A DNA stretch of 64,000 nucleotides, taken from positions 182,859-246,858 of IMG/VR virus record IMGVR_UViG_3300047558_000137. The stretch is one strand, 5' to 3'. Source of the stretch: a virus. The position numbers and the translations under genes are program-made. Under the pieces are notes generated by a model. It searched no databases, was not told where the DNA came from, and saw nothing but the letters and a program-made list of their open reading frames with translations. How positions within the stretch are numbered: the first letter of the stretch is position 1; the number at the start of each line of letters is the position of its first letter. Below are positions 1-64,000 of this stretch, one piece after another.

Positions 1-20
1 TGTCGAATTCGTTCGTTCAT
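1..20 (-). CDS. 5' end of a MNER-family small protein, cut by the window edge
   Basis: The first 20 bases, read on the minus strand, give ATG followed by codons for NERIR. This is the exact start of the repeated small-protein family found in the 19-21 kb and 53-55.7 kb arrays. The ATG overlaps the stop of the next gene to the right (TAATG), the usual join in this genome. The rest lies outside the window. Function unknown. Confidence 0.75.
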
Positions 21-223
21 TAATATTTCCTTAATTGCTTAAGACCGATTACACCACAATGATCACATTTTCGTGCCTGGTAATCAATATCGTACCCGCC
101 TTCTCTGCGATGCATAGGTTTAGACCACTTAGTCCACTTATGTAATCCTAGCCAACACCATCGCCCCGTGGCTAGGAGCTCTTCGTCCTTTAGGAGACGA
201 AAGGTGTTTTCGGCTTCGTTCAC
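20..223 (-). CDS. small cysteine-containing phage protein, possible zinc knuckle
   Basis: A protein of 67 residues with an upstream Cys-Trp-Leu-Gly-Leu-His region and a C-terminal CDHCG pair, a pattern suggesting one small metal site (inference). Similar short proteins with a Trp-rich HKWTKW-type stretch and a terminal CxxC occur in many tailed phages, but I know no function. It overlaps its neighbours on both sides by 1-4 bases, so it is co-translated with them. Confidence 0.7.
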   Translation of the reverse strand: MNEAENTFRLLKDEELLATGRWCWLGLHKWTKWSKPMHRREGGYDIDYQARKCDHCGVIGLKQLRKY

Positions 224-507
224 GATGCATTACCTGCACTATCATAGTTGTAGAAGCGACCCGCTTCATCATTCCAATGGCGTGTGTCGTAGTACTGTGC
301 TGATACAGTATATCCTAGTAGGCCAAGTTCCAAGTTCATGCCAGCGTGATCTTGTCTAATAGCCCATCTAAACGATAAGCTAATAATTGTAGTATCACGA
401 TAGACTTCAAATTCTACAGCCTTCTTGCCAAGAACTGCACTGCGGTTGTAGATATTGTCCCAACGATCACTAAATGGATTGCTTAAATTAAAACTAAAAT
501 TAATCAT
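220..507 (-). CDS. conserved phage protein (RQDHAG / LELGLLGY motif)
   Basis: A 95-residue protein with central motifs RQDHAG, LELGLLGY and YDTRHWN. The same motif order occurs in small proteins of many tailed phages, none with a known function as far as I recall. There is no signal peptide or membrane segment. The start follows a GGAGTTGAAAA ribosome site formed by the last codons of the upstream gene. The stop overlaps the next start by four bases. Confidence 0.75.
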   Translation of the reverse strand: MINFSFNLSNPFSDRWDNIYNRSAVLGKKAVEFEVYRDTTIISLSFRWAIRQDHAGMNLELGLLGYTVSAQYYDTRHWNDEAGRFYNYDSAGNAS

Positions 508-844
508 TTTTCAACTCCGAAATGTTTTCTTCATACCACTTATCAGTTTGTTCCTGGATAAGTTCTTCCAATGCAATAACACTATTGACCCCGCACTCAA
601 CAACGCCTTCTTCACGCTCAGTGCGAACCTTGAGTTGTGGGTGAAATGGATTTGTTCGCCCTTCAACGGTTGAATCCCGAACAGGAATATACTGACTGCG
701 AACACGCTCAATACATTCCCGAATAATCAACTCAGCGAACCTTTCGTTGTATAGTTGGTCAAACTCTTTGTCACCACGTTTACTGCCAGACAAGACAGTA
801 TCACGAAATGCCTGTTCAGCAAGTTTTTTAATTTGTTCGTTCAT
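500..844 (-). CDS. MNER-family small protein (long divergent member)
   Basis: A 114-residue member of the repeated family: it begins MNEQIKKLAEQAF and has the family core RFAELIIRECIE near residues 48-60. The start was chosen at 844, not an in-frame codon 24 bases upstream, because AGGAGA lies six bases ahead and the ATGA overlaps the previous stop. Its end carries the family DNA string ACATTTCGGAGTTGAA, but in another frame, so the protein ends NISELKND, not HFGVEE. Function unknown. Confidence 0.75.
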   Translation of the reverse strand: MNEQIKKLAEQAFRDTVLSGSKRGDKEFDQLYNERFAELIIRECIERVRSQYIPVRDSTVEGRTNPFHPQLKVRTEREEGVVECGVNSVIALEELIQEQTDKWYEENISELKND

Positions 845-1176
845 GCTTTCTCCTGTAAGATTTCCCATACATGCGCTTTTTCAATTCGATCAGCGTACTC
901 TGTTCTACATCCGTCAACATCTTTAAGCCAACGATGAACTGATGATGTGCTACCCCATGCAGCACTAGGAATAGCGTGTCCAAGAAACTTGACAATATCT
1001 ATTAGTGCTTCTCGATTAATATGATCGGCGCTCCAAGCCGCACCTGCTAGGTCATTAGACAATACTGACGTAAGAAACCTTCCGGGCTCGTAGCCGCGTA
1101 ACAGATAATCTTCTAGTGCCCGTGCTGTGTGCTCAGGAACACCAGTGCCATCGTATTTGAGAAGTAGTTTTGACAT
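841..1176 (-). CDS. conserved small phage protein (EHTARALEDYL / YEPGRFLTSVL)
   Basis: A soluble 111-residue protein. The motifs EHTARALEDYL, GYEPGRFLTSVLSNDL and AWGS...VHRWL recur in small proteins of unknown function from many phages (family memory, no name). It is the first gene of the leftward operon that runs off the left edge. Its TATAAT box ends only six bases before the ATG, so the mRNA may be leaderless. Confidence 0.75.
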   Translation of the reverse strand: MSKLLLKYDGTGVPEHTARALEDYLLRGYEPGRFLTSVLSNDLAGAAWSADHINREALIDIVKFLGHAIPSAAWGSTSSVHRWLKDVDGCRTEYADRIEKAHVWEILQEKA

Positions 1177-1182
1177 GTGCTA

Positions 1183-1188
1183 ATTATA
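1183..1188 (-). promoter_or_regulatory. extended -10 promoter, probably leaderless
   Basis: Minus-strand TGCTATAAT (extended -10) ends six bases before the ATG at 1176. With the usual distance from box to start site, transcription would begin at about the A of the ATG. The same spacing is seen before 16544 and 48539. No convincing -35 box. Confidence 0.6.
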
Positions 1189-1221
1189 GCACAGATTGGA
1201 TTTTATTCTAGGTAATACTTT

Positions 1222-2328
1222 TTACTTACCCAAACAGTAATGCTTACTGAATACACCCTTGGTACGCAATAACTGGTTTGGCGATACTGCCACAAACGCA
1301 TTTAGGTACTCTAAGAATGGTTTATCGGATGCAAGATTGTAAATTCCCTTGATGTAATTTAATGCCAACGGATCGTGGCTTTTAAATTTCTCTTGCAGTA
1401 CTGGCTCAGCAGTAGACAGATCTGTGTTATCTACTATTCCATTGGAATCTAATGAAATTGACAATATCTTAGTGTGTACTTGTTTCTGTAATGCACTAAC
1501 GCCGGGTGTTAATTCATCGTGGCGTCCACACGAACGAGCAAATCCCCTGTGCCCAGAAACACCTTCAGGGAATAGGTGTTCAGCTTCTGTGCCTTCATAT
1601 AATTCAACTGGCAACTTAGACACAGCCTGTTTTAATAAATGGCTTTGTTTAAGTAAAATTTTGGGTTCTAAAAAGAAACATTCTAATCTGTTGTCAGCAC
1701 CAAATACCTGTCGCATTGGTAAGTCTTTTTGTCTAGACCACCACAGACCATTTTTGTATATTAGGAATGGTTTTTCATGTCCCGAAATCATTGCCCAATT
1801 TCGGCCATTATATTTTTGTTCGCATTGAATATTAGCAACAGGGTCAGTTACACAATTAGTAAATGTTCTAATGTCTCCGAGATTTTTGTAAACCCAGTCT
1901 TCACTGTCGATAAACTGTTCTCTAATACTGCTATCTAATTTGTCAACAAATGATAACTTAGTCGTTTTATCCCAATGATTATTAATTAGCCAATTAAATT
2001 GAGATGCTGGCATATATTTGAGATCGGCATTGCCAACACATATAATTTCATCTATGTGAATTTTGTTTCTAGCAAATACATTATAAATTGTTTGGCTATC
2101 AGTGCCGCCGGACCAATAGAATACTAGTATGTCATACTTGTCCCTGATCCTACGTGCATGTTGATCCATCAATTCTTCAATTGATTCAGTTGGATTAACG
2201 GTCCAATCTAATTTGTCGTACTCGGCGGTATTGCAATAGAATTGTACAGGTGCACCGCTTAGATAACTTTCGTATTGGGCCAGATATATATTATGGAAAC
2301 GTTTTCCATTTACTATATAGTAGTACAT
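1222..2328 (-). CDS. PP-loop ATP pyrophosphatase-like protein
   Basis: A 368-residue protein with the PP-loop signature SGGTDSQT at about residues 72-79, after a strand ILVFYW. This is the ATP-binding site of the adenine nucleotide alpha-hydrolase superfamily (PAPS reductase, QueC, TtcA, asparagine synthase types), whose members adenylate a substrate. The long C-terminal part has no motif I recognise, so the substrate is unknown. It is coupled (TAATG) to the upstream Bug-family gene. QueC-like activity is possible but it is much longer than QueC. Confidence 0.7.
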   Translation of the reverse strand: MYYYIVNGKRFHNIYLAQYESYLSGAPVQFYCNTAEYDKLDWTVNPTESIEELMDQHARRIRDKYDILVFYWSGGTDSQTIYNVFARNKIHIDEIICVGNADLKYMPASQFNWLINNHWDKTTKLSFVDKLDSSIREQFIDSEDWVYKNLGDIRTFTNCVTDPVANIQCEQKYNGRNWAMISGHEKPFLIYKNGLWWSRQKDLPMRQVFGADNRLECFFLEPKILLKQSHLLKQAVSKLPVELYEGTEAEHLFPEGVSGHRGFARSCGRHDELTPGVSALQKQVHTKILSISLDSNGIVDNTDLSTAEPVLQEKFKSHDPLALNYIKGIYNLASDKPFLEYLNAFVAVSPNQLLRTKGVFSKHYCLGK

Positions 2329-3266
2329 TATTGTTTGATATTATAGTCGCGAAACAGTTGCAAATAACTATTAGCAATTCTGTTTTGATCGCGCATTAGA
2401 TCTGTCGGCGGTGTGCTGTTAGGGTCAATAATAAATGAACGTACTAACTCCTGCTTAAATTCGCCTGCCATAAGGGTATGTATCTCTTTACGTAGACGTT
2501 GTACAACATCAGCCGGAGTTCCTGCAGGTGCCCAGACTCCAAACCATTGGTCACGGCCAGCAAACTGTGGGTATCCTAAACTACGCAATGTTGGTACTCC
2601 GGGCAATTCACGATATGGCTGGTCTGCTACTACAGCAATAGCTCGTAGTTTGCCTGTCTGTACATGAGGTAACACAGCCTGAGGAACAGCAGTCATAAAG
2701 TCTAATTGACCACTTAACAAATCCTGTGTAGCCAATGGCTGTCCCTTATAAGGAACGTGCGTCATATTGGTGTTAGTAATTTGACTTAGCATAGCAGAGA
2801 ATACGTGTTGAGCATTACCTGCGCCAGGCGAACCATAATTAAGAGTTCTTGTACGTGCAAGTTCAACTAACTGTCTAATATCCTGAATGCCTGAACTAGA
2901 ATTTACTGCAACTACCATAGGTAACACTGTCCCAACATAGGCCACAGGAATTAAATCTGTTTTGTAGTCGTAAGGCGGATCAGTCATAAAGTGTGTGCTT
3001 ATGGCCAATACTGCCACCGAGCTTAACAACAATGTGCGACCATCTGGTGTGCTTTTTGCCACGTGTGCAGAACCAATTGTAGTGTTTGCACCTGGACGGT
3101 TTTCTACAATTACAGGACGTTCTGATGTGGACATATTTTTTGCTAGTAATCTAGCAATAGTATCATTACCGCCGCCGGGACTATATGGAACTACAATTTT
3201 AGTTTCGTTTGCATGAACACACAAAGAAATTGCCATAGAAGCAATTACAATTATTTTTTTAATCAT
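2328..3266 (-). CDS. Bug/TctC-family periplasmic solute-binding protein
   Basis: A 312-residue protein with a signal peptide (MIKK, hydrophobic core, cleavage near HANE at residues 18-21). It matches the Bug receptor family: VVPYSPGGGNDTIAR near residue 26, VENRPGANTTIGS, then YGSPGAGNAQH, THVPYKG and a late LPGVPTLRSLGYP. Bug proteins bind carboxylates for tripartite tricarboxylate transporters and are hugely expanded in Burkholderiales. Length and motif order are those of a complete protein. No TctA/TctB partners are here. Carriage by a phage suggests an auxiliary metabolic gene taken from the host. It lies directly downstream of the tmRNA coding segment. Confidence 0.88.
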   Translation of the reverse strand: MIKKIIVIASMAISLCVHANETKIVVPYSPGGGNDTIARLLAKNMSTSERPVIVENRPGANTTIGSAHVAKSTPDGRTLLLSSVAVLAISTHFMTDPPYDYKTDLIPVAYVGTVLPMVVAVNSSSGIQDIRQLVELARTRTLNYGSPGAGNAQHVFSAMLSQITNTNMTHVPYKGQPLATQDLLSGQLDFMTAVPQAVLPHVQTGKLRAIAVVADQPYRELPGVPTLRSLGYPQFAGRDQWFGVWAPAGTPADVVQRLRKEIHTLMAGEFKQELVRSFIIDPNSTPPTDLMRDQNRIANSYLQLFRDYNIKQ

Positions 3267-3284
3267 TGGATATATGTATTTGAA

Positions 3285-3476
3285 TAGTGGTAGCTTATTC
3301 TGTTACGAGGAAAGCTACCGAAACCCTAGGCGGCGTTTAGGCTACCAATGCGAACTGTGAGTCGTTTGCGTTTACTTTTTTGCTTCTACGGCCGGGAAAC
3401 CCCAACCCTAAGGGCTTTCACATTGCCCTGCTGTCCACTCTGTTACTCTTGACCCAATCGATCCTGTGTCAGGCCC
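3285..3476 (-). ncRNA. ssrA: tmRNA, coding (tag) piece of a circularly permuted two-piece ssrA
   Basis: On the minus strand the piece starts at 3476 with GGGCCTG, the 5' half of the acceptor stem. It continues through a GGGC/GCCC hairpin region to the resume codon GCA at 3367-3369, preceded by AAAAAAGTAAAC. The tag frame 3337-3369 encodes ANDSQFALVA then TAA, close to bacterial AND...ALAA tags. After the stop, an 8-bp GGTAGCTT/AAGCTACC hairpin closes the piece; its exact 3' end (about 3285) is uncertain. tmRNA rescues stalled ribosomes and marks the peptide for proteases such as ClpXP. The order (acceptor piece upstream, coding piece downstream) shows permutation. Confidence 0.9.
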
Positions 3477-3552
3477 ATTATAAAACACACTAAGCACGAC
3501 TACATTGCCAAAAAGACCTGGAAGTCAAAAACAATGTACATAATGTGTTTTA

Positions 3553-3618
3553 TGGTGGACCTGGGCGGCACTGCCCCGCCGTCTTGAATCCTTTTCTCTT
3601 TGCTTCATACAGCAATAA
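3553..3618 (-). ncRNA. ssrA: tmRNA, acceptor piece of the permuted ssrA
   Basis: The minus-strand RNA ends CAGGTCC-ACCA at 3553. CAGGTCC pairs with GGGCCTG at 3470-3476 and gives a G3-U70 wobble, the alanine identity element. Discriminator A and CCA are encoded. A 5-bp GGCGG/CCGCC stem with a 7-base loop (GGCAGTG, not the usual TTC-type) sits where the T arm should be. TGCTGT at 3609-3614 can pair with ACAGCA of the coding piece (helix 2). The 76-base intervening segment 3477-3552 is closed by a 9-bp TAAAACACA/TGTGTTTTA stem that would hold the precursor together for processing. The 5' end is estimated. Confidence 0.88.
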
Positions 3619-3619
3619 C

Positions 3620-4063
3620 TTAATACTCTTCTACTTTAACAATCTTTGCGGCAGTTGTCAAATATTCCCACACACTTTCATTGTAGTGTGGCTTACCTGC
3701 CCAATAGTTTTCTGCCGCTGATTTAACTTCAGCACTGTCAATTGCATGTCCGTCACCGATTAACATACTTACTTCACTGCCCCAGTTTAGATCGTGACGT
3801 TGCACAGGACCTTCTGGGACTACAGTAAATAACCAATCAGTTGCACCACCAGCTAAATCTACATCATCTGGATCGCTACACATAAAAACACTTTGCTTAT
3901 GTGATAGCATGTTTTGTGGACGATACATTTCCAATGGACGATAAAAGTCCGTATGCCCCCAATTGGCCTCATAGTTGTTGCGTGGGGTTAGAACTGTACC
4001 TACTGGTAATTCTGTGGAACTGCCGTGGTAAAATGTTGGACTAGTAATCTCTGTAATACGCAT
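3620..4063 (-). CDS. conserved phage protein, possibly ADP-ribosyltransferase-like
   Basis: A 147-residue protein: FYHGSSTELPVGTVLTPR at residues 12-28, VFMCSDPDDVDLAGGATDW near 60-77, RHDLNWGSEVSML near 90-102, and a final ESVWEYLTTAA. The YHGS...L-x-x-G start and a late acidic motif recall the fold of ART-type enzymes, but this is only a resemblance. The family is common in phages and has no proven activity that I know. Its 153-bp upstream region is structured and ends in TATAAATA four bases before the ATG. Its stop touches the 5' end of the tmRNA acceptor piece. Confidence 0.75.
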   Translation of the reverse strand: MRITEITSPTFYHGSSTELPVGTVLTPRNNYEANWGHTDFYRPLEMYRPQNMLSHKQSVFMCSDPDDVDLAGGATDWLFTVVPEGPVQRHDLNWGSEVSMLIGDGHAIDSAEVKSAAENYWAGKPHYNESVWEYLTTAAKIVKVEEY

Positions 4064-4216
4064 TTTATATTTATATCCAAGTTGGTCAACAATCTGACTT
4101 GACAGATAGTAGGCTCAACCAACCTAGTGTTCCGGGCTCATTTCGTGTCTTCTTGGATACAAATAGGTTGCCCTACCGAAGTAGGGCTACCACATTAACT
4201 AAGGAGAAATCCGCAA
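4064..4216 (-). ncRNA. structured untranslated region, candidate regulatory RNA
   Basis: No reading frame fits here. On the minus strand there is a 7-bp hairpin with a UUCG loop (GCCCTAC-TTCG-GTAGGGC, 4170-4187), a CAACCTA/TAGGTTG pair, a distant TATCCAAG/CTTGGATA pair, GTTGGT/ACCAAC, and a nested ATCTG/CAGAT hairpin just before the start of the 3620-4063 gene. The pairings are compatible with a multi-armed or pseudoknotted leader. It matches no riboswitch I know. Confidence 0.4.
4068..4075 (-). promoter_or_regulatory. late promoter box TATAAATA
   Basis: An exact T4-type late -10 box, TATAAATA, lies four bases before the ATG at 4063. If used, the transcript would start at or inside the start codon. 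It may be a chance AT-rich match, but other genes here show the same close spacing. Confidence 0.4.
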
Positions 4217-4540
4217 TTAAGCGGCTGCTTTTTCTGCGGCACGAGCTTGGATAGACTCCATGCTAGGCTTAACAGCCTTGGCCTTAACAGTTGCCACAGC
4301 ATTATACTTGGCATCTGCTGTGTCAATGGCTTCTTTGTATGCGGCATTAGAATACAAGTCAGTTGTTTTGAGATGGCTAACCAACTCAGCTTTGGTCATG
4401 GCCTTGGGCAACTCAAACAGTTGCACATCTGTGTCTGTCTTTGCCAAGATCTTGACACGGGTCATGTCGGTTGCAAAGCGAACTTTGTAACCAGATTTGC
4501 ACTTACTAACACCACCAACTTTAAAAAGTTTATCAGTCAT
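4217..4540 (-). CDS. small basic Ala/Lys-rich phage protein
   Basis: A 107-residue protein with no membrane segment. The N-terminal half (FKVGGVSKCKSGYKVRFATD) looks like a small beta domain; the C-terminal third is a predicted helix rich in Ala and Lys. The start follows GGAGTAAATT. It is the last gene of a leftward group with 4652-4780 and 4795-5130. Function unknown. Confidence 0.7.
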   Translation of the reverse strand: MTDKLFKVGGVSKCKSGYKVRFATDMTRVKILAKTDTDVQLFELPKAMTKAELVSHLKTTDLYSNAAYKEAIDTADAKYNAVATVKAKAVKPSMESIQARAAEKAAA

Positions 4541-4651
4541 AATTTACTCCATAAAAAGACTGTTGTTGAAATGTCCACACACTGGACATATTCAAATTGT
4601 AGTTGAAACCGAATTTAGCGTCAACCACAATTTGAACCTTGTTTGCCCATT

Positions 4652-4780
4652 TTACTGGGCCAATTCCTTGCTGTGCTCTTTAACAGCACCAATACCGTTG
4701 TCCAGAATTCGAGCAACACCGCTAAAGCCGACTGTGGCTACAACGATGCCCAAAATGAATCCAATTAGAATGTTACGCAT
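4652..4780 (-). CDS. 42-residue single-pass membrane protein
   Basis: Reads MRNILIGFILGIVVATVGF and on to residue 42. Residues 4-22 form one transmembrane helix rich in Gly, followed by a short polar tail (GVARILDNGIGAVKEH). Nearly identical tiny membrane proteins occur in many aquatic T4-like phages (recalled, no name). GGCCC rather than a strong SD precedes the ATG. Confidence 0.65.
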   Translation of the reverse strand: MRNILIGFILGIVVATVGFSGVARILDNGIGAVKEHSKELAQ

Positions 4781-4794
4781 TTTGGGCCTCTTGA

Positions 4795-5130
4795 TTAACG
4801 GGTAAGTTTGTACATTGTGCCTTTGGGAGTAACTTTACCCCAGACACCTTCTTTGGCCCAATCTGCTTCGAGCAGTTTGAGAGCTTGGCCATCTGTAATA
4901 CGATAGCCAATTGCAACTTTTACATAGGCTGTTTTCTTGTCATAGCTAACAGGGTAAATAGTTCCTTCAATAACCTCGCCAAGTCCAATTTTGACTTTTT
5001 CCAAAAGGAGACTCTGTTTATCAGTATAAAGGCTACGATTAACGCTGTTCTTCATACGACGGTCGAGCCATGCGCCGCCCTTGCGGGTAGGGGGTGCTTC
5101 GTTTGAAAAATTAGAAACAATAACTTGCAT
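4795..5130 (-). CDS. conserved small phage protein
   Basis: A 111-residue soluble protein. Residues 45-111 (KIGLGEVIEGTIYPVSYDKKTAYVKV...) look like a small beta-barrel, and the N-terminus is basic (RKGGAWLDRRMKNSV). It is the first gene after the early promoter at 5185-5190 and has a good site, CAGGAGTG, before the ATG. Function unknown. Confidence 0.72.
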   Translation of the reverse strand: MQVIVSNFSNEAPPTRKGGAWLDRRMKNSVNRSLYTDKQSLLLEKVKIGLGEVIEGTIYPVSYDKKTAYVKVAIGYRITDGQALKLLEADWAKEGVWGKVTPKGTMYKLTR

Positions 5131-5184
5131 TTTTACACTCCTGTGTGTAGTTAAAAAATGTTGCTTGTTTGTTGCAACACCTTA

Positions 5185-5245
5185 ATTATACAACAGAAAT
5201 GGGCTGTTTTTGCCCAGAATTCCCAAATTGTTGCAGAAATACAAC
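5185..5245 (-). promoter_or_regulatory. early promoter with upstream palindromic element (site A)
   Basis: The -10 box TATAAT is at 5185-5190, with no clear -35 box. The palindrome GTTGCA-GAAA-TACAAC lies at 5230-5245, 40 bp upstream of the box. A second, perfect TGTTGCAACA at 5170-5179 lies just downstream, near +1. The same GTTGYA-N4-TRCAAC element recurs at 18980, 22542 and 51902 at nearly the same distance, so it is likely a binding site for a regulator. Confidence 0.6.
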
Positions 5246-5275
5246 GGGCACAAAAGTAATACTCAAGTATTAAGT

Positions 5276-5283
5276 TATAAATA
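5276..5283 (+). promoter_or_regulatory. late promoter box TATAAATA
   Basis: A perfect T4-type late -10 box, followed 20 bases later by the ATG of the plus-strand gene at 5304, with AAAGGA in between as ribosome site. Spacing and strand fit a late structural gene. Confidence 0.7.
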
Positions 5284-5303
5284 CACTAATAAAGGATTCC
5301 TAC

Positions 5304-5870
5304 ATGATCACCGAAATTAAAAAATCAAAGCGCTCTAGCACGTCAGTACAATTTTATAATGAGTCTGGCTCTGCAATTCATGCTGCCGTAGCTGCCGCTG
5401 GACAAACATTCATTGATGCAGGAAAAGTAACTGTCAATGAAACATTAAGCGACGATGGACTTACAAAAACATACACAACTACGTTTGCTGATTTAGAAAC
5501 ATACGGTCAAGTTGATTCATTAAAAACTGTTGCAATGGATTTGGATTTCTTGGACTATGTTGGATCACATGGATTCCCATTGTTACCTGACCATTATGTA
5601 CAAACTGGTATTGAGCAACCATTTGATCATATTATAACCTATTCGTTTCCTGAAGGCGCAACAAATGCAGATGGCGAAGAATTAATTACAGCTATTCCGG
5701 CTGCGGCATTGAGCAACTATGTATCAGATGTTAATGTTACTGCAACTAGCGTTGCTATTACCTATAGATTTAATAATTCAACAGAATTTACACAGAATCA
5801 TTTTAACGATCTTCCGTATTTGACTCAATGGCCAAATGTAAGCCGCACTCTTTCTTATCAACTTGTATAA
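5304..5870 (+). CDS. probable late/structural protein
   Basis: A 188-residue acidic protein, one of only six plus-strand genes. There is no signal peptide and no membrane segment; Thr, Ser, Val and Ala-rich strands suggest a beta protein. It has its own late promoter (5276-5283) and ribosome site (AAAGGA) and is followed by a strong terminator, so it is a single-gene late unit. A virion role is inferred from the promoter only; I do not recognise the sequence. Confidence 0.65.
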   Translation: MITEIKKSKRSSTSVQFYNESGSAIHAAVAAAGQTFIDAGKVTVNETLSDDGLTKTYTTTFADLETYGQVDSLKTVAMDLDFLDYVGSHGFPLLPDHYVQTGIEQPFDHIITYSFPEGATNADGEELITAIPAAALSNYVSDVNVTATSVAITYRFNNSTEFTQNHFNDLPYLTQWPNVSRTLSYQLV

Positions 5871-5888
5871 TAACAATAACAGTTCAAC

Positions 5889-5916
5889 AAAAAACCCGCC
5901 TAGGCGGGTTTTGTTT
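5889..5916. terminator. bidirectional rho-independent terminator
   Basis: AAAACCCGCC-TA-GGCGGGTTTT is a near-perfect GC-rich stem with A and T runs on both sides. It separates the plus-strand gene ending at 5870 from the minus-strand nuclease ending at 5931 and can stop transcripts from both. Confidence 0.9.
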
Positions 5917-5930
5917 TGGGTAAACAGATC

Positions 5931-6755
5931 TTACTCTGCGTTCTTACCGCATTTAGCACGTTTAGCATTTGTTAACGCACCAAAGTCCACTGGCCATTCT
6001 TGACCAGGTGCAAGTTCTTTGGCGTTAGCTGGAAACTTATATTGTACACCAGCTTGTTGTTGAATCTGTGCTACTGGAACACGGAACTTAGTTAAGTCAT
6101 TGCCTAGGTTAACATAGGGCTTGGTGTGCGGAAATGCCCATCCAGCAACTGCACCTGTAGCATTGTTAATTACAATTTTATAATATCCATGTGGAACAAT
6201 GATATCTTTCTTTGCACCGATAAACTCATCACCAGCGCCATAGAATGCGCCAACGTATATCGTAAAGGGTTGATTCAGTTGTACCGACCATCCTCTTACA
6301 GACGTTTCCAGTAATTTCCATATCCCACGATTTAGGCTTCCGTGTTGTGGGTACATATTTGTCATTAAAAAACTTTCGTACTCTACAATAGCACTCCAGC
6401 TTAAATCACCGTCTGGGGCAGCGTGTCCTTTATCGTAGCCAGTGCCAGCGTAATCATCTGGACGAGCACCACCTTGTACACTTGCGTCGGCAACGAAAGC
6501 GTTTGTGCGTGGGAAACAACCCAATGCGTTTTGTGGTAACAATGTGTAGGCTACATAAGCAGGTATCTTGACAGGAGCATCATATGCTACTAGGTATGCT
6601 TCACGGCAAATAGGTTGCACTTGACGTGCTGTTTGTGCAAAGCCGTACGGGCTATGTGGTTGGCAAGCCTGTGGTGCCAATGGAGCTCGTTGATCCCAAG
6701 CATAACCTGATATGCTTAACGCCGCGAGAATTAGTGAAAAGAGAATTTTTTTCAT
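5931..6755 (-). CDS. secreted DNA/RNA non-specific endonuclease
   Basis: A 274-residue protein with a signal peptide (MKKILFSLILAALSISGYA). The beta-beta-alpha-metal nuclease signature is complete: DKGHAAPDGD near residues 108-117 with the catalytic His, then NMYPQHGSLNRGIWKLLE near 132-149, which supplies the metal-binding Asn. Family members degrade both DNA and RNA. Export to the periplasm suggests a role against competing DNA or in nucleotide scavenging (inference). Good ribosome site AAAGGACTTTCG. It faces the bidirectional terminator. Confidence 0.9.
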   Translation of the reverse strand: MKKILFSLILAALSISGYAWDQRAPLAPQACQPHSPYGFAQTARQVQPICREAYLVAYDAPVKIPAYVAYTLLPQNALGCFPRTNAFVADASVQGGARPDDYAGTGYDKGHAAPDGDLSWSAIVEYESFLMTNMYPQHGSLNRGIWKLLETSVRGWSVQLNQPFTIYVGAFYGAGDEFIGAKKDIIVPHGYYKIVINNATGAVAGWAFPHTKPYVNLGNDLTKFRVPVAQIQQQAGVQYKFPANAKELAPGQEWPVDFGALTNAKRAKCGKNAE

Positions 6756-6806
6756 CGAAAGTCCTTTATAATGGTAAAGTATTTACCAAATTTTGGACTA
6801 ACTTTG

Positions 6807-7022
6807 TCAGTCAAACTTTGCTAACTGTGTGTAGTAGTCGGGGCGCTCTTTAAGATGATCTAGAGCGATTTCACGGGCGGTTGCTGTGTTTTTTGTATGC
6901 TCATGTTCCACGGAGATACCTTTAGCTAACTGTTGTTTAATATATTCAACAGATACACTGTGTCGCTTGGCCAACTGCTCAGGGGACAGTGTGGGTTTAT
7001 CAAGTATCTCGTGTGCTCTCAT
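6807..7022 (-). CDS. DUF5661-like small protein
   Basis: A 71-residue protein with LAKRHSVSVEYIKQQLAKGI, then EHEHTK, then AREIALDHLKERPDYYTQL. This is the pattern of the DUF5661 family, frequent in phage structural neighbourhoods; function unknown. The ATG overlaps the preceding stop by one base. Confidence 0.8.
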   Translation of the reverse strand: MRAHEILDKPTLSPEQLAKRHSVSVEYIKQQLAKGISVEHEHTKNTATAREIALDHLKERPDYYTQLAKFD

Positions 7023-8290
7023 TAGTGTTCTAGCAAGTATGTGCCAATAACGTCACGACTGTTGGCACTTGTGTCGGGGAATCCAGGACGAACAATAACG
7101 TTCCACTTTGGTGTTTCTGGATCGTGCTGTTCATCAGGCAAATCTGTCCATTCGTCATAGTCAAGAATGCTTTCAACAGGAACATTGTAGGCTTGAGCTA
7201 TGCGATTTTTTAGTTCTTCTAAAGCACCTTCTTTGTAACCCCAGATCTTATCCTTACCCTTAAGATCAAACGGATCTGGTATACGTTCTAATAGGCCTTT
7301 AAACATTTCACGTGGAACAATTTGGCTGTGTTTGACACGTTTACCAGTCTGCTGTTGGTGAATCTTAATTACTTTACGCTGTTCGCCCTTAGCGCCTTCA
7401 CTCCAGTTAGGATCAAAGTTTGGTGGCAAATCGGCAGTAATAGTGTTGGCCATTTTGCTGTAGCAATAGAACTTAACTTCAGGAAAACGTTTGGCAATAC
7501 GTATGGCCATTTGCAAGTAGGCATCACTAAAGAAGTCGCCGGCATCATGCCACCGAACGTTAACTTGTATCTTCTGACGCTTGTAGGCTAGATACTGTCC
7601 TTGTATTTCGTGACTTAGTTGTTCCTCAAACCCCTGTGGATCATTTAGCAAGAAGTTTAAGTTCTGACTCATTGTTTTCCATGGGCCATCAAACACAATG
7701 TAAAAGCCGCCTTTAACATAGCAGTTCTGTTGGCAAGAGCCTGCACCCGGGCAAGTGTTTACATAGACAAACTTATTTGTTTCTTCGTCTACTGCCAGCC
7801 CTTTTAATGCAGGCAATGAAGTGTTAAAGTAAACACCAGATTTTTGCATCTTGCTGTTCTGTGCTAGGATAGATTTAGGTCTAGTTTTAATAATAGCCTT
7901 CATTGCTTCAACATCAATGGTTTTACCATCGGCCATAAACTTAATGCTACTGGCATGAATGTAAGGCTTTGTGTAATAGTCAGTGGTCTTTTCTTTTTCA
8001 CTACGTGTTTCTGGAGCATCTGGGCCCCATGTTTGTAATGTCTGTTGACTCTGTTGCTGAGTCTTGCTAGTCTTTTTCTCAGCATCTCTACGCAGTGCAT
8101 CAGCTTTAATACGACCTAGATAGTCGGCCATTTCTTCATCAGGTACTTCAGTGTGTGGTGCGTCTAGACCGATTGCTTCATCTACTTCAGCGTCGGGCTG
8201 TTGACCTTTAAACAATGCACTCAGTGGCTTTACTTCTACGCCAGGTAGTTTGATGCTTTCGTATAATTTGTTAAATTCTTTGTATCTCAT
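7022..8290 (-). CDS. GP88-family protein (radical-SAM-like barrel)
   Basis: A 422-residue protein. From about residue 140 it matches phage 'gene product 88' proteins: FNTSLPAL, a cysteine cluster CPGAGSCQQNCY near residue 184, VRWHDAGDFFSDAY near 246 and KFYCYSKMAN near 273. The cysteines could bind an iron-sulfur cluster and the following strand order resembles a radical-SAM-type barrel, but the activity is unknown. The first 130 residues are a charged, low-complexity extension with DUF5661-like neighbours. Coupled to 6807-7022. Confidence 0.75.
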   Translation of the reverse strand: MRYKEFNKLYESIKLPGVEVKPLSALFKGQQPDAEVDEAIGLDAPHTEVPDEEMADYLGRIKADALRRDAEKKTSKTQQQSQQTLQTWGPDAPETRSEKEKTTDYYTKPYIHASSIKFMADGKTIDVEAMKAIIKTRPKSILAQNSKMQKSGVYFNTSLPALKGLAVDEETNKFVYVNTCPGAGSCQQNCYVKGGFYIVFDGPWKTMSQNLNFLLNDPQGFEEQLSHEIQGQYLAYKRQKIQVNVRWHDAGDFFSDAYLQMAIRIAKRFPEVKFYCYSKMANTITADLPPNFDPNWSEGAKGEQRKVIKIHQQQTGKRVKHSQIVPREMFKGLLERIPDPFDLKGKDKIWGYKEGALEELKNRIAQAYNVPVESILDYDEWTDLPDEQHDPETPKWNVIVRPGFPDTSANSRDVIGTYLLEH

Positions 8291-8299
8291 ATTGTTCTC

Positions 8300-9547
8300 T
8301 TATAATCTGCTGGTAGCATCTTTAATTATGCCTGGTAATACTTTTTCAATTGCACCTGATACCAATGTAGAAAGATCTCCTTCTAATGTCATTCCGGCAT
8401 GTTGGAATACATCGGGATCGATTTCATCCAGTTCTTCTACATACATCCAAAATTCTTCTTTACGCATCCAATCGCCAGTTAGGTTAAAGATAAGATCATA
8501 CATGCCATCTATATTTCCCCAATCGTTTGGACTTGATTGATATGCAATTTGTTTGGCTAGGTCCCAAGAATGTGTTAACGAAGTTTCTATCATTGCATAT
8601 AGTTCTTCATAATCAATAATATCTCTTACCAGGGAATCTGACCGTACAACATCTCTAGCAAGTTTCTTGGCTTCGGTGCTTGCAGTATTCTTTAGATATG
8701 TTGATAGCTGTTTAGTTAATTGAGATTTAACATCTTGTTCTATTGTGTCAAACTGTTCGGGCGAATACAAGAACGCATAGGCACCAGTACGTTCGGCAGT
8801 GGCACGGAACAGATCTCTTAATTGTGGAAACCTATCAAGCAATGAAGGAATGTCAGTCTGACGATCATTCTCGTCCATAAACTGTTTAGCTTCAAAATGG
8901 AATTGATATTTTTCGCCGGGATGTGAAGGCTTTGTTGGGATAACAATGTACAATGGTCCGGACTTGGCGTATTGGTCAAACATATTGTTGTCTCGACCTG
9001 CTGTACACCAACGTGTGCCTTGCCCATAGTAGCATGATGCTTTTTCATCGTTGGGCTTAATAACACGCACATCAGCATCGCGGTAGACTTCTTCTGCTGA
9101 TCCACGGTCTACATTTTTAGGTTCGTCAACAACATCAGGAAACTGGTCAACTACCTGACTTAGGTCGGGTAATCCACGATAACGATTAATGTCGTTTTGC
9201 GGAACTGGAATCTTTTTCTTTTGTACTAATTTAAAGAATTTAGCAAGGTAAGGAGTATACTTGCTCATATCTTCAAATTTTACATCACCCTGTGCATAGG
9301 CACGTGCCAACCAGGCAACATACTGTTTGTTTGCTGTAGGATCAAACTGTTCTAGTTTAACCAACAAATGATGAATAATGTTGGCTGTGCCTTCTTCGCT
9401 AGGATTGGCGGGCATGGGCAAAATACGATCTTGCCATGACTTAGGCTCACGTTGAAACTTTGCCAATAAAGCATTGCCCAGCTTTTGTGCTGTAATGTCT
9501 CTATTGTATTCTCTTAATACCTGCGGGCCAAATTGTTTAAAACGCAT
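8300..9547 (-). CDS. large conserved phage protein with RWCTA motif
   Basis: A 415-residue protein. Its centre holds VRVIKPNDEKASCYYGQGTRWCTAGRD..MFDQYAKSGPLYIVIP-type motifs (residues about 165-215), a conserved block seen in large aquatic phages and some bacteria, then a helical C-terminus. The Cys/Trp/Gly-rich block followed by 'GPLYIVIP' suggests a small ligand-binding or catalytic core, but no activity is known to me. A CATAAATA late box lies 18 bases upstream. Confidence 0.7.
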   Translation of the reverse strand: MRFKQFGPQVLREYNRDITAQKLGNALLAKFQREPKSWQDRILPMPANPSEEGTANIIHHLLVKLEQFDPTANKQYVAWLARAYAQGDVKFEDMSKYTPYLAKFFKLVQKKKIPVPQNDINRYRGLPDLSQVVDQFPDVVDEPKNVDRGSAEEVYRDADVRVIKPNDEKASCYYGQGTRWCTAGRDNNMFDQYAKSGPLYIVIPTKPSHPGEKYQFHFEAKQFMDENDRQTDIPSLLDRFPQLRDLFRATAERTGAYAFLYSPEQFDTIEQDVKSQLTKQLSTYLKNTASTEAKKLARDVVRSDSLVRDIIDYEELYAMIETSLTHSWDLAKQIAYQSSPNDWGNIDGMYDLIFNLTGDWMRKEEFWMYVEELDEIDPDVFQHAGMTLEGDLSTLVSGAIEKVLPGIIKDATSRL

Positions 9548-9560
9548 AAAATAACCAGTT

Positions 9561-10499
9561 TCAGTTATTTATGCGACTATTGTAAGGCATTAGTGCAAGG
9601 ATTTGATCCAGTCCACGTGCCTGTGCAGCCATGGCACGATGATTACCATCTAGTACCCAGCCATCTGCATCAACGACAATTGGCTTACGATTTACGTTAT
9701 AGCTACTAACATCATCAATGTGGTCCCAGTTGATATCAATAACTCGACGATATGGATCATCTTGGTGTACATACTCAGGAGTTTTTAATGAGCTCACTGG
9801 TACATATCCTAGTACCCAAACTTTACTGGCCAGAATAGGTTTTTCTAAATGATACTCGTGATGTATGCCCTGTACATATTTTAGTACCTGGCGGCTAGTA
9901 AACAATTTACCAACACCTTTAGGACTATCAATTTCTTCATCAACTGGATCACGTTTACTTGGTCTAATCTGCCCATGCAGTGCATCACGTAGTTTCTGTA
10001 ATGTTATTTTCCAATCAGTATCAACGTGTAATATGCCAATGCCGCCATGCGATTCCCATAAACGAATATTAGTTTCCCAATCATCAATTAAGATGTTGGG
10101 TGTTTCGTCTGGCTGCTGTGCATAGCGATATTTTTCGTGATCAAATATAACTGCCTGTGGCTGATCCTTGCGGATATACTTGTCTAGCCATTTGGCTTTT
10201 TCTTCGCTACTTTGATCCACATTGCTTAGTAAGGGACTGCTTAGTATGCTGTAGTTGCCGGCAATTTTAATAACGCCTTGTAGTAAATTACTGGCGTTAG
10301 GCATTGGGGGCAGTGTCTCGAAGAACTCAGGTTGCTTGGCAATTTGATCGATGCCTATGTCTTGACGGTGTATTTCGCGCCAATACTCAACTCCATGTTT
10401 GCGGGCAATTTCCCCAAAGAAGTCAGCAAGAACCCCGTCCATATCTACGTAGACTAGGGGTTTTGAATGATATTGATTTTCTAGTTCAAAAAGTTTCAC
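9561..10499 (-). CDS. HAD 5'-nucleotidase-like / ParB-like fusion protein
   Basis: 312 residues, GTG start. Residues 15-180 are a HAD phosphatase of the 5'(3')-deoxyribonucleotidase type: VDMDGVLADF (nucleophile DxD), LSSPL (motif II Ser), and NILIDDWETNI (acidic motif). Residues 215-312 look like a ParB/sulfiredoxin-type domain, with KPIVVDADGWVLDGNHRAMAA containing the GNHR box. The HAD part could dephosphorylate nucleotides; the ParB-like part could be an ATP/CTP-dependent or nuclease domain. The fusion is unusual. No strong ribosome site; an AATAAATA box lies seven bases upstream. Confidence 0.8.
   Translation of the reverse strand: MKLFELENQYHSKPLVYVDMDGVLADFFGEIARKHGVEYWREIHRQDIGIDQIAKQPEFFETLPPMPNASNLLQGVIKIAGNYSILSSPLLSNVDQSSEEKAKWLDKYIRKDQPQAVIFDHEKYRYAQQPDETPNILIDDWETNIRLWESHGGIGILHVDTDWKITLQKLRDALHGQIRPSKRDPVDEEIDSPKGVGKLFTSRQVLKYVQGIHHEYHLEKPILASKVWVLGYVPVSSLKTPEYVHQDDPYRRVIDINWDHIDDVSSYNVNRKPIVVDADGWVLDGNHRAMAAQARGLDQILALMPYNSRINN
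9566..9573 (-). promoter_or_regulatory. late promoter box CATAAATA
   Basis: CATAAATA on the minus strand, 18 bases before the ATG at 9547, overlapping the last codons of the upstream gene. It has the same spacing as the boxes at 5276, 12119 and 47508. Confidence 0.5.
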
Positions 10500-10506
10500 A
10501 GTAATA

Positions 10507-10514
10507 TATTTATT
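10507..10514 (-). promoter_or_regulatory. late promoter box AATAAATA inside an inverted repeat
   Basis: AATAAATA lies seven bases before the GTG at 10499. It sits within the perfect inverted repeat CAGTAATA-AATA-TATTACTG (about 10500-10519), so the promoter could also be a protein-binding site. Confidence 0.45.
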
Positions 10515-10519
10515 ACTGT

Positions 10520-11077
10520 TTAGCCGTATATCTCTGCAAATAGTGGGTTAGTATTTTGCAGGAACATTCTGTACACATTGCGGTTACGTGTGACAATTTC
10601 TTGTGTGATTGTATTCAAGTCTGCTGGGGGCAAGGGCAGTTTGGTTTCTGTTTCCCCGTATTCAGATCTAAGTGACATTCCATACTTTGTGCATAGATGC
10701 TTAATCGGTTGATTCCAGCTTAGACAGTGCATATACAGACTGTTATAACCACGATTACGTGCCCAAACAATTGCCTCGCTCATCATACGATCAGCAATGC
10801 CATTTCCGCGATGTTCGGCATCAACAATAACGCCAAACTCAACTTCGTCAATTTGGCTTTCAGAAATATGAATTGTGCCAATCCACGAACCTTTATATTC
10901 TGCAACTAAAAAGTGATGCTTAGGAGCGGATTCAACGACGCCTTCTACTAGACGATCAATTTGCTCATCTGAGCAGTGTATTCCAAAATACGTTTGTCTA
11001 GTTTCAGCATCTAGCTTCTTTAGCCAAACTGCATACTGCCCGTATTCGGTAATTGATAATAAACGTGTAGTAATCAT
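10520..11077 (-). CDS. GNAT-family N-acetyltransferase
   Basis: A 185-residue protein with the GNAT core: FLVAEYKGSWIGTIHI (strands 2-4), VEFGVIVDAEHRGNGIADRMMSEAIVWAR near residues 79-107 (motif A with the acetyl-CoA loop R-G-N-G-I-A), then a YNSLYMHCLSWNQPIKHLCTKYGM stretch (motif B). It transfers an acetyl group from acetyl-CoA; the target is unknown. It overlaps the next upstream gene by four bases. Confidence 0.85.
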   Translation of the reverse strand: MITTRLLSITEYGQYAVWLKKLDAETRQTYFGIHCSDEQIDRLVEGVVESAPKHHFLVAEYKGSWIGTIHISESQIDEVEFGVIVDAEHRGNGIADRMMSEAIVWARNRGYNSLYMHCLSWNQPIKHLCTKYGMSLRSEYGETETKLPLPPADLNTITQEIVTRNRNVYRMFLQNTNPLFAEIYG

Positions 11078-11187
11078 TGTGCAATAATCAAATAAACTAC
11101 CATCAGCGCAATACCCCAGGCTGCAATTTTTGTGCCTAATTCACTTGGTTCAGTAACAACAGAATTGTTGTTTTTTACATTGCTCAT
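11074..11187 (-). CDS. 37-residue single-pass membrane protein
   Basis: Reads MSNVKNNNSVVTEPSELGTK followed by the hydrophobic helix IAAWGIALMVVYLIIA and ends AQ. The N-terminal half is polar, giving one C-terminal membrane anchor. ATGA overlaps with genes on both sides support translation. Function unknown. Confidence 0.6.
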   Translation of the reverse strand: MSNVKNNNSVVTEPSELGTKIAAWGIALMVVYLIIAQ

Positions 11188-11339
11188 AATGCCCAGTCCT
11201 TACGGCGGGTGTCATACTCCCTAATCCAATACTCAACTTCTGCTGTGCTAGTTGGGTATTTACTTGCTACATAATATTCAACGCTGTCTTGGTAAGTGCG
11301 TTCTGTAAATAGACTTTTGATCCATTCTAATAGTTTCAT
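11184..11339 (-). CDS. 51-residue conserved small phage protein
   Basis: Begins MKLLEWIKSLF, continues YQDSVEYYVASKYPTSTAEV, and ends WIREYDTRRKDWAL. Very similar tiny proteins (amphipathic start, SKxPxxxAEVEYWIxxYD) recur in aquatic phages; function unknown. The upstream site is GAAAGGTAGAAAACT. First of a three-gene overlapping run with 11074 and 10520. Confidence 0.65.
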   Translation of the reverse strand: MKLLEWIKSLFTERTYQDSVEYYVASKYPTSTAEVEYWIREYDTRRKDWAL

Positions 11340-11406
11340 AGTTTTCTACCTTTCGTAGTATTTACCACTAGTACTCAGTAGAAACCATGATATTCCTACC
11401 AAAATC

Positions 11407-11422
11407 TGTAACAGATGTTACA
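11407..11422. terminator. short inverted repeat after clpP
   Basis: TGTAAC-AGAT-GTTACA directly abuts the clpP stop. With only six base pairs and a weak T-rich stretch on the minus strand it is at best a poor terminator; it may serve as a regulator site for the genes downstream. Confidence 0.35.
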
Positions 11423-12043
11423 TCAGCGTTTTTCCACAACTTGATCGGCTAGACCAAACGCAACAGCTTCTTCTGCTGACAAGAATGTATCAAACTTCAT
11501 AGTATCGAACATTTCATCGTATGTTTTGCCCACTGTGTTGTGCTTAACATAAAGTTCAGTTAGACGCTTGTTCAGGCGTTGGCTTTCCTCAAAAGTGCGT
11601 TTTGCATCTTCGAACTCCAGCTCTTGAACGTGTACAGATCCTTTAGTGCTGGGTGTGCCTGAACTAACACGGTGAATCATTGTTCGCGATTCGGGCAATA
11701 CTAGTCGTTTGCCAGGGGCACCTGCCTGGGCAAGAAGACTTCCCATAGAGCAGGCTTGTCCCACAACAATGGTACTAACATCGGGTTTGATAAACTGCAT
11801 AGTGTCATAGATAGCCAAGCCTGCTGTAACGAGACCGCCTGGGCTATTAATGTAGAATAAGATGTCTGCATCGGGATTTTCACTTTCTAAAAAGAGCATT
11901 TGAGCAACAACAAGGCTAGCACTGTGTTCGCTAACCTCAGTGTCGAGCATGACAATGCGATCTTTGAGCAAACGACTATAGATGTCGTAAGCACGTTCGC
12001 CATTAGCGGTTTTTTCTAATACGGTTGGTACAAAATTAGGCAT
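11423..12043 (-). CDS. clpP: ClpP protease subunit
   Basis: 206 residues, the usual ClpP length. The Ser-His-Asp triad is present: Ser99 in GQACSMGS, His124 in [10 protein letters not shown], Asp185 in [11 protein letters not shown], plus the oxyanion motif INSPGG at 66-70. ClpP forms a 14-subunit chamber fed by a Clp ATPase. No ClpX or ClpA gene is in this window, so it would have to use host ATPases. Together with the phage tmRNA and ClpS it points to managed proteolysis. Own sigma70-type promoter at 12072-12099; not part of an operon. Confidence 0.93.
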
Positions 12044-12071
12044 AATTCCTGTTAACAGTTGTTGAGTATCT

Positions 12072-12099
12072 ATTATAACACTAGTTTGAATTTTTACAA
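12072..12099 (-). promoter_or_regulatory. clpP promoter (TTGTAA-N16-TATAAT)
   Basis: On the minus strand TTGTAA (12094-12099) and TATAAT (12072-12077) are 16 bases apart, followed by a roughly 30-base leader with AGGAAT before the clpP ATG. Confidence 0.65.
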
Positions 12100-12118
12100 A
12101 GACCTATGATCATGTAAA

Positions 12119-12126
12119 AATAAATA
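12119..12126 (+). promoter_or_regulatory. late promoter box AATAAATA
   Basis: Plus-strand AATAAATA, 18 bases before the ATG at 12145, the same spacing as the other late boxes. It lies back to back with the clpP promoter. Confidence 0.45.
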
Positions 12127-12144
12127 ATACATAAAAGATCATTT

Positions 12145-13680
12145 ATGAACATCTATTTCTATAGTCCAAGCTCGGGCTATGTGAGACCGGAACAAGATCC
12201 GGACCTTTATCTAAACACCGTACCATTATACCTTGATAGCTACATTAAAAATGAAGCTCCGCATCTCTATGAGCATATAACCTGGTGCAAAATACAATTA
12301 TTAAGAAAGACCCAACAAGAAATTGTTGAACAACTAAAAGAATACAACGCCGACATGTTATGTCTGAGCAGTTATATCTGGAACCATGTGCAAGTTATGG
12401 CTATAGCAACAGGAATTAAGCAATTCCTGCCAAACCTTATTGTAGTAGTTGGTGGTCCAAGTATTGATGTTTACCGAAATAGAGAATTTTTAAATCAACA
12501 TATAGATGTTGACTATGCGGTTTATTCCCAAGGCGAAGAAGCATTTGTGGAAATATTGGAGCATGAAATAAATCAGAGACCAATTGATCGGTTACGTGCA
12601 TCAAATTTAAGTTGGCGAACTTCAACTGGAATTAGAGTTGCTGATCACAGAGTTTATAAAAAAACCAGTGGTAGTTATTATATCGATTCTAAACATTTAC
12701 TTGAGCAAATAGTAGCAGATACAGAATATACTGGATACGAATTTGCATTGCCTTATGAGACTAGTCGAGGGTGTCCGTTTAAATGCAGTTTTTGCGATTG
12801 GACCTCGGGTATTACACATAAGGTAAGCAAACGTCGATTTAATTATCGAGATGAGTTTGAATTGTTTGGTAATCTAAACATATTGAAATTTTTTATGGCC
12901 GATGCAAACATTGGGCAATGGGACGACGACGTTGGTGTTGCCCATGCTATGTCTGATTTAAAACGTGAACGCGGATTCCAATTTCAAATACAAGGATGGA
13001 ATGCTAGTAAAACCCACAAGAAAAATGCATTTGAAATGATGGATATATTAGTCGGTGCAGACATTCTATATGCGCCTAAAATATCAGTGCAGGATATAAA
13101 TGACCAAATTCTATTAGAAAATGATCGTCCTGATATCCCGTGGACTGAACATCTTACATATATACAACAATTAAAAAATAAACATCCGCATAAACCAGTA
13201 ATAATAGAAATTATGATTGGACTGGTAGGACAAACTCGAGCGAGTATGCGTACTATGTTTAGAGAAATCTCTTTACATAAGTTTGTGTTTTTCCCACACC
13301 TATGGATTATGCTTCCCAATTCTCCCGCAGGTTACGACTTAGAATTTCGAAATAAAAATGAAATTGAAACTAGAATAATTGAATGCAATTATTTTATGAG
13401 TGAGCCAGCGGAAGGTGTAGTTAGCACCAAAAGTTATTCTCAAGAAGACTATGCCTACTTTGTTTTATTAACAGCCATTTATAGAATAATACAAATGGAA
13501 TTTAAGCCGAAATACATCAGCATGAGTATTGATCAAATTGAATCAACTGTTGACCGTTTAGTTTCTTCTGTAGTATTCCAAAAGGTATTTAAACAAACAG
13601 TATCCAATCTTCAACATAGTGTCGATTTATTTGACGCGGATGTCATAAGACAAATGGTATCGTTTTACTTAGTTGAATAA
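12145..13680 (+). CDS. B12-binding-type radical SAM protein
   Basis: 511 residues. The N-terminal 150 residues look like a cobalamin-binding Rossmann domain (LNTVPLYLDSYI, MLCLSSYIWN, VVVGGPSID). The radical SAM motif is RGCPFKCSFCDW near residues 210-221 (CxxxCxxC), followed by a barrel to about residue 430. Members methylate or rearrange unreactive carbons; the substrate cannot be told. One of six plus-strand genes, preceded by an AATAAATA box. Its 3' end overlaps the convergent gene 13669-14520 by 12 bases. Confidence 0.85.
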   Translation: MNIYFYSPSSGYVRPEQDPDLYLNTVPLYLDSYIKNEAPHLYEHITWCKIQLLRKTQQEIVEQLKEYNADMLCLSSYIWNHVQVMAIATGIKQFLPNLIVVVGGPSIDVYRNREFLNQHIDVDYAVYSQGEEAFVEILEHEINQRPIDRLRASNLSWRTSTGIRVADHRVYKKTSGSYYIDSKHLLEQIVADTEYTGYEFALPYETSRGCPFKCSFCDWTSGITHKVSKRRFNYRDEFELFGNLNILKFFMADANIGQWDDDVGVAHAMSDLKRERGFQFQIQGWNASKTHKKNAFEMMDILVGADILYAPKISVQDINDQILLENDRPDIPWTEHLTYIQQLKNKHPHKPVIIEIMIGLVGQTRASMRTMFREISLHKFVFFPHLWIMLPNSPAGYDLEFRNKNEIETRIIECNYFMSEPAEGVVSTKSYSQEDYAYFVLLTAIYRIIQMEFKPKYISMSIDQIESTVDRLVSSVVFQKVFKQTVSNLQHSVDLFDADVIRQMVSFYLVE

Positions 13681-14520
13681 AACTGATTTAACGCATTGAT
13701 ACCCAGCTAACACTGTTAAGTCTATAGGACTGACTAGATCTGCTACAGGCAAACTGCCGTTTGTATAGCACCATTGCCAGTCACCAAAAAACTCTCGATG
13801 CTTCTGATAGTATTCTAGCATTATAGCATGTTTCCTATTTGCCTGCACCTGATCTTGTGTAAAAAATCTTACTACAAAATCTGCGCTGTAATGCCTAAAT
13901 GGTTGAAATGCTTCAGGGGCAATATACTGATCATTGTCCTCGGCTAGTTCCATAATGGTTTTGCCAATTTCAACATAGTTTAAAAATACAGTGCCCGGTG
14001 CCCATGTATCCACAAAGTAAGAGTAATCTGCAATATCAAGTGTGCGATCTTTTGGCAATCCAAACCAAGTAACAACATGCCTAGGTTCTGCACCCCTGGC
14101 CACTGTTTCACAACGATGCACCCAGATGTTTAAATCTGCTAGAGCACGTCTAGCAGATTCTGGTGCTGTACTCCAGTAGTCTCCAGTCTGTTGATCTAGT
14201 AGCCCGTGATGTACTTCAAACACGTGATGTAGGTAGTTAAGTGTGTCCTGATCACGTATATCCAGCAAAACTCTATTAATAATAGGTCTATGACTGTTTA
14301 CCATGTCTATACATTTGTTAATGCCCGTTAATGCGTTTTTTATTTGTTCTTCTTCTGCACCAAAGCCATAGAAGCGTTTGGGGTCATCAATTGGGTAATT
14401 GGCCTGTGCTGTTTTAACTCTTTCAATCCAGCGTTCAACTACAGGATTGTCCCGTAGTGCAAATTCTAGTGTTATTGAGTCTGTAGAGTTTGTGTATTCT
14501 ATTAACAGGCTTTTATGCAT
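13669..14520 (-). CDS. unrecognised 283-residue phage protein
   Basis: A soluble protein, rich in Tyr, Trp and Asp, with motifs RFYGFGAEEEQIKNALTGIN (residues about 48-67), VLLDIRDQDTLNYLHHVFEVHHG and HVVTWFGLPKDR. I know no domain. It is convergent with the radical SAM gene (12-bp overlap) and separated from SprT upstream by only 20 bp, so it is probably transcribed with it. Confidence 0.7.
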   Translation of the reverse strand: MHKSLLIEYTNSTDSITLEFALRDNPVVERWIERVKTAQANYPIDDPKRFYGFGAEEEQIKNALTGINKCIDMVNSHRPIINRVLLDIRDQDTLNYLHHVFEVHHGLLDQQTGDYWSTAPESARRALADLNIWVHRCETVARGAEPRHVVTWFGLPKDRTLDIADYSYFVDTWAPGTVFLNYVEIGKTIMELAEDNDQYIAPEAFQPFRHYSADFVVRFFTQDQVQANRKHAIMLEYYQKHREFFGDWQWCYTNGSLPVADLVSPIDLTVLAGYQCVKSVLFN

Positions 14521-14540
14521 CTAGGCATTTTAGCAGTTAA

Positions 14541-15038
14541 TTAACATTTTGTAAAGTCTTGATACTTAAACCACCGGCGTTGCCCATGTGATATTTTTAG
14601 ATTAAGTCCATAATCGGCAAAACGATCTCGCCAAGCATAAAAGCTAGGTCCATGTGCGCCGGACTGTTCATACATGGGTCGGCCATAAAGATCAAGGTGC
14701 TCCCAACGGTAGATGTCCCACTGATATTGGTGAACCATTTCGTGTGCTAGGGTATTCAGGAACCATTGGGAGCAGAACCATTTATCCATTAGACTAATAA
14801 CGCAATAGGAACCCGAAGGCTGTTTGTTGTAGAACCAGCGACAGTGGCCCCATGCTTTGCGTATGGACTTTACGTGTATGTCTGGGCGTTTTAGGGCATT
14901 GTCAAACACATGCCTGTTTAGAATGTTATATGCGTATATAACTTCGTTTGGGTCGGGGCGAAATAACTTACGGCGTTGATAAGTTAGACTAGGAAGCTCT
15001 GCTTCCATGATTGCTCTTACTGGGTTTGGTCTAGCCAT
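14541..15038 (-). CDS. SprT-like zinc metalloprotease
   Basis: 165 residues with the SprT pattern: ILNRHVFDNALKRPD, then the zinc site LAHEMVHQYQW (HExxH) near residues 98-108, and a third His in SGAHGPSFYAW near 128. SprT/Spartan proteins cut DNA-protein crosslinks or act near replication. The assumed ATG follows directly on the T-run of a terminator hairpin and has no ribosome site; the in-frame ATG at residue 11 (15008) is an alternative start. Confidence 0.82.
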   Translation of the reverse strand: MARPNPVRAIMEAELPSLTYQRRKLFRPDPNEVIYAYNILNRHVFDNALKRPDIHVKSIRKAWGHCRWFYNKQPSGSYCVISLMDKWFCSQWFLNTLAHEMVHQYQWDIYRWEHLDLYGRPMYEQSGAHGPSFYAWRDRFADYGLNLKISHGQRRWFKYQDFTKC

Positions 15039-15083
15039 AAAAAAGCCCTCGCTAAGGTATTTACATACCCCAGGAGAGCTCTT
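15039..15083 (-). terminator. rho-independent terminator downstream of the LPP-like lipoprotein gene
   Basis: Minus strand: AGCTCTC ... GAGGGCT stem enclosing a second GGTAT-GTAA-ATACC hairpin, then TTTTTT. It ends the transcript of the gene at 15095-15814 and abuts the start codon of the SprT gene. Confidence 0.75.
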
Positions 15084-15094
15084 TATAGCTGTGT

Positions 15095-15814
15095 TTAACG
15101 AACTGTAGTTTGCCCGATAACTGCGCCTTCTTTTTGCAGTGCCGCATCACGTTTTTGCACGTATTCTTTGTTATCTACATTAAGCAAAGTAATACCGCCT
15201 GTAACTGCTGGCTTGTCTGGATCAGCATTAGACTGTGGCTTACCATCAACCTTTTCGTCAAGTTCCTTAAAGGCTTTTTCTTTGCGTTCACCTTCTGTTA
15301 AGCGGTCTTTACGAGCATCAGCTTCTTTACGCATTGTGTTAGCATCGCCAATTGGTAGTGCAACCAACACGTATGTGCGTACACGATTACCTTCGGCCAC
15401 GTGCTTCATCTCCACAGTTTCAACACCAGTGATATCTACGTCAGGGCAAATACTGCGAACTGCCATTTCCATAGTCATACCATCTTGTGTGCCAAACATT
15501 TTAGTTTGACTACGAACACGGCCGCCTGCGGCTACACAGATCTTAGTGTAGGCAATAGTCTTGGCCATCATGTCAGCCATTGCAAAGTCTGCGCTGACTG
15601 CTGTGCCGTTTTCGTAGACAGCGTTTGTGCTCTTAGGCAACTTGCTCATCCAGTCCGGGGCCTGGGTAACTGCCTGTGTTGCGGCCTGTGCCTGTGCGGC
15701 ACGTTCTTGCGCGGCACGATTGCCATATGGGTCAGCTGACGCTGTAGTCTCAGGCTTAGTTGAGCTACATGCTGTGAGCAATGCAACTGCGGCGATTGTT
15801 AAAAGATGTTTCAT
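15095..15814 (-). CDS. LPP20-like outer lipoprotein
   Basis: 239 residues with a lipoprotein signal: MKHLLTIAAVALLTACSS, lipobox LTAC at 14-17. The middle (AVSADFAMADMMAKTIAYTKICVAAGG, then TYVLVALPIGDAN) has the layout of LPP20-type lipoproteins; the C-terminal third is charged, partly disordered. A phage lipoprotein may block receptors (superinfection exclusion), but that is inference. It has its own promoter (15843-15848), the site GAAAGG, and a downstream terminator, so it is a single-gene unit. Confidence 0.78.
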   Translation of the reverse strand: MKHLLTIAAVALLTACSSTKPETTASADPYGNRAAQERAAQAQAATQAVTQAPDWMSKLPKSTNAVYENGTAVSADFAMADMMAKTIAYTKICVAAGGRVRSQTKMFGTQDGMTMEMAVRSICPDVDITGVETVEMKHVAEGNRVRTYVLVALPIGDANTMRKEADARKDRLTEGERKEKAFKELDEKVDGKPQSNADPDKPAVTGGITLLNVDNKEYVQKRDAALQKEGAVIGQTTVR

Positions 15815-15842
15815 GTTTTACCTTTCGGTTGTTTAAAATTAA

Positions 15843-15848
15843 ATTATA
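15843..15848 (-). promoter_or_regulatory. extended -10 promoter of the lipoprotein gene
   Basis: TGCTATAAT on the minus strand, about 28 bases before the ATG at 15814. An imperfect GTTG...TGCAAC palindrome lies 21 bp upstream (15869-15884), inside the end of the next gene. Confidence 0.6.
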
Positions 15849-15860
15849 GCACCAAAATCT

Positions 15861-16544
15861 TTAGGCCTGTTGTTTTTCTGCAACAAATGCTAAAAATTCT
15901 TCGTCTAGGGCTTTTTGCTTAGGATCTTCCCACAAGAACTTATGGGTAGGGGCAGTGGGTCTGGACTTGTTTTGCAACTCAGCCCAAACACAATCTTTTT
16001 CGTATTGCTCAATGATACCAGCAGTAACTTCTGGCCAATCATAATCAAAGATACGAAAATCCCAGCTATAGCAATTAACTGGACCAAAAACATCTGTGCT
16101 GTTGTTATGACCAAAGCGTTGGAATCGTGCGCTGGACACCTTGGACCATGGTCCATTATAAGATCCGCCACCGCCAGTGCCGGTGTGAACTAATGCTCGG
16201 CGGAATGGGTCACTGCCAAAAGTGTAGCCACGTTCGTATCGGTAACGAACCCATACACGACCTGTCCACCCTGGGTAGCCTGTGGGCACACCATCTTTAC
16301 GCATGAAATTCTGTGGGTAGCCTTCGGGCCCGCTGTGGCTATTACTGACATGGTCAGTATGCGTTACTTGCCAACTAAGACCAACACATTCCACCTTGGG
16401 GCTTTCTGTGTAGACCTGTTTGCGTTTAACTGTGGAAATACGGCGCTCACGATGTTCGTTGAGAACCTGAATTACTGCAAACCCAAGCTCGTCCATTGTA
16501 CGAGGTTCGGTACCGTAAATTGATTTGGCGTATTGTTTGTTCAT
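15861..16544 (-). CDS. unrecognised 227-residue Trp/Tyr-rich protein
   Basis: Begins MNKQYAKSIYGTEPRTMDE; the start at 16544 is chosen because a TATAAT box ends six bases upstream, and the longer reading to 16622 runs through that promoter. It holds GYPGWTGRVWVRYRYERG, a Gly-rich THTGTGGGGSYNGPW-type loop (residues about 140-150) and a C-terminal helix. No signal peptide. Function unknown. Confidence 0.7.
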   Translation of the reverse strand: MNKQYAKSIYGTEPRTMDELGFAVIQVLNEHRERRISTVKRKQVYTESPKVECVGLSWQVTHTDHVSNSHSGPEGYPQNFMRKDGVPTGYPGWTGRVWVRYRYERGYTFGSDPFRRALVHTGTGGGGSYNGPWSKVSSARFQRFGHNNSTDVFGPVNCYSWDFRIFDYDWPEVTAGIIEQYEKDCVWAELQNKSRPTAPTHKFLWEDPKQKALDEEFLAFVAEKQQA

Positions 16545-16550
16545 AGCTAT

Positions 16551-16556
16551 ATTATA
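16551..16556 (-). promoter_or_regulatory. -10 promoter, probably leaderless
   Basis: TGTTATAAT on the minus strand ends six bases before the ATG at 16544, the same arrangement as at 1183 and 48546. Confidence 0.55.
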
Positions 16557-16567
16557 ACACCAAAAAC

Positions 16568-17128
16568 TCAGTATTTGTCCACAACTTGCCATTTGGAGTT
16601 TTTTGTTGTATTTTCGCGACAAATAACACCTTGATGTGTATACAAATTACGATCATTTGAGTTACGCTCTACAAACATACGGCACTGCGTATTCTTGTAG
16701 CGGAAGTAGGGGCGCTCTGCAGGAATGATGTGTACGTCAACTTCGCTTTCCCAAATTGACTCACCAATCCTAACACGGCGAACACGTATGTCTGGAAGAT
16801 CGCTACAGACCATCTGCTGATCTGCGCCAACTCGCTGTGGCACAACTTCTGTTAGCACGGCGCCACGTTTCATGTCCATTGCTTGAGCGCAGGCCTGTGC
16901 TTCGGTTTTGCCAACGCCTTCGCCTTCAATGGTTTGCCAATCTTCGTTAATGTTAAGACGATAGCGTATAACACATTTCTGTCCACGAGCATCTGGCGTT
17001 ACCATGCGTTGAATGTCTGTGGGCTCTCCAAACACTGTCTTGGTAGACAAGTTCACAGCAACACGCATATGACAATCTGCATAGACTGCGCCAGATGCAA
17101 TTAACAGTAGTAAGGCTAATCGTTTCAT
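16568..17128 (-). CDS. secreted protein, unknown function
   Basis: 186 residues with a signal peptide (MKRLALLLLIASGAVYA). The mature part has five or more cysteines (DCHMRVAVNL, GQKCVIRYRL, AQACAQAM, MVCSDL, NTQCRMF, GVICREN), so a disulfide-bonded periplasmic protein is likely. It overlaps the lipoprotein gene upstream by four bases. Not recognised. Confidence 0.7.
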   Translation of the reverse strand: MKRLALLLLIASGAVYADCHMRVAVNLSTKTVFGEPTDIQRMVTPDARGQKCVIRYRLNINEDWQTIEGEGVGKTEAQACAQAMDMKRGAVLTEVVPQRVGADQQMVCSDLPDIRVRRVRIGESIWESEVDVHIIPAERPYFRYKNTQCRMFVERNSNDRNLYTHQGVICRENTTKNSKWQVVDKY

Positions 17129-17421
17129 TTCTTTGCGTACCTGTCAGGGTTTGCACAACCAATGCGTAGACTCCAAATTTGAATTCGAGCTGTAGCATTG
17201 AACTCTCTGTCCTCGCCATGCAGGTCCTCGGGATTTGCATAGAAGGTGCCACGCAACCTAAGTTGATTTTCGGCCCACTTAACTCGCTGATCAATGTATG
17301 GGCAATCGCGACTGCTCAACTTGACGGCTTTAAGTTCGGCCAAACTTACACTCTTAGGCTGGGGTGGCGCCTGTGTAGCACACCCAGTAAGTAGGGCAAG
17401 AATGATTAGGCCGACTCGCAC
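17125..17421 (-). CDS. small lipoprotein
   Basis: 98 residues; MRVGLIILALLTGCATQ carries a lipobox LTGC at 11-14. The rest is charged with two further cysteines (RDCPYIDQRV, RIGCANPDRY). It overlaps the secreted protein gene downstream (ATGA) and the gene upstream by 16 bases. Possibly a pair with 16568-17128 in the periplasm; function unknown. Confidence 0.72.
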   Translation of the reverse strand: MRVGLIILALLTGCATQAPPQPKSVSLAELKAVKLSSRDCPYIDQRVKWAENQLRLRGTFYANPEDLHGEDREFNATARIQIWSLRIGCANPDRYAKK

Positions 17422-17591
17422 TGTGTACGGGGTTGTTTGTGGAATGTTACCACAGATTTAATGGCCTGCTTGGCAGTGGCCTCGTTAACACCAGCGTTAC
17501 GCTGAACATAGCGAACAGCATCATAGGTGTTAAATTGCAGGGTGAAGATTGCTTCGTTAGCAAAGCGTTCGACTTGGTTAGTTTGCATCAT
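17406..17591 (-). CDS. small phage protein, unknown
   Basis: A 61-residue protein with FTLQFNTYDAVRYVQRNAGVNEATAKQAIKSVV, helical throughout. The AAAGGAGAA site before two adjacent ATGs supports the start. The family is common in phages, without a function known to me. Confidence 0.65.
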   Translation of the reverse strand: MMQTNQVERFANEAIFTLQFNTYDAVRYVQRNAGVNEATAKQAIKSVVTFHKQPRTQCESA

Positions 17592-17635
17592 TTTCTCCTT
17601 TAGATGGATGCTTGGGTTTACGTTGATATTGTAAC

Positions 17636-17953
17636 TTAGATTTGATTTGTTTTGGCCGAAACGGACTGTTTTCGTCGAACAGTACCCGATGTGCCCGTGG
17701 GTTTGGATTTGGGTTTCTTGGGATTTTTAGTTTTAGCCTTTCTGACATTTTTAAATTCCTCTTTTACATACCATTCAAGCATCAAGTTATTCACATGGCT
17801 CACTAGGTCTGTAGTTAAACTTTCTGCCATAAACCGCACAGGGCATTGGCCCCAACTGCGTTTTACGGTAAACTCCTGATACCATTTTCTGTGTTCCGGA
17901 TTCTCAGGGTTAAACGCCACAATAGGCCGGGACCGTAAGTATAATAAACTCAA
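17636..17953 (-). CDS. small phage protein with basic tail
   Basis: 105 residues, TTG start preceded by AGGAGTCCAAC. The N-terminal 70 residues look folded (NPENPEHRKWYQEFTVKRSWGQCPVRF, common in phage small proteins); the last 35 are a Lys/Pro-rich basic tail (KTKNPKKPKSKPTGTSG), so nucleic acid contact is possible. A TATAAT box lies about 25 bases upstream. Confidence 0.65.
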   Translation of the reverse strand: MSLLYLRSRPIVAFNPENPEHRKWYQEFTVKRSWGQCPVRFMAESLTTDLVSHVNNLMLEWYVKEEFKNVRKAKTKNPKKPKSKPTGTSGTVRRKQSVSAKTNQI

Positions 17954-17999
17954 GTTGGACTCCTAGTCTAAACAAGTGCATATTATACTGCGTCTTGAA

Positions 18000-18203
18000 T
18001 TAAACTAACGACTCGTAGGCCATTTCATTGACCATTTCCGGGCAGGCGCGAGTCAATTGCTCTAACTCATCGTCGGTTAGCTCAGTGCCATCTTCATACT
18101 CACCATATGAAAAATAAGCATCGCAGAAGTCTGGGTAGTCTGTGCTGTCAACACCGTCGACTTCCAAACTGTTTATTGCAATAGCACGACCATTGAGTTC
18201 CAT
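18000..18203 (-). CDS. acidic small phage protein
   Basis: A 67-residue, strongly acidic protein (VDSTDYPDFCDAYFSYGEYEDGTELTDDELEQL). Acidic mimic-type small proteins are common in phage early regions; here the function is unknown. It shares TAATG with the gene upstream. Confidence 0.65.
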   Translation of the reverse strand: MELNGRAIAINSLEVDGVDSTDYPDFCDAYFSYGEYEDGTELTDDELEQLTRACPEMVNEMAYESLV

Positions 18204-18505
18204 TATGCGGCTTCCAACATATTAGCTGGCACACGCCAGGTTGATGTGATCAGTGAACCAGTGCGTTGTTCAGCTACTAGAATGTATTTAATGTTGATCT
18301 TTTTAATAGTACCAACAGTAATACCACCAGATCGATTGTTGCGGAACTTAACAGTATCACCTACTGAGAACTGACGTTTGTTTTCTTTTGTAAGTTGAGC
18401 TCTACGATACTTGACTGCATCAGTGATTGAGTTCAACTCATCGTTAGTAAGATTACCAAACATGATAGCAGTGTTGATCTGCTGGATTTGAGTTAGCTGT
18501 TCCAT
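18203..18505 (-). CDS. small phage protein with KOW/SH3-like half
   Basis: 100 residues. The N-terminal half is helical (INTAIMFGNLTNDELNSITDAVKYRRAQL); the C-terminal half (FSVGDTVKFRNNRSGGITVGTIKKINIKYILV...WRVPANML) has the pattern of a small beta-barrel that could bind nucleic acid. The two-part layout recurs in many phages, with no known function. Confidence 0.7.
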   Translation of the reverse strand: MEQLTQIQQINTAIMFGNLTNDELNSITDAVKYRRAQLTKENKRQFSVGDTVKFRNNRSGGITVGTIKKINIKYILVAEQRTGSLITSTWRVPANMLEAA

Positions 18506-18901
18506 TTAAGCCTCCACGGTGTAGGGTTTGTTCCAAGAACCAATATTAACATCAACATACCAGCCCACATCAAAGTAGTCCGACTGTATGTCACTACGAT
18601 CATGATTGCCTTGATTCATTGCTGTGAACAATTCAATCAGAAACTCTTTTGCATCACCATCAAAGTGATTGCGATAGTGATAAGGATTAACATCAATGGC
18701 CTGCTTCTGTGCGGCCCAACCGTCGGGTTGATCAATAACACGAACATGGTTACCAATCAGATCCAAACGACCTGACTTGATGTTAACGCAAAGTGTCATA
18801 TGATTGCGAACTGCAATAGTTGCCTTGATGCCGTATTTCTTGCAGGCTGCTTTGATAGCCGGGGCCAACTGTGCTTTGCGTTCTTGACTCATATATGCCA
18901 T
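18506..18901 (-). CDS. conserved phage protein (MAYMSQERK family)
   Basis: 131 residues from ATG at 18901. The upstream TTG reading adds two residues, but AGGAG is best spaced for the ATG. It has AAIKAACKKYGIKATIAVRNHMTL, DVNPYHYRNHFDG and GWYVDVNIGSWNKPY motifs, recurrent in tailed phages; no function known. First gene of an early operon under the palindrome-containing promoter at 18935-18995. Confidence 0.75.
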   Translation of the reverse strand: MAYMSQERKAQLAPAIKAACKKYGIKATIAVRNHMTLCVNIKSGRLDLIGNHVRVIDQPDGWAAQKQAIDVNPYHYRNHFDGDAKEFLIELFTAMNQGNHDRSDIQSDYFDVGWYVDVNIGSWNKPYTVEA

Positions 18902-18934
18902 TTTCAACTCCTGGTTGTTTGTTGCTATGTCTAA

Positions 18935-18995
18935 ATTATAGCACCATTTTGGGCAGATTTATCCAAAAAGTGTTGTTTTGTTGCAAAAATACAAC
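18935..18995 (-). promoter_or_regulatory. early promoter with upstream palindromic element (site B)
   Basis: Extended -10 TGCTATAAT (box 18935-18940) preceded by GCCCAAAATGG. The palindrome GTTGCA-AAAA-TACAAC is at 18980-18995, 40 bp from the box. The leader CATAGCAACAAACAACCAGGAG is shared almost base for base with site C (22495). Confidence 0.65.
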
Positions 18996-19000
18996 AAAAA

Positions 19001-19165
19001 TCAATCAATTTGTACGTCAGCAATCTTCCCGTTACGGAAAATGTAATACGAATTTACTAATCCGTAGCTAACCCAAATGCAGTTGTTACCCGCTTGCATA
19101 CTGTAGTTTTCAATGCCACGTTTACGCAGATCTTCAATGACCAGCATCTGCTCAAACTCATTCAT
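19001..19165 (-). CDS. 54-residue phage protein
   Basis: Begins MNEFEQMLVIEDLRKRG and ends YYIFRNGKIADVQID. It overlaps the MNER-family gene upstream by eight bases, and its stop abuts the palindrome of the promoter of the next operon. Small alpha/beta protein; function unknown. Confidence 0.55.
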   Translation of the reverse strand: MNEFEQMLVIEDLRKRGIENYSMQAGNNCIWVSYGLVNSYYIFRNGKIADVQID

Positions 19166-19364
19166 TTTTACCCCAAATAAATTCTTCTAAGTCGTAGAGG
19201 ACTTCTGCTTTACTGTTTCCACTTTTAGAAACGATTGTCATACATTCTTTGACGAGCAACTCGGCGAACTTTTCTTTGTCAAAGATCCAACCTTCACCGC
19301 TTGTTGATGTTGGCTCAATGTAAGTCGTAGCCTGTTCAGCAAGTTGTTTAATTCGTTCGTTCAT
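19158..19364 (-). CDS. MNER-family small protein
   Basis: 68 residues: MNERIKQLAEQA start and the core KEKFAELLVKECM near residues 28-40. The C-terminus (GKNE) lacks the HFGVEE ending. No signal or membrane segment; helical. One of 13 family members in this window. Overlaps the next gene by four bases. Function unknown. Confidence 0.78.
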   Translation of the reverse strand: MNERIKQLAEQATTYIEPTSTSGEGWIFDKEKFAELLVKECMTIVSKSGNSKAEVLYDLEEFIWGKNE

Positions 19365-19561
19365 ACATATACTCCTGATTCGTATCCTTCTACGCCTTTG
19401 ATGACTTCTTCAAGTGTGTAAGTATTACCAAACAACTCAATTTCTTCGGGCCAGTCGTCCATTAGCCCTTCTTGCAATCCGTATGATTGTAGTTTTCCGT
19501 TTGGCAAACGCTTACCAGCGAGGTCAAATCCTGCTAAAAACGGTTTTAATTCTTCGTTCAT
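19361..19561 (-). CDS. small acidic phage protein
   Basis: A 66-residue protein, MNEELKPFLAGFDLAGKRLP start, then EEIELFGNTYTLEEVIKGVEGYESG. It has the shared MNE start but not the family core. ATGA overlaps on both sides. Function unknown. Confidence 0.65.
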   Translation of the reverse strand: MNEELKPFLAGFDLAGKRLPNGKLQSYGLQEGLMDDWPEEIELFGNTYTLEEVIKGVEGYESGVYV

Positions 19562-19755
19562 TCTTCATCACTCCTTAACGGCACGGTATAACTGCTGGCA
19601 CCATGAATCTTCATCATGTGTTGGGCCAAAAGCACAGCATTTTCTCGGTTTGTGGCAAACACAGGATAAAAACTAATACTGGCTTGATACTCACCATTGG
19701 GTTTTTCTCCCAACTGAGTGAAACTCAAATTCACCACAAACTCTTTGGCTTTCAT
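19558..19755 (-). CDS. small phage protein, beta-rich
   Basis: A 65-residue protein with FVVNLSFTQLGEKPNGEYQASISFYPVFATNRENAVLLAQHM, resembling the short protein at 55760-55939 in layout (beta strands, then a helix with 'A..LA'). The ribosome site is GGAGTTGAAGA, the string that also ends MNER-family genes. Confidence 0.62.
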   Translation of the reverse strand: MKAKEFVVNLSFTQLGEKPNGEYQASISFYPVFATNRENAVLLAQHMMKIHGASSYTVPLRSDEE

Positions 19756-19766
19756 TCTTCAACTCC

Positions 19767-20042
19767 TTATTGAAATTGCCGACGGCTACGACCGATTTCA
19801 TCACACTTGGCAACAAACTTTGGATTCAATTCAAATGGTTTATTGATTGGATCGGTGTTCATCATACGCTTGAGTTCATCAGCATTAGCAAGAATCAACT
19901 CAGCGAACTTTTTAAGTTCATCTTCGATAAAATCTTCAGCCCAAAAGTATTCGTGACCGTTTTGGTAATTACCAACCGTGTAGATAGCACCATTGGTTTC
20001 AAACCCAGCCCGTAGAGCAAGTTCTTTTAATCGTTCATTCAT
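19767..20042 (-). CDS. MNER-family small protein
   Basis: 91 residues: MNERLKELALRAGF start and core LKKFAELILANADE near residues 43-56, with a divergent tail (CDEIGRSRRQFQ). It is preceded by GGAGTTGAAGA, formed by the last codons of the upstream member. Function unknown. Confidence 0.75.
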   Translation of the reverse strand: MNERLKELALRAGFETNGAIYTVGNYQNGHEYFWAEDFIEDELKKFAELILANADELKRMMNTDPINKPFELNPKFVAKCDEIGRSRRQFQ

Positions 20043-20278
20043 TCTTCAACTCCAAAATGTTCTTTAATATTGTCTGAGCAGGCCTTAGTGACTATTGCTA
20101 CCCTAATTGGATAGATTCCGAATCTTTCAACATCTTTGTGTTTATAACAAGCATCGGCACATTCCCGAACAATTAACTCAGCAAATTTTTCAACATCGCT
20201 GTCATCTGAAAAATGCCACTCTCCATTATCGTAACGGAATCCTGTCTGTTCAGCAAGTTGTTTAATTCGTTCGTTCAC
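20039..20278 (-). CDS. MNER-family small protein (GTG start)
   Basis: 79 residues: MNERIKQLAEQTGF start, core VEKFAELIVRECAD at about 30-43, ending IKEHFGVEE. The start codon is GTG, overlapping the upstream stop as GTGA. The end GGAGTTGAAGAATGA codes GVEE-stop and at the same time gives the ribosome site and start of the next gene. Confidence 0.8.
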   Translation of the reverse strand: MNERIKQLAEQTGFRYDNGEWHFSDDSDVEKFAELIVRECADACYKHKDVERFGIYPIRVAIVTKACSDNIKEHFGVEE

Positions 20279-20499
20279 GGCACCCTCACAAAATCAACAT
20301 TTTCAACTGCGTCAGTTTTGAACACTCTACCCAGGATGCGACTACCAACCGTACCACTCTTACTCAAGTAGTAATCATTGTTTGGCATCAACGAACCGTA
20401 GATAGTGCCGCCCACTTTTACTCCACTACCAGGAATCTTTTTCAATAGCTTTGCTTTGAAAACAACAAGTAAATTAGGATTACTATTATGGATAATCAT
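20275..20499 (-). CDS. small phage protein inserted in the MNER array
   Basis: 74 residues, beta-rich (VFKAKLLKKIPGSGVKVGGTIYGSLM...). No family relation to its neighbours. It uses the GGAGTTGAAGA site at the end of the upstream gene. Function unknown. Confidence 0.62.
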   Translation of the reverse strand: MIIHNSNPNLLVVFKAKLLKKIPGSGVKVGGTIYGSLMPNNDYYLSKSGTVGSRILGRVFKTDAVENVDFVRVP

Positions 20500-20720
20500 T
20501 CTTCAACTCCGAAATGTTCTTTGTATCGGTTTAGCATCCGTTCAAACGCATTGAACGCTAACTCTTGTCGATTCAATTCAATGCATTCCTTTACAATCAA
20601 CTCGGCGTGCTTGACAGAAACAATGGCATAGTAAATGTCATTGTATCGGAGTGCTGGTGGCACTTTGCTATCAGCATATTCCAACGCTTGAGTGTATAGT
20701 TCTCCAATTCGTTCATTCAT
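20496..20720 (-). CDS. MNER-family small protein
   Basis: 74 residues: MNERIGELYTQALEYADS start, core VKHAELIVKECIEL, ending NRYKEHFGVEE. Same overlap join as its neighbours. Function unknown. Confidence 0.78.
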   Translation of the reverse strand: MNERIGELYTQALEYADSKVPPALRYNDIYYAIVSVKHAELIVKECIELNRQELAFNAFERMLNRYKEHFGVEE

Positions 20721-20945
20721 TCTTCAACTCCGAAATGTTCTTGCCACATACGCTTGGGTTCGCTGATTATTGGTTGCTTTGCCATGAAACCATTCAGATT
20801 CTACCATTGCATCCAACACCATTCGTTCCATCAACTCTACATACTTTTCTGCGTATGCTTGACTATACGGCATTGCTGTAGTTTCGTTTTGCTTGACAGC
20901 ATAGATACGAGCCTGTTGCTCAAGTTCTTGAATTCGTTCGTTCAT
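20717..20945 (-). pseudogene. MNER-family member with a frameshifted C-terminus
   Basis: The frame from 20945 gives MNERIQELEQQARIY and core AEKYVELMERMV, then runs to a stop at 20724 with the odd tail VARTFRS. In the +1 frame the same bases read EPKRMWQEHFGVEE and stop at 20717, the family ending with the usual overlap onto the next ATG. So one indel lies near 20755-20775. The protein may still be made (73 residues) with a changed tail; a sequencing error is also possible. Confidence 0.65.
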
Positions 20946-21250
20946 TTCATTGCCCCCATAATCAGGTTAGCAAACATTTGTTCTTGCTTGCTGATAGTTT
21001 CTTCAATGTCTGCATCAAGATCACGGAACTCAACATTAGAACGGTTGCGTTGCAGAGTATAGCCGCGGCGTGCCATGAAGTGCAGGAACACATCAACAGT
21101 GTAGATCTGTGCAGTTATAAAATCAATCTGTGGCTCAGGCTTAACACGACTGTGGATTGTTTTAAATAGATCCTTGCAGTCGTGAAAGTCTTTCATGCAC
21201 TCGGGCAGGTGGCGCTTTTCTTCTAACCAAGCTTCAAGATTCTTTGACAT
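20942..21250 (-). CDS. conserved phage protein (LEAWLEEKRHLP family)
   Basis: 102 residues: LEAWLEEKRHLPECMKDFHDCKDLFKTIH at the start and VDVFLHFMARRGYTLQRNRS in the middle. The family recurs in aquatic phages, function unknown. All helical, no membrane segment. It overlaps the upstream gene by 17 bases. Confidence 0.75.
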   Translation of the reverse strand: MSKNLEAWLEEKRHLPECMKDFHDCKDLFKTIHSRVKPEPQIDFITAQIYTVDVFLHFMARRGYTLQRNRSNVEFRDLDADIEETISKQEQMFANLIMGAMK

Positions 21251-21431
21251 CTGTGTCTCCTTGCGACATTACTTTTGAGTTGGGAATAGAAACCTTAAAC
21301 CCTGCAGGATGTTCTGCAATGATATGCATACAACCATGAGCGTTTGTTTCGGGCAGAGTGTGACTAATATAAGTCAGCACCGTACCCGGTGTGATATCGT
21401 AGTGCTGTTCTATTACAACAAACTTTTTCAT
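21234..21431 (-). CDS. small phage protein
   Basis: A 65-residue beta-rich protein (KKFVVIEQHYDITPGTVLTYISHTLPETNAHGC). It may be a small beta-barrel. Sits between two genes of the early operon; two bases separate it from the upstream stop. Function unknown. Confidence 0.6.
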   Translation of the reverse strand: MKKFVVIEQHYDITPGTVLTYISHTLPETNAHGCMHIIAEHPAGFKVSIPNSKVMSQGDTDVKES

Positions 21432-21433
21432 CT

Positions 21434-21697
21434 TTAATCCTTAAAACGCTCACGCATCACTTCCAACACGTACAACGCACTGTTGACTCGTTTGTTGACT
21501 TCTTCGGCAGAGAGACCATCATTGAATCCAGTTTGAGCGATGCGTGTGGCAGTTTGTTTAACTGTTTCAGTGAATTCAACGATCATCAACTCGGCAAAGT
21601 GATTTACCATTGCTGACAATTCTTCACTCATGCCAGCAATACCTGTTGGGTTTTTGCTAACATACTCTTTAATATCTTCTGGTTTAATATAATTCAT
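21434..21697 (-). CDS. distant MNER-family small protein
   Basis: 87 residues from MNYIKPEDIKEYV; the longer frame to 21724 is not used because GGAGTTGC lies correctly before 21697 and overlaps a 41-residue gene. The core VNHFAELMIVEFTE around residues 39-52 is like FAELIVRE of the MNER family, so it is a divergent member. Function unknown. Confidence 0.62.
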   Translation of the reverse strand: MNYIKPEDIKEYVSKNPTGIAGMSEELSAMVNHFAELMIVEFTETVKQTATRIAQTGFNDGLSAEEVNKRVNSALYVLEVMRERFKD

Positions 21698-21819
21698 TTT
21701 GCAACTCCATTCAAATAGCGCCATCCGAGTCGTTGTCCCGAATAATAAAACAATTTGCCATACCAGTTTTGAAACTGACCCATGGGCTGTGCCAAACGGG
21801 TTTTGTCATCGATGTACAT
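21694..21819 (-). CDS. 41-residue small phage protein
   Basis: Begins MYIDDKTRLAQPMGQFQNWY and ends RLGWRYLNGVAK. The ATGA overlap with the next gene and the aromatic-rich conserved look support it; below usual ORF size limits. Function unknown. Confidence 0.5.
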   Translation of the reverse strand: MYIDDKTRLAQPMGQFQNWYGKLFYYSGQRLGWRYLNGVAK

Positions 21820-21820
21820 G

Positions 21821-22024
21821 TTAGTCCTTTACTCGCTCAACTTGAGCATGTTCGATTATAACACGGTCACGGATTGCGCCATAAACTGTAATAGGCTGTG
21901 TCAACACAATGTGGTGATTAACACGACCACCATAGGCTACACGGCTAAGTTCAACACGACCCGACACAGGAATTTCTTCCAGGTATGTGGCTTCAACATA
22001 CATGCCTTCTAAGTTCCAGCTCAT
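21821..22024 (-). CDS. conserved small phage protein (MSWNLEGMYV family)
   Basis: 67 residues from ATG at 22024, preceded by AAAGGAAC. It has MSWNLEGMYVEATY, PVSGRVELSRVAYGG and HIVLTQPITVYG motifs; the family is widespread in phages and looks like a small beta-barrel. Function unknown. Confidence 0.7.
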   Translation of the reverse strand: MSWNLEGMYVEATYLEEIPVSGRVELSRVAYGGRVNHHIVLTQPITVYGAIRDRVIIEHAQVERVKD

Positions 22025-22245
22025 TTTGTTCCTTTCAACAACCAAGTAGTTAGAAATGGTGTGTCATCAATAATACAACATTCGTTCCCGGCTCGCATTT
22101 TGTCTTTAACTAACTGCCAACCCATGGCATTATTAAGAGACACACGTTTACCATCTTTGGCAATTTGTTTGACACGGTAAACTCGTCCATTGTAAAAAAC
22201 AACGTTTCCGATATTAATTTCACGACCAATTGCATCTTGTATCAT
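22021..22245 (-). CDS. small phage protein, KOW/SH3-like
   Basis: 74 residues: IGREINIGNVVFYNGRVYRVKQIAKDGKRVSL is the pattern of a short SH3-type barrel. Overlaps the next gene by four bases. Function unknown. Confidence 0.62.
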   Translation of the reverse strand: MIQDAIGREINIGNVVFYNGRVYRVKQIAKDGKRVSLNNAMGWQLVKDKMRAGNECCIIDDTPFLTTWLLKGTK

Positions 22246-22254
22246 ACCAACTCC

Positions 22255-22461
22255 TTAGGCAACAAAATCAAAATTATAACCGTAGGATCCATCTCGGCTA
22301 ACTTGAACTTTGTTATTGTAGTCCTTGTTCAACTGTTTGAGAATTTTGCGTGATTCGGCTTCGGTGCAGATAACTGACAGCGTACCAAAGAAGAATGTAG
22401 CAAGATCTTCTGACTTGACAATTTCTGCTACTTTGCTAAGAACTTCTTTTTCGAATGACAT
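22255..22461 (-). CDS. small phage protein
   Basis: 68 residues: FEKEVLSKVAEIVKSEDLATFFFGTLSVICTEAESRKILKQL, helical with a short C-terminal strand. First gene of the operon running left from the promoter at 22495. Function unknown. Confidence 0.68.
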   Translation of the reverse strand: MSFEKEVLSKVAEIVKSEDLATFFFGTLSVICTEAESRKILKQLNKDYNNKVQVSRDGSYGYNFDFVA

Positions 22462-22494
22462 TTATAACTCCTGGTTGTTTGTTGCTATGTCATT

Positions 22495-22557
22495 AGTATA
22501 ACACCATTTTGGGCAAAAGACACCAAATTTCAATCTTTTTTGTTGTATTTTTACAAC
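22495..22557 (-). promoter_or_regulatory. early promoter with upstream palindromic element (site C)
   Basis: -10 box TATACT at 22495-22500, preceded by GCCCAAAATGG. The perfect palindrome GTTGTA-TTTT-TACAAC is at 22542-22557, 42 bp from the box. The leader is almost identical to site B. Confidence 0.62.
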
Positions 22558-22706
22558 AAAGTGTAACTTTACGACTATCCCGATAGGACAAGTTACTGCG
22601 CTAGCTACTGCAAAATTACCCCAGGTAGCTCAAGGGTTCTCAAGGAGCCCGGGTGCCCAATCCGGAGGGAATATTGCAATCCCAGAAAAACGCAGGGCGA
22701 TTTTGT
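22558..22706 (-). other. non-coding stretch with hairpins, unassigned
   Basis: No frame fits. It contains GTAACTT/AAGTTAC enclosing CTATC-CC-GATAG (22562-22596) and a GC-rich part with CCCGGG. I tried to read a tRNA here and found no T arm or acceptor stem. Possibly a small RNA or a weak terminator after 22707-22910. Confidence 0.3.
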
Positions 22707-22910
22707 TTATTTGTGTGTGTTTGCAGTCGTGCCCAAGACACGCTTCTTGCCCAGGCGGATGCCGCACACGTTGTCGTTTACGTCCACAAACAATACAGGG
22801 AATGGGCGCTCAAATTTGTAGTCGTCGTTTAAGTAATCTAGGCACAAGTGCTTAACGTCAGGGCGCTGTTGCAACTGTGTAATGTATGTGCGTTGAAATT
22901 GTGTAAGCAT
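22707..22910 (-). CDS. small phage protein
   Basis: 67 residues from ATG at 22910 (LTQFQRTYITQLQQRPDVKHL start). The longer frame to 22964 runs through the TATAAT box and is rejected. Contains FPVLFVDVNDNVCGIRLGKKR, a beta hairpin-like end. Function unknown. Confidence 0.62.
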   Translation of the reverse strand: MLTQFQRTYITQLQQRPDVKHLCLDYLNDDYKFERPFPVLFVDVNDNVCGIRLGKKRVLGTTANTHK

Positions 22911-22943
22911 TTTGGTACTACTTAGTTTGTTGAACAAGTCTGT

Positions 22944-22949
22944 ATTATA
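22944..22949 (-). promoter_or_regulatory. extended -10 promoter
   Basis: TGCTATAAT on the minus strand, about 33 bases before the ATG at 22910, directly downstream of a terminator. Confidence 0.55.
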
Positions 22950-22967
22950 GCACAAAAAAGCCAAAAG

Positions 22968-22994
22968 AAAGCCCCGCGGACGGGGCTATTTTTT
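22968..22994. terminator. terminator after the phasin-like gene
   Basis: AGCCCCG-CGGA-CGGGGCT stem (22970-22987). On the minus strand it is followed by TTTCTTTT, on the plus strand by ATTTTTTG, so it can work both ways. Confidence 0.85.
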
Positions 22995-23008
22995 GTAGTA
23001 CTTGAGTA

Positions 23009-23281
23009 TTACTTTTTAGCTGGTGTAAAAGCCTTGCTAAATGCTTCGGTTACTTTTGTGTAATCGAACTTAGCGGCTTCTTGGCCCAACTTAACAGCTT
23101 CGCTGGCCAACTTGGTGCCAACTTCTGTGCCAGCTTTAACAGCGGCTTTTGTGTACTCAGTTTGTGCGTCAACAAAACCGTTTAGTGCCTTAGCAACGGC
23201 TTCGTGGTTTGCAAATGCTGTGTTAACGAATTGCTTTTTTGCTGTCTGAACAGCGTCGATGGTTGTGTCTAATGTAAACAT
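23009..23281 (-). CDS. phasin-like small protein
   Basis: 90 residues, a single long amphipathic helix rich in Ala, Lys and Thr (TIDAVQTAKKQFVNTAFANHEAVAKALNGFVDAQTEYTKAAVKAGTEV). The 'FVDAQTEYTKAA' pattern is that of phasins, proteins that coat polyhydroxyalkanoate granules, common in Burkholderiales. A phage copy could act on storage granules, or be a structural helix only. Good site TAGGAG; flanked by a promoter and a terminator, so a single-gene unit. Confidence 0.6.
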   Translation of the reverse strand: MFTLDTTIDAVQTAKKQFVNTAFANHEAVAKALNGFVDAQTEYTKAAVKAGTEVGTKLASEAVKLGQEAAKFDYTKVTEAFSKAFTPAKK

Positions 23282-23351
23282 TGTTTTCTCCTAAATAGAC
23301 GAAATACTTTTGTCCGGCCCGCCCCATGCAGCACCGTTAAAGTATTTAGCA

Positions 23352-23372
23352 ATTATATGTTGCAGTGCAACA
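23352..23372 (-). promoter_or_regulatory. promoter with overlapping palindrome
   Basis: TATAAT at 23352-23357 on the minus strand, with the perfect palindrome TGTTGCA-G-TGCAACA at 23358-23372 directly upstream, where a spacer would lie. The half-site resembles the GTTGYA element of the early promoters, but here it would block rather than help polymerase. Confidence 0.5.
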
Positions 23373-23466
23373 AAAATCAAGCATTTTCTCTAGTGAGCTG
23401 TCACTAATTTTTTGTCTCCCAAAAAGTCTGCTAATTAAGTGTATCAACATTTAGAAGGAGATATTA

Positions 23467-24087
23467 ATGTTCGATATTTTTAAAGGCGTAGACAAAGGCA
23501 TGCTATCCAAATTGGTATTGCTACACATCGCCGTAATTATTGTAAGTAACGCTCTAGTCTCAATCCCAGTAGAAATTCTAGGATTCAAACTAACATGGGC
23601 AGCATTTACATTCCCATTGGTTATTTTAGCCACTGACTTGACTATCCGTTTAATTGGTAAACAGATTGCAAGGGCAACTATTGCAGCCGCTTACCCGTTT
23701 GCCATTCTTGGCAGTATTGCGGTAGTGCTTGCAGAAGGCGCACCCGAATCGGTTGCTATGCGTATTGGCTTTGCCAGTGCCACAGCGTATCTAATTGGTA
23801 CATTGTTGGACGTATACGTATTCCAAATCATTCGTGAGCGTTTCACTAAGCAATGGTGGGCAGCACCAGCATTAAGTGCTATTGTTGCTAACATTATCGA
23901 CAGTTATACATTCTTCGCTGTAGCATTTAACAACAGTGCAGACGAGTATATGGCCGCTAACTGGATGGAAATTGCCATGTCGCAATCCATTCTTAAAATT
24001 GCAGTTGGTTTGATTTTCTTCTTACCAGCGTACGGCGTTTTATTATCTTACCTCAAGAATCGTATGCACGATACTGATCAAGGTTAA
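23467..24087 (+). CDS. yhhQ: YhhQ/VUT-family queuosine precursor transporter
   Basis: 206 residues with about six membrane helices. It follows E. coli YhhQ motif by motif: IVSNALVSIPVEILGFKLTWAAFTFPLV, ATDLTIRLIG, ASATAYLIGTLLDVYVFQ, WWAAPALSAIVANIIDSYTFF, NWMEIAMSQSILKIAVGLIFFLPAYGVLL. YhhQ imports 7-cyano-/7-aminomethyl-7-deazaguanine. Phages use these bases for DNA or tRNA modification; no dpdA or TGT is visible in this window. Plus strand with a strong site, AGAAGGAGAT. Confidence 0.92.
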   Translation: MFDIFKGVDKGMLSKLVLLHIAVIIVSNALVSIPVEILGFKLTWAAFTFPLVILATDLTIRLIGKQIARATIAAAYPFAILGSIAVVLAEGAPESVAMRIGFASATAYLIGTLLDVYVFQIIRERFTKQWWAAPALSAIVANIIDSYTFFAVAFNNSADEYMAANWMEIAMSQSILKIAVGLIFFLPAYGVLLSYLKNRMHDTDQG

Positions 24088-24122
24088 ATAATATACTAAT
24101 ATTTTTCAACTAGGAGAAAATC

Positions 24123-24434
24123 ATGGAATTAGTAATTGGTATTTTAGCTCTAATGGTAATCGGATACATTGTATTCTGGCCAAAGACTAAAGAAGAAGTT
24201 AAAGAAGCAGTTTCACCTGCCGCACCATATAAAGTAGAAGCACCTGCTCCTGTACCAGAAGCAGTTACCGCAGCTATCGTTGAAGGTGCAGGTACTGTAG
24301 AAGCAGCACCAGCTAAGAAAGCACCAGCCAAGAAGGCTCCTGCTAAAAAGCCTGCTGCCGCAAAGAAGCCAGCTGCCGCTAAAAAAGCACCAGCTAAAAA
24401 GGCTCCTGCAAAAGCCAAAAAAGCCGCTAAGTAA
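24123..24434 (+). CDS. membrane-anchored Lys/Ala/Pro-repeat protein
   Basis: 103 residues. One N-terminal transmembrane helix (ELVIGILALMVIGYIVFW), a linker, then residues 60-103 as AKKAPAKKAPAKK-type repeats like histone H1 or AlgP tails. A membrane-anchored, DNA-binding or envelope-binding protein is a reasonable guess. Follows yhhQ by 35 bp with its own site CTAGGAGAAA. Confidence 0.7.
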   Translation: MELVIGILALMVIGYIVFWPKTKEEVKEAVSPAAPYKVEAPAPVPEAVTAAIVEGAGTVEAAPAKKAPAKKAPAKKPAAAKKPAAAKKAPAKKAPAKAKKAAK

Positions 24435-24446
24435 TTGGTAGCCAAC

Positions 24447-25499
24447 ATGGTAGGGGTGTTTGTTCCGCAAGAAACAGACGCCCTTTTTTCTTTTCATTTT
24501 TCCCGTTGTTACTTGCAACATCAGATACAGGTCTACAGCGACCTCGATCTATTTCGTGCTAGCAGTCACAGTCGCAAGATTGCCTGCTTTCAAATGCCAT
24601 ACCCTTATCAGGAATCATTTGAAACTCTGGTGCAGAGTCTAGAGTGTGATCATGTTCTGATCTTAATGGCAGAGCTACACGATCGTACAGTAGACTTTAT
24701 TCGTCGTAATGATCGTAAAGATATAAGTTATTTCATCTGTGGTGAATTAAATTTTACAGTGGATCATAGTCCCATACATAAATTCTACGATTGGTTTACT
24801 ACTACTGTACACTTTTATAAGAACGAACGTCCGCAACTGTTAGACAACAGTCTACATCCATATGAAACTAAACAGTTTTATTTTGACGCCTTACTTGGTC
24901 GCAAGAAGAGGCACAGAGACATTGCCTATGATCATTTAGATCGTACATTAAATGTTGTAACCTACTTAAATGATACTGAATGTGATTTTAGTACGCCCGA
25001 TAAATGGCGCTGGGAAAGTTCAGGATTAGTAATTGAACAGCCAGTTGAATGGACTGTCGAACGTGTAAACTATCACGGCTATCGTATGAGTCTGAGTCAG
25101 ATTGTTCCAATAGAAATTTACAATCAAACTGCATATAGTTTAGTTGCCGAAACAAACTACAGTAATCACTATAGTTTCTATACAGAAAAAACAGTTAAGC
25201 CCATACTGGGACAACGGTTGTTTATCGCCCTATCAGGGCAATATGCCTTACGCAACTTACAGGCATTAGGATTTAAAACGTTTGATGGAATCATTGATGA
25301 GACCTATGACAAGATTGAACCATTTGAAGAACGATTCCGTGCTGCACTTGAGCAGGTTCGTTTATTGTCTAGACGTGATCAACGTGAAGTTCTCGATGAA
25401 GTTCGCAATCGATGCGAACATAACTACAGCCACATGATGCGTACACCCTGGTACCAAGCATACTTTATGCCTGCGTTTGTCAGTTACTTTAATCAATAA
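24447..25499 (+). CDS. glycosyltransferase-like protein (paralogue of 30134-31366)
   Basis: About 350 residues from ATG at 24447 (an in-frame TTG at 24435 is possible; no clear ribosome site). The C-terminal third holds YSFYTEKTVKPILGQRLFIA and LGFKTFDGIIDETYDKIEP, shared with the protein at 30134. This 'TEKT-KPI-QR-FI / GFKTFD-IDE-YD' block resembles nucleotide-sugar-binding C-terminal domains (as in GT10-type enzymes). Enzyme class is inferred only. It ends 11 bases into the convergent tail-fibre-like gene. Confidence 0.65.
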   Translation: MVGVFVPQETDALFSFHFSRCYLQHQIQVYSDLDLFRASSHSRKIACFQMPYPYQESFETLVQSLECDHVLILMAELHDRTVDFIRRNDRKDISYFICGELNFTVDHSPIHKFYDWFTTTVHFYKNERPQLLDNSLHPYETKQFYFDALLGRKKRHRDIAYDHLDRTLNVVTYLNDTECDFSTPDKWRWESSGLVIEQPVEWTVERVNYHGYRMSLSQIVPIEIYNQTAYSLVAETNYSNHYSFYTEKTVKPILGQRLFIALSGQYALRNLQALGFKTFDGIIDETYDKIEPFEERFRAALEQVRLLSRRDQREVLDEVRNRCEHNYSHMMRTPWYQAYFMPAFVSYFNQ

Positions 25500-26754
25500 G
25501 ACCAAAATTAGCCCAACGTGCTTCACCAAGGCTTATCCAGCCTAGTGGGCCACCTAATGTTGGGTTAGCATTAAACACAACAGTACCTTTTGGTCTGTTG
25601 TCGCTTGGTGGTGTGTTACTGCTAGTTAACGTTACTGCACCTATAGAAATCTTGTTGACTTCTACACCACCATCTGTAGTTAGAACAATATTGTTTTTAC
25701 CATTAGTAGTTAACACTAATTTATGTGCCCTAGGTGTTCCGATAAAGCCGGTATTGGTTTCTACTTTACCAAATCCTAGTTCTATTTCTTGATCCCAAAT
25801 GCTCAGTGCATGTGTAGGTTCAATGGTGTTAATGCCCACACGCTTTTGACTTACGTATAGTGTTTGAGCCAAGAATGCTTCGCCTGTTACTTGCAATTCT
25901 TGTAATGCACCAACTGTTTGTAAATTACTTTGTGTAATAAACGTACCAAGCATAGATCCATTAACAACATCTTGCCCGTTGACAGTAATCTTATCTAATG
26001 TGATACCTTCGTCACGTAGTTTATCTAATACAGTTTTTGCATAGGCATCAAACATGCTTTTATCTAAACTGGTTCTTAGATTGTTTGTAGCGGCGTTGAC
26101 AAACTTTGTAAACATAGGACTATTCTCGGGAATAGAACCGGTTACATTTAGATCACCCTCAATGGTAGTAGATCCTTTTACAGTTAGATCTTTAGTTAGT
26201 AAATTGTTTTCTACAACGGTAACGTCATCTGTAATCGTTAATTGGCATCCTGATGCTAGATCTTCAATGCCTGTACTACCAAATTTAGTTATAATGCCGC
26301 CCGCTACTTGATCGCCGGTAATAGATAGTTTTGTTAAATCAATCGAGCTGGGATCAATACTAGCATGGGGGAATGTTACTTGACCATTTTGTATTGCAGA
26401 GATAATAGTTTTTTGATATTCACCACGAAAGTCTAGTGCATTTATCTTATTATTAACTACATCATTGATTGCAATGACTGCTTGATTTTCAACATTTTCT
26501 GTTGCCGTTTGTGCCGCAACATTTAAACGAGTTGCTAACTCACGTTCAACTGACTTTGCATCAATTGGCAATTGGTTAAGTTTTGCATCAATGCGTTGAC
26601 TTAATTTTTCGGACAGCAATGGAGTATAGTCAATTGCATTAACTACCTCAGTTACTCTTTGATTAATAATATCAGCAACTTGGCTTTGAACCTTAGTTGT
26701 TATTTCTGCTACTATTCCCTGTACTATTTGATTTACGTGTTGGTCTAGATCCAT
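25489..26754 (-). CDS. tail-fibre-like structural protein
   Basis: 421 residues. The N-terminal 110 residues are helical and coiled-coil-like (IVQGIVAEITTKVQSQVADIINQRV); the middle has repetitive beta signals (VTVVENNLLTKDLTVKGSTTIEGDLNVTGSI); a VGINTIEPTHALSIWD motif near residue 320 is typical of tail fibre proteins, followed by a Gly-rich end. It lies next to enzymes for sugar or amine chemistry, which may decorate it or the receptor. Confidence 0.7.
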   Translation of the reverse strand: MDLDQHVNQIVQGIVAEITTKVQSQVADIINQRVTEVVNAIDYTPLLSEKLSQRIDAKLNQLPIDAKSVERELATRLNVAAQTATENVENQAVIAINDVVNNKINALDFRGEYQKTIISAIQNGQVTFPHASIDPSSIDLTKLSITGDQVAGGIITKFGSTGIEDLASGCQLTITDDVTVVENNLLTKDLTVKGSTTIEGDLNVTGSIPENSPMFTKFVNAATNNLRTSLDKSMFDAYAKTVLDKLRDEGITLDKITVNGQDVVNGSMLGTFITQSNLQTVGALQELQVTGEAFLAQTLYVSQKRVGINTIEPTHALSIWDQEIELGFGKVETNTGFIGTPRAHKLVLTTNGKNNIVLTTDGGVEVNKISIGAVTLTSSNTPPSDNRPKGTVVFNANPTLGGPLGWISLGEARWANFGLID

Positions 26755-26755
26755 T

Positions 26756-27490
26756 TTAGTCGAATTGAATAGAAACTACGTGTTCGTAGTTTTTCTTTAT
26801 TAGAGATTTGTACATTAGATTCTTGTGTACAAAGAAATTTGCCGCACCCGAATCCATACTAAACTTAGCCAACTGCTTAAAGTACATGGTCCTACGATTA
26901 AATGGACCATATGTTACTAGTTCGTTATCTGGGGTGTTAATTTCATGCACTGAGGTATGCCACAATGTACGATCCTTAATATCCCAATTATGGTTTTCTA
27001 AGAATAACTTACTAGACTCACCATTTTTAACTAGAGCAGGATGACTAAATTCGCGATCTTTGAAATCTTGATTTTTATAATCGCGTAGTGTACTTATAAC
27101 AAAATTTTTAGCCAGGCTACAAATCTTGTTTATTTTTGTCTGTTGATCTTGATCCGAGTCTGCAAATGTAAAATACTCGTCCATTGCAATTACGCATTGG
27201 AATTGTTTACGGTATTGACCTAAATCATCTTCGTTAATATAAGATACATTAACGCCGCGGCTTTTTACAAAAGATAATGCTGCGTCACTGATTTCGGTAA
27301 CAGAAATTGATTTAGACTTGCAACTTAACAAGGCAGGATTAAATCCCACGAACAATATGCTGGTAGGATCTAGGTTTTCTGTACTGTAGACGCCATCAAG
27401 TATATCTTGTTTACGGGCGACTACTTCATTTAACTTAGGATTAAATTGTAATGCAGATAAAACTGCATCGGTATATCTTGCGAAACTCAT
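26756..27490 (-). CDS. methyltransferase-like Rossmann protein
   Basis: 244 residues. ILFVGFNPALL near residue 44, then VTEISDAALSFVKSRG, YINEDDLGQYRKQFQCVIAMDEYFTFADS and ICSLAKNFVISTLRD follow the strand order of class I SAM methyltransferases, although the glycine motif is degenerate. Similar genes sit beside tail genes in T4-like phages. A GATAAATA late box lies five bases upstream. Confidence 0.6.
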   Translation of the reverse strand: MSFARYTDAVLSALQFNPKLNEVVARKQDILDGVYSTENLDPTSILFVGFNPALLSCKSKSISVTEISDAALSFVKSRGVNVSYINEDDLGQYRKQFQCVIAMDEYFTFADSDQDQQTKINKICSLAKNFVISTLRDYKNQDFKDREFSHPALVKNGESSKLFLENHNWDIKDRTLWHTSVHEINTPDNELVTYGPFNRRTMYFKQLAKFSMDSGAANFFVHKNLMYKSLIKKNYEHVVSIQFD

Positions 27491-27494
27491 GTAG

Positions 27495-28418
27495 TTATTT
27501 ATCGGACCGAACCAAATCCAGAGTCACACAATGAAAGCCGCCTCCTAGGGTTCTACTGTGTCGCAATGTTGAAGGAATAACTGTGAATCCTCTTTTTTCC
27601 AAAGTACTGTGTAACGCCGTTTGTTGACTATCACATATAACTGTGTTGCTGTCCACTGAGAGCATGTTAAGGGCGATCCACTTGCTTGCATACGGGTACT
27701 GGTAAAAATTTTGAGGTTCAACAGTATCCACAAAAATCTTCTCCCAATCCCGGAATACAGCAGGACACGTTTCTTCAGTAACTCTGCTTCCATTTAATAA
27801 TACCAACCCTTCTCTTAATGCTACAACGGTGCTGTCAATATGTACACCACTGTAAAAGTTGCACAGTTCGATTTCTACATCGGGAAACTGTTGGCACAAC
27901 CAATCATAGGCTGCACGATTTCCGCTGGCAGATTCTAACATAAGCATACGATCGTTAAGACGTAGTACGTTAGCGGCATCCAACACCATGCCATGACTTC
28001 TGGGCATGTGTAGAATACGTCCTGCATCTTCTAGTATATCTATATAACATTGATATTCCATATCCCTGCAAGGGTACATCATTGCAGGATCTACTACAGT
28101 ATCACCGTAGACTAGTAAACGATCACGGGGACAATAGTTATAAAGCCCATCATGCACTTGAAAGTTCATCCAGTCAGGCCGCACAACCTCTACACCCAGC
28201 TTGACCAATGTCTGGCATAGCGTATGTAGATCTTCTTCTGTTTCGTCAATTATCCATTGAGGGACAGGACCCGAAGGGGCTGGAGTTTCTGTCCATAAAC
28301 TGTTTGCGGCTTCTGCACGATAAACTGGATCATTTACAGGCCAGTTAGCATAGTCTGCACGACCCACTACTATCTTTTTGAGACTATCCCATTCATTATA
28401 ACTTGATATCATACCCAA
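27495..28418 (-). CDS. amidinotransferase (glycine/inosamine amidinotransferase family)
   Basis: 307 residues. The catalytic set matches arginine:glycine amidinotransferase: Asp in VLDAANVLR, His in GVHIDSTV, Cys in TLGGGFHCVTLD near the C-terminus, and the flanking WIALNMLSVDSNTV strand. The enzyme moves an amidino group from arginine to an amine (glycine, inosamine phosphate or other). It starts inside a four-gene leftward unit with the oxygenase and the UDP-sugar dehydrogenase-like gene, so the acceptor may be a sugar amine or a surface molecule (inference). Confidence 0.88.
   Translation of the reverse strand: MGMISSYNEWDSLKKIVVGRADYANWPVNDPVYRAEAANSLWTETPAPSGPVPQWIIDETEEDLHTLCQTLVKLGVEVVRPDWMNFQVHDGLYNYCPRDRLLVYGDTVVDPAMMYPCRDMEYQCYIDILEDAGRILHMPRSHGMVLDAANVLRLNDRMLMLESASGNRAAYDWLCQQFPDVEIELCNFYSGVHIDSTVVALREGLVLLNGSRVTEETCPAVFRDWEKIFVDTVEPQNFYQYPYASKWIALNMLSVDSNTVICDSQQTALHSTLEKRGFTVIPSTLRHSRTLGGGFHCVTLDLVRSDK
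27496..27503 (-). promoter_or_regulatory. late promoter box GATAAATA
   Basis: On the minus strand, five bases before the ATG at 27490 and overlapping the end of the amidinotransferase gene. It belongs to the close-spaced group of late boxes. Confidence 0.35.
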
Positions 28419-28927
28419 CCTGTAATTTGTAGTGTGTAGCGATCTTCTAATCCAATATTGGCAGCACTGTGTGGTTCATCATACGCCCATTCTACTGTAT
28501 CTCCAGCTGTCCAGTTAACATATGGTTTGCCGCCAACTTCTAAATAATGGCCAGGACGCCAATCCTCGAGCAATACTAGTGCTCTACGAATACGTGTTTC
28601 TTTGCCTTGTAATTTAAATAGTTCAATATATCTCTTGTATACGTCACTATGCACAGGCATTACTGTGCCAGTCTTCATACGATAGAAGGCTATTCCAATA
28701 TCGTGCCATCCAAATTCTCGATATATCTTAAAGAACTTGTCTGACCACGTGGGCAAACGATGACGCATGTCACACAGATCACCGGTGATCTTATTGGTAT
28801 AGCCCTGTGTAATCCATAAGTCAACACTTACAGGATCATTAAATGGTTCTTGTATGTAATCTAGCTTTTTAAATTCATCGTCCCAGAATGGAGTTAGATG
28901 ATATTTAAATGGTGCGGGTGTTGCCAT
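28409..28927 (-). CDS. 2OG-Fe(II) oxygenase-like / aspartyl hydroxylase-like protein
   Basis: 172 residues from ATG at 28927 (an earlier in-frame start at 28984 lies inside the upstream gene). TVMPVHSDVYKRY, RRALVLLEDW, then VEWAYDEPHSAANIGLEDRYTLQITG give an H-x-D...H set and the late Arg of a double-stranded beta-helix oxygenase. Common in T4-like phages. It overlaps both neighbours, so it is expressed with them. Confidence 0.7.
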   Translation of the reverse strand: MATPAPFKYHLTPFWDDEFKKLDYIQEPFNDPVSVDLWITQGYTNKITGDLCDMRHRLPTWSDKFFKIYREFGWHDIGIAFYRMKTGTVMPVHSDVYKRYIELFKLQGKETRIRRALVLLEDWRPGHYLEVGGKPYVNWTAGDTVEWAYDEPHSAANIGLEDRYTLQITGWV

Positions 28928-30131
28928 AGTGTAATACCTTGATGTCTGGATCCGAGACGGTGTAGGTGCGCCATGGATCAACAATTACGCTGCCCTTTAA
29001 GAATAGACAGTATTGACTTTGTGGTGTATTAACCCCAGCATACCCATACGTTACTTGTCTATTGTGTGCAAGTAGAACAACACCACGAACTTCTTGTGGT
29101 ACTGTGTCTTCTGTTAGTGGGTCAATGTATATTGGTTCGTGCCCAAACTCTCTACAGTAATGCCCAACCAACAAACTATAACTGCCTTCTATGTAGGCAA
29201 CATCAGGTTTGTATGCCTTACCGTGAATGTAAATAGGCAATTCATATAACTCTGCCTGCTCTACTAGTGACAAAGCCATTAACTTTGCCTGCTTTTCTCT
29301 GGCGTGCATGATAGCATCAAACAGATCATAGCCTAGTTCTAGTTTCTCTGCCAAGAAACGTAAGGCAATGTTGTCACGTGGGTGGCAGGGGCCTGCATCA
29401 CCTAAACCCGCAGTCATATATTTAGGTCCCATAATTCGCATTGAGCTTTTCGCTAGTGCGTTTGTTACTACGTCAACATTGATATTGCCTTGTTTGATGG
29501 CAACATCCTGGATCATATTAACCAAGCCTATCTTGGCACTGATAAATGTGTTGTAGAAGACCTTGATGCATTCAGCTTCGTCCCACGTACCAACTTCATA
29601 GCGTGGATCATTTTGCATTAAGGGCTTGTAGAAGTCGATTAGTTCCTGTGCATCCGTAGTTGTGTCTCCGCCTTCGGTGCCAATGATAACCATTTCGGGA
29701 TTAACCATGTCCCATTCTACACTGCCCATTGCAATTAAGTAAGGATTGTAGATAAAACGTGCATTAGTGATTAATGGGCGTAGTCGTTCTCGGGTTGTGC
29801 CTGGTAGTACGGTACTAATAAGAACAATTAATTGGTTAGGTCTGGCCCAACAATTAACTTGTCGAAGAACATTTTCAACGATAGTATAATCAAAGTCTAC
29901 GTTTTTAAGATGTGTAATAGGTTCTGCGCCGCCATACATTGGATCGTGCGGTGTTTGTGTTGCAATAAAAACAATGTCCTTACCTAATACAGCGTCCTTG
30001 AGATTGGATGCAATTTTAATCTTGTCACTGGTCTTTGGGTAAATATCATAGCCAGTCACATCATATTTTGTTGCCATCACTTCGGCACACGCCATTCCCA
30101 ATTTGCCTATTCCAATAAAACCAACGTTCAA
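28905..30131 (-). CDS. UDP-glucose/GDP-mannose dehydrogenase-like protein
   Basis: 408 residues, TTG start with AAGGAG at a good distance. NAD-binding GFIGIGKLGMACAEVMA at the N-terminus; VFIATQTPHD; a central helix FYNTFISAKIGLVN with the family Lys; and GLGDAGPCHPRDN with the catalytic Cys (residue near 255); the C-terminal domain follows. It oxidises a nucleotide sugar to an acid, or a related reaction. Some Cys-context changes (usually GG-C-FPKD) leave the substrate open. Start only two bases from that of the divergent plus-strand gene. Confidence 0.85.
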   Translation of the reverse strand: MNVGFIGIGKLGMACAEVMATKYDVTGYDIYPKTSDKIKIASNLKDAVLGKDIVFIATQTPHDPMYGGAEPITHLKNVDFDYTIVENVLRQVNCWARPNQLIVLISTVLPGTTRERLRPLITNARFIYNPYLIAMGSVEWDMVNPEMVIIGTEGGDTTTDAQELIDFYKPLMQNDPRYEVGTWDEAECIKVFYNTFISAKIGLVNMIQDVAIKQGNINVDVVTNALAKSSMRIMGPKYMTAGLGDAGPCHPRDNIALRFLAEKLELGYDLFDAIMHAREKQAKLMALSLVEQAELYELPIYIHGKAYKPDVAYIEGSYSLLVGHYCREFGHEPIYIDPLTEDTVPQEVRGVVLLAHNRQVTYGYAGVNTPQSQYCLFLKGSVIVDPWRTYTVSDPDIKVLHYGNTRTI

Positions 30132-30133
30132 TT

Positions 30134-31366
30134 ATGTTCTCCTTAGATAAGTTTTATAATATTCTTCACAATAATTTGATTGCACCATTACATCATACAG
30201 GCAGATCAGTTTATTTTTATCCATTTGGTACCTATAACACTACTGTTCAGTTACATGATAAGTTCGAAACACCCTGTGATCAAGTTGAAACTAGAACTCT
30301 ATATGCTGAAAAATCATCATTGCAATGTTATTTCTTTGATCAAGAACCTCTATACAATTATACATTACCTATACTTAAAAATACACTATTATTTCCTACA
30401 TATCAAGCAAAAGTTTTTCCACGATACCTAGGTATACTTGCAAACAGTGAACATTCGGACATTAAAAATCAATGTCTCAGAGATAACAATTTACAAGATT
30501 GGTATTATTTTTATCACGGCTTTGCTGCGCTTGATTGGTTTAGAGATTTTCAGTATGTAAAGCCAAATAGCTTTAATCGAATTAACAAAGTATTTATATG
30601 TTACAACCATTTAATATCTAAATATAGATCTTATAGACTGCACCTAGTAAGCAATTTAATAGAACAGGACCTTGTTAAGCATGGTAGTGTTAGTTTAAGC
30701 CTTTGTGATGAAAATGGAACTTGGCGAGATACTATTGAAAGCCCAACAAACCCATTAGATAGTCGTGCTAGGATCAAAATATACAATTCACTGAAACAAC
30801 TTGATGGGCCGTTAATTGCAGATACCCCTAGCGTAAACGGAACCTACAGTTCTAACTTAAATCTAGATCATTTAACTGATGCATTGTTCCATATAGTAAC
30901 AGAAACCGTGTTCTATCAGAATAAATTACACCTAACAGAAAAGACATTTAAGCCTATTGTTGCCCAACGCCCATTTATACTTGCGGCTGCACCAGGAAAT
31001 TTGGCATATCTACGTAGTTACGGATTTAAAACCTTTGATCGATGGATAGACGAGAGTTACGATCAAGAAACAGACAACTACCTACGTATAGAAATGATAA
31101 CTCAAGAAATTGCTCGACTATGCCAAATGTCTAAATCTGAGCTAGATGATATGTATCTAGATATGCAGGATACATTAACTTATAACTATCATCATTTTTA
31201 CAACAAATTCAAAGAGATAATAGTCGACGAACTAGTAGATAACTTCGACAGTATACTAACTAAATTCAATAATGGTAAACAACCTGGCAATCACAGCAAG
31301 TATCACCATCGATATGAGTTTGAACCTGGCTATTTAAATTCTGTTAAACAATTACTATTGAGCTAA
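30134..31366 (+). CDS. glycosyltransferase-like protein (paralogue of 24447-25499)
   Basis: 410 residues. NKLHLTEKTFKPIVAQRPFILAAAPG and YGFKTFDRWIDESYDQE near residues 270-320 match the same block at the end of the 24447 protein; the N-terminal parts differ. Rich in Tyr, Asn and Leu, lower GC than its neighbours. The assumed start has no ribosome site, and its first codons overlap the site of the divergent gene, so the true start may be a little downstream. Confidence 0.65.
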   Translation: MFSLDKFYNILHNNLIAPLHHTGRSVYFYPFGTYNTTVQLHDKFETPCDQVETRTLYAEKSSLQCYFFDQEPLYNYTLPILKNTLLFPTYQAKVFPRYLGILANSEHSDIKNQCLRDNNLQDWYYFYHGFAALDWFRDFQYVKPNSFNRINKVFICYNHLISKYRSYRLHLVSNLIEQDLVKHGSVSLSLCDENGTWRDTIESPTNPLDSRARIKIYNSLKQLDGPLIADTPSVNGTYSSNLNLDHLTDALFHIVTETVFYQNKLHLTEKTFKPIVAQRPFILAAAPGNLAYLRSYGFKTFDRWIDESYDQETDNYLRIEMITQEIARLCQMSKSELDDMYLDMQDTLTYNYHHFYNKFKEIIVDELVDNFDSILTKFNNGKQPGNHSKYHHRYEFEPGYLNSVKQLLLS

Positions 31367-32119
31367 GTCAACGTTTTTGTAAATAAACTCAGCTTCGGGT
31401 ATACGTGTGCGCCCGTTTTTACTGCCTAGCACAACAACTCTACGAAGTCCACGCTCAGTTTTAACAGTTAGAATAATACACCCACCGGCTGCATTAGTTG
31501 TGCCAGTCTTACTTACAACAAATTCGTGCTTATGTCCTATTAATGGATTGGTCTGTTTAAAGATGAGCCACTTCTTTTTGTTTTTAATTTCAACTTTAGT
31601 TTTGTTAGAGGCACTAACAATTAAATAATTCTTTTCAGCAAGTTGTAATAATAGCAATAGGTCTTCGGCTGTGCTAGTATTACCTGGTAGCAGTCCTGTT
31701 GCGTCTACTAGAGTGGTATGTCGTAGTCCCCAACGATATGCATTGGCATTCATATCACCAATACAGTTACCGTATCCGCCACGATAATTGCGACATAATA
31801 GATCTGCGGCATGATTATCACTACGCACTAACGCCATTTCAATTAAATCTTGGCGAGTAACCATTAGGCTATTGTTATAACGTATATACTGATTTAAATC
31901 TTGCTTTGCATCCATCACTGTTAACACAGTGAATATCTTGGTAATGGAAGCAATTGGTCTAACAGTGTCTGTGTCCTTGCTGCCCAATACTCGATTGTTC
32001 TCGTCTGCAACGAGCCAGCTTCTGGCTGTAAGGTCATCAGTGTCGTCAATAGTTGCGGCAGGTTTTGCCCAGCAATTGAGGCCGGCAAGTAATGCCAGAA
32101 CAAGTATAATTTTAGCCAT
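31355..32119 (-). CDS. PBP7-like D-alanyl-D-alanine peptidase
   Basis: 254 residues from ATG at 32119, with signal peptide (KIILVLALLAGLNCWA). The S11 peptidase triad is complete: SITK (SxxK) near residue 60, SDN near 101, KTGTT near 205. PBP7 and its relatives cut D,D-crosslinks in peptidoglycan. In a phage it may loosen the wall during lysis or protect it from rival phages. It is close to two small exported or membrane proteins. Confidence 0.88.
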   Translation of the reverse strand: MAKIILVLALLAGLNCWAKPAATIDDTDDLTARSWLVADENNRVLGSKDTDTVRPIASITKIFTVLTVMDAKQDLNQYIRYNNSLMVTRQDLIEMALVRSDNHAADLLCRNYRGGYGNCIGDMNANAYRWGLRHTTLVDATGLLPGNTSTAEDLLLLLQLAEKNYLIVSASNKTKVEIKNKKKWLIFKQTNPLIGHKHEFVVSKTGTTNAAGGCIILTVKTERGLRRVVVLGSKNGRTRIPEAEFIYKNVDLAQ

Positions 32120-32163
32120 ATGTCGCAATATTCTTCTAGTAACATTAGTTATTTAACCATATG

Positions 32164-32487
32164 TTAAAGACTTAGATTGGGTTTGGGATATCGATATCTA
32201 ACTTCTGTGCCAACGCTGATAACACAGGCGGCTTCATGATCTACTTCGGCAATGGTAAATGACCCAGTTTCTTTGTTAATGTAAACTGAAGTAACAACAC
32301 CCGCAACTCCTGATGTTTTGCCAATGATCATTGGTTCTTCGCCATACTTTTCTTTAATCTGCTTTAGAAAAGTCTTTGTATCAAAACACACGATAGGCTT
32401 TTCGGCCCTTATAGCATCAGCATGTGCTGCCGTTGAAAGAACAAATAGAATCGATACAAGTAATTTAGACATAAAGTACTTAGTCAT
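32164..32487 (-). CDS. secreted phage protein, unknown
   Basis: 107 residues with a signal peptide (SKLLVSILFVLSTAAHA). The mature part has two cysteines (KPIVCFDTKTF and EAACVISVG) probably forming a disulfide. This family, with 'KPxxC...L...G' and a late 'GC..xGxG', recurs in T4-like phages; function unknown. ATGA overlap with the small membrane protein gene. Confidence 0.7.
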   Translation of the reverse strand: MTKYFMSKLLVSILFVLSTAAHADAIRAEKPIVCFDTKTFLKQIKEKYGEEPMIIGKTSGVAGVVTSVYINKETGSFTIAEVDHEAACVISVGTEVRYRYPKPNLSL

Positions 32488-32624
32488 TCAATCATTGACA
32501 TTATTTTAATGATGCCAACTACTACAGCTAACACAACCATAAGTGCCAACGTAGAAAAGCTAATTGCGGCAAATGCTGCAACTGCCAAACTAGAGGCCAA
32601 CAGTTCTCTCCACCATTTTTTCAT
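32484..32624 (-). CDS. 46-residue membrane protein
   Basis: Begins MKKWWRELLASSLAVAAF and continues as a long hydrophobic stretch (AAISFSTLALMVVLAVVVGIIK). One or two membrane helices and a basic N-terminus. Shares TAATG with the gene upstream and ATGA with the gene downstream. A holin or spanin-like role is possible from context but not shown. Confidence 0.6.
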   Translation of the reverse strand: MKKWWRELLASSLAVAAFAAISFSTLALMVVLAVVVGIIKIMSMIE

Positions 32625-33406
32625 TATCGTCCAGTCCAAACTTTTGGTTTAGCTTCTTCCTGGCGCTGTTGTTCTGTCTTGGGTATCCAGCCAGTGCCAA
32701 GGTGAGGATATTTCTCTATCCTATCTTCGACTATCAGAGCCAGTGCCAACCCAACTGTTGCCGCAACTAGTATTGATCCTATACCAATCCCAACCTCTAC
32801 CATGTAGAGATTTAACATATCTCTTCTTCTTCGTTCTTTTGCTGCGTTTTCACGCATCTGTTTGGCAATTAACTGCTGTTGTTCTTTGCCCATAACTTCC
32901 ATCATATCCGACACTTCGGTGTATAAGGCACCTAGTTCAGGCGGACTTTGATAAATCATTACTTCACGTAGTTCTTTACCCATTTCTTCTAATTGCTTAC
33001 GCATTAGAATACGTTGTAGGGCACGTTTACCTAGGCTTGCATCACCAGTGTATACTTCTGTTTTAGCACGGCGTTCTTCTTCGTCGAATATGGCAACACA
33101 CTTGTAATAGTTGTCGTAATACTCGCCTAGCTTTTCGCCAATTTCTTTATAGATATCAGTATGTTCGCCGCTGTTGGCTTTTTTGTTTAGCTCAACAATT
33201 TTGTTGCGCTCTTGAACATACTGATTGCGCTGTTCTACTGTAGCAGGTTTCTCGGGAGGATGTAGCTTTTTAAATTGGTCGTCGAGATCCTTGAGGACTT
33301 CTTTCACTTCCCCAGCAGCACCCTTTATGTCTTTATAAAGTTTGCACCCTTCTTTAACGAGCTTTACAGCGCCGTTAGCAAGGGCAAACAGCGTTAATGG
33401 ATCCAT
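32624..33406 (-). CDS. coiled-coil protein with C-terminal membrane segment
   Basis: 260 residues. Long charged helices (residues 20-190, including QQQLIAKQMRENAAKERRRRD) then a membrane helix VGIGIGSILVAATVGLALALI near 210-230 and a short tail. Likely a membrane-anchored structural or assembly protein. It is preceded by an inverted repeat that encloses its promoter. Confidence 0.65.
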   Translation of the reverse strand: MDPLTLFALANGAVKLVKEGCKLYKDIKGAAGEVKEVLKDLDDQFKKLHPPEKPATVEQRNQYVQERNKIVELNKKANSGEHTDIYKEIGEKLGEYYDNYYKCVAIFDEEERRAKTEVYTGDASLGKRALQRILMRKQLEEMGKELREVMIYQSPPELGALYTEVSDMMEVMGKEQQQLIAKQMRENAAKERRRRDMLNLYMVEVGIGIGSILVAATVGLALALIVEDRIEKYPHLGTGWIPKTEQQRQEEAKPKVWTGR

Positions 33407-33409
33407 AGG

Positions 33410-33458
33410 TTTTCAGCCCATTCCTCTCTTATTATATTTAAGGAAATGGGCTGAAAAA
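33410..33458 (-). promoter_or_regulatory. promoter enclosed in a long inverted repeat
   Basis: The arms TTTTCAGCCCATT and AAATGGGCTGAAAA (one bulge) enclose a loop with TATAAT (33431-33436, minus strand) about 25 bases before the ATG at 33406. The stem could be a terminator for the gene to the right, or a regulator site over the promoter. Confidence 0.5.
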
Positions 33459-33497
33459 TTATCGCTGCGTTTAAGTTATACTAAATAAAACCCCAGA

Positions 33498-34265
33498 TTA
33501 CTTGCCAGCTAATGGGTTATCCATAGCCTTTTGTATCTTTTGGTCTACTTCACGCTGTAGTTGCTTTACTGTTTGATCCATTTCTTTGCTGTTCTTGCGT
33601 AGATCTTGTTGTACTTCACGAACAGCCAAATCGGCTTCACGAGCGTTTTGTTTGCTACTACGCTCAACACTTTCAACTACACCTTCTAATCGACGAATAT
33701 CACTCTTTAGGTCGTTCTTAATATCTTGTGTATATTGAACTGACTTTTCAGAATTCTGTTCGGCGATTTCTACTTTCTTGTAGATTTCACTTAGGTCTGG
33801 AGCAACATACATAGCAATCTTCTTCTTCATGTCCATGTAGTCTTTGTAGACTTCAAAGGAACCATAAAGTCCGCCAAGGGCAGATGATATGATAGTACCT
33901 ACAATCATTAACTTAGCAGGAGTAAAGCTGTAGCCTGCTATGGTCCATACAGTGTTCTTATCTGTTAGCTTTTGAAGTTTTTCAACTTCGGCGTTAACAT
34001 CTACTGTACCTGCAGGCATTGCTGGCTTGGCGGATGTCTTAGCGACTGGTTTTGCACCTTTCTTAGACTTGGCACCTGCTTTACCTTTAGCTGGTTTCTT
34101 GCTGCCTTTACGTGCTAATGCACCTGCTGCCGCGGCTCCAGCAAGACCGGCTAACGCACCAGCATTAGATCCTTCATCTTCGGATTCTTCAGTATCTTCT
34201 TCTGACTCATCTAGTTCTTCAGATTCGTCTAGTTCTTCGTCTTCTGGTTTATTTTCTTCTGACAT
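33498..34265 (-). CDS. membrane protein with acidic N-terminus and coiled coil
   Basis: 255 residues. Residues 1-30 are acidic repeats (DEELDESEELDESEED); 35-80 an Ala/Gly then Lys-rich stretch; one membrane helix near 113-134 (FTPAKLMIVGTIISSALGGLYG); 140-255 a coiled coil. This layout occurs in T4-like phages, probably a virion or assembly protein. Its ATG is one base from the stop of the 824-residue gene. Confidence 0.68.
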   Translation of the reverse strand: MSEENKPEDEELDESEELDESEEDTEESEDEGSNAGALAGLAGAAAAGALARKGSKKPAKGKAGAKSKKGAKPVAKTSAKPAMPAGTVDVNAEVEKLQKLTDKNTVWTIAGYSFTPAKLMIVGTIISSALGGLYGSFEVYKDYMDMKKKIAMYVAPDLSEIYKKVEIAEQNSEKSVQYTQDIKNDLKSDIRRLEGVVESVERSSKQNAREADLAVREVQQDLRKNSKEMDQTVKQLQREVDQKIQKAMDNPLAGK

Positions 34266-34266
34266 T

Positions 34267-36741
34267 TTAGTTTCCTAATTTATATTGGCTATCAACCATT
34301 TCTTGCCATTTTGCATCGCTGGCGCCGGACAGTCTTCGCTGGGCATTGCGATTATCGACGGTAGGTTTGTGATACTGGCGTGCTACTGCGTTCGCTAAAG
34401 TATCTGGTACGATTGAATTTTGATATGCCGAGAATCCTGGCACGTACCCCATTAGGCCTACTACTAAACCTTGTGTTGCAGCCTGTGCTTCCATTGTGGT
34501 TGCGTTGGCACTTGCTGCTGCTGCATCTTTGGCGGCTGCTGCCGCATTACCACGGGCGGCTGCTTTGGCCACTGCACCTTCTGTTTTCTTTGCATCTGCT
34601 TTTGCTTCTGCACTAGGTTGTGGTGCAGGTGCAGGTGTTGTGGCTGCTGCGGTAGCTGCTGTGGTTGCACTGTTACTAGGAGGGTTAATTACACTAGTTA
34701 CACTTGTTGGACTGGTTGTACTTGTGGTAGTAGGTGTACTCACCGCCGAACTTACCACAGGATCACTGATTGCCACTGCGGCAGGATTGCTTATTACTGT
34801 AGCAGGAGATTCTGTAGTTATTGTTACAACCGATGTAGTTGTTGTCTTTGGTGTAGACAATATGTTCTTGGCTGCGTATGCTGTCGCATAGTTAGGACAT
34901 GTTCTGTCATACAGTCCGTTTAGTTGACACTGTTGACTAAAATAAGCCTGTTGGTAGTTAGGGCAACTAGTTGAATATAGTTGGCTAATGTTACATTGTT
35001 GTGTTAAGTATGCTGCCTGATATCCTGGGCAGTCACTCATATACAATGGATTGGCTGTACATTGCTGTGTATGATATGCTTGTGCGTACCCAACACAGTC
35101 TGTTGCGTACAACGGATTAATACTGCACTGCTGATTCTTATAGGCCACTGCATAACCAGGGCATTGGTTACTGTATAATGGATTGGCTGTACATTGCTGA
35201 CTAAAGTATGCTTGCTGGTATCCCGGACAATCACTCATATACAAAGCACTGATACTGCATTGCTGGTCATGATAGGCAACCGCATATCCAGTACATTGAT
35301 TACTGTACAATGGACTAATGTTACATTGTTGTGTTAGGTAGGCCTGTGCATATCCAGTACAGTCACTCATATACAAAGGATTAAGACTGCATTGTTGATT
35401 ATGGTAAGCTGTTGCATAACCGGGACATTGATTACTATATAACGCACTAGCGGCACATTGTTGATTAAAATAGGCCAGCTGGTATCCGGGACAGGTTGTA
35501 TCACTTAGTGGATTGTTTGTGCATTGTTGTGTAAATAATGCCTGTGCATATCCAGGACAACTTTGACTATATAGCTGATTGGCTGTACATTGCTGTGTTA
35601 GATAGGCAGACTGATATCCTGGGCAGTCACTTGCCCATAGTGGATTAATGTTACATTGTTGGTCATGATATGCCTGTTGGTACCCTGGACAGCTAGTACT
35701 ACTCAATGGATTAACAGTACAAGGATCTGGTGTGTATTCAAAGTTACTCCAGACATTGTCAATACTTGCTACGCCAGTGGTTGATACAGAAAAACTCACA
35801 CTACCCAACGTTGATAGGTTGCGACTTGCAGGAAATAGATAACGATAACTAGGCGAACCAGATATGTTCTGTCCAGTGTGAGTATGACTATTTGAATACA
35901 ACGAATTATTGGCACTATCAGTTAGTCCAACATTTAATGTAACGCTACTATTAGTCCACCCCCAGCATCCTAAGAACTGCCAACCAGAACAATATTGTCC
36001 TCCCACACTGTAATCATATCCATAATTAAATGCGTGGATCATTACATTGGCGCCACTAAGACCCAATGCTTGATTAATAGCATAACTCTGTCCAACAACA
36101 TTACTTAAAATGTTACTGCTAGTCTGTACGGTGCTATAATTTGGGCAAGTTGGACTATATGCAGGATTAGTAACACAAGGATCAACTCTGTAGTTCAAAC
36201 TCATGCCTACATTACGAACTTCTGGCCCAAAGTATCCAGCCCAAAATCCGCTGTCCTTACTGTTAAAGGATATACTTAAATTCCCTACGCCACTTAGGTT
36301 AGCCGGATTGGTTAATGTTTGTGTACCAGTAAATGTAGTCCAATCAAACTTTGTATTGTGTGTCGTGGTGTTAGTTAATAGGGTAGCGCCAGTGTTACTA
36401 GTCATCTTAGTAACCACAGTCATAGTGTCCACACTGCCTTGTCTGTTATCGCCGTTCATGTTACGCAGATCGTAGGTATAGTTATACCCATCTACCTGTA
36501 CGCCAGACCCGCTTAATGCGTTATTAATTGCTGTAGTCTTAGAGGCAGTGGCTTGATTATAACTCCAGTTAACTGTGCCGGTTGCAGTATCGTAAAGTAG
36601 AACAGAACCTGGCATACGATTAGCAGGTAAAGTGCCGTTGGTTACTCCGGTCCAGTTTGTCCCACTTAATACGTTGCTAGTTGTGTCTGCGTTAACTGCT
36701 GAAACAACTAGTGCCAGAATCAGCGCAATTAGTTGTTTCAT
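34267..36741 (-). CDS. large secreted protein with 13 cysteine repeats
   Basis: 824 residues with a signal peptide (KQLIALILALVVSAVNA). Two related beta-rich domains of about 150 residues follow, each ending DPC-(V/T)NP...C-x-x-Y. From about residue 345 to 625 there are thirteen 22-residue repeats of the form CPGYxxAYxxQQCxxNPLYxxx (two cysteines each), then a Thr/Ser/Ala-rich low-complexity part and a C-terminal domain. An extended, disulfide-stabilised surface rod or adhesin is likely. It is followed upstream by a second exported protein (36738-37223). Confidence 0.75.
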   Translation of the reverse strand: MKQLIALILALVVSAVNADTTSNVLSGTNWTGVTNGTLPANRMPGSVLLYDTATGTVNWSYNQATASKTTAINNALSGSGVQVDGYNYTYDLRNMNGDNRQGSVDTMTVVTKMTSNTGATLLTNTTTHNTKFDWTTFTGTQTLTNPANLSGVGNLSISFNSKDSGFWAGYFGPEVRNVGMSLNYRVDPCVTNPAYSPTCPNYSTVQTSSNILSNVVGQSYAINQALGLSGANVMIHAFNYGYDYSVGGQYCSGWQFLGCWGWTNSSVTLNVGLTDSANNSLYSNSHTHTGQNISGSPSYRYLFPASRNLSTLGSVSFSVSTTGVASIDNVWSNFEYTPDPCTVNPLSSTSCPGYQQAYHDQQCNINPLWASDCPGYQSAYLTQQCTANQLYSQSCPGYAQALFTQQCTNNPLSDTTCPGYQLAYFNQQCAASALYSNQCPGYATAYHNQQCSLNPLYMSDCTGYAQAYLTQQCNISPLYSNQCTGYAVAYHDQQCSISALYMSDCPGYQQAYFSQQCTANPLYSNQCPGYAVAYKNQQCSINPLYATDCVGYAQAYHTQQCTANPLYMSDCPGYQAAYLTQQCNISQLYSTSCPNYQQAYFSQQCQLNGLYDRTCPNYATAYAAKNILSTPKTTTTSVVTITTESPATVISNPAAVAISDPVVSSAVSTPTTTSTTSPTSVTSVINPPSNSATTAATAAATTPAPAPQPSAEAKADAKKTEGAVAKAAARGNAAAAAKDAAAASANATTMEAQAATQGLVVGLMGYVPGFSAYQNSIVPDTLANAVARQYHKPTVDNRNAQRRLSGASDAKWQEMVDSQYKLGN
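34880..35735 (-). repeat. 66-bp tandem coding repeats (13 units)
   Basis: In-frame repeats of 22 codons inside the 824-residue gene. Units are diverged at DNA level, with alternating loops (NQ, SD, TT before the Cys), which suggests old duplications of two-unit blocks rather than recent slippage. Confidence 0.85.
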
Positions 36742-37223
36742 TTCTTCTCAATGACTACTTTCGGTGTACGGGCCGGGTTCGCTTCCCATACCGCTTTTGC
36801 TTCCGCACCGATCTTGCCATCAATGGGACAGGGCGTGCCTGCGTCCATCATAGCATCCCATACGCGGCGGTCTTGACACATAGTAGCAACTGCTGCCACT
36901 TTCATGCCCATGTCAAATAAGGTTTTGCTTAGTTTTAGTCGTTCACAGTTATAGTCGGTTGTAGTACCGCCCATACTGATACCTAGAATTTGTGTTTGTA
37001 CTGCACCAGATGCTGCAACTGCACATACGTCATTATTAATAACTGTAACTGCTGGCGCAATGGCACTAGGTGGTGGACTATGTACAGTGGTCTTACTGTC
37101 GCTAAAAGTCGTAGTTGTACTGTTTGAAGTTGATTGAGTGATAATTGGGTCTGTTTGTGCAACCGCTGACCCAACGGCAAAAGCCATAACAATGGCCAAT
37201 AATCTAGTCTTCGCTCCCTGCAT
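36738..37223 (-). CDS. exported protein linked to the cysteine-repeat protein
   Basis: 161 residues, signal peptide (RLLAIVMAFAVGSAVA), a Thr/Ser-rich linker, then a domain with four cysteines (NDVCAVAASG, YNCERLKLSKTLFDMGMKVAAVATMCQD, GTPCPIDGKIG). The 'CERLKLSKTLFDMGMKVAAV' motif recurs in phages beside a large fibre gene. Overlaps the 824-residue gene by four bases. Own TATAAT (37251-37256) and site CAGGAGATG. Confidence 0.72.
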   Translation of the reverse strand: MQGAKTRLLAIVMAFAVGSAVAQTDPIITQSTSNSTTTTFSDSKTTVHSPPPSAIAPAVTVINNDVCAVAASGAVQTQILGISMGGTTTDYNCERLKLSKTLFDMGMKVAAVATMCQDRRVWDAMMDAGTPCPIDGKIGAEAKAVWEANPARTPKVVIEKK

Positions 37224-37250
37224 TTTCTCATCTCCTGTTATGGTTTTCTT

Positions 37251-37256
37251 ATTATA
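37251..37256 (-). promoter_or_regulatory. -10 promoter box
   Basis: TATAAT on the minus strand about 27 bases before the ATG at 37223. The -35 region is weak. Confidence 0.5.
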
Positions 37257-37304
37257 CTAACTAAGAAAAATGCGTATTAGTATTTACAATGAGTTTGTTC
37301 TAGA

Positions 37305-37487
37305 TTAAATGCTGCTATCTGTTGGGAAGGTAAACCAATGACAACGTTGTAATACCTGTATTACTCTATCACCGGTGGTGTTGAATTTCTTGGCTGCGTA
37401 TTCAACAAAGTAACTCCAGTCACGTACATAATGTTCATTACCTTGTTGCCATGCTTGGTAAACGTGCTGTAGTTGAGATTCTGTCAT
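37305..37487 (-). CDS. small phage protein
   Basis: 60 residues: TESQLQHVYQAWQQGNEHYVRDWSYFVEYAAKKFNTTGDRVIQVL, helical. ATGA overlap with the upstream 42-residue gene. Function unknown. Confidence 0.6.
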   Translation of the reverse strand: MTESQLQHVYQAWQQGNEHYVRDWSYFVEYAAKKFNTTGDRVIQVLQRCHWFTFPTDSSI

Positions 37488-37612
37488 TTCTTTGATTTAG
37501 GTTTAACTGCTTCTTTTTGTTCTTTAAGAAGTTTTTGCGTTAACGGACTAGTATGATGAGGTGTTTGTTTAGCGGGTTCTTTAACTCTAGGTCTGCGCTT
37601 AAACCAACTCAT
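37484..37612 (-). CDS. 42-residue basic phage protein
   Basis: Begins MSWFKRRPRVKEPAKQTPHH and ends KLLKEQKEAVKPKSKK. Tiny basic proteins starting MSWFxRRPR..TPxHxTSP are common in T4-like phages. Overlaps 37305-37487 (ATGA). Function unknown. Confidence 0.6.
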   Translation of the reverse strand: MSWFKRRPRVKEPAKQTPHHTSPLTQKLLKEQKEAVKPKSKK

Positions 37613-37654
37613 ACTGCGTCCTCCTTTTAATATTTAAGAAGGCCGCAACAATGA

Positions 37655-37963
37655 TTATGTATTGTTAAATCTTTTTAGAATTTCTTCATAAAATGTGTCT
37701 AGTTCTCCGCCAAACTGTCCTTTAAGGTGTTCTGCAATATCATTGCATAGTTTGCTGTCATTTTCTTTCATTGCCTTAACGAACCCTTCGTGTAGAGTTT
37801 TATAAGTTTCTAAACTAGCAAATCCATTAATACCTATTTTTTCTGGTGGAACAACACAGTATGTTGTAACGTCTTTATCCTCAACTTTGAAGGTTTCTAA
37901 TTCAAGTACAGTATGTGTGCTACGCATCTGTTCTGCTACTTCTTGATTCCAAATAATCTGCAT
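37655..37963 (-). CDS. small phage protein
   Basis: 102 residues, [25 protein letters not shown] start, acidic, helical C-terminus (AIAEHLKGQFGGELDTFYEEIL-like). It overlaps guaC by one base and so is made with it. Function unknown. Confidence 0.68.
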   Translation of the reverse strand: MQIIWNQEVAEQMRSTHTVLELETFKVEDKDVTTYCVVPPEKIGINGFASLETYKTLHEGFVKAMKENDSKLCNDIAEHLKGQFGGELDTFYEEILKRFNNT

Positions 37964-39057
37964 TAGACACTTCCAAACACGTTATTAATTTGTTGCGTTA
38001 CACGAACAAAAGTTGTTCGTTTGCTTAATTCTTTAAGACTACGTGCGCCCACGTATGTGCAGGTACTGCGTAGGCCTCCGAGAATATCTAGCACAGTATT
38101 GTCTACAGGACCACGATATGGCACACGAACTGTTTTGCCTTCGCTACTGCGATGATGTGCAACACCACCGCTGTGCTTGTTCATAGCTGTGTCGCTGCTC
38201 ATGCCGTAGAACTCAACAAACTTTTTATATTCAAAAGTATCTGCCCAATCTCTATTTAAATTTATTTTATGTTGACGACCAGTGTTTACTCGTTCTTCAA
38301 TGATTGTTCCACCACCTTCATCATGTCCGGCTAGCATACCACCAAGCATTACAAAGTCAGCGCCGGCACCAAAGGCTTTAGCAACATCTCCAGGACAGGT
38401 GCAGCCTCCATCGGCAATAATATGACCACCAAGGCCATGAGCAGCGTCAGCACATTCAATAATAGCACTAAGCTGAGGATATCCCACACCAGTTTGTCTT
38501 CTGGTAGTACAGACCGAACCTGGGCCAATCCCAACTTTAACAATGTCAATACCATTTAGAATTAACTCCTCTGTGATTTCTGGTGTTACTACGTTACCTG
38601 CAATCAGTGTAACGTTTGATCCTACTTCTGTACGCAACCGTTCAATAAAACGTTGAAAGGCTGCTGTGTAACCGTTCGCCACATCAATGCAGACAAACTT
38701 AATAGCAGGATATGCTGTTAGAATATATTTTAATTGTTGTAGTTCTTCTGGATTAATACCAATGCTAGGAACAATATAATCTTTAAACCCAGGCTTGGCA
38801 TCTATCCAATCATTCAATGACACCTGCTTGGTAACGGTAGTTAACATACCATGCTGGCTCAAGGCTTGATGCATAGCAAATGTACCAACTCCGTCCATGT
38901 TAGCAGCCATGATAGGAATACCAGTCCATGACTGTTGGCTGTTACGGAATGTGTAGGTTCTTTTTAGATCTACTTCTTTGCGACTGTTTAGTGTGCTACG
39001 CTTGGGTACAAATAATACGTCTTTAAAATCTAACTTGGTGTCTTGAATAATTCTCAT
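37963..39057 (-). CDS. guaC: GMP reductase
   Basis: 364 residues, very close to E. coli Gua[67 protein letters not shown] (catalytic Cys), [26 protein letters not shown], and [14 protein letters not shown]. It reduces GMP to IMP with NADPH, moving guanine nucleotides toward the adenine pool. An insert of about 20 residues ([21 protein letters not shown]) before the YGMSS loop is not in the E. coli enzyme. Start overlaps the exonuclease stop (ATGA). Confidence 0.93.
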
Positions 39058-39584
39058 CTTTTAGTAATACCTAATCTATTATATATAGTCTGCACCGCAA
39101 CAGCTTGACTAACACAATCCTCTAACGCATTGTGTAGCCCGGCTTTATTCTTTTCTCTAGGATCACCATGCACCTTAAACAGTGTACGGCTATCGCTTAT
39201 TTGCCAAAACTGCCATGGTGTGGGCCAGCCATATTGGCGATACAAGTTTTCTAGAATAGCAATGTCAAACACGGGACCTTGTACCCAAATATTATTTACG
39301 CCTACTAGAAACCTGTTTAATTCTTTATACATCTGTTCAATGCTACAGCGGTCTTCGGTGCCCAATGCTTCTTCGCGCACATCTTCTGCCTGTTGCATCC
39401 ACCATTGCAGTGTTTCTTCTTGCACTTCACGCCCGGCAGCAATCTGTTCATCTGCATCTGGACGTAGGTAAAGGCCCGGGCCTGGGTCAGCCAATGAATA
39501 TGGATCAAACTTAACTGCACCTAGAGTTAGGATAACACAACCAGGTCGTGTGCCCAACGTTTCAAGGTCCAACATTACATCCAT
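39054..39584 (-). CDS. DnaQ/RNase T-fold 3'-5' exonuclease
   Basis: 176 residues: [12 protein letters not shown] at the N-terminus (ExoI), [20 protein letters not shown] (ExoII), [15 protein letters not shown] (ExoIII with the catalytic His and Asp). Metal-dependent removal of 3' nucleotides. Similar to T4 DexA-type and other phage exonucleases; DNA or RNA preference cannot be told. Confidence 0.87.
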
Positions 39585-40063
39585 TATTTTTCCTGTTTAA
39601 GTATCTTCATTGTTTCAGCTTCGACTACACGTTTACGTAGTCCGCTACTAGAGAATGAATGATCTCTACTGTTAAAGATATGTTCGATGCCACGATCAAA
39701 TCCTTCTATTCGACCTGAGAAATCTCGATCTTGGTACTCTATACCCAGAATCCGTACATCGACTGGAAGGATGAGTAAGAGGTCAATGAGATCTTGTTCC
39801 GTGGAGTAAACCACGACTTCATCAACATATCGACACGCAGCCAGTTGTATCTGACGCTCCACAATACTCTGTACAGGTTTGTTCTTGGTGTCCGGTCTAT
39901 CGATTGTTGGATCTGTTTGTAATCCGCAGATGAGATAGTCGCAGTGATTTTTAGCTTCTGACAACATAGCAACGTGTCCAGCATGTAGCATATCGAACGT
40001 ACTAAATGTGATGCCAATGCGCTTACCTTCTGCTTTTAGTTTTTTGATGTGATTAAATATCAT
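39584..40063 (-). CDS. cytidylyltransferase-like nucleotidyltransferase
   Basis: 159 residues: GITFSTFDMLHAGHVAMLSEAKN with the HxGH site, CGLQTDPTIDRPDTKNKPVQSIVERQ, DEVVVYSTEQDL, and SSSGLRKRVVEAE for the late ISSTxxR-type motif. Closest in layout to glycerol-3-phosphate cytidylyltransferase (TagD). It couples CTP (or ATP) to a phosphate. Shares TAATG with the exonuclease and overlaps the gene upstream by 11 bases. Confidence 0.85.
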   Translation of the reverse strand: MIFNHIKKLKAEGKRIGITFSTFDMLHAGHVAMLSEAKNHCDYLICGLQTDPTIDRPDTKNKPVQSIVERQIQLAACRYVDEVVVYSTEQDLIDLLLILPVDVRILGIEYQDRDFSGRIEGFDRGIEHIFNSRDHSFSSSGLRKRVVEAETMKILKQEK

Positions 40064-40331
40064 CTTCTGTAATCTCTGCTAGTTCGTCAATACCTTCGCC
40101 AGTGGTGTGTTGATAAGTTTTGTCTCCAACTACCCAAGTGTCTGTCCAAAAACGTTGACTGTTGGTTGATTCTGGTGGAGGTAGTAAGAGCAACATAGTT
40201 TCAACTTGTTTGCGTTCTTCGCCTTCTAAGATTCTTGTAGTTTTGAGTAAACCTAGACTCTTCAGAAACGCACGGGCTTCTTCGGGAGTCTTTGGTGCCG
40301 CCGCCTTAATCCATTCCAGTGATCTGCTCAT
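40053..40331 (-). CDS. small phage protein
   Basis: 92 residues: SLEWIKAAAPKTPEEARAFLKSLGLLKT, then ETMLLLLPPPESTNSQRFWTDTWVVGDKTYQHTTGEG. Neighbours clpS upstream with a one-base overlap. Not recognised. Confidence 0.65.
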   Translation of the reverse strand: MSRSLEWIKAAAPKTPEEARAFLKSLGLLKTTRILEGEERKQVETMLLLLPPPESTNSQRFWTDTWVVGDKTYQHTTGEGIDELAEITEDDI

Positions 40332-40645
40332 TACACGTCTTGTTCGATTTTGACTTGCAATGGGAAACCATTGTTACGTGCCAACATAGTAACTTCGATT
40401 CCTTTTTGTTCAGCAATCTCGTAAGGTAACACGGCAACTACTGCACTACCTTCTTCGTGTACTTTGACTGTTAGTGCTTCAGCAGCACCTTCATCGTAAT
40501 TGAAAACAATTTTAAGAGTTTCAACAACAAACTCTACTGTAGTAGTTTCGTCGTTAATATAGATTACACGAAAATTAGGTGGCTCTTTGATATTCAGTTT
40601 AGGTTCGATTTGAGGTCGCACCTGAGCTTTGATTTTAGTCGTCAT
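40331..40645 (-). CDS. clpS: ClpS-like adaptor
   Basis: 104 residues. PPNFRVIYINDETTTVEFVVETL (N31, D32 of the N-degron pocket), AEALTVKVHEEGSAVVAVLPYEIAEQK with His63, then GFPLQVKIE. This is the ClpS core from start to end. ClpS delivers N-degron substrates to ClpAP. The Met that gates the pocket in E. coli is Val here. Own sigma70 promoter (40692-40720), and a hairpin in the leader. Confidence 0.88.
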   Translation of the reverse strand: MTTKIKAQVRPQIEPKLNIKEPPNFRVIYINDETTTVEFVVETLKIVFNYDEGAAEALTVKVHEEGSAVVAVLPYEIAEQKGIEVTMLARNNGFPLQVKIEQDV

Positions 40646-40664
40646 GTTACTTTACTTTGCTATA

Positions 40665-40686
40665 CAGGGGAGGTGATTCTCCCCTG
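40665..40686 (-). promoter_or_regulatory. clpS leader hairpin
   Basis: CAGGGGAG-AATCAC-CTCCCCTG, eight perfect base pairs, in the leader between the clpS promoter and ATG. There is no T-run on the minus strand, so it is more likely an mRNA stabilising or regulatory hairpin than a terminator. Confidence 0.55.
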
Positions 40687-40691
40687 CGTTA

Positions 40692-40720
40692 ATTATACAC
40701 TATTACGATTATTTTGTAAA
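40692..40720 (-). promoter_or_regulatory. clpS promoter (TTTACA-N17-TATAAT)
   Basis: TTTACA at 40715-40720 and TATAAT at 40692-40697, spacer 17, on the minus strand, overlapping the end of the Hsp20 gene. It is the best full sigma70 promoter in the window. Confidence 0.75.
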
Positions 40721-41152
40721 CGTAATTGCAATCTTCTTAGCCTTCTTTTCCTCTGGAATGATGCGTTCCAAAGCAATCGAAAGAATGCCATTTTCCACGG
40801 TGGCAGCACGTACTTCTACGTTTTCTGCTAGTGGGAAGGTGCGTGTAAAATTACGAGTTGAAATGCCCTTATGTAGATATTCTACTTCAGGCTTATCTTC
40901 ATCTTTTGCTCGCTCGCCTTTTACAGTTAGCAAGTTGTCTTTGAGTTCTACATCAACTTCACTTTCCTTGAAGCCAGCAACTGCCACTTCGATCACAAAA
41001 TGTGTTTCATCCAATTGGACAATATTGTGCGGAGGGTAGTTATCTTTGCTTGCAGCAAAAGTTCGGTTTAGTTCCTCAAACATACGATCAAAGCCAACAG
41101 CGTGGCGATGTAGTGAGGGTAGATCAAAAGTACGGATAGAAAAGTTTGTCAT
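40709..41152 (-). CDS. Hsp20 small heat shock protein (IbpA-like)
   Basis: 147 residues from ATG at 41152 with AAAGGAG ahead; the longer frame runs into the leader. Alpha-crystallin domain at about 38-135: VIEVAVAGFKESEVDVELKDNLLTVKGER, FTRTFPLAENVEVRAATVENGILSIALER, then a C-terminal tail KKIAITFTK. It keeps unfolded protein soluble. T4-like cyano- and other aquatic phages often carry Hsp20. The leader has promoter boxes and a hairpin, see 41153-41239. Confidence 0.92.
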   Translation of the reverse strand: MTNFSIRTFDLPSLHRHAVGFDRMFEELNRTFAASKDNYPPHNIVQLDETHFVIEVAVAGFKESEVDVELKDNLLTVKGERAKDEDKPEVEYLHKGISTRNFTRTFPLAENVEVRAATVENGILSIALERIIPEEKKAKKIAITFTK

Positions 41153-41183
41153 TTTATTCTCCTTTAATAAGCAAGTTATGACA

Positions 41184-41227
41184 TAGTGTGTAGCCCAACC
41201 ATTGGCACTACACAATTATTTATTATA
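41184..41227 (-). promoter_or_regulatory. Hsp20 leader hairpin and overlapping early/late promoter
   Basis: TATAAT (41222-41227) and AATAAATA (41217-41224) overlap on the minus strand, so both host-type and late polymerase forms could start here. The leader then forms TGTGTAG-TGCCAA/TTGGGC-TACACA (about 41184-41213). The ribosome site is outside the stem. Confidence 0.5.
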
Positions 41228-41239
41228 GATAAACCTAAC

Positions 41240-42328
41240 TTAGTACGCAACTAATACGGTATCGCTTGCGCCGGTTTTCATTACCTTTTGGTAATCTTCC
41301 CATTCTTCTGCAAACTGAGCTGCAAATGCTGGTTGGTGATACGGAGTCCATGGACGATCAATTACTTTAGCATAATCAAAACTGATTCTGTATGCAATTC
41401 TACCAGGATCGCCTGCAATCCTACGATGCAAAGTAACACATTGGTCAAACAAACAAATATCGTTATTTTGCTGATAGTAATGATCGTAGATTTGATTTGC
41501 ACCATCCTCCATTACACCTTTTTCAATGATGTCAATGATTCGTTGAGATTCTTCGCGGCTCATGCCCTCGATACCTACAACTGTACAACGACTATAACGA
41601 ATACCACGGATGCCGCCTGGGGTTGTAATTACCACTGGCGTAGGTACACTAGCATCATCGGGAACAAAATTGCCTTTTAAAAATTCTGCGTATTCAGGGA
41701 CTGCGGTATCGTAATCATTGATAGCGCCGGTGCTCCAGGCATGCACAAATCGCATTTCATCTAATTCACTACGGAAACTTTCGCTTAGGCTTTCGTAAAA
41801 ATCAACTGTCTGAACAAACCCTGTTGCAGAGCCTATCATTTTTTGATCGCCCATTAATGCAACCCCGGGAGTAAAATTTAGTAGTGCAGCTTCGTTAGCA
41901 TGCCAGTGTAAATCACCATTGGTAAAGATTCCCTGTAAGTTACCCTGATCGTCGGTTACGCCAGTGATACGTAACAAACGATTACCGTGCTCAGTTACTT
42001 TAGTAGCATGGCGCATATATTTCATACTAATAGCCATATCCTCGGGCATATTAGTTGTTGGCCAAGTGTTTGGTGGACCATATTTCTTAATCATACGATA
42101 AGCAAACATGCTTCTCCAAGAATGTTTATTAACTCGATCTTCTCCCCAAGATTGTATCATTTCAGCATACTGATCATAGTTAATTTTAACATTTCGTAAA
42201 ACAGTAACTAAATCTGTGGAATGGAATTTTCCAATTTCTGCGATTTCTTCGGGAGTAATATGGTCGAAATTGAGGCCGTCGATATAATGCCCGAATCTTC
42301 CAAGGCCAGGGATCTTAGATATTTTCAT
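41240..42328 (-). CDS. TauD/TfdA-type 2OG dioxygenase-like protein
   Basis: 362 residues. Core match to TauD: DLHWHANEAALLNFTPGVALMG, SATGFVQTVDFYESLSESFRSEL, FDQCVTLHRRIAGDPGRIAYRISFDYA, with the late His ligand and the 2OG-binding Arg. The first ligand motif, usually WHTD, is WHAN-E here, so the Asp is replaced by Asn with a Glu next to it. Function in phage unknown; similar genes occur in T4-like phages. Confidence 0.78.
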   Translation of the reverse strand: MKISKIPGLGRFGHYIDGLNFDHITPEEIAEIGKFHSTDLVTVLRNVKINYDQYAEMIQSWGEDRVNKHSWRSMFAYRMIKKYGPPNTWPTTNMPEDMAISMKYMRHATKVTEHGNRLLRITGVTDDQGNLQGIFTNGDLHWHANEAALLNFTPGVALMGDQKMIGSATGFVQTVDFYESLSESFRSELDEMRFVHAWSTGAINDYDTAVPEYAEFLKGNFVPDDASVPTPVVITTPGGIRGIRYSRCTVVGIEGMSREESQRIIDIIEKGVMEDGANQIYDHYYQQNNDICLFDQCVTLHRRIAGDPGRIAYRISFDYAKVIDRPWTPYHQPAFAAQFAEEWEDYQKVMKTGASDTVLVAY

Positions 42329-42329
42329 T

Positions 42330-42563
42330 TTAATATAATTTTTTTGGTAAACTTTGATCGGCTATCTTCTTATTCCAACGTCGAACTGCTTGGTTCTTTT
42401 TGCGCTTACGCTCAGTTGTTGGTTTTTCATAGAACTCGCGCTCACGAAGTTCTTGTAACTTGCCAGATTCTAGCACTTTCTTTTTGAATTTACGAAGGGC
42501 CTTTTCTACATTACCATCGTAGACAGAAATAGCAAGACCGCGAATTTTATCTTTATTTGACAT
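42330..42563 (-). CDS. rpsU: ribosomal protein bS21
   Basis: 77 residues, clear bS21: [45 protein letters not shown]. It would replace or add to host bS21 on the 30S subunit near the anti-SD, where it affects initiation. Phage-coded bS21 is known from large aquatic phages. One base apart from the oxygenase gene. Confidence 0.93.
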
Positions 42564-42567
42564 AAGT

Positions 42568-42855
42568 TTATTTAGTAAAGTAATCAGCTGGTGATTTCAA
42601 AGGGCATTCTGCACCAAACCGAATTCCAGTTAGAATGGGCACATCTGAGTCTTCTGCCTGTAGTACAGTGTCAGCTCTTTCTACAACCTTTACCAACCAG
42701 TTGACATCTTCCATGCCCTTGTGGTAAAAGTAAACATTGTAGGGTCGTGCCAAATCCCTACAAGCTGTAGCGCACTGCTCAATTTGTTCTTGAGTTGCGT
42801 CAACAATTAGTACAGTCTCAATTAAATCCGGGGGAGTTATAAAGTTGCTATGCAT
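42568..42855 (-). CDS. small phage protein
   Basis: 95 residues with [58 protein letters not shown], a Rossmann-like alpha/beta fold. Similar short proteins sit next to the membrane structural gene in aquatic T4-like phages. Overlaps the next gene by eight bases. Confidence 0.7.
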
Positions 42856-44362
42856 TTTTATTCAGATATTGTTGAATTTGTTCACGCTCTACGTCTGTTA
42901 GTGTATCAGGATCGTAGCGTCCAGAATCAATTTCATCTATCAGATGTTTGATATACTGTTCTTCGTAAGCATAAACGTCTGTTTGATTTTTGTCAATCTC
43001 CATCCATTTTGTGCCGTTGTACTTAAACAATCGGTTTGGTAAGAAATCTGTGCGTAAGAATAAGTCACCTTTTTCTGGACCAGCAGGATACTCGTTACCA
43101 AAACTAGTATTGCTGGCTTTACCTAAATCTGGTCCGTTGTCGGCCTGTATTGCAAAATGGCTGTGCATTACCCCACGATTAGGTGCCGGTGCGGCCTCAG
43201 GTATTCTTGTTATTGCCACTGGCTCTTCTGGTGGCACTACATAGTCCCCGGGGCGATCAACTACATCAACGCCCATTGCCAAGATCTTAGGTTCAGGTTC
43301 TCCTTCCGAAGTTTTGATCTCTTCGGCTTGCGTATGTTTGTTCACCTCGACAGGTGTGTCTTCCTCCTGAATCTTAGCTGGAGCAATAGCAATTGATGCA
43401 GTGTCTTCCATAATAGTATGTTCAGTCTTTTCAGGCTTAAACACCATTGGAACTAGATCTTTAAAATGCACAAATGGTTGCTTGAGATAGGCAAAACGAT
43501 CTACTTCGGGCTCTGCTGCCTTGACTTCTTGCAACTCAATATCTTTAAGTAGTTCTTCGGCTGCATCATTCATAAATTGATCAATGCTGGCACGTTCTTC
43601 TCGGTCTTCTCTGGCCCAGCGTATACTTTGCTGTGCCGCAATAATTAATACTAGAGCAAGAGGGTCAAACACTGCAACAATGATAATGATTACCAGTCTA
43701 ACGGCTTTTTCAAGAATTGATTGATCGGGATTGTCGCCATATACCAAAGCGGCAATATACTTAATCGGACCAACCTCGCTTTCGACTTTGCGGAACTCTG
43801 CGGCGATTGGTGCTCGTTCTTCATTGAGTTGAGATATCTTCTTTTGTTCACTCTCAATCTCGGATAATAGTCGTTTACGTTCAGCCTGTTGCCCACGTCG
43901 AATTGCAACCGCTTTGTCAGCACCCTTTTCATCAGTAGAACGCCCCATGACTTGGTCAACGGCTTCGTCCATTTGCTTGAGTGCTTTACGGTTGGCGTCG
44001 ATATTATCCTTGGATACTTTGATTTTTTCGTCATAGATTGCCACCTTTGCCATTGAATCACCTGATACTAGACTTTGATCACTGTGTGCTTTACTTAAGA
44101 AACCAAAGATACCCATACTAGTTAACAGCATTAGGAATGCCACAGCAGGTACTAGATAGAATTTATATAGGAAACCGGCTCGATCCCAATTAAGTTTAAG
44201 CCAAACAGCGGCAGTGACTTTACCTACTTCAAGGCTGGCGCCCATAATAAGAATAGGAATAACCGCGGCAGAGAAGATAGCAGTAAGACCTACAATACTA
44301 TAGTAGGCTGCTACGGCACTGATAACCAGCGCAACAAAAAGGGTAAAGTAACCAAATATCAT
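42848..44362 (-). CDS. membrane protein with coiled coil (structural)
   Basis: 504 residues. Three or four membrane helices at 4-22, 26-45, 68-88 and near 225-245 (VRLVIIIIVAVFDPLALVLIIAA), a coiled coil at 105-205, then a cytoplasmic tail with low complexity and a C-terminal GDLFLRTDFLPNRLFKYNGTKWMEI beta motif typical of fibre and head-fibre ends. Occurs in T4-like aquatic phages; function unknown. AATAAATA lies six bases ahead. Confidence 0.7.
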   Translation of the reverse strand: MIFGYFTLFVALVISAVAAYYSIVGLTAIFSAAVIPILIMGASLEVGKVTAAVWLKLNWDRAGFLYKFYLVPAVAFLMLLTSMGIFGFLSKAHSDQSLVSGDSMAKVAIYDEKIKVSKDNIDANRKALKQMDEAVDQVMGRSTDEKGADKAVAIRRGQQAERKRLLSEIESEQKKISQLNEERAPIAAEFRKVESEVGPIKYIAALVYGDNPDQSILEKAVRLVIIIIVAVFDPLALVLIIAAQQSIRWAREDREERASIDQFMNDAAEELLKDIELQEVKAAEPEVDRFAYLKQPFVHFKDLVPMVFKPEKTEHTIMEDTASIAIAPAKIQEEDTPVEVNKHTQAEEIKTSEGEPEPKILAMGVDVVDRPGDYVVPPEEPVAITRIPEAAPAPNRGVMHSHFAIQADNGPDLGKASNTSFGNEYPAGPEKGDLFLRTDFLPNRLFKYNGTKWMEIDKNQTDVYAYEEQYIKHLIDEIDSGRYDPDTLTDVEREQIQQYLNKNA

Positions 44363-44368
44363 AGTCAG

Positions 44369-44376
44369 TATTTATT
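44369..44376 (-). promoter_or_regulatory. late promoter box AATAAATA
   Basis: On the minus strand, six bases before the ATG at 44362, in the gap between two structural genes. Confidence 0.45.
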
Positions 44377-44429
44377 GAGTTTTAGACTGTTAGTCTACAC
44401 TGACTTTTGTTTTGTGTCAAACGTTTTGG

Positions 44430-46637
44430 TTATAGATCTTCGGTAAAGTTAAATGTAGCTATTACGCTTGAATTATCTGTGCCACCTACCAATAACTTAA
44501 CGCAAAGTACAACCGTATCCGAATCGGTGTAGTCAATGTTTGAACCCATATTCAAAAAGTTTAGGGCTGTTTTAACATCACCGGTAAATGTTCCTTGTGC
44601 GTACCCTCCGATTAAGGTAATGCCACCCGTGGCTGTAGTGCCACTGACATAGTCGAACATACGTGCGGCCTTGCCTACATTAGATGGGGCGGGTGTTGCA
44701 CTGGTTGTTGGGTTTAAGACTAGACGCCATTGAAAAATACCTGAGTTCTGTGGATTCAAGTTACCCAAGTCGACTAGCTGTAGAGCGTTTACTTGAATAT
44801 CGGCACGTTGGTATGGCTCACCTGCACGAATACCCAGTCCCAGGATCGCATACTCTTTTCCAACATCTGTGTTTTTATTAAACAGAACTGATACAGCAGT
44901 TTGTGCAATACCAAAGCTGGGATTTATACCAGCAGTAGTTTCTACGTTAACTGCTGATCCGCCGATGGTCATACGAGGTGTATAGTCTGGCACCCCTGTG
45001 TTAACTATCTCTTTACGATCCATTATGCCCGGGGCACTTTCAAACTGTGTGCCTGTTACGGGATCTAAATAGTTGTGCAACACATACTTGTGATCATTGT
45101 ATTGTAAACTAAATCTAATACGACCCGTGCGCGAACCTCTAAAGTCAAACAAGAACACGTTGGTGTCATGGAATGGCGTGTGAGTCAGTCTGGCAGAACT
45201 AACACTTGAATATGTACCTGGATACTGATTGTATACCACGTTGGCACGACTGTTGCCTGCATCAACCGCGGTAACTAGTCCGCAACCATTAAACCCTGTA
45301 GGACTAACTCCGGTAATAGTATACTTGTCGCCTACTTTTACATTAGCAATGTTTCCAGATATGTTATACTGAACACGATATACTGTGCCGTCACCAATGA
45401 TGGCCACGTTGCTCTGAGAGTTCACCCCACTGATGGTTTCCGTAACAGTATCAGTGTTCCAATTAAGTCCACTTGGTCCTGTTCCATCCAACCGGTCAAG
45501 ATTAAAATCACTACGCTTAGTGCGAGTCTCAACTAGTGTGCCATCAGTCATTCGCTTACGAACTACACAGTATAGGTCATCGGTAACTTCAAAGAATATG
45601 CCGTTGTAGTTAGTAAACAAACCCATACGTTTTGCTACGTTGGCATCAATGCCGTCCCAGTTTATCACGCCAACCCATTCTGTACTAACACCCGGATAGG
45701 TTTTAAAACGTCTACGAGTGGCGCGAATGGCTGTGCCTGTTAAACTTGCGTTGGCGTTGTATGTTAAACCAGGTGTTATTTCTACACTAGCCAAGTTCTG
45801 AACAAAAATACTTTGTGCGCCAGTGCCTATAAATTTTTCTTGTAAACGCAGATCACCGTCTTTGTCTACAGTAGGAACATACCACCATTGTTGTCCACCT
45901 GTTACAACACGTAGACGATCGGTTGGATCCATCTGTACAGTATCAGCAAAGTAAACTGCTGCCGGTACATTGGCTGCTGTGGACATGGTAACGTTACCTG
46001 TTACTACCCAAGGGCTAGTGCCTTGTGTAACTGAGACATTGCCAGTAACGGCTGGTAAAGTAGTAATACCACTGATATTTCCTGTAACAGAAACAGGCGG
46101 CATTGATGTAATACTTACATTGCTAGGAAAGTTGTCTACGCTAACATTACCATAGACATGCACGTTACCTGTAACTGCCGGCATACGTGATATTTCAACG
46201 TTGCCACTTACACCAACATTGCCAGTAATGCCAGGCATGTCAGTAATACGAATGTTACTTGGGAAATTGGCTACTGTGATCGTTCCGTCTGTTATGCGAA
46301 CATTGCCAATTAGATTTGTGCCTGCGTCCAGTCGAACATTACCAGCAACAGGCATCCATGGAACTGTTAATATTCCACTTGTGCCTATTTCAGTTATGTG
46401 TGAATGTATTGGATCGTCGGGGCTACTAAAGACCTGTACAATTCCCGGAATAAGAACGTTACCAGAAATAGTAAAAGCATTGGCGCCAAGATTAACACGC
46501 AGCTCAGGTTCACCGGTACCATAGCGGTACTGCAACGCACGTTCAACTGATAATAGGTTAGTTTCCTGTGGGTGCTGATAGTCGGTAGTATTTTGTCTTG
46601 CGTCAAATCTACCCGGAGTAGGCGCTTTATAAGACAT
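44430..46637 (-). CDS. large fibre-like structural protein (GNV repeats)
   Basis: 735 residues. Residues 50-220 are built of short GNV-containing strands (ITGNVSVTQG, RMPAVTGNVHVYGNVSV), typical of a trimeric beta-helix; from about 260 on there are beta domains with a receptor-binding look (YNDHKYVLHNYLDPVTGTQFE). Ser/Thr/Asn-rich. Probably a tail or head fibre. Good site GGAG before the ATG. Confidence 0.72.
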   Translation of the reverse strand: MSYKAPTPGRFDARQNTTDYQHPQETNLLSVERALQYRYGTGEPELRVNLGANAFTISGNVLIPGIVQVFSSPDDPIHSHITEIGTSGILTVPWMPVAGNVRLDAGTNLIGNVRITDGTITVANFPSNIRITDMPGITGNVGVSGNVEISRMPAVTGNVHVYGNVSVDNFPSNVSITSMPPVSVTGNISGITTLPAVTGNVSVTQGTSPWVVTGNVTMSTAANVPAAVYFADTVQMDPTDRLRVVTGGQQWWYVPTVDKDGDLRLQEKFIGTGAQSIFVQNLASVEITPGLTYNANASLTGTAIRATRRRFKTYPGVSTEWVGVINWDGIDANVAKRMGLFTNYNGIFFEVTDDLYCVVRKRMTDGTLVETRTKRSDFNLDRLDGTGPSGLNWNTDTVTETISGVNSQSNVAIIGDGTVYRVQYNISGNIANVKVGDKYTITGVSPTGFNGCGLVTAVDAGNSRANVVYNQYPGTYSSVSSARLTHTPFHDTNVFLFDFRGSRTGRIRFSLQYNDHKYVLHNYLDPVTGTQFESAPGIMDRKEIVNTGVPDYTPRMTIGGSAVNVETTAGINPSFGIAQTAVSVLFNKNTDVGKEYAILGLGIRAGEPYQRADIQVNALQLVDLGNLNPQNSGIFQWRLVLNPTTSATPAPSNVGKAARMFDYVSGTTATGGITLIGGYAQGTFTGDVKTALNFLNMGSNIDYTDSDTVVLCVKLLVGGTDNSSVIATFNFTEDL

Positions 46638-46640
46638 TTA

Positions 46641-46871
46641 TTAACTCCAAGGACGACCTTGGATCAACCCGCCAACGTTGGCATTATCTACTATAGTGTT
46701 GCCAGAATACTTAGTTGGTAATTTATTAATATCGTAAGTATACCTATCATCTGCGCTAGTGGCCTGGTCTCTATTAGGAGCATCTGCCTGGCGTTTAGCG
46801 GCTGCAAGATTTAATTTAGCAACCTGTTTGGCCTGTTTAGTTGATAACTGTGCGATTCCATTTGCTGACAT
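46641..46871 (-). CDS. small conserved structural-region protein
   Basis: 76 residues: MSANGIAQLSTKQAKQVAKLNLAAAKR, then YDINKLPTKYSGNTIVDN..GGLIQGRPW. Almost identical small proteins sit beside fibre genes in aquatic T4-like phages. Stops share TAATG with its neighbours. Function unknown. Confidence 0.75.
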   Translation of the reverse strand: MSANGIAQLSTKQAKQVAKLNLAAAKRQADAPNRDQATSADDRYTYDINKLPTKYSGNTIVDNANVGGLIQGRPWS

Positions 46872-47164
46872 TATCGTTTCTCCGCTTGAAATCCTGGGTA
46901 CATACTAGGTGCGTTAGTTCTGATATCAGCAGGATTTTTTTCTTGGTGCATATCGTCGCCGCCAGGAAATGCAGCCGATAGTGGTGCTACAACTTCTGCT
47001 GGTTCGTTTGCATATTCTGGTTCGGGCACACCTGCTAGGGCAGATATAATTGCCACTTCGTCTGGTTTGGGCATGCCAATTGGCTCTACTGCTATTTCAA
47101 CTTCTGGTTGCTCGGCTGCATCAACGATGTCTAGCACTTGTCTAATAATGTCAGTTACTCTCAT
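46871..47164 (-). CDS. acidic small protein of the structural region
   Basis: 97 residues from ATG at 47164 (RVTDIIRQVLDIVDAAEQ); the longer frame to 47254 is a run-in. Very acidic, Pro- and Glu-rich (AVEPIGMPKPDE, EYANEPAEVV), ending SMYPGFQAEKR. Function unknown. Confidence 0.65.
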   Translation of the reverse strand: MRVTDIIRQVLDIVDAAEQPEVEIAVEPIGMPKPDEVAIISALAGVPEPEYANEPAEVVAPLSAAFPGGDDMHQEKNPADIRTNAPSMYPGFQAEKR

Positions 47165-47178
47165 AGTGTATTTAGTGG

Positions 47179-47490
47179 TTAATGACCTGCTGCTCTTAGT
47201 CTTGCGGCTAGCTGGTCTAATGCGGCACCAATGGTAGTTACACTGGTATTCCAATTGGCGCTGTTGCCCATAGTATAGCTCTGTGCATATACATTACTGG
47301 CTGCACCAACTACATCATTAACTGACAATATAATGTTTCCGGTACGACCGGCAACTGAATGCACAGGAGTAGAAGCATTGCCACTAGTAATATTGGCAAA
47401 GTTAAGATTAATTTTTTGAAATGCGTTACGTAATGGATCACCAGACCCATCATTTGCTGTTGCACCTACGTTAACGTTAGCAAAACTCAT
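47179..47490 (-). CDS. short tail-fibre-type protein
   Basis: 103 residues: FANVNVGATANDGSGDPLRNAFQKINLNFANI, then VAGRTGNIILSVNDVVGAAS. Both blocks are typical of N- and repeat parts of T4-like short tail fibre or neck-fibre proteins. Late box CATAAATA and AAAGGG before the ATG. Confidence 0.72.
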   Translation of the reverse strand: MSFANVNVGATANDGSGDPLRNAFQKINLNFANITSGNASTPVHSVAGRTGNIILSVNDVVGAASNVYAQSYTMGNSANWNTSVTTIGAALDQLAARLRAAGH

Positions 47491-47515
47491 ATAAATACCC
47501 TTTACGGTATTTATG
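47491..47515 (-). promoter_or_regulatory. late promoter box CATAAATA in a hairpin
   Basis: CATAAATA at 47508-47515 is 17 bases before the ATG at 47490. The site is part of ATAAATACC-GTAAAG-GGTATTTAT, a 9-bp inverted repeat whose loop holds AAAGG, the ribosome site, so the stem could also hide it. Confidence 0.6.
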
Positions 47516-47519
47516 GTAG

Positions 47520-48539
47520 TTATAGTGTTTTGGCTAGCTCATACAGTGCATGACTTGCAAGGTTCTTGCCCTTACTTTCGCACATGATATCAAAATTGTC
47601 CCTAAATGTCAATGCCCACTCGTTTACTGCGCGATTCCAGTAAAAGTCCGAATGTGCCCGCAGTTTTTGTTTTTTGTAACCTTCTACAAGCAATGCTGAG
47701 TAGCTGGGCAACGTGTCTGGGCAGTGGCCGACGAGGTAGTCTTCTCGGGAGACGGAATAATGTAAAGTAGGACGCACACCCCGCCAACTGTCAATAACTT
47801 TTGCAACACGATCGCTACCAACATCAATGTATTCCCCTTCTCGGGTCCAGTGATGATGTATATCGAGCACAATAGGTACAAGATCACACAACTCCAAACA
47901 AGTATCAAGCCCATGTGCATTCTCCTCGTTTTCAATAGTTAAGCAGTTACGAGCTTCAGGTGATAGACGCTGCCACGCACTTCTAATACCCATCGGCCCC
48001 CTCTTGCCCGAGATGTGGACATTGATCTTAAAATCCTGAAATTCTCTGCCGTATCCCATCCAGCGGGCCATATCTGCATGATACTCAAACTCCTCTATAC
48101 TGCGTTCTACGATAGCGTCGGATTCACTAGCAAGAACTGTAAACTGGCCAGGATGAAAACTAAGGCGCACTCCACGGGCGCGAGCCAAAGCACCAATCTC
48201 AGCAAAGCCTTTTTCGCAAAAGGACTCAACCGCTGTGTCATTGTAAAATGAACCAAAAGTAGGTTCAGTATAGACAGGCAAGATATCACTACTAAGGCGT
48301 ACCATACGAAGGGGTGCATCTAGTTCTCCAACTCGTTCAACGAGCTTGCGTGTGGACTCAATGTTTTGCTTGACAAGGTCCCACAGTTTCTGTTCAGCTA
48401 CATCAGCAGTCTGGCGCTTGAGCCAGGCTACAGTAGTGCCGCCGGTGTTGTATTGTTTTGCATCGTCGTTGGGACCTATACCATCAACTTGATCAGGGCG
48501 GTCAATCCATTTGCAAGCAAAGCCAATACGTTTGTTCAT
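47520..48539 (-). CDS. uvsE: UV DNA damage endonuclease
   Basis: 339 residues from ATG at 48539. UVDE family: RIGFACKW at the N-terminus, MVRLSSDILPVY, LSFHPGQFTVLAS, YHADMARWMG, then ENEENAHGLDTCLELCDLVPIVLDIHHHW with the metal ligands of the TIM barrel. It nicks 5' of pyrimidine dimers and 6-4 products. Rare in phages compared with denV. Its -10 box ends six bases before the ATG. Confidence 0.92.
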   Translation of the reverse strand: MNKRIGFACKWIDRPDQVDGIGPNDDAKQYNTGGTTVAWLKRQTADVAEQKLWDLVKQNIESTRKLVERVGELDAPLRMVRLSSDILPVYTEPTFGSFYNDTAVESFCEKGFAEIGALARARGVRLSFHPGQFTVLASESDAIVERSIEEFEYHADMARWMGYGREFQDFKINVHISGKRGPMGIRSAWQRLSPEARNCLTIENEENAHGLDTCLELCDLVPIVLDIHHHWTREGEYIDVGSDRVAKVIDSWRGVRPTLHYSVSREDYLVGHCPDTLPSYSALLVEGYKKQKLRAHSDFYWNRAVNEWALTFRDNFDIMCESKGKNLASHALYELAKTL

Positions 48540-48545
48540 AGTCAT

Positions 48546-48551
48546 ATTATA
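48546..48551 (-). promoter_or_regulatory. -10 promoter, probably leaderless
   Basis: TGTTATAAT on the minus strand ends six bases before the uvsE ATG at 48539, as at 1183 and 16551. Confidence 0.55.
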
Positions 48552-48563
48552 ACACACTTTACA

Positions 48564-48950
48564 TTAAGCAATCCAGCCCTGTCCGGATATATCATGATAC
48601 CAAGTATAAAAGTTAGCAGGAATACTAAAAGTCCATGGATCCAATGTATCAATGTAACACTTTTTATTACTTGATAAGTGCTGATATTTTGGTAACACCT
48701 CTAGCCCATTCACTGTTAATCCAATATCTAATCCGCTTGTGCCTTCTTTAAACTCTATTAGATTAACATCCAGTTTAACAGGATCAAATAGATCTAATGT
48801 AAATGTAATTTTATCTACATTGATAATAAATCCGTTGAGCTTTACGAAACTATCCGTCTGGCCATAACGAGTTATTAATAGATCAACTACTAATTTTTGG
48901 TGTGTGTCAATAGCCGAGAGATCTGAGAAAGTCTTTATATCTTGGTACAT
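48564..48950 (-). CDS. unrecognised 128-residue protein linked to a radical SAM gene
   Basis: 128 residues: YQDIKTFSDLSAIDTHQKLVVDLLITRYGQ, beta-rich middle, ending FYTWYHDISGQGWIA. It starts 44 bases inside the end of the radical SAM gene, so it is translated from the same mRNA and may be the substrate or partner. Function unknown. Confidence 0.68.
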   Translation of the reverse strand: MYQDIKTFSDLSAIDTHQKLVVDLLITRYGQTDSFVKLNGFIINVDKITFTLDLFDPVKLDVNLIEFKEGTSGLDIGLTVNGLEVLPKYQHLSSNKKCYIDTLDPWTFSIPANFYTWYHDISGQGWIA

Positions 48951-50205
48951 AATCTAAAATGGAATTCTTTCGTAGTGTTTCAAATCCCTTAAGGAATCTT
49001 ATTAACTGACTTCTGTGTTGGTCTGCATCCTCGGGGACACTGTAGTTCTGCATAAAATTATAGTAGTCTATAATGGTGTCTGCAATTACCTGATTAATTC
49101 GGCTGTTATTGCGTAGGTTCAATTGTCCAGTGTGAACAAGTCCATGGCGTAGAATCACCGAAGCTATCTTATCGACAACTTCCTGTCTGATATCATCGGG
49201 CATAATCTCAATACGCAGGCAGGCTGGATCACTTAGTATATCGCAACTTTCAGCAATGACATTTTTCTCTATCATATATTCAAACAGTTGATCTAGTTCG
49301 TATGCTGTAAAAATATTAGGTGTAATACGGAGAGAAATGTATAACCCACTTTGCTTTCGCAATTCAAGAAAGCTATCAATGTTGGCAAGTATGTCCCCAA
49401 TCTTCCCGGGATACCTAACATAGTCATTTAAGTCTGTAACCGATTCAATGCTAATGCCCATATGAAATTCTTTAAACTGTTTAATTAACTGTTCAACACG
49501 TTCGTTGTAAATTGTACCGTTGGTTGTTGTACCAACAATAATTTCTTTGCTTAATCCTGCATCTATTAATGCCTGACATATATCATAGAAAGCTGAATCA
49601 AATAGCGTTTCGCCACCAAGGAAATGTATGTACTTAACTGGAATTGTTTTTAGCTCTGAGACAAATTGATCCACTGCATCCCGAGTCCAACTGTGATATC
49701 GGTCGGGCTGTTTAAAAGTCTGGCTGTCAATTTGATGTAGCTTAACGTAGTCTTGTTCTAATCTACTGCTGGCGATGGGGTCACACATGATACAGGCGCT
49801 GTTACAAACATTGCCCAAATCAATTTGTAGATCAACTGGGTGCATGTCAGCTAAGCCACTATTATTTTGGCTGTGTTGAAAATGGCTGTAGTGCGGACTG
49901 CTTAGAGTCTGCAATTCAAATTGATCAGTTATTCCGCTTTTTAATAACTGTCTGCGGCGGCCGCTTAGTTTGCCAAATTGATCTTGGTAATAACAGTTTG
50001 CACAACCTGCGGGCTGTTGCCCTTCTAAAAATTGACTGCGTAGACTACGCATACGATCACTGTTATAAAACTCCATAACAGATGCGGTGCGTATATTCAT
50101 AGGAGAACTGCCCCGATCTTTAAACCAGCGGCATTCTTGAAAGTCCCCGTTGTAGGTTAATCTAACGTGGAACCATGGACTAGAACAAAAAGTATTTTTT
50201 AACAT
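48907..50205 (-). CDS. radical SAM protein (SPASM/twitch-like)
   Basis: 432 residues. N-terminal FCSSPWFHVRLTYNGDFQECRW and CANCYYQD look like extra iron-sulfur ligands; the main motif is GNVCNSACIMCDP (CxxxCxxC) near residue 133, then IHFLGGETL (GGE) and TTTNGTI. Family members modify peptides or cofactors. In T4-like phages they are common, substrate unknown. Overlaps a small protein that may be its substrate. Confidence 0.83.
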   Translation of the reverse strand: MLKNTFCSSPWFHVRLTYNGDFQECRWFKDRGSSPMNIRTASVMEFYNSDRMRSLRSQFLEGQQPAGCANCYYQDQFGKLSGRRRQLLKSGITDQFELQTLSSPHYSHFQHSQNNSGLADMHPVDLQIDLGNVCNSACIMCDPIASSRLEQDYVKLHQIDSQTFKQPDRYHSWTRDAVDQFVSELKTIPVKYIHFLGGETLFDSAFYDICQALIDAGLSKEIIVGTTTNGTIYNERVEQLIKQFKEFHMGISIESVTDLNDYVRYPGKIGDILANIDSFLELRKQSGLYISLRITPNIFTAYELDQLFEYMIEKNVIAESCDILSDPACLRIEIMPDDIRQEVVDKIASVILRHGLVHTGQLNLRNNSRINQVIADTIIDYYNFMQNYSVPEDADQHRSQLIRFLKGFETLRKNSILDYVPRYKDFLRSLGY

Positions 50206-50471
50206 TAATGTATGTAGTCTACTTCCAACTCCCAGTAGGTATTTCCGCGGGCTTCTGCGGCTGTAATTGCCGCTTCAAAAGGATCGGCTTCTGCTTCAGC
50301 AATGGCCACAAGAATAGCATTACCTATTTCACCAGTTTCGGCCATCTTAACTAATTCCTCTGCAACCTGCCGAAATCCGTCAATGACGATGTTGTATTCT
50401 TCTTCAGTTAGATCTTCTATTGCTGTTCTACCGTAGTAAACATCAAGTATAAGGTCCTTGGCTGCACTCAC
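50205..50471 (-). CDS. small acidic phage protein
   Basis: 88 residues: LILDVYYGRTAIEDLTEEEYNIVIDGFRQVAEELVKMAETGE, strongly acidic and helical. TAATG join with the radical SAM gene. Function unknown. Confidence 0.65.
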   Translation of the reverse strand: MSAAKDLILDVYYGRTAIEDLTEEEYNIVIDGFRQVAEELVKMAETGEIGNAILVAIAEAEADPFEAAITAAEARGNTYWELEVDYIH

Positions 50472-50653
50472 AGTTGGGCCTTGATACGTGCAATAACTTC
50501 TTTTGCTTCAGGATATCCCATGGCGTCCATTTCAGCATTGGCTAGTTCTTCAGCCAGTTCCTGCAGACAGGCAAAGATAACATCATCTTCTTTTTGGTTA
50601 GGTTGAATAGTATACCTAATAGTATACAGATGCTTTGGTTCTTTATCATTCAT
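50468..50653 (-). CDS. small acidic phage protein
   Basis: 61 residues: YTIRYTIQPNQKEDDVIFACLQELAEELANAEMDAMGYPEAKEVI. Alpha/beta, acidic. ATGA overlaps both sides. Function unknown. Confidence 0.62.
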   Translation of the reverse strand: MNDKEPKHLYTIRYTIQPNQKEDDVIFACLQELAEELANAEMDAMGYPEAKEVIARIKAQL

Positions 50654-51048
50654 TTGATTACCCTTTCTGGTTCATTGTTACGATAACTAAACAGTTTAAC
50701 GCCACGCTTACGAACTAGTTCAGCCATGTCATTGGGGTTAAGATCAAACCCCGTTGTAATCGCATCCTTAGTCATATCAGGATCGGTATGCAACATATAC
50801 AATTCGTAGTTACGTTGCGGGTTAAGTCTTGCACGAAGACTTGACACTTTAATTATATTCCCAATATCCCGCAAGGCCCGATTAGGCGGTTCCACTTCGG
50901 GAAACTTAAGGCGATCAAAAAGATTGTGCTTGTCCGTTTCCTCTACATCCACTATCTTTTGTGTAAGATCGTGACAGGCTTCTAACCCGTGACAATCCCA
51001 GAACAGGATGTAGGTATTATGCGGGGATTCGGTTTTCGTATCGCTCAT
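50650..51048 (-). CDS. small phage protein
   Basis: 132 residues from ATG at 51048. ILFWDCHGLEACHDLTQKIV, RARLNPQRNYELYMLHTDPDM and DMAELVRKRGVKLFSYRNNEPERV are conserved-looking blocks. Overlaps the next gene upstream by 32 bases. Function unknown. Confidence 0.65.
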   Translation of the reverse strand: MSDTKTESPHNTYILFWDCHGLEACHDLTQKIVDVEETDKHNLFDRLKFPEVEPPNRALRDIGNIIKVSSLRARLNPQRNYELYMLHTDPDMTKDAITTGFDLNPNDMAELVRKRGVKLFSYRNNEPERVIK

Positions 51049-51370
51049 AACTTTGAATGAATTTTTTACCAACGTCTAGGCTAACATAGTTGTTGCCTTG
51101 CATGCCTTGTTCGCTGTAGTCAATATCGTCGCTAGCCAACCCAAGTTGTTTTAGGTGAGCTTTTAGCTCTTTTTCAAATTGCCGATCCGTATAGATCAGG
51201 CCATCTTTATCTACGTTCCACGTTGATTTATCAAAGTAAACACGTAGTTCACCAAAATCTTCTTCTTCGTTAAGATATGCAATACGCATACCATTAACAC
51301 GAACTTCCTTGGCTATGTCGGACCAATAGCCGCAACCATTGGTGTTAAGGGTAACGTCAAGTTTTTGCAT
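51017..51370 (-). CDS. small phage protein
   Basis: 117 residues: LDVTLNTNGCGYWSDIAKEVRVNGMRIAYLNEE, RVYFDKSTWNVDKDGLIYTDRQFEKELKAHLKQLG. Mixed alpha/beta; conserved across aquatic phages in my memory, no function. Ten bases after the gene upstream. Confidence 0.68.
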   Translation of the reverse strand: MQKLDVTLNTNGCGYWSDIAKEVRVNGMRIAYLNEEEDFGELRVYFDKSTWNVDKDGLIYTDRQFEKELKAHLKQLGLASDDIDYSEQGMQGNNYVSLDVGKKFIQSYERYENRIPA

Positions 51371-51379
51371 TTTGACTCC

Positions 51380-51820
51380 TTAGGCTACGTTGAGGATACT
51401 GCTAACTTTGATGTTAAACACTTCGTTGCCGTCATCTGCTTTGAACTCGCTAGCAAGAGCGGCACGTTCGGCTTCTTCTTTGGTAATTTCTACACCATCA
51501 CGTGTGTAGATAGTTTTAGGAATGAAGTTGTTACGGATGCGAGTGCAACGGAAGTAGAACTCACCTTTGTGTTCGATCACATAAGGAAACACATTCCAAG
51601 TGCCCCAAGGCAGGCCTGCATTTTCTGCTGGCAGTTCACCTGATGCACGTTTTTCTTGCACGGCTTTGATGTTATCGTAGTCTACTCCAACACGAGCTTG
51701 GAATGTACTAGTCTTAGTAATTGCTGTTTCGTTCTTACGAACTTTGAGTGGACGAGCTGTAGTGAAAGTTGCGATTTGACCTTTACGCTCGAGCAATTTG
51801 TTTACAAATGCGTTTGACAT
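51380..51820 (-). CDS. conserved phage protein (MSNAFVNKLLERKGQ family)
   Basis: 146 residues from ATG at 51820, with CAGGAGTC ahead; longer frame to 51919 runs across the promoter. VRKNETAITKTSTFQARVGVDYDNI, SGELPAENAGLPWG, GEFYFRCTRIRNNFIP. A well-known phage early family of unknown function. It is the first gene under the promoter of site D. Confidence 0.78.
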   Translation of the reverse strand: MSNAFVNKLLERKGQIATFTTARPLKVRKNETAITKTSTFQARVGVDYDNIKAVQEKRASGELPAENAGLPWGTWNVFPYVIEHKGEFYFRCTRIRNNFIPKTIYTRDGVEITKEEAERAALASEFKADDGNEVFNIKVSSILNVA

Positions 51821-51853
51821 TTTTGACTCCTGTTTACTGTTGAACATGTATTG

Positions 51854-51917
51854 ATTATACAACCATTTTGCCCAAAAGACGCCTTTTTGCAAAATATTTC
51901 TGTTGTATTTTTGCAAC
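51854..51917 (-). promoter_or_regulatory. early promoter with upstream palindromic element (site D)
   Basis: -10 box TATAAT at 51854-51859, preceded by GGGCAAAATGGT. The palindrome GTTGCA-AAAA-TACAAC (minus strand) is at 51902-51917, 43 bp from the box. Same layout as sites A-C. Confidence 0.62.
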
Positions 51918-51933
51918 AACTAGTACTAGAGTA

Positions 51934-52587
51934 TTACTTTTTAGGGTATACAAATCCTGCTTGTTTGGGCATACACTTTTCAACCACCCAATGTGCAACA
52001 ATTTGTGCTATTCTGTCTAGATTTGAAGTGTGGCCCCATTCTTGCCATTCATGCGGAAATGCTTTTGGCACGATCATGTCTACTATTTTTGCATCCCAAC
52101 GGAATTGTCGTTTACCTTTTGGTTCTTTCCAAGTTAGCCATATTCTAACATGGCCCCATGAAGGATTAAACAACCGTCCTGTAACAGGAATTCCGTTTTT
52201 ATCAACAAAGGTAAAATGTTTATGTTTGGGATATTGCTTGGACTTGATCCATGTAAATGCATGATCCTCTATCAAGGCCTTGATCTTAGGATTGTTACGT
52301 TCGCGTTCTTCACGTTCTGCTTTAATCCGTAGGTCTTCTTGTTCTTCACGATACTGTTGGAATTCATCAATGTCGGTTGTTGCAATGCCCATTTCTAATG
52401 TTAGCAAAAACGCTTTAACTTGATCATCAGGATCAGCTAAACGCCGTTGACGCTGTTCTTCTAATTCAAGCAAAGTATAGATTGTATCACTTCCATTCCA
52501 ATCATCATAGATGGAATCCATGTCATGTCCCATTAGCACCATTGTGGTGTACCACTGTTCCATTAACTTAATTTTTTCTTCAGTCAT
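51934..52587 (-). CDS. unrecognised 217-residue protein
   Basis: Charged and Trp-rich: YDDWNGSDTIYTLLELEEQRQRRLADPDDQ, a coiled-coil-like EERERNNPKIKALIED, then HFTFVDKNGIPVTGRLFNPSWGHVRIWLTWKEPKGKRQFRWDAKIV. No motif known. Coupled (ATGA) to the gene upstream. Confidence 0.65.
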   Translation of the reverse strand: MTEEKIKLMEQWYTTMVLMGHDMDSIYDDWNGSDTIYTLLELEEQRQRRLADPDDQVKAFLLTLEMGIATTDIDEFQQYREEQEDLRIKAEREERERNNPKIKALIEDHAFTWIKSKQYPKHKHFTFVDKNGIPVTGRLFNPSWGHVRIWLTWKEPKGKRQFRWDAKIVDMIVPKAFPHEWQEWGHTSNLDRIAQIVAHWVVEKCMPKQAGFVYPKK

Positions 52588-52877
52588 TGTTTTACTTTCA
52601 ATAATGCTAGAGTAATAGTCGATTCATCTTTAACATAAATGCGGCGGCGCTTTTCGGGTCGCTTTTGCTCAAGGATATAATGATCATTTTGTTTATTACG
52701 TGGCCACCCATTGTCGTCAAAGTAACGTTCGATATGGGGGCCGTGAATTTCTGCCAGAGCTCTACTTAACTGACTCCATAACTTAGAATCTTCTAGATTG
52801 CTCCATTGGAATTGAGCAATGTAGTGGTACCCCCGATTATGGTGGTTAAAGCGTCCGTCCGACTTAAAAACTTTCAT
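52584..52877 (-). CDS. small phage protein
   Basis: 97 residues: KVFKSDGRFNHHNRGYHYIAQFQWSNLEDSKLWSQLSRALAEIHGPH, ending KRRRIYVKDESTITLALLK. Overlaps both neighbours by four bases. Function unknown. Confidence 0.65.
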   Translation of the reverse strand: MKVFKSDGRFNHHNRGYHYIAQFQWSNLEDSKLWSQLSRALAEIHGPHIERYFDDNGWPRNKQNDHYILEQKRPEKRRRIYVKDESTITLALLKVKQ

Positions 52878-53161
52878 ACTGTATCTTTTCTACTCAATAT
52901 ATCCCACACCATGCCATGCCAAGGCTTAAATGCAACATCGACTCGAGTTGGGTCGTGCATGGCCCAATCAAGTTCCCACCACTCCGAGTTTGTGTCTAGG
53001 TAGACGATGCGAACACGATTGCCGTAGACTGAACGATAATAATTTACTACCGCTTCAGCATCATTTGTGATCGTCATGCCGCCATCAAAGGGTGACAGGT
53101 CACGCAAGAACACAATGTTGTTTTTTTCATCGCGTTCAATAATACCACTTCTTGCTCTCAT
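52874..53161 (-). CDS. conserved small phage protein
   Basis: 95 residues: IVFLRDLSPFDGGMTITNDAEAVVNYYRSVYGNRVRIVYLDTNSEWWELDW, ending KPWHGMVWDIL. The 'DG.MTITNDAEAVV' and 'YG-RVRIVY-DT-GEWWE' pattern is recurrent in phages; function unknown. Confidence 0.7.
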   Translation of the reverse strand: MRARSGIIERDEKNNIVFLRDLSPFDGGMTITNDAEAVVNYYRSVYGNRVRIVYLDTNSEWWELDWAMHDPTRVDVAFKPWHGMVWDILSRKDTV

Positions 53162-53164
53162 GAT

Positions 53165-53452
53165 TTATCGCCATTCATTTGCACGGTCGATTTCTTCTTG
53201 CGTAAACTGACCACCTGAACGGTCAGGGTTCTGTGCCCAACTATCTTGTGTGGCTTTTTCGCAACACACTTCCACATCCTGCAAGATACGCTTGAGTTCG
53301 TCAATGTTAACCGCAAGGAAAGAAACTGTAGCATACAATGCCGCATCCTCGGCCATAGTACCAAGACAAAGGACCTTTCGGTGTGCTTCCAACAATTTTT
53401 CCTTGCCGGCAATTGTGTTTTTCAGATTATCTCTTACTGTATGGATGTTCAT
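53165..53452 (-). CDS. small phage protein
   Basis: 95 residues: NIHTVRDNLKNTIAGKEKLLEAHRKVL, two long helices, ending FTQEEIDRANEWR. Chosen over an out-of-frame reading (to 53412) because it has ATG, GGAGTTGAAGA ahead and an overlap join with 53449-53622. Confidence 0.68.
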   Translation of the reverse strand: MNIHTVRDNLKNTIAGKEKLLEAHRKVLCLGTMAEDAALYATVSFLAVNIDELKRILQDVEVCCEKATQDSWAQNPDRSGGQFTQEEIDRANEWR

Positions 53453-53622
53453 TCTTCAACTCCAATATAAACTGCACGGCGATTCTTGTCGCTGACTTCG
53501 CTAAACCACGCAACAAAATCATCGGCCCCTTGTTTAGTATCAAACTTTTCTTCGTGATGAACTTTGTATTCTTGAGAATCCCAACGCTTGTGAATTCTGA
53601 CTTCAACGATATGTTGTTTCAT
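53449..53622 (-). CDS. 57-residue phage protein with GVEE ending
   Basis: Begins MKQHIVEVRIHKRWDSQEYK and ends RRAVYIGVEE. The core has no MNER family pattern, but the last codons GGAGTTGAAGAATGA are the shared sequence that also makes the next ribosome site. Beta then helix. Function unknown. Confidence 0.6.
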   Translation of the reverse strand: MKQHIVEVRIHKRWDSQEYKVHHEEKFDTKQGADDFVAWFSEVSDKNRRAVYIGVEE

Positions 53623-53852
53623 TCTTCAACTCCGAAATGTGCTTTCAAATCATTAGCAATAGCAAATGCTATGATCCACTTTGTATCTTCGCCGCGTTCA
53701 TATTTGTAATCACGCTCGATTTTGGCGGAACATTCCTTGACAATCAACTCGGCGAATCTTTGGGTATATGCTTTGTGGAATTCATCGCCTCGGTGGTCAG
53801 CAACAACATCATCTTCGGCCTGTTCAGCAAGTTCTTTAATTCGTTCGTTCAT
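53619..53852 (-). CDS. MNER-family small protein
   Basis: 77 residues: MNERIKELAEQAEDDVV start, core QRFAELIVKECSAKIE near residues 30-46, ending DLKAHFGVEE. Full-length, typical member. Overlaps both neighbours as ATGA. Confidence 0.82.
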   Translation of the reverse strand: MNERIKELAEQAEDDVVADHRGDEFHKAYTQRFAELIVKECSAKIERDYKYERGEDTKWIIAFAIANDLKAHFGVEE

Positions 53853-54037
53853 TCTTCAACTCCCAAGTGATTAACGATTGCCCGAGCATTATTGTAATCA
53901 ACTACATCGCAACATTCCTTGATTATCAATTCAGCGAACTTTTCTGAATACGCAATCAGCCCTTGTTCGTGGGGCAAATCTTGGTTGCGGTATTGTGCCC
54001 TGGCTTGATTCATAAGTATTGCTATTCGTTCGTTCAT
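53849..54037 (-). CDS. MNER-family small protein
   Basis: 62 residues: MNERIAILMNQARAQY start, core EKFAELIIKECCDVV near 32-46, ending IVNHLGVEE. Typical member with one change (HL for HF). Confidence 0.8.
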   Translation of the reverse strand: MNERIAILMNQARAQYRNQDLPHEQGLIAYSEKFAELIIKECCDVVDYNNARAIVNHLGVEE

Positions 54038-54231
54038 TTTTCATCATCCTGCAGTTTGGTTGCCAGTGCTTGACGAATTTGGTCAAACATTGACGCATTA
54101 TGATTTAAGGCACTGGCAAATTTGTCTTTGATTTCAGCATCAAATAACTCGGTAGGATTACCCGTCTTGTCTGCTGTAATACGCTGTTCGGCAAGTTTTG
54201 CCAGTTCGTTAAGTTTATCGTTTAATGTCAT
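54034..54231 (-). CDS. distant MNER-like small protein
   Basis: 65 residues: MTLNDKLNELAKLAEQRI start, core KDKFASALNHNASM, ending KLQDDEK. The helix pattern is like the family but most family residues are lost. Its stop overlaps the start of 53849-54037. Confidence 0.55.
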   Translation of the reverse strand: MTLNDKLNELAKLAEQRITADKTGNPTELFDAEIKDKFASALNHNASMFDQIRQALATKLQDDEK

Positions 54232-54455
54232 TCTTCAACTCCAAAATGTTGTTTAACTGCGTCAAGGGCAGAGGTCGGATTCATATGTCCACGCTGTGAT
54301 TTTACAATCACCTTCCATGTTTCCATAGCAACCAACTCGGCGAACTTTACTCGCCACTCATCTTGCCATTGCGTAAGCAGTAGAATTCTTTCTGTGGGAA
54401 GTTCATCTGCCCATCGTTTAGCCTCTACCATCAGTTCTTTAATTCGTTCGTTCAT
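54228..54455 (-). CDS. MNER-family small protein
   Basis: 75 residues from ATG at 54455, chosen to match the family start MNERIKELM; the longer frame adds 9 residues. Core RVKFAELVAMETWKV near 38-52, ending VKQHFGVEE. Overlaps the gene upstream by 17 bases. Confidence 0.78.
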   Translation of the reverse strand: MNERIKELMVEAKRWADELPTERILLLTQWQDEWRVKFAELVAMETWKVIVKSQRGHMNPTSALDAVKQHFGVEE

Positions 54456-54669
54456 AGTCCAACTCCACTTCTCGTTCAACATAGGTTTTTGTTGCCATCT
54501 TTAACACAACTGCGGCACTATGGCGCCACATATCTTCACGCATACCCAGATAACTTAACCCAAGTGCCTTAAAAGCATTGTCAAGTCCATCGTAGTCAAG
54601 TGTTGGTGCCGCAAGATGAAACTCTTTGGCACGATGCTTAAACTCTTCCCAGGAACACGCTAATGTCAT
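54439..54669 (-). CDS. small phage protein in the MNER array
   Basis: 76 residues: CSWEEFKHRAKEFHLAAPTLDYDGLDNAFKALGLSYLG, helical; not related to the MNER family. It uses the GGAGTTGAAGA site of 54666-54842. Confidence 0.6.
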   Translation of the reverse strand: MTLACSWEEFKHRAKEFHLAAPTLDYDGLDNAFKALGLSYLGMREDMWRHSAAVVLKMATKTYVEREVELDYERTN

Positions 54670-54842
54670 TCTTCAACTCCAACGAGTTCTAAAGTCCATC
54701 CAACGGGAGGTTCTTCGTTTCGTTTTTCATATCTCTTATTCATTGTGTCACACGCTTTTAGTCTCGCTTGTTCCTCATTGATAGCACGAACGGTGACGGT
54801 TGCCGTTTTCCAGTAAGCATATTTGAAGGTATATTTGTTCAT
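54666..54842 (-). CDS. 58-residue phage protein with GVEE ending
   Basis: Begins MNKYTFKYAYWKTATVTVRA, continues INEEQARLKACDTMNKRYEK, ends LELVGVEE. A beta strand-helix layout like 53449-53622 and 55042-55251. The stop and next start share GAAGAATGA. Function unknown. Confidence 0.6.
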   Translation of the reverse strand: MNKYTFKYAYWKTATVTVRAINEEQARLKACDTMNKRYEKRNEEPPVGWTLELVGVEE

Positions 54843-55045
54843 TCTTCAACTCCGAAATGTTTTGCAATTCTTTCACCGGCATCGTCACTGTAGTTACGGT
54901 TGGTAAAGTTTGTACCCAATGTGGCACATTCCCGAACAATCAACTCGGCGAACTTTTCTTTATTAAAAATCTTTTGCGGAGGTGCATAGTTGTATTCCGC
55001 AAGGTCGTAAGATTCTTCAATTAGTTCTTTAATTCGTTCGTTCAT
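54839..55045 (-). CDS. MNER-family small protein
   Basis: 68 residues: MNERIKELIEESYDLAEY start, core KEKFAELIVRECATLG near 30-45, ending RIAKHFGVEE. Typical member. Confidence 0.82.
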   Translation of the reverse strand: MNERIKELIEESYDLAEYNYAPPQKIFNKEKFAELIVRECATLGTNFTNRNYSDDAGERIAKHFGVEE

Positions 55046-55251
55046 ACCAGTTCTCCTGTAGCATCGTTGACACAGCCTCGGTAGACTGCCTTGAAAAATG
55101 ATTTTGTGGGTGGTCGTTTATTATCAAACCATTCAATGTAAGCAGATGCCTCTTCTTTGGTTGAGTATTTGGTTGCAAATGTAACATCGGTCAAGTTAAT
55201 CTTACCGTTCTCTACGGGGTGGACTTGGACGATGTGAAAGTATTTGTTCAT
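55042..55251 (-). CDS. small phage protein in the MNER array
   Basis: 69 residues: MNKYFHIVQVHPVENGKINLTDVTFATKYSTKEEASAYIEWF. Strand-strand-helix layout shared with 54666-54842. Function unknown. Confidence 0.6.
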   Translation of the reverse strand: MNKYFHIVQVHPVENGKINLTDVTFATKYSTKEEASAYIEWFDNKRPPTKSFFKAVYRGCVNDATGELV

Positions 55252-55415
55252 TCTTCAACTCCTTGAACCATTAGGTCCATTTCTTTTGCCAAATCTTCCA
55301 TTAGATGGCGACCTTGTAGTTTCGAACCAATAAAACGGTTGTCGTAGTAGTCACTGTTCTGGCGCTCACGCTCGTCTAAGTATTCTTCTAAAACTTCTGA
55401 AAATTTACGACTCAT
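55248..55415 (-). CDS. 55-residue conserved phage protein
   Basis: Begins MSRKFSEVLEEYLDERERQN, has SDYYDNRFIGSKLQGR and LMEDLAKEMDLM, ends VQGVEE. A widespread tiny phage family ('FSEVLEEYLDER-NS-YYD-RF'), here with the array's GVEE end added on. Function unknown. Confidence 0.68.
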   Translation of the reverse strand: MSRKFSEVLEEYLDERERQNSDYYDNRFIGSKLQGRHLMEDLAKEMDLMVQGVEE

Positions 55416-55657
55416 TCTTCAACTCCGAAATATGTTTTCGTATTAAGACGAATCTTTTCAATCAGTTCAGCAGACTTCTTATCGTTGTTACCGATACAAT
55501 CTAACTGTTGCAACAGTAGAATGTCATCAAACTTCTTCACAATCAACTCGGCGAACTTTTCATCAAAATACGCTTGCCTCTGTACATCATTAAACCCAAT
55601 TCTTTGATTTACGGTACACCGTGCCTGATTGGCAAGTTCCCTGATTCGTTTGTTCAT
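55412..55657 (-). CDS. MNER-family small protein
   Basis: 81 residues from ATG at 55657 (MNKRIRELANQARCTV); the longer frame to 55714 is not needed. Core DEKFAELIVKKFDDILL near 35-51, ending KTYFGVEE. First member of the 53-55.7 kb array. Confidence 0.78.
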   Translation of the reverse strand: MNKRIRELANQARCTVNQRIGFNDVQRQAYFDEKFAELIVKKFDDILLLQQLDCIGNNDKKSAELIEKIRLNTKTYFGVEE

Positions 55658-55658
55658 T

Positions 55659-55763
55659 TTAATCCTTAGTATAAAGCCAGCGGCGAAATCTTGTTGATAA
55701 TGTGGTTGCAACATTTACTCCAATAATCACAACCACTAACATAATTAAAATAGTTTCAATCAT
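55659..55763 (-). CDS. 34-residue membrane protein
   Basis: Begins MIETILIMLVVVIIGVNVA and ends TTLSTRFRRWLYTKD. One transmembrane helix and a basic tail. Overlaps the gene upstream by four bases. Below usual size limits, so moderate confidence. Confidence 0.5.
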   Translation of the reverse strand: MIETILIMLVVVIIGVNVATTLSTRFRRWLYTKD

Positions 55764-55939
55764 TTTACTTCCTCAAGTACATAATAGTCAGCATCAAACA
55801 CTTGCCTGAAACGACTTGCCAACATAATAGCGTGAGATTCGTTATCTGCTTTAATATCCATTGTAACACTAGCAGCCTCATTTGTATAAAGGCTATTGTC
55901 AAGGTTAGTAAAGAATAACTCTACTTTATACGCTGTCAT
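55760..55939 (-). CDS. small phage protein
   Basis: 59 residues from ATG at 55939 (TAYKVELFFTNLDNSLYTNEA); the longer frame to 56020 is inside the upstream gene. Strand-strand-helix, with MDIKADNESHAIMLASRFRQV, like 19558-19755. Function unknown. Confidence 0.6.
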   Translation of the reverse strand: MTAYKVELFFTNLDNSLYTNEAASVTMDIKADNESHAIMLASRFRQVFDADYYVLEEVK

Positions 55940-56207
55940 TTGCATCTTTAAGAGTGTGCCACACTTTAGGATCAGTACCAAGATACAATGCGTACATGCG
56001 ATAGTTACGCCATTGTGCAATTTTGTTTACTGTTTGTTCGGCCCAACGGAAGAAGCTGTCCCTAAACCAAAATGGATTAAGTACAGCCAATACAATGGCC
56101 ACAAAAACAAAAGGGATGATTGCGTAGGTAAACGCATAGCGAAAGACCATAGCGCGGTAGTAAAAGCCACCGTCTTTAGTCATAGTAATTTCTTTGGGCA
56201 AGGACAT
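55926..56207 (-). CDS. small membrane protein
   Basis: 93 residues. One hydrophobic segment, AFTYAIIPFVFVAIVLAVL (about 27-45), with a basic flank; the rest polar. Good site TAGGAGAA. Function unknown. Confidence 0.62.
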   Translation of the reverse strand: MSLPKEITMTKDGGFYYRAMVFRYAFTYAIIPFVFVAIVLAVLNPFWFRDSFFRWAEQTVNKIAQWRNYRMYALYLGTDPKVWHTLKDANDSV

Positions 56208-56275
56208 AAATTCTCCTACTTAACTTGCTGTCAAGTAGTGTAGCACGATTGCCGATTTACGCCTAATGTAATACT

Positions 56276-56500
56276 TTAGTGTACTGTTTCTTCGCCCGAA
56301 ATATCCCCTACATCGTGGATATTAAAAATCTTCAATATTTTAGCGATGTTTTTTGGCGCTTTGAATGGGACGTCATCGGGCAGTATTACCTGCTTTAACT
56401 CCCCTTCTGGCCCTAGAACAAAAACATAGTCTTCGTCTTCAATATCTGAACTGTACAATTCTTCATATTCTTGTACAATATCGGTTGCTGTTTTGCTCAT
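56276..56500 (-). CDS. small acidic phage protein
   Basis: 74 residues: EYEELYSSDIEDEDYVFVLGPEGELKQVILPDDVPFKAPKNIAKILKIF. Acidic, mixed. It starts 38 bases inside the end of the HExxH gene upstream and so is probably translated from its mRNA. Confidence 0.62.
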   Translation of the reverse strand: MSKTATDIVQEYEELYSSDIEDEDYVFVLGPEGELKQVILPDDVPFKAPKNIAKILKIFNIHDVGDISGEETVH

Positions 56501-57086
56501 CGCTTGGCTCCAGTCTTCTTAAGTATTTAATGATTTGCTTTTCTAATTTTACTATCACTGATTGATCTGTGTCAAAAGTATTTTGGTACACTTGATACAT
56601 GGCACAGGCCCGAAAGTCTCTGCCCGAAACTACGCTGTCGGCAGCAATACTAAACCCATAGGCATCTATTTCGCTTTCGTCGCCCAAATATATTTGATCT
56701 TCTGTGTCCCCATGATATCGTTTATATCTGCGCCCACTTTGATGTTGCTCACGATGTATAAGTTCATGGGCAGCACATTCTGCTAGATCAAAACTTAGTT
56801 GTGCCCAATTGATATTTTTGGTGTTGATACTATCTTGTGCTGGATGGTAAGATAGTGTAATTTCCACACTGGGCAAGCCCATGGCATCATGATCAGAATC
56901 ATAAGTTCCTGACACAATTATCATGTTGGGGTCTGCGCCCAAATTCCTGTCTGTAATAAAGAGAAAATCCGTAGCAGAAAACTGTCTACGGATTATTCGT
57001 GTTACTTCACCGGCTGTAACTGCTCGGGCATTAGTTGTGTAGTATTCACCTACACATAACAGCCGGTTGTAAGTACTAAAGAACAT
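56463..57086 (-). CDS. HExxH putative metallopeptidase
   Basis: 207 residues. AAHELIHREQHQSGRRYK near residues 107-124 has a HExxH zinc site; DESEIDAYGFSIAADSV that follows gives a likely third acidic ligand. Found in T4-like aquatic phages near the tail genes. It could be a maturation protease or only structural. Two bases from the SleB-like gene upstream. Confidence 0.72.
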   Translation of the reverse strand: MFFSTYNRLLCVGEYYTTNARAVTAGEVTRIIRRQFSATDFLFITDRNLGADPNMIIVSGTYDSDHDAMGLPSVEITLSYHPAQDSINTKNINWAQLSFDLAECAAHELIHREQHQSGRRYKRYHGDTEDQIYLGDESEIDAYGFSIAADSVVSGRDFRACAMYQVYQNTFDTDQSVIVKLEKQIIKYLRRLEPSDEQNSNRYCTRI

Positions 57087-57088
57087 TG

Positions 57089-57664
57089 TTAGGCATCAGC
57101 ATAAAATATATGTCCGCCAATTCTTTCCACAAAACGCTTTTGATGTGCCCAACTGGGTTTAATTCTACGTTCATGAAAATACATGGCGTCATAGTATTTA
57201 ACCCTGAGATCCTCGTAACCACCTGACATTAGTTCAGATGCTACTTGTAGGCTTTCTGCCCATCTCCAGTCGTTTTTAACCAATTTGTTAGATTCACATT
57301 TCCAACTAAATTGGCAGATAGTACGCTTGGACCACACAGTTACTTTTTCTGTAACTTGACGTGTAGTTTTAAAAACTGTTCCTTCTGTAACAACTTGTGT
57401 TTTTGTTACTTGAGTAGGTACACTTCTTACTGTGCGTTGATTCACTACACCACATATAGTGTCAGGAAATCTACCACTGTTGCTTCTGTTAATAGTAACA
57501 AGGCCAACTGCAACTTTGCCTTCTATTGATTCACCGCCTGCCTCGTGATAAATGTTACGAGCCAAACAGTCGAGGTCTGATTGCTTGCCGACCTCTTTCG
57601 CATGACCGGGTGCCAATACGGTCAGGGCGATTATTGATATAATGATTTGCATCATTTTTTTCAT
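57089..57664 (-). CDS. SleB-type cell wall hydrolase (endolysin candidate)
   Basis: 191 residues with signal peptide (MQIIISIIALTVLAPGHA). Hydrolase_2/SleB domain: LDCLARNIYHEAGGESIEGKVAVGLVTINR (catalytic Glu in HEAGGE), ICGVVNQ, then CQFSWKCE after a Thr/Val-rich insert, and YDAMYFHE. It cuts glycan strands of peptidoglycan. The export signal suggests a SAR-like or Sec endolysin. GAAGGAGG precedes the ATG. Confidence 0.9.
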   Translation of the reverse strand: MKKMMQIIISIIALTVLAPGHAKEVGKQSDLDCLARNIYHEAGGESIEGKVAVGLVTINRSNSGRFPDTICGVVNQRTVRSVPTQVTKTQVVTEGTVFKTTRQVTEKVTVWSKRTICQFSWKCESNKLVKNDWRWAESLQVASELMSGGYEDLRVKYYDAMYFHERRIKPSWAHQKRFVERIGGHIFYADA

Positions 57665-57683
57665 ATTTCGTCCTCCTTCAGGT

Positions 57684-57744
57684 TACGCTTTTTTAAGAGC
57701 GTAAGAATATTTAATTGATGATATAACTAGTTATAATACTAGTT
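57684..57744. promoter_or_regulatory. two inverted repeats upstream of the SleB-type gene
   Basis: TTACGCT-N8-AGCGTAA (about 57684-57705) and AACTAG-TTATAATA-CTAGTT (57725-57744). The second encloses a TATAAT on the plus strand. They may form a terminator for 57791-59647 and an operator, but there is no T-run. Confidence 0.4.
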
Positions 57745-57790
57745 AAGTTTTGGAAAGTCTATGTAAATACGGAAAATGGCCATTAACGGC

Positions 57791-59647
57791 TTACTTATTC
57801 TGGGATAAGTAGGTGCTTAATGGTATATTTTGCGCCTTTGCTTGGAAGATTGCATTGGCCGGTTGTGGATCATTGTTGGCTATAATTCCAACTGACATTA
57901 GCAATTCTGTGTTGAGTTTCTCTGCCACCGCAGCTCTAATTGTGTCGCCATAGCTGTCATTGGTTATTAGATTTGCAAAAAATTGTTTAGAATAAAACTG
58001 ACTATCGTCTGATACTGCCGAGACGATACCTTGTGCAAATGATTTTGTATAAGAGCTATCCGTAGTCATAAACTTAACTGAGTGAGCAGACAAATTACTA
58101 ACTTCAGTGGACAACTTGTTTAACATTATGTAATATAGATCTTGTGCCAATATTCTTTGCGGAGTCGTAGATGAATCGTCTAATAAAGACACTAGGGAAG
58201 ATACCGCAGAATTTATAGCAGAGAACGAAGGGATGTATTCTGGTACTTCTGGGACCGGTGGATCAACACTACCGGGCGAATATGGGACATAACTGGCTAG
58301 CCAAGAAAGAACAGCTGACTTCAATGTTGTTAGTGAAGCGGCCACAGTTGCCCCAAAAGTGTCAGATACTTTATTAGTTTGTTTATATGATTCAGTATAA
58401 CCTGAGCCTGTGGTTGCCCCTAAGAAGTCACTTAGTACCAGATTGTTCATTGGTCCTGTGCCAGTCCCCAATGCTGTTATAGACGACACAGTTGACGATG
58501 ATAATATAGAGTCGGTTGATTTTGTTGTAGTATGAGATAGGTCAGGAACTACAATTTTGTTCATAAACGTGGCGATCTCAGCCCATGATGTAAAATTAGC
58601 ATGACCTATTTTACTCTGAATAAATCTTCCAAACTCTTTAAAAGATTTTACATTAACTGTTGCCCATTGATCAATTAAATTAGGAGGCACAACCTTGTAA
58701 AAATCCAAGAAATCGTCTAGGCTAGTTATCTTATTAACAGTAGAAGCAGAAAAGCCAGTAGTCGATATCATTGTCGACAAATCAGATCCTTGCACTTGCT
58801 TGTAAATGTTCCTAATTACATCTACACTGCCGCCAGTAACAATTGTAGTTGTTACAGTCTGTTTAATCGAAGATAATGGAATTTCGCCGTACGGCGATGT
58901 TGTTAGCTCTGTGCTTAGATCTTCAGTTGTAGTTGTTGATGAACTAGGAATGTGAGTTATATCTGTTACATCAAGACCTGTGGCTGCTAGATTAACAGTT
59001 AGATTCCCGTACTTACCAAGACCCTGGTTTAATAAATTTTGTCCAAATACATAAGGATCATCTAATAGGTTTAGATTTGTAATATCATACATGGTTCCCC
59101 ACGTAGATACTGTACTTGCAATTAGACTTCCGTAACTGCTTAATCCGTGCGTTGCTAAATCATTTAAACCAGTGTGGCCCACACCCGTGTCAGCATAGGT
59201 TTGATTTTTAAGAATCTGTACAGATGCTACGGGGTCAAAGGTACTGCTTATTTCTCCAAAGACTTGTGTATATACATTGGCAAATCCTGCCATACCATAA
59301 CTAAAAGGTATGTTAATTTGTGTAGAAACAGTATTACTAACGCTAGCCACATTAGAGTTGCCATGATAAGATACTGTTCCACTAGATACTGGAGTTATAT
59401 TACTTGGGTAAATGTCTAATAGATAATGACCATCGGTAATTGCCATTAACTTACTCGACACCGAATTATATAACAATTCCTGTGCATGACTAGGTGCATC
59501 ACCAATTAAAGAAAATATATTTGCTGTTAGGACGTAAGTTGACGTAGAGTGGAACTTGGTTATTTCTGATGTAACTGTAGTGTTTGCGGCTAACCCATGG
59601 CCAGTTAATACCGTGCTAATTGCATTTAATTCAATTGCACTTGCCAT
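57791..59647 (-). CDS. large structural protein (tail/baseplate region)
   Basis: 618 residues, Thr/Ser-rich, without signal peptide. Helical and strand segments alternate; blocks DLSTMISTTGFSAST..KITSLDDFLDFYKVVPPNL, and FSAINSAVSSLVSLLDDSSTT. Neighbour PAAR (one base away) and the T4-like order suggest a baseplate or spike-linked protein. Not recognised in detail. Confidence 0.68.
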   Translation of the reverse strand: MASAIELNAISTVLTGHGLAANTTVTSEITKFHSTSTYVLTANIFSLIGDAPSHAQELLYNSVSSKLMAITDGHYLLDIYPSNITPVSSGTVSYHGNSNVASVSNTVSTQINIPFSYGMAGFANVYTQVFGEISSTFDPVASVQILKNQTYADTGVGHTGLNDLATHGLSSYGSLIASTVSTWGTMYDITNLNLLDDPYVFGQNLLNQGLGKYGNLTVNLAATGLDVTDITHIPSSSTTTTEDLSTELTTSPYGEIPLSSIKQTVTTTIVTGGSVDVIRNIYKQVQGSDLSTMISTTGFSASTVNKITSLDDFLDFYKVVPPNLIDQWATVNVKSFKEFGRFIQSKIGHANFTSWAEIATFMNKIVVPDLSHTTTKSTDSILSSSTVSSITALGTGTGPMNNLVLSDFLGATTGSGYTESYKQTNKVSDTFGATVAASLTTLKSAVLSWLASYVPYSPGSVDPPVPEVPEYIPSFSAINSAVSSLVSLLDDSSTTPQRILAQDLYYIMLNKLSTEVSNLSAHSVKFMTTDSSYTKSFAQGIVSAVSDDSQFYSKQFFANLITNDSYGDTIRAAVAEKLNTELLMSVGIIANNDPQPANAIFQAKAQNIPLSTYLSQNK

Positions 59648-59648
59648 A

Positions 59649-59981
59649 TTATTTCCCTATTGTAACTGTGGTTGCAGCGATAGTTACCTTATGTTGCATA
59701 CACGAACACATAGTTCCAAGACGTGCAGCCGGTTTTCCTTCGATCCACACTGTGGTACTGCTACCTATAGGAGTAAGCACTGCTATATCGCACTCAACAT
59801 TGAATCCTGGCATTTTAGGATTAACAGGATTCCCATGTGGTGTTGTTAAATCGCCAACACGGGCAGCAGGCGATCCTTCGATCATTACTGTAGTTGCACC
59901 AATCTCCACCATACCCGGCCCAAGTGGCGGTAGGGGAAATCCTGTGATAGAGGCCGGAATAGCAACTTTAGCAGCAAACAT
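59649..59981 (-). CDS. PAAR-domain spike-tip protein
   Basis: 110 residues: MFAAKVAIPASITGFPLPPLGPGMVEIGATTVMIEGSPAARVGDLTTPHG then CDIAVLTPIGSSTTVWIEGKPAARLGTMCSC, the two PAAR-type repeats with His and Cys residues for the metal at the tip. It caps the gp5-like central spike (T4 gp5.4) and pierces the outer membrane. Confidence 0.93.
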   Translation of the reverse strand: MFAAKVAIPASITGFPLPPLGPGMVEIGATTVMIEGSPAARVGDLTTPHGNPVNPKMPGFNVECDIAVLTPIGSSTTVWIEGKPAARLGTMCSCMQHKVTIAATTVTIGK

Positions 59982-60290
59982 TTACTTAATTAATCCTGAA
60001 CTAACTGTCTCTATGCCTGTTGTGGTCTTGATATAGTGATTTTCTATATCTTTGATCACTGGGCTGTGCATGATTACATGCGCCTTTGATAGAGTTATGT
60101 TAGTATTTATGTCACCAGAAATTAGGCTCTGCATGAGACCAATACCCTGCTGACTAGGAATAATTGTGCAGGGCTTGCTTACTACATAAGCATCTGCTTT
60201 TTCTTCTACTAACTTAGCAACAACTTCGTCGCCGTTACTGATTTTGAAACACACAACGTCACCGACGCTGTAACCTTTTGAAATTAACAT
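59982..60290 (-). CDS. conserved T4-like small protein, LSm-like
   Basis: 102 residues: YSVGDVVCFKISNGDEVVAKLVEEKADAYVVSKPCTI has the strand pattern of an Sm/LSm fold. Widespread in marine T4-like phages, always near tail or nrd genes. Function unknown. No gap to PAAR. Confidence 0.72.
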   Translation of the reverse strand: MLISKGYSVGDVVCFKISNGDEVVAKLVEEKADAYVVSKPCTIIPSQQGIGLMQSLISGDINTNITLSKAHVIMHSPVIKDIENHYIKTTTGIETVSSGLIK

Positions 60291-60291
60291 A

Positions 60292-60534
60292 TTAACCTTT
60301 TAATGTTGTCCAGAAATCGTCACCTTTGCCTGCTAGGCCTTGGTAACCACCTTGAATTAATGCTGTACCGTTGAAAATTTGTGGTACACTGCGTAAGCCC
60401 ATATCTAATAGATGTTGACGTGCGTCTTGATCTTCCTCGATGCTTACTGTTTTGTATTCTACGCCCTTGCTTTCCAATAGTGCTTTTGCACGATCACAGA
60501 AAGGGCAGTTGCTTTTTGAATATACTGTTAACAT
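60292..60534 (-). CDS. glutaredoxin
   Basis: 80 residues: LTVYSKSNCPFCDRAKALLESKGVEY with the CPFC active site, then VPQIFNGTALIQGGYQGLAG (cis-Pro and GG). It is the electron donor to the phage NrdAB, with which it is grouped. One base after 60290. Confidence 0.93.
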   Translation of the reverse strand: MLTVYSKSNCPFCDRAKALLESKGVEYKTVSIEEDQDARQHLLDMGLRSVPQIFNGTALIQGGYQGLAGKGDDFWTTLKG

Positions 60535-60560
60535 TCTATCTCCTTAACTTATTATATATC

Positions 60561-61688
60561 TTAGAGACTAAAGCCTTTAAAAGTATTGCTATCAACGTCT
60601 TGCTTTGTGCCGCCTACTACATAGGTTGTGATTTCAGTTTCCTGTGGAGCAACTTGCACTTCGCTACCTGCGATCCACTTGGCTGTCCATGGTAATGGAT
60701 TACTGCCGTTCTTATAGCCGCAATCTAAACCTACTGCGGTCATACGCTTGCAGGTTAGCCAATCAACATAGTCACTTAGTAACTGTGTGTTTAGGCCAAT
60801 CATTGACCCGTCCTTAAACAGATACTTGGCCCATTCTTTTTCTTGATTGGCTGCACTTAGAAACATTTCTTCACATTCAGCTCGAGTCTCTTCTTTAATT
60901 TTTGCAAAGTCTGCATCATCCTGTGGTAACAGTTTGATAAGAGTTTGTGTGCTACCCAAGTGGACGTTTTCGTCACGGCAAATCAGTTTAATGATCTTAG
61001 CATTACCTTCCATCTTCTTGAGCTCTGCAAAAGCCCAAGAGCAGGCAAACGACACATAAAAACGAATTCCTTCTAGTGCGTTTACGCTGTTAATAGCTAG
61101 CCATAGTTTCTTCTTGAGTTCATATTCGTCAATGGTAATTTGTTCTCCATTGACCACGTGATTGCCTGCACCTAATAGGCGGTGGTAGGTGCCGTATTCA
61201 ATTACATCATCATAATAGCGACTGATATCCTTGGCGCAGTTAGCAATTTCTTCAATTTCTAATAGCTCATCAAAGATTCTACCAGGGTCGCTATAGACGT
61301 TACGAATAATATGGGTATAACTACGTGAGTGGATTGTTTCATTGAATGCCCAAGTCTGGATCCATGTCTCAAGTTCAGGCAAACTGCATAAAGGTAGAAA
61401 AGCAAGGTTGGGACTACGACCTTGAACGCTGTCCAAAAGAATTTGTCGCTTAAGATTACTTGTAAAAATGTGTTGCTCAAAGTCAGTTAACTCCTTAAAG
61501 TCTTTTGCATCACGCATAACATCAACTTCTTCAGGTCTCCAGAAAAAGCCAAGTTGTTTATCAGTTAACTTGTCAAATTGTCTGTACTTAACAGTTTCGT
61601 AACGCTGTACTGCGGTTGGCCCACTTGCATCTAAGAAGGCTAATTTTTCTGTATGTTTTTTTGTGTCGTTAATATTAAATACGCTCAT
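60561..61688 (-). CDS. nrdB: ribonucleotide reductase class Ia, beta subunit
   Basis: 375 residues from ATG at 61688, which has AAGGAAC ahead; the longer frame is a run-in. Close to E. coli NrdB: LLDSVQGRSPN (Asp ligand), NETIHSRSYTHI (Glu, His and the radical Tyr), NALEGIRFYVSFAC, CRDENVHLG, and a C-terminal NTFKGFSL for docking on NrdA. It overlaps the SGNH-like gene by 14 bases. Confidence 0.95.
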   Translation of the reverse strand: MSVFNINDTKKHTEKLAFLDASGPTAVQRYETVKYRQFDKLTDKQLGFFWRPEEVDVMRDAKDFKELTDFEQHIFTSNLKRQILLDSVQGRSPNLAFLPLCSLPELETWIQTWAFNETIHSRSYTHIIRNVYSDPGRIFDELLEIEEIANCAKDISRYYDDVIEYGTYHRLLGAGNHVVNGEQITIDEYELKKKLWLAINSVNALEGIRFYVSFACSWAFAELKKMEGNAKIIKLICRDENVHLGSTQTLIKLLPQDDADFAKIKEETRAECEEMFLSAANQEKEWAKYLFKDGSMIGLNTQLLSDYVDWLTCKRMTAVGLDCGYKNGSNPLPWTAKWIAGSEVQVAPQETEITTYVVGGTKQDVDSNTFKGFSL

Positions 61689-62481
61689 TTTTTGTTCCTT
61701 GTATATACTCATACAATTCATCTGCAATAATTTGATGTGCTGCTACTGTAGGATGGGCAGTTGCACAATCTAACATTGATTGATTTTGTAATTCCCTAAT
61801 AGATTTATTTGAAAACTGTCGTGTCTGGTCAAGTAAGTTTAACCAAGGCACCGACGACTGGCTTACGTCGATATTATTACGTCTACATAAAAGACTTAAT
61901 AAGTCATTGTTCTTTTCTCTAACACGATAAAAATGTTGGTCAGGTATGTTAACAGATAAATCAAGATCTTGAAAACTGTTGGCAAACAAATGTTCTATAT
62001 TATTGTTAGATAGATAGTTACTTATCAACAAAACATCTTGACCTAGTTTTTGCAATTCGTATTCTTCATTGAAGTATCTTGAAAAGTAATCTTTAACTTC
62101 TGCTTCAAGGCCTTGATTAGTATAGTAGCCACCAGCTAAACACGATTCTACCTGTCTAGTGGTGCTACTGTACATTTCCCATCTATAAAGGCTAGTTATT
62201 CCCCACAAGACGAATATTCTGCTGTATTTTGAACGACTTTGGTCTATAAAATCGACCAATCTACGTGCCTGTGTCTTATTGTTAGAACCGTGCTGTGCCA
62301 CAAATACTAGATCGTCTAGTTGTAGGCGTCTACGTAGAATGCCAGCAAAACTATGCTGGTCTACGTAGGAAGGATCTTCGACGTGACCATAGTCAACGTT
62401 GGTAGCGGCTGGATCAGTATCAATTGATTTTGCCGCTACCCATGAACATCCTGCTGCAACTAGTACACTAGGCTTTGTCAT
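61675..62481 (-). CDS. SGNH/GDSL-like hydrolase
   Basis: 268 residues. VLVAAGCSWVAA near residues 6-17 (block I Gly-x-Ser), AQHGSNNKTQ near 62 (block III-like Asn), FVLWGITSLYRWE, and DCATAHPTVAAHQIIADELYEYI near the C-terminus (catalytic His). An esterase or deacetylase on a surface sugar is likely; members sit in phage nrd regions. Overlaps nrdA (ATGA). Confidence 0.75.
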   Translation of the reverse strand: MTKPSVLVAAGCSWVAAKSIDTDPAATNVDYGHVEDPSYVDQHSFAGILRRRLQLDDLVFVAQHGSNNKTQARRLVDFIDQSRSKYSRIFVLWGITSLYRWEMYSSTTRQVESCLAGGYYTNQGLEAEVKDYFSRYFNEEYELQKLGQDVLLISNYLSNNNIEHLFANSFQDLDLSVNIPDQHFYRVREKNNDLLSLLCRRNNIDVSQSSVPWLNLLDQTRQFSNKSIRELQNQSMLDCATAHPTVAAHQIIADELYEYIQGTKNERI

Positions 62482-64000
62482 ATTACGCAGCTATCACAAT
62501 CCTCTTGCTCTTGAAGCACTTCCTCTGGCTGGTCAGCTTTTGTTGATAATTTATCAACATCAATTTCACCTTGGCCATCGTTAGTATTGAAATAATAAAG
62601 TTGTTTTGTTCCGTACTTGTAGCACATGATCAGGTGCTTGAGCATCTCACTCATTGGAATCTTTTCATCCTCGTAGAACGCTGGATTGTACGAGGTGTTG
62701 ACACTAATGCCTTGATCAATATATTTCTGTAATACTGCACAAAGTTTTAGGTAACCCTCGGGGCTACGCTGATCCCATAACAATTCGTATTTGTTCTTTA
62801 ACTTGCGATACTCAGGTACAACCTGTTTTAATACACCATGTTTGCTTTGCTTCACACTAACATAACTACGTGGAGCTTCAATACCGTTGGTGGCGTTGGA
62901 GATCTGAGCACTTGTTTCTGCTGGCATTAACGCCATTAGTGTGGCATTGCGAATGCCTGTAGTTAGAATCTGTTCACGTAGAGCACGCCATGGCATACGC
63001 TCTTGATGTTCAACTAATTCATCAACTTCTTTCTTACGTGTGTCAATTGGTAGTATACCATCGGCATACTTTAGTTCTTGCCACTTAGTGCATGGACCTT
63101 GTTCTTTAGCTAGATCTGCACTTGCTTTAATTAAGTAGTATGACCATGCTTCTGCATATTCATCAACTAATGCCAATGCAGCTGGATCGCTGTAGCTAAC
63201 ACCATGCTTGGCCAAGAAGTAAGCAAAGTTAATAATACCATTGCCAATCGGGCGGAATTCTTTTGTAGCGAGTTCCGCTGCCTTAACTGGATAGTTCTGA
63301 TAGCTTAACAATGCATCTAGTCCACGAACTGCTAGAGTACACATACGTTCAAAGTCTTTAGGCTCCTTAACGTTGCCCCAGTTCTGTGCAGAAAGTGTAC
63401 ACAATGCAATACGACCTTCTTCGTCGTTAACATCGTTTAATGGCTTAGTCGGTAAGTCAATTTCTGTACAGAGATTACTCATCTTAATGGGATGTATATC
63501 TTCCTTAAACGGCGAATGAGTGTTGGCGTGGTCAACGTTCATTAGGTAAATGCGTCCTGTGTCTTTACGCTCTTGCATAAACTTAGTAAACAGTTCTGCT
63601 GCCTTGAAAGTCTTCTTACGCAACTTTGTATTACGTTCAGCCTTTTCGTATAACTCTTTAAATCGGTCTTGATCGTTAAAGAATGCTTCGTACATTTCAG
63701 GAACATCGTGTGGTGAGAACAAAGTAATGTCGCCGCCTTGAATTAAGCGTTCATACATTAGCTTGTTAAACTGCACACCGTAGTCCATCTGACGTACACG
63801 GTTTTCTTCTGTGCCTTTGTTGTTTTTTAATACTAGTAGGTCTTCAACTTCTAAGTGCCAAATTGGATAATAGATAGTGGCAGCACCATTACGCACACCA
63901 CCTTGACTGCAACTACGTGTTGCTGCCTGGAATAATTTTAAGAAAGGTGTTACTCCTGTGTGGTACGCATCGCCGTTGCGGATGGGCGAACCCAACGCTC
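62478..64000 (-). CDS. nrdA: ribonucleotide reductase class Ia, alpha subunit (C-terminal part)
   Basis: 507 residues in this window; the 5' end runs off the right edge (the codons before LGSPIRNG are AL as in E. coli, so a start here is not real). Catalytic set: SCSQGGVRNGAA (Cys), SNLCTEIDLP (Asn, Cys radical, Glu), IALCTLSAQNWG (Cys), QLYYFNTND (the Tyr pair of radical transfer), and a C-terminal CDSCVI redox pair. It reduces NDPs with NrdB and glutaredoxin. The N-terminal ATP-cone cannot be checked. Confidence 0.95.
   Translation of the reverse strand, partial: ALGSPIRNGDAYHTGVTPFLKLFQAATRSCSQGGVRNGAATIYYPIWHLEVEDLLVLKNNKGTEENRVRQMDYGVQFNKLMYERLIQGGDITLFSPHDVPEMYEAFFNDQDRFKELYEKAERNTKLRKKTFKAAELFTKFMQERKDTGRIYLMNVDHANTHSPFKEDIHPIKMSNLCTEIDLPTKPLNDVNDEEGRIALCTLSAQNWGNVKEPKDFERMCTLAVRGLDALLSYQNYPVKAAELATKEFRPIGNGIINFAYFLAKHGVSYSDPAALALVDEYAEAWSYYLIKASADLAKEQGPCTKWQELKYADGILPIDTRKKEVDELVEHQERMPWRALREQILTTGIRNATLMALMPAETSAQISNATNGIEAPRSYVSVKQSKHGVLKQVVPEYRKLKNKYELLWDQRSPEGYLKLCAVLQKYIDQGISVNTSYNPAFYEDEKIPMSEMLKHLIMCYKYGTKQLYYFNTNDGQGEIDVDKLSTKADQPEEVLQEQEDCDSCVI

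Follow-up and report, generated by a model that had tools for sequence, protein, structure and literature searches.

Phage arrays of small genes in which genes and half-genes appear to be exchanged at short conserved blocks

The window analyzed here (64,000 nucleotides of a 374,314-bp phage record) carries arrays of small minus-strand genes that overlap at ATGA and are joined by a recurrent 15-base sequence, GGAGTTGAAGAATGA (Table 1). Eight exact copies lie at 53449-55426 and four at 19.7-20.7 kb (19752, 20039, 20496, and 20717). The whole record holds 17, all on the minus strand and in three clusters, with 5 of them outside both window groups. With up to three mismatches allowed, the window has 17 occurrences, versus a mean of 1.9 in shuffled sequences (largest value, 6). 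The same bases serve as the Shine-Dalgarno (SD) sequence and start codon of the next gene and as the GVEE-stop of the preceding one, as the initial annotation had proposed. Its statement that all genes from 53449 to 55657 are joined by these bases stands for the eight exact copies; the starts at 54037 (GATGATGAAAAATG), 54455 (GGAGTTGGACTATG), and 55045 (GGAGAACTGGTATG) have inexact junctions, and the first gene of the cluster, starting at 55657, has none. Gene starts elsewhere in the phage use varied leaders, and no other GGAG..ATG leader recurs more than twice, so GGAGTTGAAGAATGA is not the general ribosome site of this phage.

Table 1. Genes and junctions of the minus-strand arrays in the window
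Feature	Coordinates	Strand	Segments and remarks
Family gene sharing V1 start with L360	19158..19364	-	
Exact junction	19752..19766	-	15 bases preceded by a TAA stop, untranslated
Family gene, 79 aa, HFGVEE	20039..20278	-	Exact junction 20039-20053
Captured gene MIIHNSNPNL..	20275..20499	-	Second copy (72% nt) in same record
Family gene sharing V2, not V1, with L129 gene of same record	20496..20720	-	
Family gene	20724..20945	-	Passes through junction 20717-20731 in another frame (..ARTFRS-stop)
Gene after the cluster's last exact junction, 95 aa, MNIHTVRDN..	53165..53452	-	
Exact junctions GGAGTTGAAGAATGA, main cluster	53449..53463, 53619..53633, 53849..53863, 54228..54242, 54666..54680, 54839..54853, 55248..55262, 55412..55426	-	
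Captured nonfamily gene, 57 aa, ..YIGVEE	53449..53622	-	
Family gene, 77 aa, HFGVEE end	53619..53852	-	V1 53763-53816, middle block 53733-53762, V2 53643-53732
Family gene, 62 aa, HLGVEE end	53849..54037	-	V1 53945-54001, V2 53873-53914
Divergent small gene, 65 aa, MTLNDKLNEL.., DDEK end	54034..54231	-	Noncanonical junction to next gene
Family gene, 75 aa, HFGVEE end	54228..54455	-	V1 54351-54419, V2 54252-54320
Nonfamily gene, 76 aa	54439..54669	-	Degenerate junction GGAGTTGGACTATGA read in another frame (..ELDYERTN)
Captured nonfamily gene, 58 aa, ..ELVGVEE	54666..54842	-	
Family gene, 68 aa, AlphaFold2 modeled	54839..55045	-	V1 54959-55009, middle block 54929-54958, V2 54863-54928
Nonfamily gene, 69 aa, ..CVNDATGELV	55042..55251	-	Ends ..RGCVNDATGELV at different junction
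Captured nonfamily gene, 55 aa, ..MVQGVEE	55248..55415	-	Homologues: MVQGVEE (L023) or MVQGIKE
Cluster's first family gene, 81 aa	55412..55657	-	V1 55562-55621, V2 55433-55531

Every gene of the main family (MNERIKEL..KFAELIVREC..HFGVEE) has three codon-frozen blocks, i.e., a start block, a FAELIVREC middle block, and an HFGVEE/ribosome-site end, flanking two variable segments, V1 and V2. In the AlphaFold2 model of the 68-aa gene (helix-strand-strand-helix-helix; mean pLDDT, 87.9), V1 corresponds to a predicted beta-hairpin, the middle block to the core helix, and V2 to the end of the core helix, the loop, and the last helix. Foldseek gave nothing significant in the PDB (best E value, 0.87), and its best matches in BFVD were uncharacterized proteins of uncultured phages (E value of about 1e-3). 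A search of 89 members against Pfam and PHROGs profiles returned no family with hits from two or more members at an E value of 0.01. At least 119 stretches of IMG/VR contigs contain a 22-mer that includes the beginning of the following family gene, and the data are mostly metagenome contigs, presumably of freshwater origin, a label that we take from a few sources (e.g., MAG titles and Manatee Spring records), not from a survey. No clear family member was found in isolate phages among 50,697 phage records; a match in Barba phage, with a similar GGAGGTGAAGAATGA overlap, was rejected because its gene does not resemble the family.

The initial annotation held that unrelated proteins share the GVEE ending, which would follow the junction and not the fold. 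The proteins at 53449, 54666, and 55248 all end in this way, and those at 53449 and 54666 gave no BLASTP alignment; a weak relationship links the gene at 53449 to that at 55042-55251 of the window (27% identity, E value of 1e-4 in a single comparison), and the endings of these two differ. Among captured nonfamily genes with the junction, 51 end in GVEE and 8 are in another frame, whereas 104 of 113 homologues lacking the junction end otherwise and 9 in GVEE, the same gene families being counted from several queries. Frames 0, 1, and 2 were all found entering the junction, and one gene (MxKYPSY.CQNCGELIGWLGRIMPFHKC) has frame 0 at the junction in L211 but frame 2 in L070. Since the endings differ in homologues that lie away from the junction and the same bases are also read in other frames, the ending of captured genes follows the junction, as proposed. 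This extends only partly to the main family, where GVEE endings were expected to be lost in members without a following gene and a few such members keep the tail (HFGVEE-TAA in L300; HFGVE-TAA in L023 and L178). This persistence indicates that HFGV[E/K] is a native part of the family protein, besides its role in the junction. GVEE ends were found in 246 of 466 family members (a sample of FAELIV-anchored plus motif-selected loci), 240 of them coded GGAGTTGAAGAA, and most of the other members carry variants such as HFGVE, GVKE, and GVEL, which likewise set up the next start. The 355 distinct junctions classified comprise 276 behind a family gene that enters in the GVEE frame, 11 behind a family gene that enters in a different one, and 68 with no recognizable family gene upstream.

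The synonymous-codon comparison called for in that annotation did find a frozen ending. In the blocks, Gly is encoded by GGA in 99% of cases and Val by GTT in 94%, versus 27% and 40% in gene interiors. The start block (AACGAACGAATT; Arg CGA, 93% versus 19%) and the middle block (TTCGCCGAGTTGATT; Glu GAG, 92% versus 25%; Ala GCC, 85% versus 22%) are frozen as well, and Asn is AAC in 94% of frozen-block codons versus 34% of interior ones. The ending is the most extreme of the three, its GGA and GAA codons being the most frozen of all. Because the FAELI control is frozen too, codon freezing is only partial evidence for SD constraint, and it also fits a recent expansion of the family in which a few residues are strongly constrained. 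The idea that ribosome-site constraint alone accounts for the arrays, with GGAGTTGAAGAATGA kept as a good SD and start, GVEE as its translation, and tandem duplication as the source of the copies, seems to us very improbable. It agrees with the correct SD spacing and stop-start overlap (TGA overlaps ATG in 244 of 246 GVEE members of the protein-anchored sample) and with the extreme freezing of GGA and GAA. However, other phage genes have varied SD leaders, and the freezing reaches the CAT of His, the CGA of Arg 4, and the FAELI codons, all outside any SD, which rules out SD selection as the full explanation. Tandem duplication is likewise ruled out as a full explanation by the lack of linkage between V1 and V2, as duplication alone cannot yield an identical V1 with an unrelated V2. 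The first reading of the locus had overlooked that two further frozen blocks accompany the junction and that the exchanged unit is often half a gene.

The extent of this reassortment was apparent from 650 distinct members clustered at 75%, which comprised 472 V1 types and 479 V2 types in 634 combinations. More than one V2 was found with 85 of the 92 repeated V1 types, and more than one V1 with 99 of the 107 repeated V2 types; Chao1 gives, as rough estimates, pools of about 1,800 V1 and 1,500 V2 types. Among 661 distinct members, 200 pairs share V1 (≥85%), 158 share V2, and just 14 share both, with a shared V1 and unrelated V2 in 158 pairs and the reverse in 123, pairs that are not independent since related contigs recur. 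An unrelated other end was seen in 59-67% of family pairs, versus 6% of pairs of control small genes from the same contigs. Identity was lost 11 to 35 nt past the F codon in 72 of 73 V1-sharing pairs and 11 to 1 nt before it in 65 of 65 V2-sharing pairs. The V1 of the gene at 19158..19364 was found in 34 stretches by a search blind to V2, giving 35 loci in total with about 24-25 V2 types (26 clusters were listed, a few of them from unparsed or cut genes). This gene is identical to that of L360 over 108 of 108 nt from the ATG, while V2, the remainder, and the upstream bases are unrelated; bases closely similar to the gene at 55042..55251 precede a different V1 in L360. The gene at 20496-20720 and the L129 gene of the same record are 88% identical (nt) in V2 and 43% in V1. 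An IMG/VR scan with one V2 of the window gave no match. Comparison of these sequences establishes the blocks, their reassortment, and the positions of the breakpoints.

False V1-V2 pairs could arise if repeated blocks of 20-40 nt led assemblers to fuse unrelated phages, and nearly all the data are metagenome contigs with joins at repeats. We nevertheless regard such an artifact as extremely unlikely: given combinations are found in more than one separately numbered metagenome (three for L413/L419/L433, four for L418/L432/L441/L443, and two for L417/L421), the blocks are shorter than usual reads, and the window's own record has two genes with a common V2 and different V1. Moreover, most V1 types seen twice differ in partner, so that most assemblies would need to be wrong.

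The suggestion that small genes are swapped as modules together with their translation signal was borne out. In alignments of ≥85% identity between contigs, starts at exact junctions were broken in 198 of 221 cases (90%) and spanned in 23, compared with breakpoints at 52-58% of other starts (75 of 144 for other SD starts). Alignment ends are concentrated at the junction; for instance, 46 of 171 alignments start at -20 to +9, versus 2.5% at random. When each end had to be an exact junction in both contigs, no bounded block was found; with any gene start accepted as a bound, there were 31 gene-sized blocks with different neighbors, up to 97% identical. The captured gene at 20275..20499 has an 88% relative in L287, also with different neighbors. 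Where V1 was shared and the previous gene was not, identity usually stopped at -1 or -2 of the ATG. Boundaries of this kind may merely seem targeted if illegitimate crossovers occur anywhere at random and selection spares the products that keep frames and translation signals, which is one of two standing models of phage mosaicism (PMC3233612). The frequent breakpoints at ordinary gene starts nearby and the finding of all three frames at the junction are as this model would have it. Still, we consider it unlikely, since it leaves unexplained the nucleotide freezing at synonymous sites of the start and middle blocks, the confinement of breakpoints to a central stretch of about 45 nt in genes about 75 codons long, and the tenfold excess over control small genes.

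In our judgment, the genes and half-genes are probably shuffled by homology-guided recombination at the short boundary blocks. The arrays would be operon-like sets of small phage genes that overlap and are organized for exchange. One fixed block, roughly CATTTCGGAGTTGAAGAATGAACGAACGAATTAAAG, would close one gene, supply the ribosome site of the next, and open it, and a second (GAAAAGTTCGCCGAGTTGATT..GAATGT, encoding EKFAELI..EC) would lie in the middle of each family member, with interchangeable V1, V2, or whole unrelated genes between blocks. These short identical blocks would act as crossover points for homologous recombination between coinfecting phages or paralogues, probably via a phage RecA-like recombinase, and the products would remain in frame and translatable because stop, SD, start, and core helix all lie inside the blocks. 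A RecA-family gene (putative recombinase) is present in the record, and Rad52 has no match there. We infer the recombination pathway, the cause of the block freezing, the translation coupling, and any role in host conflict. Segments might instead be moved by a dedicated site-specific system (integron-, shufflon-, or DGR-like), to which cassette-like arrays of one orientation with fixed short sites would be suited. However, the 374-kb record, which may be incomplete, has no match to integrase (PF00589; 14 of 14 control genomes were positive), resolvase (PF00239), or reverse transcriptase (PF00078), the missing integrase being weak evidence because of this possible incompleteness. As single-stranded DNA, the blocks form no stable hairpin (z values of 0.36 and 0.86, no better than shuffles), two different block sequences are in use, and the points where identity stops are scattered across them and not fixed at one base, so we find such a system hardly credible. 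Homology-guided shuffling may further sustain a combinatorial repertoire, to which we give even chances: scaffold arrays would draw V1 and V2 from pools of at least several hundred each circulating among phages, and the frozen blocks would be protein core, translation signal, and recombination site in one.

Comparison of hundreds of genes shows that whole genes, as well as front and back gene halves, appear to be freely swapped between viruses at the blocks. If this is true, these phages draw on a common pool of protein parts that can be interchanged, a combinatorial repertoire for which our searches met no description in any small phage protein family; literature searches on block-joined half-gene swapping itself found no earlier description. 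The arrays differ from integron cassettes (no tyrosine-recombinase integrase match and no foldable attC-like site), from diversity-generating retroelements (no reverse transcriptase match in the record), and from shufflons (no PF00239 or PF00589 match in the record). The PeSL of T4-type phages combine an intergenic early promoter with a stem-loop. They are mobile regulatory cassettes that, according to the title of Arbiol et al. in 2010, reportedly mediate modular shuffling. Like PeSL, the junction is a repeated short element between small genes; unlike in PeSL, the genes here overlap at ATGA, and no stable hairpin is predicted.

The SAS/ESAS elements of Cluster K mycobacteriophages and Cluster EF Microbacterium phages are closer in position: the reports describe a repeated conserved 13-bp motif at the ribosome-site position before some starts, common to unrelated gene families, with an upstream extended element at about half of the Cluster K SAS genes (17-bp inverted repeats) and all Cluster EF sites (PMC3203893, PMC7302621). 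Our junction is likewise a conserved short motif at the ribosome-site position directly before the starts of unrelated genes, but the consensus in those phages is GGGATAGGAGCCC / GGGAAAGGACCCC and that before ATG here is GGAGTTGAAGA; moreover, SAS are not known to encode a C-terminus or to mark crossovers between half-genes. Domain mosaicism in phage proteins, in which one part is near identical and the other wholly different through recent recombination (Smug et al. 2023, PMC10684548), also places a near-identical fragment in otherwise unrelated proteins. Those cases concern domains of larger proteins (e.g., receptor-binding proteins, endolysins, and polymerases), whereas the genes here, about 75 codons long and present in multicopy arrays, hold two variable segments of about 10-40 codons, each boundary being marked by a frozen DNA block. 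Whether phage mosaicism results from boundary-targeted recombination or from random crossovers filtered by selection is not settled (PMC3233612); many crossovers at defined blocks of 20-40 nt, with an approximately tenfold contrast to controls, make this question directly testable. The old boundary-sequence model, in which homologous recombination is targeted to short conserved sequences between genes (PMC3233612), matches the present system in placing crossovers within short conserved sequences, a likeness that is comparative only. It differs in that the present system has a further boundary block within the gene, with many crossovers falling in the blocks. The near-complete unlinking of the two half-genes, the internal block, and the scale are the new part.

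The array cluster at 19.7-20.7 kb of the window (second array cluster, minus strand) is flanked by a 23-nt leader, ACATAGCAACAAACAACCAGGAG, with one of two identical copies before it and the other after it. TATAAT/TATACT-like boxes lie upstream of these copies, and the leader is probably a promoter-leader of both the second array and the next gene. Another cluster, located at 181-183 kb of the record, extends into the window, near whose start a further family gene lies. Among the other products encoded in the window, an 824-aa protein carries many QQCxxNPLYxxxCPGYxxAY-type repeats and had no match in a Pfam search.

Features of the window
Feature	Position	Strand	Basis or remark
Further family gene (MNEQIKKLAEQAF..)	500-868		reads GGAGTTGAAAAATGA in another frame (..ISELKND)
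GP88-like protein	7022-8290		Pfam
Leader, copy	18908-18930	minus	ACATAGCAACAAACAACCAGGAG
Leader, copy	22468-22490	minus	ACATAGCAACAAACAACCAGGAG
824-aa repeat protein	34267-36741		
UV-endonuclease UvdE	47520-48557		Pfam
Radical SAM/SPASM protein	48907-50205		Pfam
Cell wall hydrolase	57089-57664		Pfam

Non-family genes captured at the junction in three compared loci (L211, L062, and L111) include some that resemble HD-domain enzyme, DnaQ-like exonuclease, and rhodanese genes, as called by eye and not by profile search, so larger enzymes can enter the arrays.

Beyond the record, the 21-mer CATTTYGGAGTTGAAGAATGA is present in contigs of GTDB MAGs (L407-L412), binned as Rhodoferax, Bacteroidetes, an actinobacterium, Planctomycetia, and others; some of them look like phage contigs inside the MAG bins. 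One of these contigs, L412, shares variable segment V2 with contig L442 and differs from it in V1. A looser relative, MW202520.1 (MNDRIKELAEQAGFD..RFAELVRQDERKSCANILDAF..), has the same start and middle blocks as the family genes without their HFGVEE end, which suggests a wider family.
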